Shown here in pieces: positions 1-36,953 of a DNA stretch of 36,953 bases. Origin of the DNA: an uncultured Porphyromonadaceae bacterium (GTDB lineage: Bacteria > Bacteroidota > Bacteroidia > Bacteroidales > Muribaculaceae); assembly GCA_947174995.1 (NCBI GenBank), contig CAMWLC010000025.1:1-36953 (forward strand), in the 5' to 3' direction. Every line of letters starts with the position of its first letter. Position 1 is the first letter of the stretch. Under the pieces are notes generated by a model. That model was not told where the DNA came from. It saw only the letters and a program-made list of their open reading frames with translations, and searched no databases. Position numbers and translations under genes: made by a program.

Positions 1-736
1 TGTAGCCCTTAAGCTCGTCGTAGTTCTCGTCAATCTTGGCAGCCTCTTCGCCGAGACGGGAAAGCTCGTCGGATGCACGCTGGAAGAAGTCGGCGTTCTC
101 CTCCTCCTGAGCCTTCAGGCGGGTGAACTCATCGTTGGCCATCTCTACGAAAGCCACGAGGTCGTCCTGAGTGCCGGTGAGACGGTCGATGTCAGCGCCG
201 ATTTCGAGGAACTTCTCGTCATAGCCACCCTGAAGAATGTTTGCAATCTCGTTGCCAACCTCGTCAAGGCCGCCCTGGAGGTTGCGGATGTCGCCCTCGA
301 CACGCTCCATGGAGCCCTTCAGGTCATCATAGTTCTCGTCGATCTTGGCCTCGAGCTCGTCAGTAGCGGCGGTGCGCAGAGCGTAGAGAGCGGTGGGAAC
401 GGATGCGATGGCGCCGTCAGTGATGAGGGTGAAGCCGTCGCCGGTGTTGACAGAAACCTTGAGGTTGATGTCGGAACTGTTCCAGTTGATGCCGTTGAGA
501 GACTCGTTGGTGCCGATGAGCCATTTTACGAGGCCCTGCTCGTCTGTGGTGACGGTGGCGTCCTCGGTATAGATGGTCTGGCCGTTCTGCTCGAAGTAGA
601 ACTTGAGCTCTACCTGCTTGTTGGAGAGGACTTGGTCGTTCTGGCGGAGTACAGCCTGGTAGTTGAGGTTTTCAATGCCTGCGAATGCGGGCAGCGCTGC
701 TGCGGCAGCAAGACATGAGAGGAAAATTTTGTTCAT
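1..736 (-). CDS. Exported coiled-coil stalk protein, 3' part missing
   Basis: The reading frame starts at the ATG on 736-734 and runs off the left edge with no stop, giving about 245 residues. A Sec signal peptide (MNKIFLSCLAAAAALPAFA) is followed by a beta-rich head of about 100 residues containing NYQAVLRQNDQVLSNKQVEL and a GLVKWLIGT stretch. Heads of this kind are common on Bacteroidetes exported proteins with tail-fibre or collagen-like bodies. The rest is charged and helical, and repeats an AKIDENYD[DE]LKG phrase twice (around residues 125 and 240), which suggests a coiled-coil stalk. Its ATG overlaps the TGA of the upstream gene (ATGA), so the two are probably translationally coupled. 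Function is unknown; a surface filament or adhesin stalk is an inference. Confidence 0.7.
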   Translation of the reverse strand, partial: MNKIFLSCLAAAAALPAFAGIENLNYQAVLRQNDQVLSNKQVELKFYFEQNGQTIYTEDATVTTDEQGLVKWLIGTNESLNGINWNSSDINLKVSVNTGDGFTLITDGAIASVPTALYALRTAATDELEAKIDENYDDLKGSMERVEGDIRNLQGGLDEVGNEIANILQGGYDEKFLEIGADIDRLTGTQDDLVAFVEMANDEFTRLKAQEEENADFFQRASDELSRLGEEAAKIDENYDELKGY

Positions 737-1230
737 TTCAGGATGAGTTTAATAGTTTTAACAAGGTTTCCGTCCACGGCTACGGCTACTACATACGTGC
801 CGGGAACATAATCGGAGAGTGAGATGGAGGCGGGGGTGTCCTTGAGGGTGACGACGTCGCGGTTCATGCCGCTGTAGTCGGCGATGAGCACCTGGGTGCG
901 GCCCAGCTTACCGGCCTCGCAGTTCACTGTCAGGAGCTTGGCGGCTGCGTTCCAGCTGACTGCGATGCCGTCGGCATCCACAGTCACGCCCTCTACGAGA
1001 GACATGGGTCCCTCGGCGAGATCGGCGAAGACAGCATTCCAAAGCGTGCTCAGTCCATCTTCAGAGGTGCCGTTGGGAAACCAGTTGCCGGCTTCATAGA
1101 CGGCGACACCGTTCTGAATGGGGCTGACACCTACCTCGGAATAGATGCTCCCGATCGCAGTCGGCTCCTGTGCGCTCGCTGTGGCGGCAACGCCGGCCAG
1201 CAGGAGGAGTGATCCGAATTTGAGTGTCAT
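733..1230 (-). CDS. Small exported protein with T9SS-like C-terminal sorting tail
   Basis: The product has 165 residues. A signal peptide ends near ATASA/QEP. The last 28 residues (SLSDYVPGTYVVAVAVDG...KLILK) have the G-x-Y-x-V...G...K pattern of type A sorting domains used by the Bacteroidetes type IX secretion system. The middle (about residues 25-130) matches no family I recognise. The gene lies 114 nt downstream of a well-formed Bacteroidetes promoter at 1351-1382 and overlaps the next gene by ATGA, so the pair is likely one transcript. The T9SS assignment rests on the pattern of the tail only. The protein may be a surface partner of the coiled-coil protein that follows it. Confidence 0.7.
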   Translation of the reverse strand: MTLKFGSLLLLAGVAATASAQEPTAIGSIYSEVGVSPIQNGVAVYEAGNWFPNGTSEDGLSTLWNAVFADLAEGPMSLVEGVTVDADGIAVSWNAAAKLLTVNCEAGKLGRTQVLIADYSGMNRDVVTLKDTPASISLSDYVPGTYVVAVAVDGNLVKTIKLILK

Positions 1231-1350
1231 AAATTGTTAGTTAAAAAAGTGAATTATCCAAGTTTAGTAAAGATGACAGGGGAAAAGGCATAAATACGGC
1301 GTAGTTACAGTTCAGTCCAGTCCCTTATCATCCCAAAACCATTTCTGCCG

Positions 1351-1382
1351 CAAAGTTAAGACGATATTTTTACATTACCAAA
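1351..1382 (-). promoter_or_regulatory. Bacteroidetes-type promoter for the exported protein pair
   Basis: Read on the minus strand, TTTG (1382-1379) is followed by 20 bp and TAACTTTG (1358-1351), an exact match to the TTTG / TAnnTTTG layout. The expected start of transcription is near 1344, leaving a leader of about 115 nt before the ATG at 1230. Confidence 0.75.
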
Positions 1383-1421
1383 TTTTTTACAAAAAATTTA
1401 GCGGCGGGGATTGAGGCGGAT

Positions 1422-1520
1422 GTCTGATAAGATGGATATATCGTATAAGTCGTATAAGTCTTATAAGTCTTATAAGTCGTATAAGTCGTATAAGTCTTAT
1501 AAATCTTATACGTATTATAC
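1422..1520. repeat. 9-bp tandem repeat array A (GTCTTATAA type)
   Basis: Eleven consecutive 9-bp units, consensus GTCKTATAA on the plus strand, fill the space between the birA stop codon (1522-1524) and position 1422. The central units are nearly identical and the outer ones drift (GTCTGATAA, GTATTATAC). Because 9 is a multiple of 3, the array is open in frame and would encode Tyr-Lys-Thr repeats. I regard it as non-coding. Confidence 0.9.
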
Positions 1521-1521
1521 G

Positions 1522-2295
1522 TCATAGGATGAAGGATACTTCCTTGAAGGCGTAGGTTTTTGTTTCGGCGGGCCGGAGGAGGCCGGAAGCCTCCTCTACT
1601 TCGGAAGCCTCCTCTACTCGGAGGGTGAGGAGGCCGGCGGGGGTGATATCGGCGATGCGGGCCGCGAAGGTGCGGCCGGTGGCGGTGTCGCGGAAGGGCC
1701 AGGGGCCTCCCTCTCCGCGCCAGAGGTTGCGCTTGAATTCGTCGTGCAGGAGAATTCGTCCTTCGGGGGTCCGGACGCACTTCATGCGCCGCTCTACGTT
1801 CTGCGAAAGGATTTCCATCACCTCGACAAGGTCATATTCCCGCCCGGTTAGGTTCGCCATCGAGACAGGGTTGGGGGCATCGCTGAGAAAAACGGTCTGA
1901 TTGACGTCGAGTCCTATGCCGGCTATGCTGTGGCGAATTTCGGTGCCGTAGAGGGAGTGCTCTATTAGGATGCCGCATATCTTGAGGTCGCCGACGTAGA
2001 TGTCATTTGGCCACTTCACGCGTGCTTCCACTCCGTAGCGGCGCAGCGTGTCGGCTACGGCGAGGGCTATGGCTTCGCTTATGGCAAACTGCTCCCGGGG
2101 ATGCACACCCTCCGGGCGCAGATAGTATGATACGGTGAGGTTCTTTCCCGGCTCGGACTCCCAGTGGTTGCCTCGCTGGCCGCGTCCGGCGGTCTGGTCT
2201 ACGGCTCTGACCACGCAGGGACAGGGAAGGGTGTCGGCGTGTGCGGCGACGTAGGCGTTGGTGCTCGGGGCGCTGCTCAAGGTGATGGATTTCAT
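1522..2295 (-). CDS. birA: Biotin--[acetyl-CoA-carboxylase] ligase
   Basis: BirA activates biotin with ATP and transfers it to the carrier lysine of biotin-dependent carboxylases in the cytoplasm. The 257-residue protein has the biotinyl-AMP loop GRGQRGNHW (residues 37-45), the KWPND motif (94-98) and the GDLKICGILIE strand, and ends in the usual small C-terminal domain (TYAFKEVSFIL). It lacks the N-terminal helix-turn-helix of the E. coli repressor form, so it is the monofunctional type. Near residues 226-243 the C-terminal domain contains an odd repeated VEEASE/VEEASG insertion followed by GLLRPAE. This is encoded by a palindromic repeat element that also occurs outside genes at 7244-7312. 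It follows tsaE, with a 9-bp repeat array ending one base before its ATG. Confidence 0.93.
   Translation of the reverse strand: MKSITLSSAPSTNAYVAAHADTLPCPCVVRAVDQTAGRGQRGNHWESEPGKNLTVSYYLRPEGVHPREQFAISEAIALAVADTLRRYGVEARVKWPNDIYVGDLKICGILIEHSLYGTEIRHSIAGIGLDVNQTVFLSDAPNPVSMANLTGREYDLVEVMEILSQNVERRMKCVRTPEGRILLHDEFKRNLWRGEGGPWPFRDTATGRTFAARIADITPAGLLTLRVEEASEVEEASGLLRPAETKTYAFKEVSFIL
1576..1614. repeat. Palindromic element inside birA, with an 18-bp tandem duplication
   Basis: GAGGAGGC-CGGAA-GCCTCCTC at 1576-1596 is an 8-bp-stem palindrome, followed at 1597-1614 by a second copy of its right half (TACTTCGGAAGCCTCCTC). On the minus strand the 22-mer differs by one base from the intergenic copy at 7291-7312. 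It lies in frame and encodes the VEEASE repeat and the GLLRP segment of BirA. Confidence 0.7.
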
Positions 2296-2296
2296 A

Positions 2297-2395
2297 TTAT
2301 GGGGGATTTGGGAGATTTGGGAGGGATGGGAATTTTAGGAATTATGAGAGGGATGGGAGTTTTGGGAGTTATGAGAATTATGGGAATTATGGGAA
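2297..2395. repeat. 9-bp tandem repeat array B (TTATGGGAG type)
   Basis: Eleven 9-bp units of variable sequence (TTATGGGAA, ATTTGGGAG, GGATGGGAG, TTTTGGGAG) occupy the tsaE-birA spacer. The array ends one base before the birA ATG on the minus strand. G-rich on the plus strand, it makes the mRNA leader of birA C-rich. It is followed to 2428 by a short AACACTCAAAACTC-like low-complexity tract that overlaps the tsaE end. Confidence 0.85.
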
Positions 2396-2418
2396 CACTC
2401 AAAACTCAAAACTTAGCA

Positions 2419-2832
2419 CTAAACACTGACCACTCGCGAGCCGTCGCGCTGAGGGGTGATTGTCACGGTGAGCGTTTCCTCGGGGAGTGCCGGGCCAATG
2501 TTTTCGGCCCATTCCATGAGGCAGAGGGAGCCGGAGGTGAAGTAGTCGTCGACACCTATCTCCATGGCGTCAGCGGGACCTTCGAGACGGTAGAAGTCGA
2601 AGTGATATATCTTCTCGGATCCGTCGGCGGCTCTGTATTCGTTGACTATGCTGAATGTGGGTGAGGAGGCTTCGTCGGCCATGCCGAGGTGGCGGCAGAG
2701 TGCGGAGATTAGAGTGGTCTTTCCGGCCCCCATGGGGCCGTCGAAGGCCACGAGGCGATGCGGGCCGATGGCTTCGGCCAAGCGTGCCGCCGCCTCGGGA
2801 AGGGCGTTTTCGTCAGGGATTATTATACGCAT
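2419..2832 (-). CDS. tsaE: tRNA threonylcarbamoyladenosine biosynthesis ATPase TsaE
   Basis: TsaE is the ATPase that works with TsaB and TsaD to make t6A at position 37 of tRNAs reading ANN codons. The 137-residue protein has Walker A GPMGAGKTT (residues 32-40), the family signature SPTFSIVNEY, HFDFYRL and EWAE, and matches the usual length of the family. I chose the ATG at 2832. A TTG in the same frame at 2859 has an AGGAGG only 2 nt upstream, which is too close to work, and the extra nine residues are not typical. The stop of nadK lies 33 nt upstream, so both are probably on one message. Confidence 0.93.
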   Translation of the reverse strand: MRIIIPDENALPEAAARLAEAIGPHRLVAFDGPMGAGKTTLISALCRHLGMADEASSPTFSIVNEYRAADGSEKIYHFDFYRLEGPADAMEIGVDDYFTSGSLCLMEWAENIGPALPEETLTVTITPQRDGSRVVSV

Positions 2833-2865
2833 ATTTTTGTCCAATAAGTCGTTTATCAAAACCTC

Positions 2866-3753
2866 CTATCTTCTTGCCCAGAGGAGTTTGTGGCGCAGGG
2901 TGTAGGCGAAATCCTCGCCGGGACGCAGTATTACCGGGATACCGAAGGGGGCGCGGCATATCGAGATTTCGGTGTCGCGCTCCATGCGGAAGCTACATCC
3001 GTCGAGGCTGACACGGTAATGGCTGGCGCGGGAGGTGGTGAGTGCCTTGATGAAGGCTTCGCCCGAGACCACGAGGGGACGCAGGGTGAGGGTGTGGGGC
3101 GCCACGGGCGAGATGGCCATGCACCGCAGGGTAGGCTCGATCAGCGGACCGCCGGCAGCAAGGTTGTAGGCCGTGCTCCCGGTGGGGGTGGAGATGACCA
3201 CTCCGTCGGCGAGATAGTCGGCGAGGAAGCATCCGTCAATCTCCATCGACACCTTTATCATGGAGGATGTCTCCTCCTTGAGTATGGCGACCTCGTTGAG
3301 GGCGTATGGCCAGAGAGCCGGGGGGATGGAGGGGGATTCGACGCGGAGCACCATCCTGTCTTCCACCGGGGCACCTCCGGCGGTCAGGAGAGCTACAAGG
3401 AGGTCGGTGTCTTCGAGAGTGAAATGGGCGAGGAAGCCGAGATGGCCGGTATTGATGCCGCAGATGGGGATTCCGGTGCCGCCCAGGCGGCGGGCGGAGC
3501 GCAGGAATGTGCCGTCGCCGCCGATGCTAAGGGCGGCGTCCACGGGGGTGTCGGGTCCGGTCCATTGCGGTATTCCGGTCACGGACTCTATCCCCATTGA
3601 TTCGAGATATGCTTTGAATCCTGACTCGGCATACACGGCGATGCCCCCCTTGCGGAGGGCCATCAGGAGATGCTCCAGCCCGTCACGGCGGTCGTTCTGA
3701 CACAGGCTGCCGAAGAGGGCTATCCGGCTTACGGGGGGAAGAGTCAGGGGCAT
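2866..3753 (-). CDS. nadK: NAD kinase
   Basis: The enzyme phosphorylates NAD to NADP in the cytoplasm. The 295-residue product carries GGDGT (residues 78-82), the ALNEVAI strand and the GVVISTPTGSTAY loop characteristic of the family, and its length is normal. In many Bacteroidales nadK, a CBS-domain gene and pdxJ are neighbours; here nadK follows the CBS-like gene with a 60-nt gap and diverges from pdxJ. The gap (3754-3813) is a low-complexity tract of AGTGAACAGTGG-like words, a motif family also seen at 2393-2428 and 33038-33082. Confidence 0.95.
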   Translation of the reverse strand: MPLTLPPVSRIALFGSLCQNDRRDGLEHLLMALRKGGIAVYAESGFKAYLESMGIESVTGIPQWTGPDTPVDAALSIGGDGTFLRSARRLGGTGIPICGINTGHLGFLAHFTLEDTDLLVALLTAGGAPVEDRMVLRVESPSIPPALWPYALNEVAILKEETSSMIKVSMEIDGCFLADYLADGVVISTPTGSTAYNLAAGGPLIEPTLRCMAISPVAPHTLTLRPLVVSGEAFIKALTTSRASHYRVSLDGCSFRMERDTEISICRAPFGIPVILRPGEDFAYTLRHKLLWARR

Positions 3754-3813
3754 GGGAGGGTTTAGAGTTGACAGTGAAAAGTGAACAGTGGAGAGTTTAG
3801 TGAGGGAAGATAT

Positions 3814-4317
3814 TCAGACATTGAGGTAGACCTGGAGGGCCTCGATGCGTTCGCGGGCTATGTCGGGGTTGGAGTATGCGCCGCCGTGAACGTCGGTGAC
3901 GGTGAAGTCATAACGCTCCAGGCTCCGCACCACGGCGGAGGGGTCAAGGCATCTGACACGCAGCGTCACCTTGAGCCATCCCTCTTCGGAGGGGACGGTC
4001 CAGAGGTCCACGAGATGCACGCCTGCATCCTCGACGGCGTGGGCGATGAGCGAGGCGCTGTAATCTTCGGGACGGCATGCCACAGTGATGAGGCTTGAGT
4101 CATCGCGCGGGGCGAGCATCAGGCCCAGGGCCGTCAGCATGGAGGCTTCGTCAATAGTGCCGACAGCAAGACCGGACTCCCTGACTTCGAGAAGGCGTCC
4201 CGGAGCGTCGAGAAGGCGGGGGAGCACATCCACGAGGGGCATGTCCGAGTCCACGCTGCGGGTGCGCGGGGATTCGGGACGTATGACTATGGGGGATATG
4301 GCGTCGCGTGCTGTCAT
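3814..4317 (-). CDS. Degenerate CBS-domain protein with ACT-like C-terminus
   Basis: The 167-residue protein sits in the conserved slot between nadK and pdxJ, where related genomes carry a CBS-domain protein. Residues 1-75 (MTARDAISPIVIRPESP..., PLVDVLPRLLDAPGRLLEVR) resemble a shortened CBS pair. Residues 80-167 (DDSSLITVACRPEDYSASL..., LKVTLRVRCLDPSAVVRSLE) have the beta-alpha-beta rhythm of an ACT-like domain ending in EALQVYLNV. No catalytic residues are seen. A role sensing a nucleotide or amino acid for the neighbouring NAD or vitamin B6 genes is possible but unproven. Transcription probably starts near 4427 from the promoter at 4434-4465. Confidence 0.75.
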   Translation of the reverse strand: MTARDAISPIVIRPESPRTRSVDSDMPLVDVLPRLLDAPGRLLEVRESGLAVGTIDEASMLTALGLMLAPRDDSSLITVACRPEDYSASLIAHAVEDAGVHLVDLWTVPSEEGWLKVTLRVRCLDPSAVVRSLERYDFTVTDVHGGAYSNPDIARERIEALQVYLNV

Positions 4318-4323
4318 TTTTTC

Positions 4324-4355
4324 TTTGTGCTATTGAAAAATTTTATCTATTTTTG
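4324..4355 (+). promoter_or_regulatory. Promoter of pdxJ-exbB-exbD-tonB
   Basis: TTTG (4324-4327), 20 bp, then TATTTTTG (4348-4355) matches the Bacteroidetes consensus. The expected start near 4362 leaves a leader of about 120 nt before pdxJ. That leader crosses the divergent promoter at 4434-4465, so the two transcripts overlap at their 5' ends. Confidence 0.75.
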
Positions 4356-4433
4356 CATCCGTATTGCGGAGGGCGTGCCGCCGCTTGTATAAGAAACGTA
4401 TGTGGCGACGCGGTGGTTTCCGCTTTTAAGGTT

Positions 4434-4465
4434 CAAAATTACAAATTTCGGGCCAATTTGACAAA
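4434..4465 (-). promoter_or_regulatory. Promoter of the CBS-nadK-tsaE-birA group
   Basis: On the minus strand TTTG (4465-4462), 20 bp and TAATTTTG (4441-4434) match the consensus exactly. The start would be near 4427, about 110 nt upstream of the ATG at 4317. The 15-mer GGCCAATTTGACAAA within it (4451-4465) recurs in the promoter at 8493-8524. Confidence 0.75.
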
Positions 4466-4483
4466 CTTGATAAAAAAAGAATC

Positions 4484-5200
4484 ATGACCAGACTCAGTGT
4501 CAATATAAACAAGGTGGCCACCCTGCGCAATGCGCGGGGCGAGAATGTGCCGGATGTGGTGAAGTTCGCCCTCGACTGCGAGCGCTTCGGGGCGCAGGGC
4601 ATCACGGTACATCCACGGCCGGACGAGCGCCATATCACGCGCCGCGATGTGGCGGATCTCAAGGGGGCCATCTCCACGGAGTTCAATATCGAGGGTAATC
4701 CCACGGAGGAGTTCATCGAGCTTGTACTCCGCACGCGCCCCGCGCAGGTGACGCTGGTGCCCGATGCTCCGGATGCGCTGACCTCGTCGGCGGGATGGGA
4801 CGTAGTGGCCAATGCCGATCGGTTGCGCAAGATCGTGGGCCGCTTCCGCGAGGCCGGGATACGCACCTCGATATTCGTGGATGCCGACCCGGCGCAGGTG
4901 GAGGCCGCGGCAGCCGTCGGGGCTGACCGCGTGGAGCTATATACCAAGCCGTATGCCGACCTCTACCCCGTAGATCCCGAGAGGGCCGTGGCTCCCTTCG
5001 TGACCGCCTCCGAGGCAGCCTTCCGCGCCGGACTGGGCCTCAACGCCGGCCATGACCTGAACCGCGACAATCTCGCATATTTCCGCAGCAAGCTTTCCCA
5101 TCTTGACGAGGTGAGCATAGGCCACGCCATCATCTCCGACGCCCTCTATCTCGGCATCGAGGAGACGATCCGCCAATACCGGGCAGCCCTGGAAGCATGA
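4484..5200 (+). CDS. pdxJ: Pyridoxine 5'-phosphate synthase
   Basis: PdxJ condenses 1-deoxy-D-xylulose 5-phosphate with 3-amino-2-oxopropyl phosphate to form pyridoxine 5'-phosphate, the last ring-forming step of the DXP-dependent vitamin B6 route. The 238-residue TIM barrel has the family start [18 protein letters not shown], the [12 protein letters not shown] segment with its conserved histidines, [29 protein letters not shown] and [13 protein letters not shown]. Length is normal. It is first in a group with exbB-exbD-tonB; a 120-nt spacer made almost entirely of 9-bp repeats separates it from exbB. Confidence 0.96.
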
Positions 5201-5223
5201 TATAAGATTGATTATTCAGACAG

Positions 5224-5313
5224 CTCCGATAACTCCGATTACTCTGATTACTCCGATTACTCTGATTACTCTGATTACTCCGATTACTCTGATTACTCTG
5301 ATTACTCTGACAA
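5224..5313. repeat. 9-bp tandem repeat array C (CTCTGATTA type)
   Basis: Ten units alternate between CTCCGATTA and CTCTGATTA, differing at one position, with degenerate end units (CTCCGATAA, CTCTGACAA). The array fills the pdxJ-exbB spacer and ends 7 nt before the exbB ATG, so it would form most of the upstream region seen by ribosomes initiating on exbB. Confidence 0.92.
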
Positions 5314-5320
5314 AGAAGAT

Positions 5321-5944
5321 ATGAATTCCCTTTCTCTCTGGTCGCTGGTCAAGGATGGCGGCTTTATAATGATTCCGCTCGCGGTGCTGCTGCTGGTGAG
5401 CATATACATTTTCATCGAGCGCTGTCTGGCGCTGCGCCGCGCCTCACGCGAGGATCCCACTTTCATGAAGCGCATACGTGACTATATCCACGAGGGTGAC
5501 ATCGAGAGTGCCGAAAACCTCTGCCGGCGCACCGACACCCCCTACGCCCGCCTCATCCACAAGGGTGTGACCCGCATCGGACGCCCGATGCAGGATGTGC
5601 TCGTGGCCATCGAAAACACCGGCAATCTCGAGGTGTCGAATCTCGGCAAGGGCCTCACCTGGCTCTCCACTACGGCGGCGGGAGCCCCTATGCTCGGATT
5701 CCTCGGCACGGTGACGGGTATGATCGAGGCCTTCTTCGCCCTGGCGAAGGCCGGGACGTCGGCCAACATCACGGTGCTCTCCTCGGGCATATATCAGGCT
5801 CTGGTTACTACCGTGGCCGGTCTGGTGGTGGGTATCATCGCCCTCTTCGCCTACAATTTCCTGGTGTCGCGCATCAACAAGGTGATGAACAATCTTGAGG
5901 CGAAGTCCATGGAGTTCATGGACCTCCTCAACGAACCTGCTTGA
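5321..5944 (+). CDS. exbB: MotA/TolQ/ExbB proton channel family protein
   Basis: This inner-membrane subunit, with ExbD, uses the proton gradient to energise TonB. The 207-residue protein has three hydrophobic segments (about residues 15-35, 115-138 and 158-182) with a cytoplasmic loop between the first and second, as in ExbB and TolQ. The family-typical LGFLGTVTGMIEAF and ALVTTVAGLVVGI stretches are present. The next gene starts 4 nt after its stop. The gene order exbB-exbD-tonB supports TonB-dependent transport rather than a Tol system. Confidence 0.92.
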   Translation: MNSLSLWSLVKDGGFIMIPLAVLLLVSIYIFIERCLALRRASREDPTFMKRIRDYIHEGDIESAENLCRRTDTPYARLIHKGVTRIGRPMQDVLVAIENTGNLEVSNLGKGLTWLSTTAAGAPMLGFLGTVTGMIEAFFALAKAGTSANITVLSSGIYQALVTTVAGLVVGIIALFAYNFLVSRINKVMNNLEAKSMEFMDLLNEPA

Positions 5945-5948
5945 CGTC

Positions 5949-6443
5949 ATGGCCCTGAAACCAAATTTCAAGCGGCTCGACACGTTCTCGATGTCGTCGA
6001 TGACCGATGTGATTTTCCTGCTGCTGATATTCTTCATGGTGACGTCCACCATCATCTTCCCGGCGGCGATCGACGTGAATCTGCCGCAGAGTTCGGAGCA
6101 GACGGCGCTCAAGCCGGTGACGGAGGTGTATGTGGATTCGGCTGCGAATTATTTCCTGGTGATAGACCGCAATGACTCCACGGGGGTCAATACGGAGCCT
6201 CGCGGCCTGAGCCGCGAGGAACTGATGGAGCAGCTGCGCCTCATCAGCGCCCAGGACTCGACACGCGCCGTGGCCCTTTATGCCGACCGTCGCGTAGACT
6301 ACGGAAGCGTGGTGGAGGTGCTCGACCTGGCGGCTCGCAACAATCTGCGGATGGTGCTGGCCACCCGCGCCGCCGAGGTGCCCGCAGCTGCCGGAGACTT
6401 CCCCGCCCCCACCCTCTCCCTACCTGAAGCCGAAGCCCGATGA
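5949..6443 (+). CDS. exbD: Biopolymer transport protein ExbD
   Basis: The 164-residue partner of ExbB has one N-terminal membrane helix carrying the essential aspartate (MTDVIFLLLIFFMVTST, Asp20) and a periplasmic domain with LYADRRVDYGSVVEVLDLA, a conserved ExbD stretch. I chose the ATG at 5949, 4 nt after exbB ends, over an in-frame upstream start at 5895 inside exbB. It overlaps tonB by ATGA at 6440-6443. Confidence 0.92.
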   Translation: MALKPNFKRLDTFSMSSMTDVIFLLLIFFMVTSTIIFPAAIDVNLPQSSEQTALKPVTEVYVDSAANYFLVIDRNDSTGVNTEPRGLSREELMEQLRLISAQDSTRAVALYADRRVDYGSVVEVLDLAARNNLRMVLATRAAEVPAAAGDFPAPTLSLPEAEAR

Positions 6444-7195
6444 CAAGCCACGAAAAGAAGGATTCAGCCATTGCGGCGGCTCTGACGATGGGGGTGGTGA
6501 TCGCGCTTCTGCTGCTGCTCATCTTCGGTAAGCTCAATTTCGATCGGGAGGCTCTCGCAGCCGCCTCCATCCCCGAGATCACCCCTCCGGAGGAGCTCTT
6601 CATCGAGCCGGAACTGATACCGGAGGCGGGCGACCATGAGGAGGATCTCAACGACAATGCGGCCCCGCAGGCGCAGGGCAAGCCCGAACCGGCTCCGGAG
6701 CCGGCCCCTGAGAAGATAGTGCGCGACGAGAATCCCAAGCCCGCGCCTCCGGTGGAGAAGCCCGTGGTGCAGAAGCAGGAGAGCCCGGTGAAGGCCACCA
6801 CTCCCTCCAAACGGGATCAGGAGGAGAAAAAGGCGAAGGATGCCGTGGCAGGAAAGTTTTCGCCGCGCAACGGCATGGCCGAGGGTAAGTTTGACGGAGC
6901 CGGGACGGGCACGGCCGGTGTGGGCGTGACGGGCAAACTGGCAGGGCGTAAATTCATGGGGTGTCCGAAACCGGATGTAACGCTGACCCACAAGGTGGTG
7001 GTGAGAGTAGAACTGACGGTGGATGCCGAAGGAAACGTGACCGAAGTGCGCGGTGCCTCGGCCGTGAGCGGCAGGCCGGACGCGGGCATCATAGCCAAGT
7101 GCAAGGCGGCCGCCAAGGGGGCCCGCTGGGCCCCGAAGAAGGGGGCTGCTCCAACTCCCGGGTCCATCACTTTCACCATCACCCCCAAAAAGTAA
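6440..7195 (+). CDS. tonB: Energy transducer TonB-like protein
   Basis: The 251-residue protein has a single N-terminal membrane segment (about residues 10-30), a Glu/Pro/Lys-rich span (about 45-135) that would cross the periplasm, a Gly-rich hinge, and a C-terminal domain (about 175-251) with a TonB-like pattern (KVVVRVELTVDAEGNVTEV). It would connect the ExbBD motor to outer-membrane receptors. The last codons and the stop lie inside a perfect 22-bp tandem duplication (7185-7228), and a very long hairpin follows directly. Confidence 0.88.
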   Translation: MTSHEKKDSAIAAALTMGVVIALLLLLIFGKLNFDREALAAASIPEITPPEELFIEPELIPEAGDHEEDLNDNAAPQAQGKPEPAPEPAPEKIVRDENPKPAPPVEKPVVQKQESPVKATTPSKRDQEEKKAKDAVAGKFSPRNGMAEGKFDGAGTGTAGVGVTGKLAGRKFMGCPKPDVTLTHKVVVRVELTVDAEGNVTEVRGASAVSGRPDAGIIAKCKAAAKGARWAPKKGAAPTPGSITFTITPKK

Positions 7196-7228
7196 GTAAT
7201 GCACTACCAAAAAGTAAGTAATGCACTA
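7185..7228. repeat. Perfect 22-bp tandem duplication spanning the tonB stop
   Basis: Positions 7185-7206 and 7207-7228 are identical (CCAAAAAGTAAGTAATGCAC then TA). The first copy includes the last codons and TAA of tonB. The second runs into the left arm of the long hairpin. It looks like a recent slippage or insertion product. Confidence 0.9.
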
Positions 7229-7288
7229 AAGGAAAAAGTAATAGAGGAGGTCGGGAACCTCCTCTATTACTTTTTCCTTTAGTGCATT
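7220..7288. terminator. Perfect 32-bp stem hairpin between convergent genes
   Basis: Positions 7220-7251 and 7257-7288 pair perfectly over 32 bp around a 5-nt loop (CGGGA), with a T-run after the right arm. It lies between the ends of tonB (plus) and the esterase gene (minus) and would stop transcription from both sides. It is far longer than a normal intrinsic terminator. Its centre is a copy of the palindromic element also found at 7291 and in birA. Confidence 0.75.
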
Positions 7289-7290
7289 TT

Positions 7291-7312
7291 GAGGAGGCCC
7301 GAAGCCTCCTCT
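7291..7312. repeat. Palindromic element copy
   Basis: GAGGAGGC-CCGAA-GCCTCCTC at 7291-7311 forms an 8-bp stem with a 5-nt loop and differs at one position from the copy in birA. It stops 4 nt before the end of the esterase gene and can add to termination there. Confidence 0.7.
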
Positions 7313-7315
7313 GCT

Positions 7316-8344
7316 TTAGCGTTTGTTGCGGGTCTGGCGGAAGAGCCATTCGCGCACGGGGGTCAGACGGTAGGCGCAGTCAAAGGAATACATGTGTTCG
7401 CTGCCGGTCTTCCCCTCTGGCACAACGGAGCCGGGGGTGAAGTTGATGATGTTGATCTTCGCTCCTTTCGAGACGAGCTGCTTGGCCAGGGCGTCCTGCT
7501 CGGCCTGCGGCAGACGGGCGCTCCACCGGGCGTATTCGTAACGCACGTCGTCCTGACGGGCCGCCAGTTCCAATCCCTTCAAGGCATCCGCCGATTTCCC
7601 CTGGTCGCCGGCGCAGATGAAGGTGAAGACGTGGTGAGCCAGCTGATCGTATGATTTCGGGTTCCAGTGGCAGTCCACAAACAACGAGCCGGCAAAGACA
7701 TTGGGATAGTTGACCGTGTAATACATAGCCAACATTCCCCCCATTGACTGGCCGGTGACGTAGATGCGGTCGCGGTCCACATGGTTCTGGTTGATCACAT
7801 AGTCAAGGAGGCGGATGGCCAGGTCAGCCTCGTCGGTGCGCTCATATTTGTCGTTGACCACCACTCCGGAGAACTGCGGCACCAACACGTATGCCGGATA
7901 GCGGCGCTGCCACTGCTCGGTGGCCCATATCAAGGCCCCGAAGCCCTGCGTGAGGGGTGTGGTGTATTCATCCCCTACGGTCGTGGCGTCGCCCATGAAC
8001 ATCACGAGCGGATAGCGCTTCGATGACTCCATGTGGACCGGTGTGTAGAGGTTGTATTTCATCGAGCGCCCGGAGGCGGGGTCGATGTATTCAAACTGCT
8101 CGAACTCCGGCAATACGGTGTTGACAAGCGTCTTGAGTTCAAGGTCGCCTGATTTGTCCACCTTGAAGGCCGAGGGCTTGTCGCCGAGTTTGATGCCATG
8201 TATGTCGGCCTCGATGGTGGTGACGGTCTTCACCGTGTCCTCCTTGTCCGAGCCACCGGAAAATCCGCATGACACGGCCAGGGGAAGGGCCGCGCAACAA
8301 GCCAGAGCGGCCAACGCCCGGGCAATGTGTTGGTTGAAATTCAT
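7316..8344 (-). CDS. Lipoprotein alpha/beta-hydrolase (esterase or peptidase)
   Basis: The 342-residue protein starts with a lipoprotein signal (lipobox LAVSC, Cys26), so it is probably anchored in the outer membrane. The catalytic domain resembles the PHB-depolymerase/prolyl-oligopeptidase-like esterases. The nucleophile elbow is GQSMGG (Ser200), with plausible partners Asp247 (CAGDQGK) and His317 (GSEHMYS). The N-terminal 90 residues look like a small beta domain before the fold begins at YNLYTPVHMESSKRYPLVMF. I prefer the ATG at 8344; one at 8356 adds four residues. The substrate cannot be told; feruloyl or acetyl esters on glycans are plausible in a gut bacterium. Confidence 0.82.
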   Translation of the reverse strand: MNFNQHIARALAALACCAALPLAVSCGFSGGSDKEDTVKTVTTIEADIHGIKLGDKPSAFKVDKSGDLELKTLVNTVLPEFEQFEYIDPASGRSMKYNLYTPVHMESSKRYPLVMFMGDATTVGDEYTTPLTQGFGALIWATEQWQRRYPAYVLVPQFSGVVVNDKYERTDEADLAIRLLDYVINQNHVDRDRIYVTGQSMGGMLAMYYTVNYPNVFAGSLFVDCHWNPKSYDQLAHHVFTFICAGDQGKSADALKGLELAARQDDVRYEYARWSARLPQAEQDALAKQLVSKGAKINIINFTPGSVVPEGKTGSEHMYSFDCAYRLTPVREWLFRQTRNKR

Positions 8345-8492
8345 ATCTATGCTCAAGTATATACTTGGGTGCTAAGTTAAGCTATGTATGCGAGGGGGAG
8401 CCCGTGAGAGTGTGCACCGGCTTTGATGCCCTCCTTATTCAGTAAACGTTAAAATTCCAAAAAATTGTGGAGGTGGCGAAATTTCCCCGATA

Positions 8493-8524
8493 TTTGGCCA
8501 ATTTGACAAAAATGAGTAATTTTG
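8493..8524 (+). promoter_or_regulatory. Promoter of the glycan gene series
   Basis: TTTG (8493-8496), 20 bp, TAATTTTG (8517-8524) is an exact consensus match. The start would be near 8531, about 47 nt before the first glycosyltransferase. It is the only promoter of this class I found before the end of the plus-strand run at 24554. Confidence 0.75.
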
Positions 8525-8577
8525 CAGGATAGTAACCCGCGAAATATGCGGGGCACTCTCCGACAGACCGCTCGCTC

Positions 8578-9849
8578 ATGACCAATCTGCTCTTCATCGG
8601 ACAACATTTCCCCCCCGGAATGATGCGCTCCTTGGGACGCGACACCCGGGGACGCGCGGGATTCTCGAACCACAATTTCGAGACTGCCCTCATGCGCGGG
8701 TTCGCCTCCCGGCCCGATACGGTCATGCGTGCCATTACCGTCCCGCTGCAATACAGCTGGCCCCGAAGCAGTTCACGGCTGAGGATTCCCCGCGAGTCCT
8801 ACTCCTTCGAGGGGGTCCCGGTCAGGGGGGTGGGATACCTGAATCTTCCGGCTTTCTCCATGCTGATGACTTCGGAGGCCATGACCCGGGCGATCCGGGA
8901 GGAGATAGAGAAGTTCGAGGGGGAGGATGTGTACATAGTGATCAACACTCCGCTGCTTCCCGTGGGGGAGGCCCTGAGGAGGCTGAAGGGGAGGGTGTCG
9001 AAAAGGATACACACCACCCTCATAGTGCCTGACATACCCTCGTGCGTGGCCTCGATGGCCGGGATGGGGGGACTCAAGGGGAGGGTGATGGGGCATATCA
9101 ACAGCCGCGCCATGAGCCTGGCCCGCGAATATGACCGCTACGTCTTCCTCACCGGGGCGATGAATGATTTCTTCAATGTCCCGGCAGACCGCTTCATGGT
9201 GATGGAGGGGCTGGTGGAGCCGACCCCTCAGGACGATGCGGCTGAAGCCGGCGCCGCGCCGGGCATGGAGGGGCGGGGCGAGGGGGAGCCGGATGTGGTG
9301 CTGTATACCGGTTCGCTGTTCGAGGTGTTTGGCGTGATGCGTCTCGTGGAGGCCTTCCTGGCCGGAAACTTCCGCAATGCCGAGCTCCGGATATGCGGCT
9401 CGGGCGACACCGCCGGGAATTTGCGTGCGATAGCCGCCCGGCACCCGAGCGTGAAGTTTCTCGGTCTCTTGGGGGCCGAGGAGACCCGTAAGCTCCAGCG
9501 ACGCGCCGCCATACTGGCCAATCCGCGTCCGGCCGGGGGGGAATACACCCGCTATTCCTTCCCGTCGAAGACCTTGGAGTATCTTGCGGCCGGGAAACCT
9601 GTGGTGATGAACCGTCTGCCGGGCATACCCGAGGAGTATGACCCCTACGTGGTCTATCCCGCCGACGAGTCGCCCCGGGCCTGGACCGAAGCCCTGCGCC
9701 GTCTGCTGGAGATGACGCCCCGGCAGCGCGAGGCCATTGGGGAGGCCGGGCGCCGGTTCGTGACCCGGTGCAAGACGCCGCAGGTGCAGACGGGGAGGAT
9801 AATGGATTTCATCACATCCGCCACGACAGGGAAGGGAAACGATTATTGA
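8578..9849 (+). CDS. Glycosyltransferase, GT4-like
   Basis: The 423-residue protein has a two-domain GT-B layout: an N-terminal half beginning LLFIGQHFPPGMM, and a C-terminal nucleotide-sugar half with VVLYTGSLFEVFGVMRLVEA, LRICGSGDT, VKFLGLLG and FPSKTLEYLAAGKPVVM, where the Glu lies in the usual E-x7-E-like donor region. It would transfer a sugar at the cytoplasmic face during assembly of a surface glycan. Sugar and linkage cannot be assigned. It is first in the series behind the promoter at 8493. Confidence 0.85.
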   Translation: MTNLLFIGQHFPPGMMRSLGRDTRGRAGFSNHNFETALMRGFASRPDTVMRAITVPLQYSWPRSSSRLRIPRESYSFEGVPVRGVGYLNLPAFSMLMTSEAMTRAIREEIEKFEGEDVYIVINTPLLPVGEALRRLKGRVSKRIHTTLIVPDIPSCVASMAGMGGLKGRVMGHINSRAMSLAREYDRYVFLTGAMNDFFNVPADRFMVMEGLVEPTPQDDAAEAGAAPGMEGRGEGEPDVVLYTGSLFEVFGVMRLVEAFLAGNFRNAELRICGSGDTAGNLRAIAARHPSVKFLGLLGAEETRKLQRRAAILANPRPAGGEYTRYSFPSKTLEYLAAGKPVVMNRLPGIPEEYDPYVVYPADESPRAWTEALRRLLEMTPRQREAIGEAGRRFVTRCKTPQVQTGRIMDFITSATTGKGNDY

Positions 9850-9865
9850 CAGAGAAAAAGAGAGA

Positions 9866-11026
9866 ATGAAGAAGATAATGCTTGTGTTCGGCACCCGCCC
9901 GGAGGCCATCAAGATGGCCCCGTTGGTCAAGGAGTTCCGCAGCCGCCCCGAAGAGTTCGCCACTACGGTGTGTGTCACGGGGCAGCACCGCGAGATGCTT
10001 GACCAGGTGCTTGACATTTTCGGCATAACCCCTGACTATGACCTTGACATAATGCGTCCCGGGCAGGACCTCTACGACGTGACGTCACGCGTGCTCACCG
10101 GTATGCGCGACGTGCTGGAGAGGGAGAAGCCCGACATGGTGCTCGTGCACGGCGACACCACGACCTCCATGGCGGCCGCCCTCGCCGCTTTTTACAGCCA
10201 CATCCCGGTGGGACACGTGGAGGCGGGACTGCGCACCCATAATCCAGCCTCCCCCTGGCCCGAGGAGATGAACCGCCAGATCACGGGCCGCATAGCCTCG
10301 CGCCACTTCGCCCCAACCCCCCTGGGACGCCGCAATCTCCTGGCCGAGAACGTCGAGGGGGAGAGCATCGAGGTGACGGGAAACACGGTGATCGACGCCC
10401 TGCGCGATGTGGTGGTGCGCATACAGGACAATCCGGAGCTGCAGCAGGAGCTCCACCGCCGCATACTCAGGGCAGGATATGACGTCCGCCGTCTCGGAGA
10501 GGGGCGCCGCCTGGTGCTCGTCACGGGCCACAGGCGCGAGAATTTCGGCGAGGGGTTCCGCTCGGTGTGCCGCGCCCTGCGCACCCTCTCGGAGAGATAC
10601 CCGGAGGTGGATTTCGTCTATCCCATGCACCTGAATCCGAATGTGCGTCGCCCGATACGGGAAGCCTTCGGAGAGGAGCTGGACCGCAAGGGGAGCAATA
10701 TGTTCTTCATAGAGCCGTTGGGCTATCTCTCGTTCGTATTCCTCATGGAGAAGGCATATATAGTGCTGACCGACAGCGGAGGTATCCAGGAGGAGGCCCC
10801 CGGCCTGGGCAAGCCGGTGCTCGTGATGCGCGACACCACGGAGCGCCCCGAGGCCCTGGAGGCCGGCACGGTGCGCCTCGTGGGCACCGACTGCCCGTTG
10901 ATCGTCTCGGAAGTCTCCCGGCTTCTTGACGACCGCCGGGCATACGAGGCGATGTCGCAGGCCGTCAATCCCTACGGCGACGGCAATGCCTGCAAAAGGA
11001 TAGCCGACGCCTGTCTCAGGTCATAA
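9866..11026 (+). CDS. wecB: UDP-N-acetylglucosamine 2-epimerase (non-hydrolysing)
   Basis: WecB interconverts UDP-GlcNAc and UDP-ManNAc, supplying ManNAc or its derivatives to surface glycans. The 386-residue protein carries the family motifs in order: FGTRPEAIKMAPLVKE at the N-terminus, HGDTTTSMAAALAAFY, VGHVEAGLRT, EEMNRQITGRIASRHFAPT, GHRRENFGEG and TDSGGIQEEAPGLGKP, with ERPEA near the end. No UDP-ManNAc dehydrogenase is visible in the window. The gene starts 16 nt after the preceding glycosyltransferase. Confidence 0.95.
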   Translation: MKKIMLVFGTRPEAIKMAPLVKEFRSRPEEFATTVCVTGQHREMLDQVLDIFGITPDYDLDIMRPGQDLYDVTSRVLTGMRDVLEREKPDMVLVHGDTTTSMAAALAAFYSHIPVGHVEAGLRTHNPASPWPEEMNRQITGRIASRHFAPTPLGRRNLLAENVEGESIEVTGNTVIDALRDVVVRIQDNPELQQELHRRILRAGYDVRRLGEGRRLVLVTGHRRENFGEGFRSVCRALRTLSERYPEVDFVYPMHLNPNVRRPIREAFGEELDRKGSNMFFIEPLGYLSFVFLMEKAYIVLTDSGGIQEEAPGLGKPVLVMRDTTERPEALEAGTVRLVGTDCPLIVSEVSRLLDDRRAYEAMSQAVNPYGDGNACKRIADACLRS

Positions 11027-11063
11027 GACCGCACATTTTCCCCCGACACATTGAAACGCATCA

Positions 11064-12185
11064 ATGATAGCACTCCTCAGATCCACCGACGGCCAACCCG
11101 ACTCACGGTTTGAGAAATACACTGACTTCCTCGCTTCCGAAGGAATCCCGGCCATCACCGTGTGCTGGGACCGCCTGGGAGTGAAGACTCCCTCAAAAGA
11201 CCGGCTCTACTACAAGCGTCCGGCCCGATACGGCGAGGGAATACGCAACCTCGTGGGCCTCGCGGGGTTCAATCTCTATATATGGAGGCAGCTGTGGCGG
11301 CGCAGGAAGGATTATAAGGTGATTCATGCCGCCGACTTCGACACGGTGCTCCCCGCCCTGATGGCCAAGCTGCTGCTCGGCAAGCGGGTGATCTACGACA
11401 TATATGACTGGTACATGGACTCGCGCGGCATCCGCAACAAGCTCGTGCGTGCCCTTTTCACCGGCATCGAATGGTTTACCGTAAAGGGGGCCGACACCGT
11501 AATAATCTGCGAGGAGGGGCGCCGCAAGCAGATAGTGTGGAAGCCGCGCAAGCTCTGGATTCTCCCTAACATACCCTCTCTTCAGACCAAGCGCCTTCCG
11601 AGAAGGAAGCCGGGGGATCCCATCAAGGTGGCTTACGTGGGCATCCTCTCGCCCGAGCGCGGACTGGAGGAGCTCATCGCCCTGGCGGAGAAAGTGCGGG
11701 ACGTGCATGTCACCGTGGGGGGATTCGGACCCCTGGAGGGGGATATGGCCGATGCGGCCCGAAGGCTTGACAACTTCACCTTCCTGGGTCGCCTCCCCTA
11801 TTCCGAAGCCCTCGAGACGATGGCGGGAGCCGACATGATCTACGCGATGTATCACACCTCCAACCCCAACCACATACTGGCCGCCCCCAACAAATATTAC
11901 GAGGGTCTCGCCCTGGGACGCCCCATCATCACCACACGCGACACGCTTGTGGGCGACAGGGTGGAGGAATCGGCCACGGGATATGTCATAGGGGAGAAAA
12001 AAGAGGACCTTGTCAAGCTGTTCAGCAGATTTAATGAGGATGAATATATTAAAATCTGTAATAATGCCGTTCATATATGGGACACCCGTTACAGCGGGTA
12101 TGTGGCACGCTTCATGAAGGAGAAATACCTCCCCTGCATACTGGCCGCCTCCCACGACAGAAGAAACGCTGACGACAAGAAATGA
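11064..12185 (+). CDS. Glycosyltransferase, GT4-like
   Basis: The 373-residue GT-B protein has an N-terminal acceptor domain (HAADFDTVLPALMAKLLLGK, VIYDIYDWYMDSR) and a C-terminal domain with KVAYVGILSPERGLEELIAL, VGGFGPLEGDM, FLGRLPYSEALETM and NKYYEGLALGRPIITT. It belongs to the same broad family as its neighbours but is clearly a separate gene. Its ATG is 37 nt after wecB and its TGA overlaps the next gene (ATGA). Confidence 0.85.
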   Translation: MIALLRSTDGQPDSRFEKYTDFLASEGIPAITVCWDRLGVKTPSKDRLYYKRPARYGEGIRNLVGLAGFNLYIWRQLWRRRKDYKVIHAADFDTVLPALMAKLLLGKRVIYDIYDWYMDSRGIRNKLVRALFTGIEWFTVKGADTVIICEEGRRKQIVWKPRKLWILPNIPSLQTKRLPRRKPGDPIKVAYVGILSPERGLEELIALAEKVRDVHVTVGGFGPLEGDMADAARRLDNFTFLGRLPYSEALETMAGADMIYAMYHTSNPNHILAAPNKYYEGLALGRPIITTRDTLVGDRVEESATGYVIGEKKEDLVKLFSRFNEDEYIKICNNAVHIWDTRYSGYVARFMKEKYLPCILAASHDRRNADDKK

Positions 12186-13237
12186 AGATATTGCATGTTA
12201 TAACCCTTAGCGGAGTAGGAGGCGCCTCAGCGGTCGTCGCCCAGCTCTCCAACGCCCTGGTGGAGCTGGGACATGAGATTATGGTCGTCGCGGGAGAGGG
12301 AGACGGAAAGCTCTTCAACCTAATGGACAAGCGTATCAAGACGCGCAGGATACCATCCCTGGTGCGCCGTATCTCCCCGCTCAACGAGCTCAAGACACTT
12401 GTCGCCCTGCGTGACGTCTACCGCCAGTTCAAGCCTGACATCATCCATCTTCATTCCTCGAAAGCCGGAATATTGGGGCGCGTGGCTTTCCCGGCTTCAA
12501 AGATAATCTACACGGTCCACGGATTCGACTCCATCCGTCTGGTATACAGGAAATTTCTCCCGCTTGAGAAATGCCTGCAAAAAAAATGCTCGGCCATCGT
12601 GGGTGTGAGCCGCTACGATGTCCGCAACCTCAATGCCGAGGGGATAAAGGAAAACGTCAGTTACGTCTACAACGGAATAACGCGCCCCGAACCCCTCGCG
12701 GAGGATCCTTTCAAAGCATGGAGGGGATACCGGCGCATAGTGCTCTGCATAGCGCGCCTGGCCGCCCCCAAGCGGCATGACCTCTTTATTGAGGTGGCAC
12801 GCAGGATGCCGGACTGCGCCTTCCTTTGGATCGGCAATCATGAAGAGCCCGACCTGGAATATCCCGACAACGTGTTTTTTATCGGAAGTATCCTCAGCGC
12901 CGGCTCCTACTCGCGGTATGCCGACGCTTTCCTTCTCCCTACCGATTACGAAGGGCTCCCGATAGTGATTATCGAGGCTATGGCCAACGGCACCCCTGTC
13001 GTCGCATCCGCCGTAGGAGGTGTGCCGGAACTGCTTGACGGAAACACCGGCTTCGCTGTAGAAAACAATCCGGACGCGATGGCCGAGAGGCTGCGAAGGA
13101 TTTTCAACGACGAGGAGTGCCGGAAAAAAATGTCGGAATCAGCCCGACAAACATACGAGAAGACATTCACCGACGGCAAGATGACCGACGGATACCTGCG
13201 CATCTACACGAAGATTCACGAAAAAAACAAAAGATGA
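12182..13237 (+). CDS. Glycosyltransferase, GT4 family
   Basis: The 351-residue protein begins MKILHVITLSGVGGASAVVA, the typical GT4 start with a glycine-rich acceptor loop. It carries IHLHSSKAGILGR, VGVSRYDVRNL, YVYNGI, IARLAAPKRHDLFIEVARRM and LPTDYEGLPIVIIEAMANGT with the E-x7-E donor motif (EGLPIVIIE). It is likely a cytoplasmic-face transferase in glycan assembly. It overlaps both neighbours by ATGA, so translation of the three genes is coupled. Confidence 0.9.
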   Translation: MKILHVITLSGVGGASAVVAQLSNALVELGHEIMVVAGEGDGKLFNLMDKRIKTRRIPSLVRRISPLNELKTLVALRDVYRQFKPDIIHLHSSKAGILGRVAFPASKIIYTVHGFDSIRLVYRKFLPLEKCLQKKCSAIVGVSRYDVRNLNAEGIKENVSYVYNGITRPEPLAEDPFKAWRGYRRIVLCIARLAAPKRHDLFIEVARRMPDCAFLWIGNHEEPDLEYPDNVFFIGSILSAGSYSRYADAFLLPTDYEGLPIVIIEAMANGTPVVASAVGGVPELLDGNTGFAVENNPDAMAERLRRIFNDEECRKKMSESARQTYEKTFTDGKMTDGYLRIYTKIHEKNKR

Positions 13238-14229
13238 AAGTCACACTAATAGGAGGAAGCGGTTTCATAGGAACCCGCCTGATAGATCTGCTCATGCAGG
13301 AACCGGATCGGTATGAACTGACCAATATCGATCTCGAACCGAGCCACTTTTTCAATGAGATAACCACCATCGGGGATGTCCGCGTGCAGGAAGATATGGA
13401 CAGGATGCTCAAGGGTTCGGATGTGGTGGTCCTCCTGGCGGCGCAACACCGCGATGATGTGACACCCGTCTCGCTATATTACGACACCAACGTGAAGGGT
13501 ATGGAGACAGCGCTCCGCGCCATGGAGCATAACGGCATCAAACGCCTCGTATTCTTCTCTTCAGTCGGTATCTACGGCATCAACAAGCCCCATCCCGACG
13601 AGTCACACCCCGCCGATCCGATCAACCACTACGGCAAGTCGAAATGGGAGGCGGAGGAAGTGCTGCGGAAATGGTATGCTTCACATCCTGACCTCAACAT
13701 CAACATAGTGCGCCCTACGGTGGTCTTCGGAGAGCGCAACCGCGGAAACGTCTACAACCTTCTTCACCAGATAGCCACGGGGCGGTTCATGATGGTCGGC
13801 AAGGGTGAGAATCAGAAGTCAATGGCATACGTGGGAAATGTGGTGGCTTTCGTGAAATATCTGATCGACCACAAGACTCAGGGATATGATGTCTTCAATT
13901 ACATCGACAAGCCCGACTGCGATATGAACCACCTTGTGGATCATGTCGGCAAAGTTCTCGGCAAGTCGATCCCGACGGTGCGTCTCCCCTATTGGCTCGG
14001 CATGGCCGGAGGCTACTGCTTCGATGCTCTCGCATTCGTCACCCGGCGCAAACTCCCGATTTCATCCGTCAGAGTGAAGAAATTCTGCGCCAACACGCGT
14101 TTCGACTCCTCGAAGGCCATGTCCATAGGGTTCGTGCCCCCATATACGCTTGACGAGGGGTTGGCGCGCACCCTGGAGTTCGAGTTCGTGCATCCCCGCA
14201 CCGACGATCTTATCTTCAAAACGGAATAG
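13234..14229 (+). CDS. NAD(P)-dependent sugar epimerase/dehydratase (SDR)
   Basis: The extended SDR has a Rossmann start MKVTLIGGSGFIGTRL (GGSGFIG, residues 7-13), the FFSSVGIYG stretch holding the catalytic Ser, and HYGKSKWEAE with the YxxxK pair. It has 331 residues. I chose the ATG at 13234, which overlaps the preceding stop by ATGA; the frame is also open upstream to 13117 but that lies inside the glycosyltransferase. The long C-terminal part (LPYWLGMAGGYCFDAL) resembles enzymes acting on nucleotide or lipid-linked sugars. Exact substrate unknown. Confidence 0.85.
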   Translation: MKVTLIGGSGFIGTRLIDLLMQEPDRYELTNIDLEPSHFFNEITTIGDVRVQEDMDRMLKGSDVVVLLAAQHRDDVTPVSLYYDTNVKGMETALRAMEHNGIKRLVFFSSVGIYGINKPHPDESHPADPINHYGKSKWEAEEVLRKWYASHPDLNINIVRPTVVFGERNRGNVYNLLHQIATGRFMMVGKGENQKSMAYVGNVVAFVKYLIDHKTQGYDVFNYIDKPDCDMNHLVDHVGKVLGKSIPTVRLPYWLGMAGGYCFDALAFVTRRKLPISSVRVKKFCANTRFDSSKAMSIGFVPPYTLDEGLARTLEFEFVHPRTDDLIFKTE

Positions 14230-14231
14230 CC

Positions 14232-15395
14232 ATGAAGGCAGCCCTCGTAGCGGTGGCCTACAACCGCATCAATTCCCTGCGCCGTCTGCTGCGCTCGCTG
14301 GAAGAGGCCGATTACGGAGACGAAAGGGTGACGCTCATCATAAGCGTCGACAAAAGCGACTCCGACGAAGTGGAACGCTTCGCCACCGCCTACGAATGGC
14401 CTCACGGACCCAAGAGGGTGAAGCTCCACAAGCGCAACATGGGTCTGCGCGCACATATCCTCTCGCAGGGAGAGGAGGAGTTTGACGAGTTCGACACGCT
14501 GGTGATTCTCGAGGACGACATCATCGTCTCCCCGGCTTTCTTCAACTTCACCCGCCATGCCGTGGAGAAATATTCCGGCGATCCCCGCATAGCCGGCATC
14601 AGCCTCTATTCGTTTCCCCTGAACTACCTGACCGGGCGCCCCTTTGCCCCCATGCACCGGGGCCATGACGTGCACTTCATGCACACGGCCCAGTCGTGGG
14701 GAGAGGTGTGGATGCGCGATTCCTGGCGCCGCTTCCACGCCTGGTACAAGGACAACACTGACTTCGGCCCCGATGCCGACGTGCCCGCCTCACTCTTCAA
14801 ATGGAGCCGCTCATGGCTCAAATATCACACGCGATACTGCATCGAGACGGGATGCTATTTCGTGTATCCCAATGTGGCCTACTCGTCAAACTGCGGCGAC
14901 GCCGGCACCCACACCGCAGGCTACAACTGCTATCAGACCATCCTTCAGACCCGCTGCGCCCTGCCGCTACGCCTTCCGGACTCGGTGGAGGAGGGGGTCA
15001 GGTATGACGCCTTTTTCGAGAACGAGGAGCTGTACGGCGCCCTCGGGCTGAGCCGCGAGGAGTGCGTGCTCGACCTCAACGGATACCGCGGGGCCGTGGC
15101 GGGACGCAGATACTGCCTGTCGTCGCTGACGCTTCCTTACTCCTCCGTCAGGAGCTTCGGTCTCAACCGCCGGCCGGTGGAGACCAACATCCTGGGCAAC
15201 GAGCCGGGGGATGAGCTCCATCTGTATGACACATCCGTCCCGGCCCCGGCGCCTCAGGCGGCGGGAGTGCCCGGCGACATACTGTATTCCTTTCGGCTGC
15301 CCGGCATGACTGCTATCGTCCGCAAATACGGTCTGCGCAGGTTCTTTACAGAACTGCTCCGTGCCGGCGTCAAGGCCCTCCTCCGACGAAAATAA
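14232..15395 (+). CDS. Glycosyltransferase, GT-A fold (GT2/GNT-I-like)
   Basis: The 387-residue protein starts AALVAVAYNRINSLRRLLRS, the usual GT-A nucleotide-sugar start, and has the metal-binding acidic motif LVILEDDIIVSPAFF around residue 95. The body (SFPLNYLTGRPFAPMHRG, HTAQSWGEVWMRDSWRRF) resembles Bacteroidetes glycosyltransferases related to the GNT-I type. The C-terminal ~90 residues are poorly conserved in appearance. It starts 2 nt after the SDR gene stops, in the same operon. Confidence 0.82.
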   Translation: MKAALVAVAYNRINSLRRLLRSLEEADYGDERVTLIISVDKSDSDEVERFATAYEWPHGPKRVKLHKRNMGLRAHILSQGEEEFDEFDTLVILEDDIIVSPAFFNFTRHAVEKYSGDPRIAGISLYSFPLNYLTGRPFAPMHRGHDVHFMHTAQSWGEVWMRDSWRRFHAWYKDNTDFGPDADVPASLFKWSRSWLKYHTRYCIETGCYFVYPNVAYSSNCGDAGTHTAGYNCYQTILQTRCALPLRLPDSVEEGVRYDAFFENEELYGALGLSREECVLDLNGYRGAVAGRRYCLSSLTLPYSSVRSFGLNRRPVETNILGNEPGDELHLYDTSVPAPAPQAAGVPGDILYSFRLPGMTAIVRKYGLRRFFTELLRAGVKALLRRK

Positions 15396-15437
15396 ACATC
15401 CGCTCCTCATCTTCCACCCAATCATATACCTCCGCTT

Positions 15438-16535
15438 ATGGCAGACAAGAAAAAAGCGCTCATCACAGGCATCACCGGCCAGGACGGCAGCTTCCTGGCG
15501 GAACTGCTCCTTGAGAAAGGCTACGAGGTGCACGGCACGATACGCCGCTCCTCCGTCGATTACCGCGAACGCATAGCCCACCTCGAGGGGCGACCGGGAT
15601 TTCATCTGCATTACGCCGACCTCACGGACTCCATGAGCATCGTGAATGTGCTCGGCAGGGTACGCCCCGACGAGGTGTACAACCTCGCGGCCCAGAGCCA
15701 TGTGCAGGTGTCGTTCGACTCCCCGGAGTTCACCGCCGAGGTGGACGCCACGGGGGTGCTTCGCATGCTGGAAGGGATACGCCAGGTGGGGATAGCCGAT
15801 ACGTGCCGCTTCTACCAGGCATCCACTTCGGAGCTTTACGGCAAGGTGGAGGAGGTGCCCCAGAACGAGAATACCCCCTTCCATCCCTATTCGCCATACG
15901 CCGTGGCCAAGCTCTATGGCTTCTGGATCGTGAAGGAATACCGCGAGGCATACGGCATGTATGCCTGCTCTGGAATACTCTTCAACCACGAGTCGGAGCG
16001 GCGCGGCGAGACCTTCGTGACCCGCAAGATCACCCTCGCGGCCGCCCGCATAGCCCAGGGGAAGCAGGAGAAGCTCTATCTGGGCAATCTCTCCAGCCTG
16101 CGCGACTGGGGATACGCGCGTGACTACGTGGAGTGCATGTGGCTCATACTCCAGCAGCCCGAGCCTGACGACTACGTCATCGCCACCGGGGAGCAGCACA
16201 GCGTGAGGGAGTTCTGCGTCAGGGCCTTCCGCCGCGCCGGTATCGAATTGAGATTCGAGGGGGAGGGACCCGACGAAAAGGGCATCGACGTGAAGACCGG
16301 GAAGGTGGTGGTGGAGGTCTCTCCCGACTTCTACCGCCCCACCGACGTGGTGAATCTCCTGGGCGACCCGACGAAGGCCCGCGAGAAACTCGGCTGGGAC
16401 CCCGGGAAAACATCCTTTGAAGAGCTTGTCAACCTTATGGTGGACTCCGATATGGCCAAAGTGGCCGCCGAGCACGCCGGCGAGCGCGTGCGCATGAATC
16501 TTGCGGAATACCTTGAGAAGGGAATAACCAAGTGA
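15438..16535 (+). CDS. gmd: GDP-mannose 4,6-dehydratase
   Basis: Gmd converts GDP-D-mannose to GDP-4-keto-6-deoxymannose, the precursor of GDP-fucose, GDP-rhamnose and related sugars. The 365-residue protein has [14 protein letters not shown] (glycine motif at residues 11-17), [30 protein letters not shown], the YAVAK catalytic pair (Tyr154, Lys158) and [20 protein letters not shown], all diagnostic for Gmd. The partner GDP-fucose synthase (fcl) is not beside it in this window, so the final sugar is unknown. Confidence 0.95.
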
Positions 16536-16578
16536 TTCTCCCCCTCACCCAAGGAGACCCTCTACAACCCTATCTGAC

Positions 16579-18144
16579 ATGACTTACAAGTATGACTATC
16601 TGGTGATAGGCGCCGGCATCGCCGGCCTGAGCCTTTCCCTCAAACTCTCCGCCAAAGGGCGCGTGGCCCTGATTTGCAAGACCACTCTCGAAGAGGCCAA
16701 CACCAATCTGGCCCAGGGAGGCGTGGCGAGTGTGACCGACCTCAAGGTCGATTCCTTCGAGAAACACATCGAAGACACCATGATAGCGGGCGACTGGCTC
16801 TCGGACCCCCGGGCCGTCGAGAAGGTGGTCAGGGAGGCCCCCTCGCAGATAAGGGAGCTAATCGGCTGGGGCGTGGGGTTTGACCGCCGCGAGGACGGAG
16901 AGTTCGATCTCCACCGCGAGGGTGGACACTCCGAGTTCCGAATCCTCCACCACGCCGACAACACCGGCGCCGAGATCCAGCGCAGTCTCGTGGAGCGAGT
17001 GCGCGAGGACAGCCGCATCGACGTCTTCGAGAATCATTTCGCCGTGGAGATAATCACCCAGCACCATCTGGGCAAGGTGGTGACACGGCGCACACCGGAC
17101 ATCACCTGCTACGGCGCATACGTGCTCGACGAGGAGTCCGGACGCGTGGACACCTTCCTGGCCAAGGTCACGATGATGGCCACCGGCGGCGTGGGAGCCA
17201 CATACACCACCACCACCAACCCCCTCATCGCCACGGGAGACGGCATAGCGATGGTCTACCGCGCCAAGGGCACCGTGAAGGACATGGAGTTCATACAGTT
17301 TCACCCCACGGCCCTATATCATCCCGGTGACCGCCCCTCCTTCCTCATCACCGAGGCCATGAGGGGATACGGCGCCGTGCTCAGGAACATGGACGGCGAG
17401 GAGTTCATGCACAAGTATGACCCCCGCCTCTCCCTGGCTCCGCGCGACATCGTGGCCCGCGCCATCGACTCCGAGATGAAGCTGCACGGCACCGACCACG
17501 TGTATCTCGACGTCACCCACAAGGATGCCGAGGAGACAAAAAGACATTTCCCCAACATCTACGAGAAATGCCTCTCGCTGGGCATCGACATCACGCGCGA
17601 CATGATACCCGTGGCCCCGGCGGCCCACTATCTGTGCGGAGGTATCGCGGTGGACCTCGACGGGCAGTCCTCGATACAGCGGCTGTATGCCGTGGGCGAG
17701 TGCAGCTGCACGGGGTTGCACGGGGGCAACCGACTGGCCTCCAACTCCCTCATCGAGGCCGTGGTCTATGCCGAGGCGGCCGTGCGCCACGCCACATCCG
17801 TCATCGACGGATACGACTGGCGCGATGACGTGCCGGAATGGAACGACGAGGGAACCTCCCACCCCGAGGAGATGGTGCTCATCACGCAATCGCTCAAGGA
17901 AGTGAACCAAATCATGGGTTATTACGTAGGTATCGTAAGAAGCGACCTGCGTCTTGACCGCGCATGGAACCGCCTTGACATCCTGTATCAGGAGACGGAG
18001 CGCCTCTTCAAGACCAGCAAGCCGAGCCGCGCCCTCTGCGAGCTGCGAAACCTCATCAACGTGGGATACCTCATCATGCGCCAGGCACGCGAGCGCAAGG
18101 AGAGCCGCGGCCTGCACTATACCGTGGACTATCCCCATCGCTGA
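16579..18144 (+). CDS. nadB: L-aspartate oxidase
   Basis: NadB oxidises L-aspartate to iminoaspartate, the first step of de novo NAD synthesis, in the cytoplasm with FAD. The 521-residue protein has the FAD-binding VIGAGIAGLSLSLKL start, NTNLAQGGVAS, HREGGHSEFRILHH, FIQFHPTALYH, TEAMRGYGAVLRN, APRDIVARAID and GLHGGNRLASNSLIEA, and its length fits the family. nadA and nadC are not adjacent. It begins 43 nt after gmd with no separate promoter that I can see. Confidence 0.95.
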   Translation: MTYKYDYLVIGAGIAGLSLSLKLSAKGRVALICKTTLEEANTNLAQGGVASVTDLKVDSFEKHIEDTMIAGDWLSDPRAVEKVVREAPSQIRELIGWGVGFDRREDGEFDLHREGGHSEFRILHHADNTGAEIQRSLVERVREDSRIDVFENHFAVEIITQHHLGKVVTRRTPDITCYGAYVLDEESGRVDTFLAKVTMMATGGVGATYTTTTNPLIATGDGIAMVYRAKGTVKDMEFIQFHPTALYHPGDRPSFLITEAMRGYGAVLRNMDGEEFMHKYDPRLSLAPRDIVARAIDSEMKLHGTDHVYLDVTHKDAEETKRHFPNIYEKCLSLGIDITRDMIPVAPAAHYLCGGIAVDLDGQSSIQRLYAVGECSCTGLHGGNRLASNSLIEAVVYAEAAVRHATSVIDGYDWRDDVPEWNDEGTSHPEEMVLITQSLKEVNQIMGYYVGIVRSDLRLDRAWNRLDILYQETERLFKTSKPSRALCELRNLINVGYLIMRQARERKESRGLHYTVDYPHR

Positions 18145-18168
18145 CCACCCGGCACAATACAACCGATA

Positions 18169-19851
18169 ATGAAGAAAACCATCCATAGCCTGCTTGCGGC
18201 AGCCCTGCTCTGGGGAGCGTGTGCCACGGCAGGGAAAAAGAACAGCCACGACATGGCGGTCAACCGCAATCTGACCACCTTCAACGCCATGGTCAAGGCC
18301 CTGGACGAGAACTACGTGGACTCCGTGCGTACCGACGAGGCCTTCAAGGCGGCCATCGCCGCCCTGCTCGGCACCGTGGACCCCTATACGGAATACTACA
18401 CCGCCGATGAGACCGAAAACCTCCGCAACATGACCACCGGAGAGTATGCGGGCATCGGCAGCATAATCCTCGTGCGCGACGGCATCACATACATTTCCGA
18501 ACCCCTCGAGGGGAGCCCGGCCTACCGCGCCGGACTGCGTGCGGGCGACAAGATACTCAGCGTGGACACCGTCAACACCCTGGAGCCCAAGAACCAGAAT
18601 GTCTCCAAGCTACTGCGGGGACAGGCAGGGACACAGGTGGCCATCACCGTGGCACGCCCCTATCCCGAGGAGGGAACGGACACGGTGCGCACCTACACCG
18701 TGACACGCGAGAAGGTGCAGCAACCCTCCGTGCCATATTACGGGCGCATCAACGGCGGGCGCACGGGATACGTGAGACTCACCTCTTTCATCGACAAGTC
18801 TCCCGCCGAGATGCGGGAGGCCCTCAAGTCGTTTGCCGAGGGCACGCCGGTGGAGGGCGTCATCCTCGACCTGCGAGGCAACGGGGGGGGCCTGGTGGAG
18901 AGCGCCGTGGAGATTCTGGGCGATTTTCTTCCAAAAGGGACGGAGGTGCTCCGCACACGCGGACGCGACACCTCGCTCGAAAAGACCTACCGCACCTCAC
19001 GCAAGCCCCTGATGCCCGATGTGCCCCTCGTGGTGCTCATTGACGGCGGGTCAGCCTCCGCTTCGGAAATCACGGCCGGAGCCATACAGGACCTCGACAG
19101 GGGTGTGCTCGTAGGTTCGCGCAGCTTCGGCAAGGGACTGGTGCAGGGCACTCTCCCCATGCCTTACGACGGCCTGCTGAAGGTGACGATGGCCAAATAC
19201 TACATCCCCTCGGGACGCCTCATTCAGGCCCTGGACTATTCGCGCCGCAATCCTGACGGCACGGTGGCCTACACGCCTGACAGCCTCACCTCCGTGTATC
19301 ACACCCGCGCCGGACGCGAGGTGCGCGACGGGGGCGGACTTCAGCCCGACACCACTCTGACATGGGCCTCGCCCTCGGCGCTGCTCATCAAGCTGATGCG
19401 CGACAACAAAATCTTCGATTTCGCCACACGCTTCGTGGCCTCCCACCCCGAAAACCCGGACGGAGAGGAGATCATCACCGTCACCGACGGCATATACGGC
19501 GATTTCACGGCCTCGCTCGACACCGTGGGCTTCGACTACGAGCGCCGCTGCGCCACGCTCCTGGGCCACCTGCGCGACGCCATCCGCGAGGAGGGGTATC
19601 TCAATGACGAAGCCACTGCGGAGATGGACCGTCTCGAGGAGCTGCTCAAGCATGACCTGCAGCGCGACCTGGAGCTGAAGCGGCCCGAAATTTCGCAATA
19701 CATAGCCGAAGAGCTGATGACCCGCTACGGCTTCGAGAAGGGCCGCATCCGCACCGAACTGCAGAATGACCCCGGCATAACGGCCGCGCTGGAGATTCTC
19801 GGCGATCCCGCGCGTTACGCCTCCATGCTCGGCAAACCCAAAAGGAAATGA
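18169..19851 (+). CDS. Carboxy-terminal processing protease (peptidase S41)
   Basis: This exported serine protease has 560 residues. A hydrophobic start with a lipobox-like LLWGAC is followed by a PDZ domain (about residues 90-175; YAGIGSIILVRDGITYISEP, AGLRAGDKILSVD). The S41 catalytic domain has VILDLRGNGGGL, the nucleophile in DGGSASASEI and the catalytic lysine in SRSFGKGLVQGT. Family members trim C-termini of periplasmic proteins. The 200-residue C-terminal region is helical and charged, as in related Bacteroidetes proteins. Its stop overlaps the mfd ATG. Confidence 0.92.
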   Translation: MKKTIHSLLAAALLWGACATAGKKNSHDMAVNRNLTTFNAMVKALDENYVDSVRTDEAFKAAIAALLGTVDPYTEYYTADETENLRNMTTGEYAGIGSIILVRDGITYISEPLEGSPAYRAGLRAGDKILSVDTVNTLEPKNQNVSKLLRGQAGTQVAITVARPYPEEGTDTVRTYTVTREKVQQPSVPYYGRINGGRTGYVRLTSFIDKSPAEMREALKSFAEGTPVEGVILDLRGNGGGLVESAVEILGDFLPKGTEVLRTRGRDTSLEKTYRTSRKPLMPDVPLVVLIDGGSASASEITAGAIQDLDRGVLVGSRSFGKGLVQGTLPMPYDGLLKVTMAKYYIPSGRLIQALDYSRRNPDGTVAYTPDSLTSVYHTRAGREVRDGGGLQPDTTLTWASPSALLIKLMRDNKIFDFATRFVASHPENPDGEEIITVTDGIYGDFTASLDTVGFDYERRCATLLGHLRDAIREEGYLNDEATAEMDRLEELLKHDLQRDLELKRPEISQYIAEELMTRYGFEKGRIRTELQNDPGITAALEILGDPARYASMLGKPKRK

Positions 19852-22800
19852 CACTCTCCGAAGCCCTTGAGCTATTCATCACTCCGGCCCGGCGCAATGC
19901 TCTGGAGGCCCTCATGGGCGACCGGAAGGCCCGGCGCGTCCGGCTCGAGGGTCTCGTGGGGAGCGCACCGGCCATGGTGGCCGCCGCCATGGGACGCAAG
20001 GGAAAGCCGATGCTCGTGGTGGCCGATGATGCCGATTCGGCCGGATACATGTATCACGACCTGTGCCGGATTGCGGGCGAGGAGCATCTGGTGTTCTTCC
20101 CCAGCGGCTACCGCCGCGACATCAAGTATGGCCAGCCCGATCCCGCCTCGGCAGTGCTGCGTACGGAGGCCCTGGATGCCTGGAACAACGGGAAGGCCAC
20201 GCTGCGCTGGGTGGTGACATATCCCGAGGCCCTGGCCGAGAAGGTGCCCCTGCCCGAGAAACTCGCCGACAGCACCATCACCCTCCGCTCCGGGGCGAAG
20301 TGCGTCATGACGGACGTCATCATGCGTCTGCGCGCCCTGGAGTTCAAGGAGGTGGACTACGTGTATGAACCAGGGCAGTTCGCCCGGCGAGGCTCCATAC
20401 TGGATGTATTCTCCTTCAGCCACGAGCTCCCCTACCGCATAGATTTCTTCGATGATGAGATCGACTCCATGCGCACTTTCAATGTCGAGACACAACTCTC
20501 GGAGAAGCGCCTGGAGGAACTTTCCATCGTCCCCTCCGCTCCCCCGGGAGCCGGCAGGGGGGAGGGGGTCTCGATGCTGGAGTTTATCGGGGAGCGCACG
20601 CCGGTGTTCTGCAGCTCGCTCCCCTGGCTCGTGCAGCGCGTCAGGGCCATAGCCGACGAGGAGTATTCCCCTTCGGCAGCCATAGCCGACGAGGGAGACC
20701 CCGAGGCCATGAAGAGAGTGGTGGACCCGGTGGATTTCGAGAGACGTCTCGAGAAGTTCCGGGTTTTCCAGTATGCGGGCGCCACGGAGGGGGCCGAGGC
20801 CTTCGGAGCGCAGGCCGTGATGAGTTTCGACACCGTGCCCCAGGCGCTGTATCACAAGAATTTCGATCTGATAGCCGATTCCTTCACCCGTCTCGAAGGG
20901 GAGGGATACAGGATTCTGGTGCTGAGCGATTCGGCCTATCAGACGCAGAGGCTCAAGAGCATCTTCGAGGACAGGGGCGACGACATCCGCTTCACGCCCG
21001 TGGAGCGCACTCTCCACGAGGGCTTCTCGGACAGCGCCTCGAAGGTCTGCTTCTTCACGGATCATCAGATATTCGACCGCTTCCACAAGTATAATCTCCG
21101 CAGTGACCGGGCCAGGGGAGGGAAGGTGGCTCTCTCGCTCAAGGAGCTGAACCAGATAGAGGCGGGCGACTACATAGTGCACGTGGACCACGGTATCGGA
21201 CGTTTCGCCGGACTCATCAAGACCGACACCAACGGCCATCCGCAGGAGATGATAAAGCTCGTGTATCAGAACGACGACATCATCCTGGTCTCCATACACG
21301 CCCTGCACAAGCTCTCAAAATACCGTGGCAAGGAGGGCGTGCCCCCGAAGATAAGCAAGATAGGCTCGGGGGCCTGGACACGCCTCAAGGAGCGCACCAA
21401 GACGCGCATGAAGGACATCGCGCGAGACCTCATCAAGCTCTATGCCGCACGCCGCGAGGAGAAGGGGTTCGCCTTCTCCCCCGATTCATATCTGCAACAT
21501 GAGCTGGAGGCCTCCTTCATCTACGAGGATACCCCCGACCAGCTCAAGGCCACGGAGGCCATCAAGGCCGACATGGAGTCGCCCCGCCCGATGGACCGCC
21601 TCGTGTGCGGCGATGTAGGGTTCGGAAAGACCGAGCTGGCGGTGAGGGCCGCCTTCAAGGCCGCCGCCGACAGCAAGCAGACCGCCGTGCTCGTGCCCAC
21701 CACGGTGCTCGCCATGCAGCATTACCGCACTTTCTCCTCGCGTCTGAAGGATCTCCCGGTAAGGGTGGAGTTTCTGTCACGCGCCCGCAAGCCCAAGGAG
21801 GTGAAGCAGATTCTCGCTGACCTCGCCGAGGGAAAGATCGACATCCTCATCGGCACACACAAGCTGATCGGGAAGAATGTGAAGTTCAAGGACCTCGGAC
21901 TCCTGATAGTGGACGAGGAGCAGAAATTCGGCGTGGCCGTAAAGGAGAAAATCAAGCAGATGAAGGTGAATGTGGACACGCTCACCATGAGCGCCACCCC
22001 CATCCCGCGCACGCTCCAGTTCTCGCTGATGGGGGCGCGCGACCTGAGTTCGCTCAACACTCCCCCCGCCAACCGCCATCCCATCGTGACAAACGTCTGC
22101 TCCCTTGACGACGATGTCATCAAGGAGGCCGTGAATTTCGAGCTGAGCCGCAACGGCCAGGTGTTTTTCATCTCCAACCGCATCGAGAATCTCAATGACC
22201 TGGAGGCGCGCCTCAAGCGGCTCGTGCCGGGCGTGAGGGTCGTGGTGGCCCACGGACAGATGCCCCCCGAGAAACTGGAGCAGGCCATCCTCGATTTCGC
22301 AGCCCATGATTATGATGTGCTCCTCTCCACGACCATCGTGGAAAACGGCATAGACATGCCCAACGTCAACACCATCCTGGTGAACAACGCCCAGAATTTC
22401 GGCCTCAGCGAGCTGCATCAGTTGCGCGGACGCGTAGGGCGTGCGGGACGCAAGGCCTTCTGCTATCTGCTCGTGCCCCCGGGCCTCCCACTCACCCCGG
22501 TGGCGCGGCGCCGTCTGCAGGCTATCGAGAATTTCTCCGACCTCGGGAGCGGTATCCATATAGCCATGCAGGACCTGGATATCCGAGGGGCCGGAAACCT
22601 CCTCGGGGCCGAACAGTCGGGATTCATAGCTGATCTCGGATACGAGACATATCAGAAAATCCTCAAGGAGTCAGTGCTCGAACTGCGCACGGAGGAGTTT
22701 GCCGACGTGGAGACGGCTGGAGAGAGCGAGTTCGTGGCCGACTGCGTGATAGAGAGCGACCTGGAGCTGCGCCTCCCCCCCGAATATGTGCCCCAGGAGA

Positions 22801-23198
22801 GCGAGAGGATAGGTCTCTACCAGCAACTCGACAATATGGAGCGCGCCGAGCAGACGGAGGCTTTCCGCACGGAGCTGAAAGACCGTTTCGGAGAGATACC
22901 GCGCGTGACAGAGGAGCTCATCAAGGTGGTGCCGCTGCGCCTGGCGGCCAAACGCCTCGGCATCGAGCGCCTCACGCTCAAGGGGGGAAAGATGTATCTC
23001 CACTTCGTGGGAGACGACAACAAGGCCTATTATCAGAGTCCCGCTTTCGGGCGTATGCTCTCCTATCTCCAGATGAACGCGGCTCGCTGCGAGCTGCGCG
23101 AGGTGAAGGGTCGCCGCTCCTTCCTGGTGAGCCGCGTGTCCTCTGTGTCCGAGGCTCTGGAGATCCTCACCCTGATAGAATCTCTCCCCTCTCTATGA
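19848..23198 (+). CDS. mfd: Transcription-repair coupling factor
   Basis: Mfd displaces RNA polymerase stalled at DNA lesions and recruits UvrABC. The 1116-residue protein has an N-terminal UvrB-like region, the CarD-like RNA-polymerase interaction module (EAGDYIVHVDHGIGRFAGL, about residues 439-457), helicase motifs GDVGFGKTE (about 588-596), DEEQKFGV, SATPIPRTLQFS and QLRGRVGRAGRKAF, and a C-terminal TRCF domain. Length is normal. Its ATG overlaps the protease stop by ATGA, giving translational coupling between a periplasmic protease and a DNA-repair factor. Confidence 0.97.
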   Translation: MTLSEALELFITPARRNALEALMGDRKARRVRLEGLVGSAPAMVAAAMGRKGKPMLVVADDADSAGYMYHDLCRIAGEEHLVFFPSGYRRDIKYGQPDPASAVLRTEALDAWNNGKATLRWVVTYPEALAEKVPLPEKLADSTITLRSGAKCVMTDVIMRLRALEFKEVDYVYEPGQFARRGSILDVFSFSHELPYRIDFFDDEIDSMRTFNVETQLSEKRLEELSIVPSAPPGAGRGEGVSMLEFIGERTPVFCSSLPWLVQRVRAIADEEYSPSAAIADEGDPEAMKRVVDPVDFERRLEKFRVFQYAGATEGAEAFGAQAVMSFDTVPQALYHKNFDLIADSFTRLEGEGYRILVLSDSAYQTQRLKSIFEDRGDDIRFTPVERTLHEGFSDSASKVCFFTDHQIFDRFHKYNLRSDRARGGKVALSLKELNQIEAGDYIVHVDHGIGRFAGLIKTDTNGHPQEMIKLVYQNDDIILVSIHALHKLSKYRGKEGVPPKISKIGSGAWTRLKERTKTRMKDIARDLIKLYAARREEKGFAFSPDSYLQHELEASFIYEDTPDQLKATEAIKADMESPRPMDRLVCGDVGFGKTELAVRAAFKAAADSKQTAVLVPTTVLAMQHYRTFSSRLKDLPVRVEFLSRARKPKEVKQILADLAEGKIDILIGTHKLIGKNVKFKDLGLLIVDEEQKFGVAVKEKIKQMKVNVDTLTMSATPIPRTLQFSLMGARDLSSLNTPPANRHPIVTNVCSLDDDVIKEAVNFELSRNGQVFFISNRIENLNDLEARLKRLVPGVRVVVAHGQMPPEKLEQAILDFAAHDYDVLLSTTIVENGIDMPNVNTILVNNAQNFGLSELHQLRGRVGRAGRKAFCYLLVPPGLPLTPVARRRLQAIENFSDLGSGIHIAMQDLDIRGAGNLLGAEQSGFIADLGYETYQKILKESVLELRTEEFADVETAGESEFVADCVIESDLELRLPPEYVPQESERIGLYQQLDNMERAEQTEAFRTELKDRFGEIPRVTEELIKVVPLRLAAKRLGIERLTLKGGKMYLHFVGDDNKAYYQSPAFGRMLSYLQMNAARCELREVKGRRSFLVSRVSSVSEALEILTLIESLPSL

Positions 23199-23222
23199 AT
23201 CCTCTATAAATATCAATTGGAA

Positions 23223-24554
23223 ATGATGAGAAAATTTATATTCGCACTTATAGCTCTCCTTTGCTTCGCAGGAGCACAGGGGGCACGCAAGAACAAGGAG
23301 AAAACACCCGAATACCTCCCGCTGCCTGAAAAGTATGACGGCTCGATGGCCACTCTCGACACCCTGGCCTACCGCTCGCTGGAACTTCCCGATTCGCTAA
23401 GGCCGATATTCCTGAACTATGTGGCGCGCCACGGAGCCCGCTATATGTCGTCCCACAAGAAAACACAGACCCTCGAACACGTGATCCGCGTGGCTGCCGA
23501 GCGCGGCGTGCTCACACCCGAGGGAAAGGCTTTCGGAGAACTGCTCCATCGGCTCGACAGCCTCTCCGAGGGCAGATGGGGTCTGCTCAGTCCCGAGGGG
23601 AAGGCTGAGCAACGTTTCCTCGGGAAATGGCTCCTGCGCGAGTTCCCCGACCTCATCGGGAAAGGGAATGTGTCGGCCGTGTCGTCATACGTGCCGCGCG
23701 TGGTACAGACCATGTATACCCTTTCGGAGACAATCCTCACCACCGATTCCCTGGAGCCGGACGCGACATTCTCCACTTCGGAAGGGAAGAAATTCGATCC
23801 CCTGGTGAGGTTTTTCGAGTCTGACAAGCAGTATGAGGATTTCCTGGACCGCGGCCCCTGGACACCCATATATTCCTCGTGGCTCCGCACACGCGTGCCG
23901 AGTGCTCCGGCCGGCCGCCTCTTCACCCCCGGGTCCGGCTTGAAAGAGGATATACTGCGCACTCTCTCGATGCACATATACAGCGTGCTTCAGTCCCTCA
24001 GATGCTCCGGACTGGGAGTGCCCACCACGCGGTGGATGTCCGAGGATGAATACCGCAGTTGCTGGGAGGCCGAGAACCTCGACAAGTATCTGCGGCGCAC
24101 GTGGACTTCCGTCTCCGACGAGCCGGCCCGCGCCGTCACGCCGCTGCTCATGGCCCTCATCTCCGGAATGGACCAGGCCGGACGCTCGGAATTGCTCAAG
24201 GAGCAAAACCTAAAGGACACTTCCGACGCCCTGTCGGCAAAGATGTATTTCGGCCACGCCGAGACTCTCATGCCCCTCTTCTCGCTGATGAACCTGCCGG
24301 GATGCAGTGTCCTGGTAAACGACTGGGCGGACCTGCCCTCCGAATGGAAAGATTACGAGATCGTCCCCATGGGGGCCAACCTCGTAATCACTCTGCTGCG
24401 CTCGAAGCGCGGTTATCTCCATGCCGCCGTGTGCCTGAACGGAAAGTGGGTGGAGCCTATGCGTGACGGACGTATCATCGTGCCATACGTGGCCCTGCGT
24501 GCCTACTGGCTGGAGCGTGCCCAGGCGGCGCTGCACACGAGCGGGGGTAAGTGA
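23223..24554 (+). CDS. MINPP-type histidine acid phosphatase (phytase-like)
   Basis: The 443-residue exported protein has a signal peptide (MMRKFIFALIALLCFAGAQG), the phosphohistidine motif RHGAR (residues 69-73) and, at about residue 345, GHAET. HAE in place of the HD pair of other histidine acid phosphatases is the mark of multiple inositol polyphosphate phosphatases, including the one known from Bacteroides thetaiotaomicron. It probably removes phosphates from phytate in the periplasm or on the surface. I prefer the ATG at 23223 (23226 is equally possible) over a TTG at 23217. It ends the long plus-strand run and converges on the VWA gene. Confidence 0.85.
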   Translation: MMRKFIFALIALLCFAGAQGARKNKEKTPEYLPLPEKYDGSMATLDTLAYRSLELPDSLRPIFLNYVARHGARYMSSHKKTQTLEHVIRVAAERGVLTPEGKAFGELLHRLDSLSEGRWGLLSPEGKAEQRFLGKWLLREFPDLIGKGNVSAVSSYVPRVVQTMYTLSETILTTDSLEPDATFSTSEGKKFDPLVRFFESDKQYEDFLDRGPWTPIYSSWLRTRVPSAPAGRLFTPGSGLKEDILRTLSMHIYSVLQSLRCSGLGVPTTRWMSEDEYRSCWEAENLDKYLRRTWTSVSDEPARAVTPLLMALISGMDQAGRSELLKEQNLKDTSDALSAKMYFGHAETLMPLFSLMNLPGCSVLVNDWADLPSEWKDYEIVPMGANLVITLLRSKRGYLHAAVCLNGKWVEPMRDGRIIVPYVALRAYWLERAQAALHTSGGK

Positions 24555-24581
24555 TCGCACTCCCGAGCATGAGAAACCGTC

Positions 24582-25277
24582 TTATTTCCGGCCCTTGCTG
24601 AAGAATTTGCCGGAGAGTTTGCGGCGCACCGCCCTCAAATCCTCCTCGCACGCGTGGGGAATAGCAGCCTCCATCTCCATGCGGGCCGACTGAAACTCCA
24701 TGTTGCGATCATTGTATTCCTTGAACATCGCTGCAGTGCCCACCTCATCGGAGGTAAAGGCCATGGCGTTGTCGATGTTGAGCTTGCGGCTGGCCTGCTC
24801 CACATCGATGTTCGCACCGATGAAGTTGAAGGTCCACCCCTGCTCCTTGAGTTCGGAAATAAGAGACGCCACCTGAGCGTAGGTGAACTCTTTGGAATCA
24901 TTCTCCTCGCCATCGGTGATGACGGTCACCACTCCGTAGGCATCGGAGTGGGTCGAGGCCACGGCCTTGAGGTCTACCAGAGTGGCTCCAACGGCATCCA
25001 GCAGGGGAGTCAGGCCCATGGGGATGTAGTCCTTTTCGGTGATGTGGCGTGCGTTTTTCACCGGCTCGTTCTTGCACAGATAGCGCGAGGGGACAGCCGA
25101 ACCGGATTGGAACGCGTAGATGGACATGAAGGCGTTCTCCTTGTCGGCATGTGCCGCGGCGAGGGACTTCGCTCCGTCGATCACTTCGTTGCAGCCGCTG
25201 ACTGTGGCCTTGCGGGCGCTTGACATGGAGCCGGATTCATCCAGAATTATCAGATTGAAAACTGTGGTCTTCTGCAT
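24582..25277 (-). CDS. VWA-domain protein, cytoplasmic
   Basis: The 231-residue protein is one von Willebrand factor A domain with an intact metal-ion site: DESGS (residues 13-17), the GLTPLLDAV threonine and the ITDGEEND aspartate. It has no signal peptide or membrane segment. The C-terminus is helical and charged (DLRAVRRKLSGKFFSKGRK). VWA domains of this type mediate metal-dependent protein contacts and often partner with AAA ATPases, none of which is nearby. It follows the Nudix regulator on the same strand, separated by a 140-bp spacer holding repeat array D. Confidence 0.85.
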   Translation of the reverse strand: MQKTTVFNLIILDESGSMSSARKATVSGCNEVIDGAKSLAAAHADKENAFMSIYAFQSGSAVPSRYLCKNEPVKNARHITEKDYIPMGLTPLLDAVGATLVDLKAVASTHSDAYGVVTVITDGEENDSKEFTYAQVASLISELKEQGWTFNFIGANIDVEQASRKLNIDNAMAFTSDEVGTAAMFKEYNDRNMEFQSARMEMEAAIPHACEEDLRAVRRKLSGKFFSKGRK

Positions 25278-25287
25278 AATGATTGAG

Positions 25288-25396
25288 GGATTACAGGTTA
25301 TGGTTATAGGTTACGGGTTATAGATTATAAATTATAAATCTTATACGACTTATATATCTTATACGACTTATATTTCTTGTCAGATCTTATCAGATC
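25288..25396. repeat. 9-bp tandem repeat array D (ATCTTATAC/GACTTATAT type)
   Basis: About twelve units of period 9. The clean core (25333-25377) alternates ATCTTATAC and GACTTATAT. Toward the VWA gene they decay to TTATGGTTA/TAGGTTACG, and toward the Nudix gene to GATCTTATC. The array lies about 10 bp upstream of the VWA start codon. Confidence 0.8.
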
Positions 25397-25417
25397 TCTC
25401 CGCCGCTCCGGGAGGAC

Positions 25418-26188
25418 TCAGAAATTGAAAAGATCCTTTATGGAGCCTTCGCGCTCATCGTCATCCTCCTTGCCGCGCGTGGGGCGGTCGCTGAAGGAGA
25501 AGAGCCTCGGGAAACGTCCCCTGCGCCGACGACTCGTGGTGCAGCTCTCCTCCGAAGCGCAACAGGCATCCTCGTATGAGCTGCCGAGGTCCGGAGCCAG
25601 CAATTTACTTTGCAATGCCTTGCGCTCGAAGTTGCGGCGGTCGTAGACAGTGTCGTTGATCACCTCGTAGACTCTCCGCAGGTCATCCATAGTGAAGATT
25701 TCATCAAGCAGACGGAAAGCCACGGGCCGGAGCCTGAGCACCTCCTTGAGATACTCCCGGGCGTATGCGATTATTTCCCGGTGGTCGAAAGCAAGGGGAG
25801 GAAGCATGGAGGCCTCGAACCATGTGGCACGGACGGCATCGTCGCCGGCACAAAGCTGATGGTCGCCGGGACGCACCAGGGCTATGAAAGCCACCGTAAC
25901 AACTCGTCCACGAGGGTCGCGCCCGGGAGAACTGAACGTGTGGCATTGCTCGAGATACACGCGCCGCATCCCCGTTTCCTCAAGCAGCTCCCGCATGGCG
26001 CACTCCTCTATGCTCTCATCCTCCTTCATGAATCCCCCCGGAAGGGCCCAGTAGCCTTTGTATGGCTCCACACCGCGCTCCACGAGCAGAATCCTAAGCG
26101 CCTCTCCGTCAAATCCGAAGATCACGCAGTCTGCCGTCATGGCCGGACGCGGATATTCATAACAGTATTTCTTCTTGTCTGAACTCAT
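25418..26188 (-). CDS. Nudix hydrolase with winged-helix domain, NrtR-like regulator
   Basis: The 256-residue protein has an N-terminal Nudix domain with a complete Nudix box (residues 52-74; GFMKEDESIEECAMRELLEE then TGM), so catalysis may be intact. A winged-helix region follows (about 135-195; FRLLDEIFTMDDLRRVYEV, YDRRNFERKAL). This is the NrtR architecture; known members respond to ADP-ribose and control NAD genes, and a Bacteroides relative controls arabinose use. The last 55 residues are an unusual disordered tail (CCASEES, RRRRGR, KEDDDERE). Two palindromes flank its promoter and are probable autoregulatory operators. Confidence 0.88.
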   Translation of the reverse strand: MSSDKKKYCYEYPRPAMTADCVIFGFDGEALRILLVERGVEPYKGYWALPGGFMKEDESIEECAMRELLEETGMRRVYLEQCHTFSSPGRDPRGRVVTVAFIALVRPGDHQLCAGDDAVRATWFEASMLPPLAFDHREIIAYAREYLKEVLRLRPVAFRLLDEIFTMDDLRRVYEVINDTVYDRRNFERKALQSKLLAPDLGSSYEDACCASEESCTTSRRRRGRFPRLFSFSDRPTRGKEDDDEREGSIKDLFNF

Positions 26189-26201
26189 GATTCAAAGGAT
26201 A

Positions 26202-26222
26202 TTTGCGTAATTTTGACGCAAA
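26202..26222. promoter_or_regulatory. Operator palindrome 1 over the Nudix-regulator start site
   Basis: TTTGCGT-AATTTTG-ACGCAAA is an inverted repeat with 7-bp arms and a 7-bp spacer. It overlaps the -7 element and the expected transcription start of the Nudix gene, the classic place for a repressor site. Confidence 0.7.
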
Positions 26223-26249
26223 ATTATAAAACATATTTCAATCCGCAAA
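26219..26249 (-). promoter_or_regulatory. Promoter of the Nudix-regulator gene
   Basis: On the minus strand TTTG (26249-26246), 19 bp and TAATTTTG (26226-26219) match the consensus. The start would be near 26212, giving a 24-nt leader. The promoter lies between the two palindromes. Confidence 0.72.
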
Positions 26250-26252
26250 ATA

Positions 26253-26275
26253 TTTCGCGTATTTTTTACGCAAAA
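26253..26275. promoter_or_regulatory. Operator palindrome 2 upstream of the Nudix-regulator promoter
   Basis: TTTCGCGT-ATTTTTT-ACGCAAAA matches palindrome 1 (shared form TTTYGCGT-N7-ACGCAAA) with one mismatched pair. Its centre is about 52 bp from that of palindrome 1, close to five helical turns, so two bound dimers would face the same side of the DNA. Confidence 0.65.
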
Positions 26276-26341
26276 AATTATCTAACCGAAAATCATCGCT
26301 AATACGAGGCTGCCCCCGGAATCAAAATTCTCCTATAACTC

Positions 26342-26404
26342 TCTGATTATACGTCTTATAAGTCTTATATATCTTATAAGATTTATACGTCTTATATATC
26401 CTAT
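26342..26404. repeat. 9-bp tandem repeat array E (ACGTCTTAT type)
   Basis: Seven units (ACGTCTTAT, AAGTCTTAT, ATATCTTAT, AAGATTTAT and variants) lie between the terminator at 26424-26465 and the Nudix promoter. The plus-strand unit is the reverse complement of the array F unit. This array is not close to a start codon. Confidence 0.85.
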
Positions 26405-26423
26405 AAATCGTGGGCGTCATGGC

Positions 26424-26465
26424 AAAAAAACAGAGCCGGGGCTTTTTCACAAAAGTCCCGGCTCT
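26424..26465 (-). terminator. Strong intrinsic terminator, minus strand
   Basis: AGAGCCGGG (26432-26440) pairs with CCCGGCTCT (26457-26465), and the stem extends inward through a G-U pair and CTTTT/AAAAG. On the minus strand it is followed by seven T residues (26430-26424). It ends transcription coming from ogt or from the small-RNA candidate. Confidence 0.88.
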
Positions 26466-26518
26466 TCTATAACCAAAATTCAAGTACAAATTCTTTATGC
26501 TTGTCCTCACGGACTTCT
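26424..26518 (-). ncRNA. Candidate small RNA or ogt 3' leader-out region
   Basis: A minus-strand TAATTTTG (26532-26525) could start a transcript near 26518 that ends at the terminator, about 95 nt. The predicted 5' part folds as GTCC-GTGA-GGAC with an outer CTTG/CAAG pairing, and the 3' end is the terminator hairpin. The TTTG box is poor at the expected distance, so this may only be the 3' untranslated region of ogt. Confidence 0.3.
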
Positions 26519-26587
26519 CAAGTGCAAAATTAATAAATCATACCCCCATGATGCCACTTTTTTAGGTTAATTATGTCTAATGCACTG

Positions 26588-27133
26588 TTAATAAAAGTTC
26601 CGTGATTCCGATTCAAGCGCGAGAAGCCTCCGCTTGGCGTCAAGACCTCCGGCATATCCGGTCAAGGCTCCCGAGGCACCGATGATGCGGTGACAGGGGA
26701 CAAATATTGAGATGGGATTGGCACCCACTGCCGATGCTACGGCTCTCACGGCGGCCGGGCGTCCGATGCGTCGGGCCAGGGCCGAGTATGAGAGTGTCTG
26801 CCCGTAAGGCACCTCCCGAAGAGCCCGCCACACGGCCATACGGAAGGGCGTGCCCGTCAGGAGGAGCGGTACATCGAAATCCTTGCGCTCTCCGGCGAAA
26901 TATTCGTCAAGTTGCCGGATGGCGCCCGCAAGCACGTCAGACAGACTGTCTGCTCTGTCAAAGGGGACTGAGGAGGAGAGCGCACGCGCCACGGAGGTCG
27001 CGTGTCGCCCCCGCTCCCAATCGCACATACAGAGGCTGCCCTCCGTCGCCCCCAGCACAAGGGGACCGCAGGGGGAGTCATATCTTGCTGTCACCACGGG
27101 GAGAACACCGCGGCTTGAAATAGCTGTATCCAT
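26588..27133 (-). CDS. ogt: Methylated-DNA--protein-cysteine methyltransferase
   Basis: The 181-residue protein repairs O6-alkylguanine by moving the alkyl group onto its own cysteine. It has the MGMT/ATL fold signature GTPFRMAVWRALREVPYGQT and the acceptor site FVPCHRII with Cys147, preceded by AVGANPI. I chose the ATG at 27133. The frame stays open upstream to 27283 through repeat array F and would add a Tyr-Ser-Tyr-Lys-rich extension, which I regard as an artefact of a 9-bp period. Terminates at 26424-26465. Confidence 0.93.
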   Translation of the reverse strand: MDTAISSRGVLPVVTARYDSPCGPLVLGATEGSLCMCDWERGRHATSVARALSSSVPFDRADSLSDVLAGAIRQLDEYFAGERKDFDVPLLLTGTPFRMAVWRALREVPYGQTLSYSALARRIGRPAAVRAVASAVGANPISIFVPCHRIIGASGALTGYAGGLDAKRRLLALESESRNFY

Positions 27134-27138
27134 ATAGG

Positions 27139-27246
27139 ACGTATAAGATTTATAAGACGTATAAGATTTATAAGACGTATAAGATTTATAAGACGTATAA
27201 GATTTATAAGACGTATAAGATATATAAGATCTATAAGACGTATAAT
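27139..27246. repeat. 9-bp tandem repeat array F (ACGTATAAG/ATTTATAAG)
   Basis: Twelve units, the first nine alternating ACGTATAAG and ATTTATAAG, so the higher-order unit is 18 bp. It is the most regular array in the window and ends 5 nt before the ogt ATG on the minus strand. Confidence 0.95.
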
Positions 27247-27307
27247 CGATTTTTCGCGAACCGATTATACATAAAAACGCCAAAATGGAGCAAAGAATAT
27301 TAGAATG

Positions 27308-27339
27308 TTTGGTTTTATCGTGAAAATATGTTAACTTTG
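27308..27339 (+). promoter_or_regulatory. Promoter of the six-gene exported operon
   Basis: TTTG (27308-27311), 20 bp, TAACTTTG (27332-27339) is an exact match. The expected start near 27346 supports the ATG at 27392 for the first gene, with a leader of about 46 nt. Confidence 0.78.
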
Positions 27340-27391
27340 TCAGCAGGTGGGGATTATTTCCACCCGCCTGCCATATCCCATCATACCGACA

Positions 27392-27874
27392 ATGATACGC
27401 AACAAACTTATCCCCTCCCTGACCGCCTCATTGCTGCTCCTCGCCGGAGCCTCAGCCCATGCCGAATCGGGCATAGCCGTAGTGCAACGCGACGGACAGC
27501 GGACCGAGACTCCTTACAGCAGTCTTGACCGTATTCTAATCACACCCCAAGGAATCACTACCGTTACCCGGGCAGGAGAGTCCCGTCAGACTCCTTATTC
27601 GTCGCTTGACCGCATCTGCATCAATGCCGCGACCAGCGCCGCCCCGTCCCTTGAAAAGGATTCATTCCGGGTATGGCCAACGCTCACGGACGGCGATGTC
27701 TACGTGAGCTGCACTGAGGACAGCGGAGTTAATGTGTATGACCTCGGCGGCAACCTCCTTCTGTCAGTCCCGTCACAGAACGGAGAGACACTACATCTCC
27801 CCCTGGGCCGGCTCCCTGCCGGAATGTATGTCGTCACCGCATCCGGCGCTTCGGTAAAGATCATAAAGAAATAA
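27392..27874 (+). CDS. Exported protein with T9SS-like C-terminal tail
   Basis: The 160-residue protein starts MIRNKLIPSLTASLLLLAGA, a signal peptide ending near AHA/ESG. Two similar segments follow, each ending in TPYSSLDRI (about residues 35 and 65), an internal repeat. The C-terminal 70 residues have the sorting-domain pattern DSFRVWPT...NVYDLGGNLLLS...LPAGMYVVTASGASVKIIKK, typical of type A T9SS signals. The ATG at 27392 fits the promoter; a start at 27347 would coincide with the transcription start. It is first in an operon whose other products are all exported. Confidence 0.82.
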   Translation: MIRNKLIPSLTASLLLLAGASAHAESGIAVVQRDGQRTETPYSSLDRILITPQGITTVTRAGESRQTPYSSLDRICINAATSAAPSLEKDSFRVWPTLTDGDVYVSCTEDSGVNVYDLGGNLLLSVPSQNGETLHLPLGRLPAGMYVVTASGASVKIIKK

Positions 27875-27905
27875 CGCTCCACCCCAAGAAACAAGACCCT
27901 ACTCA

Positions 27906-29288
27906 ATGAATATACCCGCATTACGTCCCCTGCGCGGCTCCCTCCTTCTCCTGGCGGCTTCGGCCATCGCCGCTCCTCTCTGCACGGCTTCGGCCGCCGA
28001 TGAGGTGACTCCCGAGACCATGTATCTGGTGAAAGACAACCGTGTCGTAGGCCGGTATGACGCCTCTGCCGTGGACTACATCACTTTCGACCTCCCGGGC
28101 GACATCATCGAGACACCGATATGGCTCACCGTAGACGAAGTGGGACGCAACAATGTCACATACACCGTGTCGACCGAAACCCCCTCCACGGCTTATGTCC
28201 ACAACATCATATCCTGGTATCTGGCCAATATGTATGCCATGACCTATTACGGAGGCTCAATCGACGAGCTGGACGAGGCCACGGCCGACTATATCCTGAA
28301 GCTCTGCCTGGAGTCAGCGGCCTACATAGGCATGGGTACCGACACCTACACCCAGCGCGACTATGAGGATGACGGCACGGGAAACGAATACTACACTTCG
28401 CGTTTCAGCGTGCAGCCGGCCACGAAATATTTCCTGGTGGCCTGGGAGGTGGATCCCGTGACGCAGGAACCCCTCGACACCATGGTCAAGACCACTTTCA
28501 CCACTCTCGATCCTGGGGTCAGCCCGTACAAGGTGGAGGTGGAGAGCCTGGGACAGGTGGAAGACGGTCTCGCCTTCGATTTCTCCGGCACCTCCGGCGA
28601 GCTCCTCTACGTCACCACCGTGTTCGGATACCGCTCCACGATGGAGGCCTATATAGCCGCCTACGGCGAGGACAATCTCTTCGGCACATGGGGGCAGAAC
28701 TGGACTCCGGACCAGCTCCTTGAGGATGCCGTCTGGATGGTGGACGAGTCAGGAGAGTACGTGATGATGTGCCGAGGTTTCGACGCCGACGGCAACATGA
28801 CCTCTTCCACCCCCGTATACGCCACCTACGAGGCTCCGCAGAGCGAAGGCCCGAAAATCGAGATACTCTCCAGAAGCAAGGGGGACGGAAAAGTGAGCGT
28901 GGGATTCGAGATCACCCCGAGCAACGTCTCCGAGGCCTACGTGTATGTGGACACGGAAAACAATGTGGACGATATGCTCAACGACGGCTGGAAACTCTGG
29001 GAGATAGCTTCACGCCCCAAGGCCCTTGACGTCACTTACGAGATCAACACGATGGGAGAATACAATTACTCCTGCGAGGTGACACCCGACATCTGGCACA
29101 CCATGCTCATCTACGCGCTCGACGACAGCAGCAACCGCAGCGTGTGCCGCATCAATTTCAACACCGCTGAAGACAGCACCTGGGACGTCATCAACCCCGC
29201 CGGACGTCCCCTCCCCTCGCGCATACGCCCCGCCATACGCCACAAGGGCGCTTCCCCCGTGATAAAAAAGAATTTCCAACACCGATAA
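27906..29288 (+). CDS. Large exported beta-rich protein, function unknown
   Basis: The 460-residue protein has a signal peptide (ending near CTASA/ADE), then a YLVKDNRVVGRYDASAVDYI segment resembling a short N-terminal module common on Bacteroidetes exported proteins. Two beta-rich domains follow (about 70-200 and 200-330), and a third (about 330-430) contains KVSVGFEITPSNVSEAYVYV; these may be immunoglobulin- or fibronectin-like. The tail is basic (RPLPSRIRPAIRHKG) and lacks a sorting pattern. I recognise no named family. It lies 31 nt after the first gene and 4 nt before the CsgG-like gene. Confidence 0.72.
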   Translation: MNIPALRPLRGSLLLLAASAIAAPLCTASAADEVTPETMYLVKDNRVVGRYDASAVDYITFDLPGDIIETPIWLTVDEVGRNNVTYTVSTETPSTAYVHNIISWYLANMYAMTYYGGSIDELDEATADYILKLCLESAAYIGMGTDTYTQRDYEDDGTGNEYYTSRFSVQPATKYFLVAWEVDPVTQEPLDTMVKTTFTTLDPGVSPYKVEVESLGQVEDGLAFDFSGTSGELLYVTTVFGYRSTMEAYIAAYGEDNLFGTWGQNWTPDQLLEDAVWMVDESGEYVMMCRGFDADGNMTSSTPVYATYEAPQSEGPKIEILSRSKGDGKVSVGFEITPSNVSEAYVYVDTENNVDDMLNDGWKLWEIASRPKALDVTYEINTMGEYNYSCEVTPDIWHTMLIYALDDSSNRSVCRINFNTAEDSTWDVINPAGRPLPSRIRPAIRHKGASPVIKKNFQHR

Positions 29289-29292
29289 TATC

Positions 29293-30171
29293 ATGAAAAA
29301 GACATTCCTGATGACTCTCGCCCTCATTCTGGGCACCATGCTCGGCTTCGCCCAGGACGAGCCCAAAGGCAAGCTAAACGTATTCTTCGACTACTTCGAC
29401 CGTCCGGGTTCCGTATCCTTCATCTGGGCGGAGACCATACGCAACAATGTGATGGAGGGGATACAGAAGACTAACCGCGTCAACCTCATCGACGTGGACT
29501 CCAGAGGCACGCTCGCCATCGAGAGAAGCCGCCGCGAGCAGGACAACGTGTCGGCCGGCGAGGACCTCGACCGCCTCAAGGTGATGACCGAAGAGGGGGC
29601 CAACCTCCTGGTGAAGGGAATCGTGACGGACGTAACCTCAAAGGAGTCGGTCGGCTCCAAGGGGGAGTCGCTCGGATATGAGGCCGCAGTGGCGTTCACA
29701 CTCAAGGTGATAGACCCCGCTAACGGCACCACCATCCACACCAAGTCGTTCAAGTTTCCGAAAAACTTCCTGACCGACCTCACGAGCACCCTAACGCAGC
29801 GCACCGCGAAAAGCGCCGACGAGGCCGTGCAGAATGTAGCCAAGACCATGGGCAAGGAGATGAGAATCTTTGTCGAGGAGGCTTTCCCCTCTGTCGGGAA
29901 AATCGTTGAGCTCGACGAGGTGAAGGGCAATGATGCCAAGACGGCATATATCAATCTCGGCTCGGACAACGGCATGTCGAAGGGGGCCAAGTTCGAGGTG
30001 CGCGTGAAGCGCATGATCGCCGGAAGCACTTCTTACAAGATGCTCGGAGAGGCCGAGGTGGTGGATGTCGAAAGCGGAGATCTCTCCAAAATCAAGATCA
30101 AGAAGGGTGGCAAGGAAATCGGCGAGGCATTCAAGGCCGGACAGGACCTGGTGGTGAAATCCACCCGGTGA
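29293..30171 (+). CDS. CsgG/FlgO-like exported protein
   Basis: The 292-residue protein has a signal peptide without a lipobox (LGTMLGFA/QDE). Residues 27-175 have the CsgG/TolB-N order: a first strand KLNVFFDYFD, a helix with IRNNVMEGIQKTNRVNLIDV, GANLLVKGIVTDVT and VAFTLKVIDPANGTTIHTKS. Residues 195-292 (VGKIVELDEV, INLGSDNGMSKGAKFEVRVK, LGEAEVVDVESGDLSKIKI) look like the SH3-type barrel found at the C-terminus of FlgT-like proteins. CsgG forms the curli pore and FlgO is a flagellar outer-membrane accessory. No curli subunit is present. Family placement is by pattern only. Confidence 0.65.
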   Translation: MKKTFLMTLALILGTMLGFAQDEPKGKLNVFFDYFDRPGSVSFIWAETIRNNVMEGIQKTNRVNLIDVDSRGTLAIERSRREQDNVSAGEDLDRLKVMTEEGANLLVKGIVTDVTSKESVGSKGESLGYEAAVAFTLKVIDPANGTTIHTKSFKFPKNFLTDLTSTLTQRTAKSADEAVQNVAKTMGKEMRIFVEEAFPSVGKIVELDEVKGNDAKTAYINLGSDNGMSKGAKFEVRVKRMIAGSTSYKMLGEAEVVDVESGDLSKIKIKKGGKEIGEAFKAGQDLVVKSTR

Positions 30172-30178
30172 TAACGAT

Positions 30179-31477
30179 ATGATGAGACAGAGTTTTTTCA
30201 GGATAACGGCATCGGTCATCGCCATGGTATTCACCGTGGCGATGGCCCTCGCCATTCCGACTACGAGCGACGTGACGCTCGAAGGTCGCGATGGAGACGA
30301 AGTGACTCTCATCTCGGCGGCCGTGGCCCCGAAGTCCGCTGCCGCTGAGACTCTCGCCGTGAAACAGGCCCTCTTCGCCATCATGGAGCGCGGAGTGGAG
30401 GGTCTCAACGGCGGGCAACCCATGCTACTCTCCCCCAACAAGGCGTTCAACTACACGTTTTACAAGGAGAACAAGTATCTCAACTGCCTGGCCGGCAATC
30501 CCCTGAAGCTCGATGAGTCCAAAGTTGGCGGGGAACGGCGCGTGCGCGTGAAAGTGAGGGTAAACCTCGCCCGGCTGAAGGCCGACCTTGCAGCTGCCGG
30601 ATGTATTCTCTCCCCCGCATGGCAGGACAAGGGCCGTGCCTCCTCCACGGCTTCGCTGAATCCCACCATCGTGGTGGTGCCCTATATGCCGGCCGGCACG
30701 GATGACAGCTTCGAGGGCATGAAGGCCTTCATCGACTCCCTCCCCGCCGTCAGACACGCCCTGAACGCCGTCAGCTCGCAATTCGCCGCCCACGGCTACA
30801 AAACCCGCGATTTCACCACTATGGCGGCAAATTCAAAAACGGACGACCTCCTGATGGAGGGCACGCAGACGGATGCGGCGACAATGGTGATACAGCAATT
30901 GCCCGGCGACATCGTGGTGCGCGTGCAGCTGGACGTGGCAAATGAGGGAAACAAGGGGCAATGTGCACTCACGGTGGATGCCGTGGAGCGCCAGACAGCC
31001 GCAAAACTCTGTTCCGCCTCATTCTCCAGCGGACAGTATATGACCACCAACGCCATCCTTCTCACTGACAATGCTGTCAAAAAAATCGAAAAACCCTTCT
31101 TCAGCCAACTCGAGCAGGCCTTCGCCCGCACGGTGGAGAACGGACGGGAGATGAAACTCGAGTTCCTCCTCGGAGATACGGTAGCGGACTGGGATTTCGA
31201 CACCGAGACCCCGGTGACGGAGGCTGATTTCAAGGAGGTACTCGAGGAGTGGCTCAGAAGCCGGGCCTGCGGCGGAGTGTATGATATGTCGCAAAACAAC
31301 GACAAGTTCATCGCCGCCTCCATCAATATCCCTCTTTGGGATGCGGAGAAAGGGCGCAGCTATACGCTCGGAAATTTCAACTCGGAGCTAAGGAAGTTCC
31401 TCAAAAGCCACCTCGGGGACGCCTACCGCGCCAAGGTGACGGCCATGGGGCAGAAACTCATCATAACCATAGAATAA
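30179..31477 (+). CDS. Exported FlgT/DUF6175-like protein
   Basis: The 432-residue protein has a signal peptide (ending near ALA/IPT). Residues 35-140 resemble an LPP20/FlgT-N-type domain (APKSAAAETLAVKQALFAIM, then RRVRVKVRVNLARLKADLAA). From residue 160 the SLNPTIVVVPYMP start and the following alpha/beta region match my memory of the Bacteroidetes DUF6175 family; the end (AYRAKVTAMGQKLIITIE) fits this. It starts 7 nt after the CsgG-like gene. No enzymatic motif is seen; an envelope structural role is likely. Confidence 0.65.
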   Translation: MMRQSFFRITASVIAMVFTVAMALAIPTTSDVTLEGRDGDEVTLISAAVAPKSAAAETLAVKQALFAIMERGVEGLNGGQPMLLSPNKAFNYTFYKENKYLNCLAGNPLKLDESKVGGERRVRVKVRVNLARLKADLAAAGCILSPAWQDKGRASSTASLNPTIVVVPYMPAGTDDSFEGMKAFIDSLPAVRHALNAVSSQFAAHGYKTRDFTTMAANSKTDDLLMEGTQTDAATMVIQQLPGDIVVRVQLDVANEGNKGQCALTVDAVERQTAAKLCSASFSSGQYMTTNAILLTDNAVKKIEKPFFSQLEQAFARTVENGREMKLEFLLGDTVADWDFDTETPVTEADFKEVLEEWLRSRACGGVYDMSQNNDKFIAASINIPLWDAEKGRSYTLGNFNSELRKFLKSHLGDAYRAKVTAMGQKLIITIE

Positions 31478-31490
31478 CCATAGCTAATCC

Positions 31491-32033
31491 ATGACACCGC
31501 TCAGACATTTCCCGTGGGGGCTGATAGTCCTCATGATGCTATTGGCCGCAGGAGTCTCCACGATGGGGGCGCAGACGCGCTTCAGGATGCTCCCGGTGAA
31601 GACGGGAGGGGAGATAACTCAGGAGGTGGCCGACGCGCTGCGCGGCAAGACCGAAGAGATTCTGACCCGCAATTCAGCCCTGGCTCCCGACACGGCCGGA
31701 CACCCCTTCGAGATACGCGCCGACCTCACTGTCACGGGCAAGGACCGGACGTCGGGACTCGTGCGCAACGTCACCACTGCTACCGGAGAACTGACCCTCA
31801 CTATCCTCAACTCCTCCGACGGCACCCCATGCCACAGCGTCACGGTGCCCCTCAAGAGCGTGCTGAACGGGGGGAGCGGAAATATGGTCGCCGAGGCCCT
31901 TGTCCGCTCCATACGTCCCGCCGATACGGTCTACACCCGGTTTATCCGCGTGGCCCGCGAGCGCATAGCAGCCATGTATCCCTCCGACAGCGACACCGAA
32001 TCCCCCTCACCCTCATCGCACACTCCACAATGA
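31491..32033 (+). CDS. Small exported protein, FlgO/TolB-N-like
   Basis: The 180-residue protein has a hydrophobic signal (LIVLMMLLAAGVSTMGA). The body has a helix (QEVADALRGKTEEILTRNSA), strands FEIRADLTVTGKDRTSGLVR and TATGELTLTILNSSDGTPCH, then a small helix and VAEALVRSIRP. This resembles a shortened CsgG/FlgO-type domain that binds or displays a partner; I am not sure of the family. The gene overlaps the LPP20-like gene by ATGA, implying coupled synthesis of the two proteins. Confidence 0.6.
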   Translation: MTPLRHFPWGLIVLMMLLAAGVSTMGAQTRFRMLPVKTGGEITQEVADALRGKTEEILTRNSALAPDTAGHPFEIRADLTVTGKDRTSGLVRNVTTATGELTLTILNSSDGTPCHSVTVPLKSVLNGGSGNMVAEALVRSIRPADTVYTRFIRVARERIAAMYPSDSDTESPSPSSHTPQ

Positions 32034-32959
32034 TTCTCAGACTTACCGCAACCCTGCTGCTGACACTCCTATCTCTCGGCGTCGCCTCGGCCCGGGAAAC
32101 AAAGGTGATGGAACGCAGCGCCAAATCCACTCCGGTATGGCTCTCCTCTCCCACGCAGGGCTATATGGTGGCGGAGGCCGAGGCTTCCGATATGGGCACC
32201 GCGAGACAGAGGGCTGTTGACGAACTCGCCCGACAGATAGTGATGGCCGTGGCGGCAAACGTCTTGCACACCTCCCGGGCATCAGGCTCCTACGAAAATT
32301 CCGGCTCCGGCGTTTCGGAATCCGAATCATTCCGCTACGACACGAACATCGCCTCGGCAAATATCCCCTTCATCAAGGGGATAACCCTGGCGGAAGCCGC
32401 CGACACCTATTGGGAAAAGTTGCGCGAGAAAGACACTGACCGTATTTTATACCGTTTCGCAGTGCTTTATCCCCTCTCCGCCGAGGAACTCGGGCGTATG
32501 CGGGCCGAGTTTGAAAAGACCGACCGTGAGAAGCAGGAAGAGTTCGACTCGCTGAAAGAGGGGCTGCACAAGGCCGGAAGCACAGCCGATATAGAGGAAG
32601 CCATCACCGCTCTGGAGAGTCTCAAGGCCTACTTCTTCGACAACGTGCGCAGAACTCAGGCGGAGGGACTTCAGAAGGATTACAGGGGACTGTACAAGAG
32701 CCTTACGCTGCACACCGCGCCCGGCGAGGGCAACACGGTCATAGCCAAGGTGCTTCTTGACGGACGTCCCTTCCGCGTGGCGGGAGTGCCGAGGCTCAAA
32801 TCAGACTGCGCCTCGCGTCTTGAAGCTCAGCCTCTCCCCGACTCCTGCGGCTACATCATCACATACGATCCCATAGACTGTCTCCCCGGCGAAGAGCACT
32901 GGATAGACTTCAACCTCCGTATGCACGACACTCGCCTCTCCAAACGCATCTACCTCTGA
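32030..32959 (+). CDS. LPP20-family exported protein
   Basis: The 309-residue protein has a standard signal peptide (ending near ASA/RET), not a lipobox. Residues 30-135 show the LPP20 pattern (STPVWLSSPTQGYMVAEAEA, then ARQRAVDELARQIVMAVAAN). FlgP, an outer-membrane ring component beneath polar flagella, belongs to this family. A helical middle (residues 160-225) is followed by a C-terminal beta domain (VIAKVLLDGRPFRVAG..., EEHWIDFNLRM). The gene ends the operon at the terminator at 32997-33035. I set the start at 32030 although the frame is open further upstream. Confidence 0.72.
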   Translation: MILRLTATLLLTLLSLGVASARETKVMERSAKSTPVWLSSPTQGYMVAEAEASDMGTARQRAVDELARQIVMAVAANVLHTSRASGSYENSGSGVSESESFRYDTNIASANIPFIKGITLAEAADTYWEKLREKDTDRILYRFAVLYPLSAEELGRMRAEFEKTDREKQEEFDSLKEGLHKAGSTADIEEAITALESLKAYFFDNVRRTQAEGLQKDYRGLYKSLTLHTAPGEGNTVIAKVLLDGRPFRVAGVPRLKSDCASRLEAQPLPDSCGYIITYDPIDCLPGEEHWIDFNLRMHDTRLSKRIYL

Positions 32960-32996
32960 AAGCAGTCTTAAAATTGAAGATAGTCTTAAAGCAATC

Positions 32997-33035
32997 CGTC
33001 CCGGATGTCAAGATGACATCCGGGACGATCTTTTT
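32997..33035 (+). terminator. Intrinsic terminator between convergent genes
   Basis: CGTCCCGGATGTCA (32997-33010) pairs perfectly with 33014-33027 around a 3-nt loop, followed by five T residues at 33031-33035. It ends the six-gene operon and may also stop the TPR lipoprotein gene from the other side, though the T-run there is weaker. Positions 33038-33082 hold an AACTGAACACTG-type low-complexity tract. Confidence 0.9.
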
Positions 33036-33077
33036 CAACTGAACACTGTCAACGGTTCACTAAAAACTGAACACTAC

Positions 33078-34775
33078 TCAAAGGTTCTTGAGATTGTAGG
33101 AAGCGAACTCCATGTCGCGGGCTGCCTTCTCAAGGATAGTGTTGTCAAGCTGGGCGGCCTTGCGCAGATTGCTCATCACCATGTCGGGATTGTTGGTACG
33201 CGCGCCGATGACAGCGGCCAGATAGTAGGTCGTGGCATCCGGAGTGGTGATAGAGGAGATGGTATTCTGAGCGGCGGCGTAATCCTTGGAAAGGATCTGG
33301 GCGAGAGCGGAATTGTTGGTAGCGCCCTTTGACAGGGAAGCGGCAGCTTTCTGCACATCACCCTGCGCGAGGTAATAGACGCCCATCGCCTGCTCGGCCT
33401 CGGGAAGACCGGCTGCGGCGCCGAGCTGCTCCTGAGCCTTGGCATAGTTGCCGTCGAGCATGGAGAGCAGACCCTGGTTCATCTCGACCTCCTTGGAAGA
33501 GGGAGCCATGCGGGCGGCCTTCGTGAAGTTCTCGCGGGCCTTGTCATACTGTCCGGCCACATACTGCGTCATACCGAGATTGTTGAAATTGCGGTAATCA
33601 TTGGGATAGAGTTCGGCAGCCTTCTGGTAGATCTGCATCTTGCGGGTGTTGTCGTTGGTGAGGGAGGCCACGTAGAGGATCTCATCCTCGGTGAGCTTCT
33701 GCGGATCGGTGTCGAAGAGCTGGATGAGCTCCTGGTCGCTCTTGCCGATGACGTTGATGGTGGCCACGATCTTGGAATAGCGGAGCTGGGGAAGGATCTG
33801 GTCGGCAAGCTCGTTGAAGACGCCGGCGAGATTGCGGATTTCCTGCTCGCGCTGCTCGGGATCCTTATACATCTTGAGCACGCTCAGGATGAGGTCCTTG
33901 TCCTGGATGTTGCTGCGCTCCACAAGCTGCTGGAAACCCTCCCAGTCCTCGGGAGTGAAGCTGGAGGTAAGCTCGCCGAACTCGGTGATCTTGTCCTTCT
34001 TCAGCTGGTTTTCCATATAGCGGGTGGTATTGTTCTCGCGCTCCTCGGCCAGCTCGGTGTTGAAGGCCAGAGTGCCGTCCGGCGAAGCATAGGAGTGGAT
34101 CATGATACCGGCGATCTCGCGGTTGGGCGCGTCGTTGGCGGCAATCAGTTCCTTGTTGAGGTCGACATAGTCGGCTGCGGAAGTCTGCGAGGCGCGGATG
34201 TTGGCCTGATTGATGAGGAAGCGGATCTCGGCGCTGTATTTTTCCTGGATGATGCGCTCGAAATTGCTCTTGGCCTCGGCGGGCTTCACGGAAGCGGGGG
34301 AAGCCAGGGTGGAAGTGGCTATCACGCCTTCGCCCACCTTGACGCGGGGCAGGGAATAGAGCTTGCCGTTCTGGTCCACGGCGAAATCGAGATAGAGATT
34401 GCTCTCGGCCATCTCGGGCTGATACTGCACGTTGAAGGGGATGGTCACTGTACCGCCGTTGTCGTAGCTTACCACCTGGCCATTGGAACGCACCTTCTCA
34501 CCCTGGAACACAACGGGCTGTGCCGATGCTTCGCCGAAAGTATCGGCACCCGTAGCCCATACGAGCACGGGAGTGGCCGTCACCTTGGCACTCTTGTTCA
34601 TGAACTTGGCGGGGATATTGCCCGAAATAGTAGCGGGCACATTCTCACCCACCGTCTCAAGAGGATTGGGGGTCGTGTTGAAGAAGTCGCTCTTGAACTC
34701 GCCCAGCTTCTTCGAGCAGCTGCCCATGGACACCACGACAGCGCCGAGGGCGAGATACATCATCGTCTTTTTCAT
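33078..34775 (-). CDS. TPR lipoprotein with OmpA-like middle region
   Basis: The 565-residue protein has a lipobox (VVSMGSC, Cys20), so it is probably an outer-membrane lipoprotein. Residues 40-165 are beta-rich. About 175-260 (SAEIRFLINQANIRASQTSA, IAGIMIHSYASPDGTLAFNT) resemble an OmpA-type peptidoglycan-binding domain. Several tetratricopeptide repeats follow (about 385-560; AELYPNDYRNFNNLGMTQYV, GQYDKARENFTKAARMAPSS). Such proteins are common and conserved in Bacteroidales, but a function is not established here. No consensus promoter lies between its ATG and the inverted-repeat element 53 bp upstream. Confidence 0.85.
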   Translation of the reverse strand: MKKTMMYLALGAVVVSMGSCSKKLGEFKSDFFNTTPNPLETVGENVPATISGNIPAKFMNKSAKVTATPVLVWATGADTFGEASAQPVVFQGEKVRSNGQVVSYDNGGTVTIPFNVQYQPEMAESNLYLDFAVDQNGKLYSLPRVKVGEGVIATSTLASPASVKPAEAKSNFERIIQEKYSAEIRFLINQANIRASQTSAADYVDLNKELIAANDAPNREIAGIMIHSYASPDGTLAFNTELAEERENNTTRYMENQLKKDKITEFGELTSSFTPEDWEGFQQLVERSNIQDKDLILSVLKMYKDPEQREQEIRNLAGVFNELADQILPQLRYSKIVATINVIGKSDQELIQLFDTDPQKLTEDEILYVASLTNDNTRKMQIYQKAAELYPNDYRNFNNLGMTQYVAGQYDKARENFTKAARMAPSSKEVEMNQGLLSMLDGNYAKAQEQLGAAAGLPEAEQAMGVYYLAQGDVQKAAASLSKGATNNSALAQILSKDYAAAQNTISSITTPDATTYYLAAVIGARTNNPDMVMSNLRKAAQLDNTILEKAARDMEFASYNLKNL

Positions 34776-34827
34776 AACGTCTGATTGATGATTGATATTA
34801 GTTATATGATAGTTATATTGGAAATCA

Positions 34828-35025
34828 TTAAGTAGTTCTCAAAAATTAAACGACATATATTTCAAAGTATTTCAAGAAAAATCTTGAATCATAAAACTTG
34901 CTGTTTTTGGCCGCTTCGGATTTGTCATTCAGTCGAATACATACGTATTCTCCCTCATTCCGCACCCGAATCGCCTCAAAAACATCCAAGTTTTATGTAT
35001 TCATTAATTTTTGAGAACTACTTAA
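34828..35025. repeat. 198-bp element bounded by perfect 22-bp inverted repeats
   Basis: Positions 34828-34849 and 35004-35025 are exact inverted copies (TTAAGTAGTTCTCAAAAATT then AA). A second, nested inverted pair lies inside (CATAAAACTTG at 34890-34900 and CAAGTTTTATG at 34987-34997), along with small palindromes at 34871-34888 and 34935-34950. No coding frame or consensus promoter is present inside. It may be a MITE or an invertible segment. It occupies most of the gene-free stretch 34776-35184. Confidence 0.8.
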
Positions 35026-35109
35026 ATGGGTGTAAAGATATGCAAAAAAATCGGGATTCACCCCAAAAACATGGATGAAAAATTTTTTTTGCATTTTTTT
35101 GCCGAAAAA

Positions 35110-35141
35110 TTTGGTGGAACCGAAAAAAGGTTGTAACTTTG
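35110..35141 (+). promoter_or_regulatory. Promoter of tRNA-Lys
   Basis: TTTG (35110-35113), 20 bp, TAACTTTG (35134-35141) is an exact match. The start would be near 35148, 37 nt upstream of the tRNA. Confidence 0.75.
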
Positions 35142-35184
35142 CACTCGCAAACGGGAAACAACGACTCGCAAGCAAAAACCGAAA

Positions 35185-35257
35185 GACTCCGTAGCTCAGT
35201 TGGTAGAGCAAATGACTCTTAATCATTGGGTCGAGGGTTCGAGCCCCTCCGGGGTCA
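35185..35257 (+). tRNA. tRNA-Lys (anticodon CTT)
   Basis: A 73-nt cloverleaf: acceptor GACTCCG (35185-35191) pairs with CGGGGTC (35250-35256) with one G-U pair, the discriminator is A35257, the D-arm contains GCTCAGTTGGTAGAGC, the anticodon loop CTCTTAA has CTT at 35218-35220, and the T-loop is GGTTCGAGCCC-like. CCA is not encoded. The gene borders the integrase region and its 3' end is the probable attachment site. Confidence 0.96.
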
Positions 35258-35282
35258 CAACAAGAAAAAGGCAAGATGCCGC

Positions 35283-35317
35283 AAAGCACTGAAATCACTT
35301 GATTCTCAGTGCTTTTT
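35283..35317 (+). terminator. Terminator after tRNA-Lys
   Basis: AAAGCACTGA (35283-35292) pairs with TCAGTGCTTT (35306-35315), followed by a T-rich run (TTCTTTTC). It ends the tRNA transcript and may mark the chromosomal side of the insertion junction. Confidence 0.78.
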
Positions 35318-35730
35318 CTTTTCGCCAAGTTGCAGAATACTGCACAATACAGAAGTACTGTGGTGAATGACGAGTGAATGGTCGCGCAGTGAATAAAATC
35401 ATTCACTGGAGGGTCAGGCAGTCAGTGAGTGAACTGAGGGTCTTATCTTTAGGCCGTTTCCCATCTTCTTAAATAGGGCTCGCAGTGAGATTTGGAACCT
35501 CTGACCTTTGTTGGGATTGTGCTTTTAAGAAAAGATAGCCATCTTTTAACTTTTGAAAGATACTTTAACTCTAAATCTGCCTTTTCCGGTCAAATCATGC
35601 CAACTTCACCCCGAAATCCGGTGTATACCGTTCACTGAGGGCAATAATCTTGTTATCATACTACGTTCGATGTTCTTCGCCATTTGGAAATCACGCGAAA
35701 TTTTCGTATATTTAAGTAACAATCAAACAA
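35318..35730. other. Gene-free leader of the integrated element
   Basis: No convincing gene lies here; a 115-codon frame at 35553 overlaps the integrase and looks spurious. Features seen are repeated GTGAAT words at 35363, 35374 and 35389, a hairpin CAGTGAAT/ATTCACTG at 35387-35408, and the integrase promoter at the end. Such repeats next to a tRNA-borne integrase could be recombinase arm-binding sites. Base composition is more AT-rich than in the genes to the left. Confidence 0.5.
35683..35714 (+). promoter_or_regulatory. Promoter of the integrase gene
   Basis: TTTG (35683-35686), 20 bp, TATATTTA (35707-35714) matches the consensus except for the last base. The start would be near 35721, giving a leader of only about 10 nt. 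Confidence 0.55.
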
Positions 35731-36953
35731 ATGACAGAGAACAATTATTTCAAACTTCACTTCTTCCTAAGGAAGCCCTACGCCGAGCGTGCCGATTGGC
35801 CGCTCTTCGTGAGAGTCTCTGTGGGCGGTCAGCGCATAGAGTTCAAGATTGGCAGAACAGTAGTGCCCGACAACTGGGACCAGACACGCGGCATGAGTAG
35901 AGGTCGCACCCGCAGAGACCTCGAACTTAACAAGTATCTCGAACTTGTCAGAGCAAGATTTCTCGAGATTCACAACATGCTGCTACGGGAGAAAAAGCTT
36001 ATCACTCCGGCAGTGATGAAAGCTCATTTTCTCGGTACCATCGAAAAACCGAAGATGATGTGTGAGGTTTTCCGCGAAGCCAACAAGAAGCGCAAGGAAG
36101 AACTTGACCGTGGAGACATAGTCAAGCCTACCTATCAGCGATGGACCCGTTGCGCGGACTATCTGGAAGAGTTCTTTCTCCTCAACTACAACACGGCAGA
36201 CATACCAATCAAAGAGGTTACATCGGGACTGCTGGATGACTTCGAGCATTTCTTACGCATGAAAAAATCATGTGCCAATAATGCTGCGGTGCGTTATATG
36301 CGTTCCGTTAAAAACATCATGCAATACGCGTTAGCCCACAGATGGATTGACCATGACCCTTTCATCGGAAAGAAATATCAGCGCACATATAATGAGCGTC
36401 AGTTTCTGAGTGAAACTGAACTACGAACAATCATGAGCCTCGATTTCACCGAGTTGCCACGATTAGAGATTGTGCGTGACACTTTCTTGTTCTGTTGTTT
36501 TACAGGGCTGGCATTCTGCGATGTGAAAGCTCTGATGACATTTGACATTACGACGGATGATTCAGGGCATACATGGATTCGCAAGGCACGCGCCAAGACT
36601 GGCGAAATGAGCATAATTCCGATGCTTGAAATTCCGTTGCGCATAGTCCGGAAATACAGTGAGCATCCCACTGTGGTTTCGACAGGCGTAGCCCTACCGG
36701 TAATTACAAATCAGAAAATGAATGCTTATCTCAAGGAGATTGCCGACCTCGCTGGCATCAAAAAGCATCTGACGACACACGTTGCCCGGCATACCTTCGC
36801 GTCAATGAGCCTCTGTAATCACGTGTCCATTGAAGTTATTTCGAAAATGCTCGGTCATTCCGACATCCGAACAACTCAAATCTACGCAAAGATGCAGGAT
36901 CAAGCCATCTATGACGATATGGAGAAAATGCGTCGCAAATTTGACGGGGTCAA
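35731..36953 (+). CDS. Tyrosine recombinase (integrase), 3' end cut by window
   Basis: At least 407 residues, open at the right edge but near its natural end. It has an N-terminal arm-binding domain (about 1-85), a SAM-like core-binding domain (about 100-215; CEVFREANKKRKEELDRGDI) and a catalytic domain with KTGEM (lysine), HVAR (His350, Arg353), LGHS (His376) and the nucleophile Tyr385 in TTQIYAKM. The box I arginine is replaced (FTGLAFCDV), as in the CTnDOT-type integrases of Bacteroides. It reads away from tRNA-Lys and probably integrates an ICE, genomic island or phage there. Confidence 0.92.
   Translation, partial: MTENNYFKLHFFLRKPYAERADWPLFVRVSVGGQRIEFKIGRTVVPDNWDQTRGMSRGRTRRDLELNKYLELVRARFLEIHNMLLREKKLITPAVMKAHFLGTIEKPKMMCEVFREANKKRKEELDRGDIVKPTYQRWTRCADYLEEFFLLNYNTADIPIKEVTSGLLDDFEHFLRMKKSCANNAAVRYMRSVKNIMQYALAHRWIDHDPFIGKKYQRTYNERQFLSETELRTIMSLDFTELPRLEIVRDTFLFCCFTGLAFCDVKALMTFDITTDDSGHTWIRKARAKTGEMSIIPMLEIPLRIVRKYSEHPTVVSTGVALPVITNQKMNAYLKEIADLAGIKKHLTTHVARHTFASMSLCNHVSIEVISKMLGHSDIRTTQIYAKMQDQAIYDDMEKMRRKFDGV

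What the first reader, a model, noticed from the sequence alone, without database searches (positions are those of the whole stretch)
27308..33035. Six-gene all-exported operon resembling a FlgO/FlgT/FlgP set without a flagellum
One promoter and one terminator bracket six close-packed genes, each with a signal peptide. The last four look like CsgG/FlgO, FlgT/DUF6175, a small FlgO/TolB-N-like protein and LPP20/FlgP. In vibrios FlgO, FlgP and FlgT build outer-membrane rings around the flagellum. No flagellar or curli subunit gene is visible here. The first two products, one with a T9SS-like tail and one large beta-rich protein, could be surface parts displayed by the others. I propose a non-flagellar outer-membrane ring or pore for a surface structure.
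Basis: partly seen in the sequence, partly recalled or inferred. Interest (0 to 1): 0.8.

Follow-up and report, generated by a model that had tools for sequence, protein, structure and literature searches.

The report
Non-flagellar FlgT/FlgP-like periplasmic gene module
Four of the six genes form a conserved, apparently undescribed gene set of gut Bacteroidales whose products resemble parts of the outer-membrane rings around some flagella, although no flagellum genes were found in these bacteria; the other two genes are a separate pair that happens to sit in front.

The parts
27308..27339 (+). Bacteroidales-type promoter, TTTG (27308) and TAACTTTG (27332)
   Evidence: consensus recalled
27392..27874 (+). 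g1: 160-aa exported protein with a borderline T9SS type A sorting tail; first gene of the separable g1-g2 cassette
   Evidence: TIGR04183 20.9 bits vs 23, 22.1 bits in the genome scan; 6 of 6 g2 loci elsewhere have g1 directly upstream
27906..29288 (+). g2: 460-aa exported protein; second gene of the cassette
   Evidence: homologues in 6 of 148 other family genomes sampled, 38-45% identity; g2 in 0 of 46 other g3 loci
29293..30171 (+). g3: 292-aa exported protein resembling the FlgT middle and C-terminal domains (LpoB/CsgG-like by Pfam, sub-threshold for the window protein)
   Evidence: profile A1 matches only FlgT chains in PDB at E 0.0096-0.017; members match LpoB 34/38, FlgT_C 11, FlgT_M 9, CsgG 8 at E up to 0.1
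30179..31477 (+). g4: 432 aa, N-terminal beta-alpha-beta domain (about 30-140) plus DUF6175 (161-431) with a PelC/CsgG/FlgT-middle fold
31491..32033 (+). g5: 180-aa exported domain, distant relative of g3 by profile; lacks the C-terminal half present in most relatives aligned
   Evidence: hhalign A1 vs A4 E 4.3e-6 over 127 columns; alignment with five relatives of 366-387 aa
32030..32959 (+). g6: 309-aa divergent LPP20/FlgP-type protein with a C-terminal Ig-like domain; ATGA overlap with g5
   Evidence: hhalign vs LPP20-type proteins of sibling clusters E 2.7e-7; AlphaFold2 pLDDT 84.6, pTM 0.70, hairpin 81-104 at pLDDT about 43; Ig-like part 225-309
32996..33028 (.). bidirectional intrinsic-terminator-like hairpin

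Best explanation
g3-g6 is a conserved Bacteroidales envelope module of periplasmic proteins built from the folds of FlgT, PelC/CsgG and FlgP/LPP20, and most likely assembles into an oligomeric scaffold or ring at the inner face of the outer membrane. Shown here: gene linkage, export-signal-like N-termini, a model of DUF6175 as a PelC/CsgG/FlgT-middle-type fold, lack of a flagellar export gate. Inferred: oligomerisation, with g4/g3/g5 as TolB-N/CsgG-type subunits and g6 as the FlgP-like subunit whose hairpin would make ring contacts, and location at the outer membrane. More speculative: the scaffold docks an exported cysteine-protease-fold enzyme (transglutaminase-like downstream, or caspase fused, in some relatives) that acts on envelope proteins; no such gene is in the window's operon, and the rest of the genome was not searched for it. 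g1-g2 are passengers that share the promoter in this genome alone among those examined.
For: Linkage: g4 with g3 in 43 of 46 loci, order g3-g4-g5-g6 in 21 of 46, LPP20-type proteins in the cluster in 9 of 46; one of those, in L104, scores 46.6 bits over a 25.9 cut-off. Of the 30 fetched (best-scoring) DUF6175 loci of the order, 29 also have a g5 match, the other being cut by a contig end. Folds. Published passages say FlgP, Lpp20 and FlgT share an SHS2-like fold and that ring formation in the family correlates with an insertion between the SHS2 helix and second strand, a long beta-hairpin in FlgP (PMC12222027, passages); g6's model has strand 45-52, helix 55-74, hairpin 81-104, strands 125-133 and 139-148. 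[quoted passage not shown] Enzyme link: h8 in 9 of 46 loci, with invariant DCEDR, H and DPT in 7 aligned sequences; caspase fusion in L105 and L106. Flagellar export gate over cut-off in 0 of 198 genomes.
Confidence: 0.45

Rival explanations
1. Monomeric or small-complex envelope accessory proteins (TolB-N/LptE/LpoB-like) that help peptidoglycan synthesis or outer-membrane maintenance without forming a ring.
Against: Window g3 is under the LpoB cut-off (14.9 vs 22.3 bits), has no lipobox and carries an extra C-terminal FlgT_C-like part; the top fold matches of g4 are PelC and CsgG, which form rings (PelC; CsgG: recalled).
Confidence: 0.25
2. A secretion or export channel in the style of CsgG or PelB-PelC, moving a protein or polysaccharide across the outer membrane.
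For: DUF6175 fold nearest PelC and CsgG; TPR matches in 6 of 15 g5-family proteins, as PelC rings hold PelB's TPR part.
Against: None of the four conserved products looks like a barrel, though no barrel search was run; g4's strands 245-256, 259-270 and 276-283 are joined by short turns with no CsgG-type membrane hairpin; no constant substrate gene was recognised in the maps.
Confidence: 0.12
3. One reading: g1 and g2 are surface parts displayed by an outer-membrane ring made by g3-g6.
For: Shared promoter, 4-base gap between g2 and g3; T9SS translocon SprA present, 2618 bits.
Against: g2 is with g3 in 0 of 46 other loci; g1-g2 pairs occur in 6 other genomes with no g3-g6 gene in the stretch seen; the closest named module (L116, 77% g3 identity) has another gene, RarA-like by eye, upstream.
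Confidence: 0.06
4. The g2-g3 junction is an assembly artefact joining unrelated contigs.
For: The junction was seen in this assembly only; 0 of 46 other loci.
Against: GC3 of g2-g6 (0.71-0.80) is in the range of neighbouring genes, while the L116 relative's gene is 43% GC; the g3 and g6 proteins also occur on a second contig of 37984 bases, not inspected.
Confidence: 0.07

Closest known systems
Vibrio flagellar H-ring, FlgO/FlgP/FlgT
   Same: FlgT-type middle and C-terminal sequence in g3, FlgT-middle-type fold in g4, LPP20/FlgP relation of g6, exported products, linked genes
   Different: No flagellum, FlgT-like parts split over two genes, no lipobox in the window's proteins, extra DUF6175 C-terminal and g6 Ig-like domains
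PelC periplasmic ring of the Pel export complex
   Different: No PelB-like gene recognised in the set (not searched for); PelC is a lipoprotein, g4 has no lipobox
CsgG curli exporter
   Different: No membrane hairpins in g4's model, no lipobox; csgE/F and curli subunits were not searched for
DUF6175 (PF19672)
   Same: g4 is a member at 174.4 bits
   Different: Window type has the N-terminal domain fused; no paper found on the family

Membership tests
DUF6175 (PF19672) | score over the curated cut-off | tested here: met
   g4 174.4 bits, cut-off 23
Flagellar H-ring (FlgO/FlgP/FlgT) | part of a flagellated cell | tested here: not met
   no flagellin match in own genome, which is 92% complete; FHIPEP 0 of 198 order genomes over cut-off, own included
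Flagellar H-ring (FlgO/FlgP/FlgT) | FlgT N, M and C domains in one chain | tested here: not met
   M+C-like in g3, N+M-like in g4
Flagellar H-ring (FlgO/FlgP/FlgT) | ring formation at the outer membrane | not testable with these tools
   no complex prediction available
LPP20/FlgP | PF02169 over cut-off | tested here: not met
   window g6 no hit; 2 of 24 scanned proteins match, best E 0.0043
LPP20/FlgP | SHS2-like domain with hairpin insert between helix and second strand | tested here: inconclusive
   topology seen in the model, hairpin pLDDT about 43; PDB comparison covered mainly the C-terminal domain
CsgG | core fold | tested here: met
CsgG | transmembrane beta-hairpins | tested here: not met
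   short turns between g4 strands 245-283 in the model; g3 not modelled
LpoB | PF13036 over cut-off and lipoprotein signal | tested here: not met
   window g3 14.9 bits vs 22.3; no lipobox
T9SS cargo (g1) | sorting tail over cut-off | tested here: inconclusive
   20.9 and 22.1 bits vs 23; SprA present

The most novel reading that the evidence does not exclude
Non-flagellated Bacteroidales carry a self-standing relative of the flagellar H-ring: a periplasmic ring of FlgT-, PelC- and FlgP-type subunits that serves as a docking platform for an exported transglutaminase-like or caspase-type enzyme. The ring parts of some flagellar motors and this module would share a non-flagellar ancestor.
Probability: 0.22. 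Interest if true: 0.85.

Novelty: new variant of a known kind. Interest (0 to 1): 0.56.

Why it matters
It gives a testable fold and role to DUF6175, over cut-off in 47 of 198 sampled genomes of the order, and shows FlgT/FlgP-type parts as a gene set of their own in bacteria without flagella. That bears on where the extra rings of high-torque flagellar motors came from. Named carriers such as Bacteroides cellulosilyticus DSM 14838 and B. fluxus YIT 12057 make it testable.

Tried and rejected
Six genes as one functional unit: rejected by the g1-g2 and g3-g6 separation. g1-profile hits in L050 (1260 aa), L058 (693 and 307 aa) and L064 (348 aa) are other, longer proteins reached after the profile had drifted, not g1.

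Recent acquisition from a low-GC donor: not supported by composition, though g3 is patchy in the genus: 1 of 30 others (a partial match in G548), and 4 same-genus hits besides own in the larger family sample. The empty-site comparison was weak: of 12 genus loci fetched, some short, only G526 showed the TPR gene near the S41-Mfd genes without the operon, in another orientation.

Dead ends: PDB profile searches for g6, g4, g5 and h8 gave no believable match. The FlgT_M genome scan rang in no control either, so it says nothing. A3 against A1 and A7 by hhalign was not significant. hhalign control pairs of other exported families gave E 0.0012, 0.055 and 0.00034, so the A2-A7 (2.7e-7), A2-A8 (1.2e-5) and A1-A4 (4.3e-6) values stand above them but are single-pair values. 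No FlgP or LPP20 chain was among the 50 rows listed for g6, which does not exclude it. Paper searches in the held library: DUF6175 0 papers; LPP20+CsgG+Bacteroid 0; FlgO+FlgP+FlgT+Bacteroid 2, listing only; further listings; passages read of PMC12222027, PMC5758724, PMC6375700 and PMC12141448.

Full report
Observation. The window holds six packed exported genes at 27392-32959 with a Bacteroidales-type promoter at 27308-27339 and a hairpin terminator at 32996-33028. Only g4 has a curated family match over cut-off, DUF6175. The genome is 2.45 Mb in 82 contigs, 92% complete. That it is a Bacteroidales genome of the family Muribaculaceae is an inference: contigs of the same-family genomes G377, G235 and G534 have the same lengths as records titled uncultured Bacteroidales, Candidatus Amulumruptor caecigallinarius and Muribaculaceae bacterium IMSAGC_006.

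Two modules. A search for g2 in 149 family genomes found it in 7, own included. In all 6 others a g1 homologue sits directly upstream and no g3-g6 homologue is in the stretch fetched (stretches of 4.1 to 13 kb, two of them near a contig end). g2's homology reaches the C-terminal end in most of these relatives, so the pair looks complete. Searches for g3 gave 16 of 393 order genomes, 22 of 149 and 27 of 397 family genomes, own included and at different thresholds, and 16 named loci. Nucleotide similarity to L117 begins inside g3; none was found with L116. The 4-base g2-g3 gap is therefore an arrangement seen only in this genome. Composition argues against a chimera with a low-GC source, but reads were not available.

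Wider spread. DUF6175 is over its cut-off in 47 of 198 order genomes. In the 30 best-scoring loci fetched, 29 have a g5 match beside it and the thirtieth is cut by a contig end; most also have one or two proteins of about 150-180 aa matching the g4 profile upstream, or that part fused. In 6 longer stretches, 4 also have g6-type proteins, and all 6 have a 434-618 aa protein before the set, 2 of them weakly g3-like (E 3e-7). In other loci g4 itself is split into an N-domain gene and a DUF6175 gene. So a set of this kind is spread over the order, with the window's version a compact form.

Mechanism. Shown: co-ordered proteins with export signals, of FlgT/PelC/CsgG and probably LPP20/FlgP type, in an order where FHIPEP is over cut-off in 0 of 198 genomes (rings in 4 of 14 controls; one weak match below cut-off in G038); by their handles these look like the 198. 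Inferred: they form a periplasmic scaffold or ring under the outer membrane. Against a pore: no membrane hairpin in g4 and no product of the four that looks like a barrel. What it serves is open. A lead is the companion enzyme: h8, a 500-600 aa exported protein with invariant DCEDR, H and DPT in 7 aligned sequences, a transglutaminase-like triad by recalled motif, follows the set in 9 of 46 loci, with both g6-type and LPP20-type clusters; and in L105 and L106 the g4-type protein carries a caspase domain (E 2e-20 and 8.2e-19). Pfam supports the transglutaminase reading only weakly and the PDB profile search not at all.

Comparison with the known. The Vibrio H-ring is FlgO, FlgP and FlgT (PMC6375700, passages). 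This set is built of similar parts but is not a member: no flagellum, FlgT-like parts split over two genes, no lipobox in the window's proteins. It is not CsgG or LpoB by the tests listed. I found no paper on DUF6175 and none joining LPP20, CsgG and Bacteroid- in the held library, which lacks most subscription papers.

Verdict.

Noticed in passing
L120:13584-15386, L125:13478-15184, L128:13530-15296, L104:480-2321, L111:11138-12670, L198:12310-13854: h8: exported 500-600 aa protein with invariant DCEDR / H / DPT (transglutaminase-like triad by recalled motif) downstream of the module in 9 of 46 loci; absent from the window, own genome not searched.
   Followed up: partly
L105:7076-8851, L106:3180-4964: g4-type N-domain and degenerate DUF6175 fused to a caspase (Peptidase_C14) domain, directly after g3.
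   Followed up: partly
L120:12805-13437, L125:12770-13402, L128:12880-13533: h7: conserved exported protein of about 210-220 aa between g6 and h8, in 7 of 46 loci, no convincing family match.
   Followed up: no
L063:2960-5178; L051:5212-7002; L052:6444-7490; L110:6623-7783: Zinc-ribbon proteins, and in L063 also an SPFH/Band 7-GYF protein, lie beside or inside the module.
   Followed up: no
31491-32033: The window's g5 lacks about 200 C-terminal residues present in its nearest relatives, yet keeps the ATGA overlap with g6; L196 and L055 also have short g5.
   Followed up: partly
26322-26510 and about 27130-27250, - strand: Tandem-repeat-like DNA giving SYTSYK / KTYKSY repeats in frame, flanking the methylguanine methyltransferase gene; seen by eye in the translations.
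   Followed up: no
about 27343-27371: A GC-rich inverted repeat, seen by eye, in the leader between the promoter and g1.
   Followed up: no
8578-16535: Run of + strand genes including glycosyltransferases and a UDP-GlcNAc 2-epimerase (three of them scanned), looking like a surface polysaccharide cluster.
   Followed up: no
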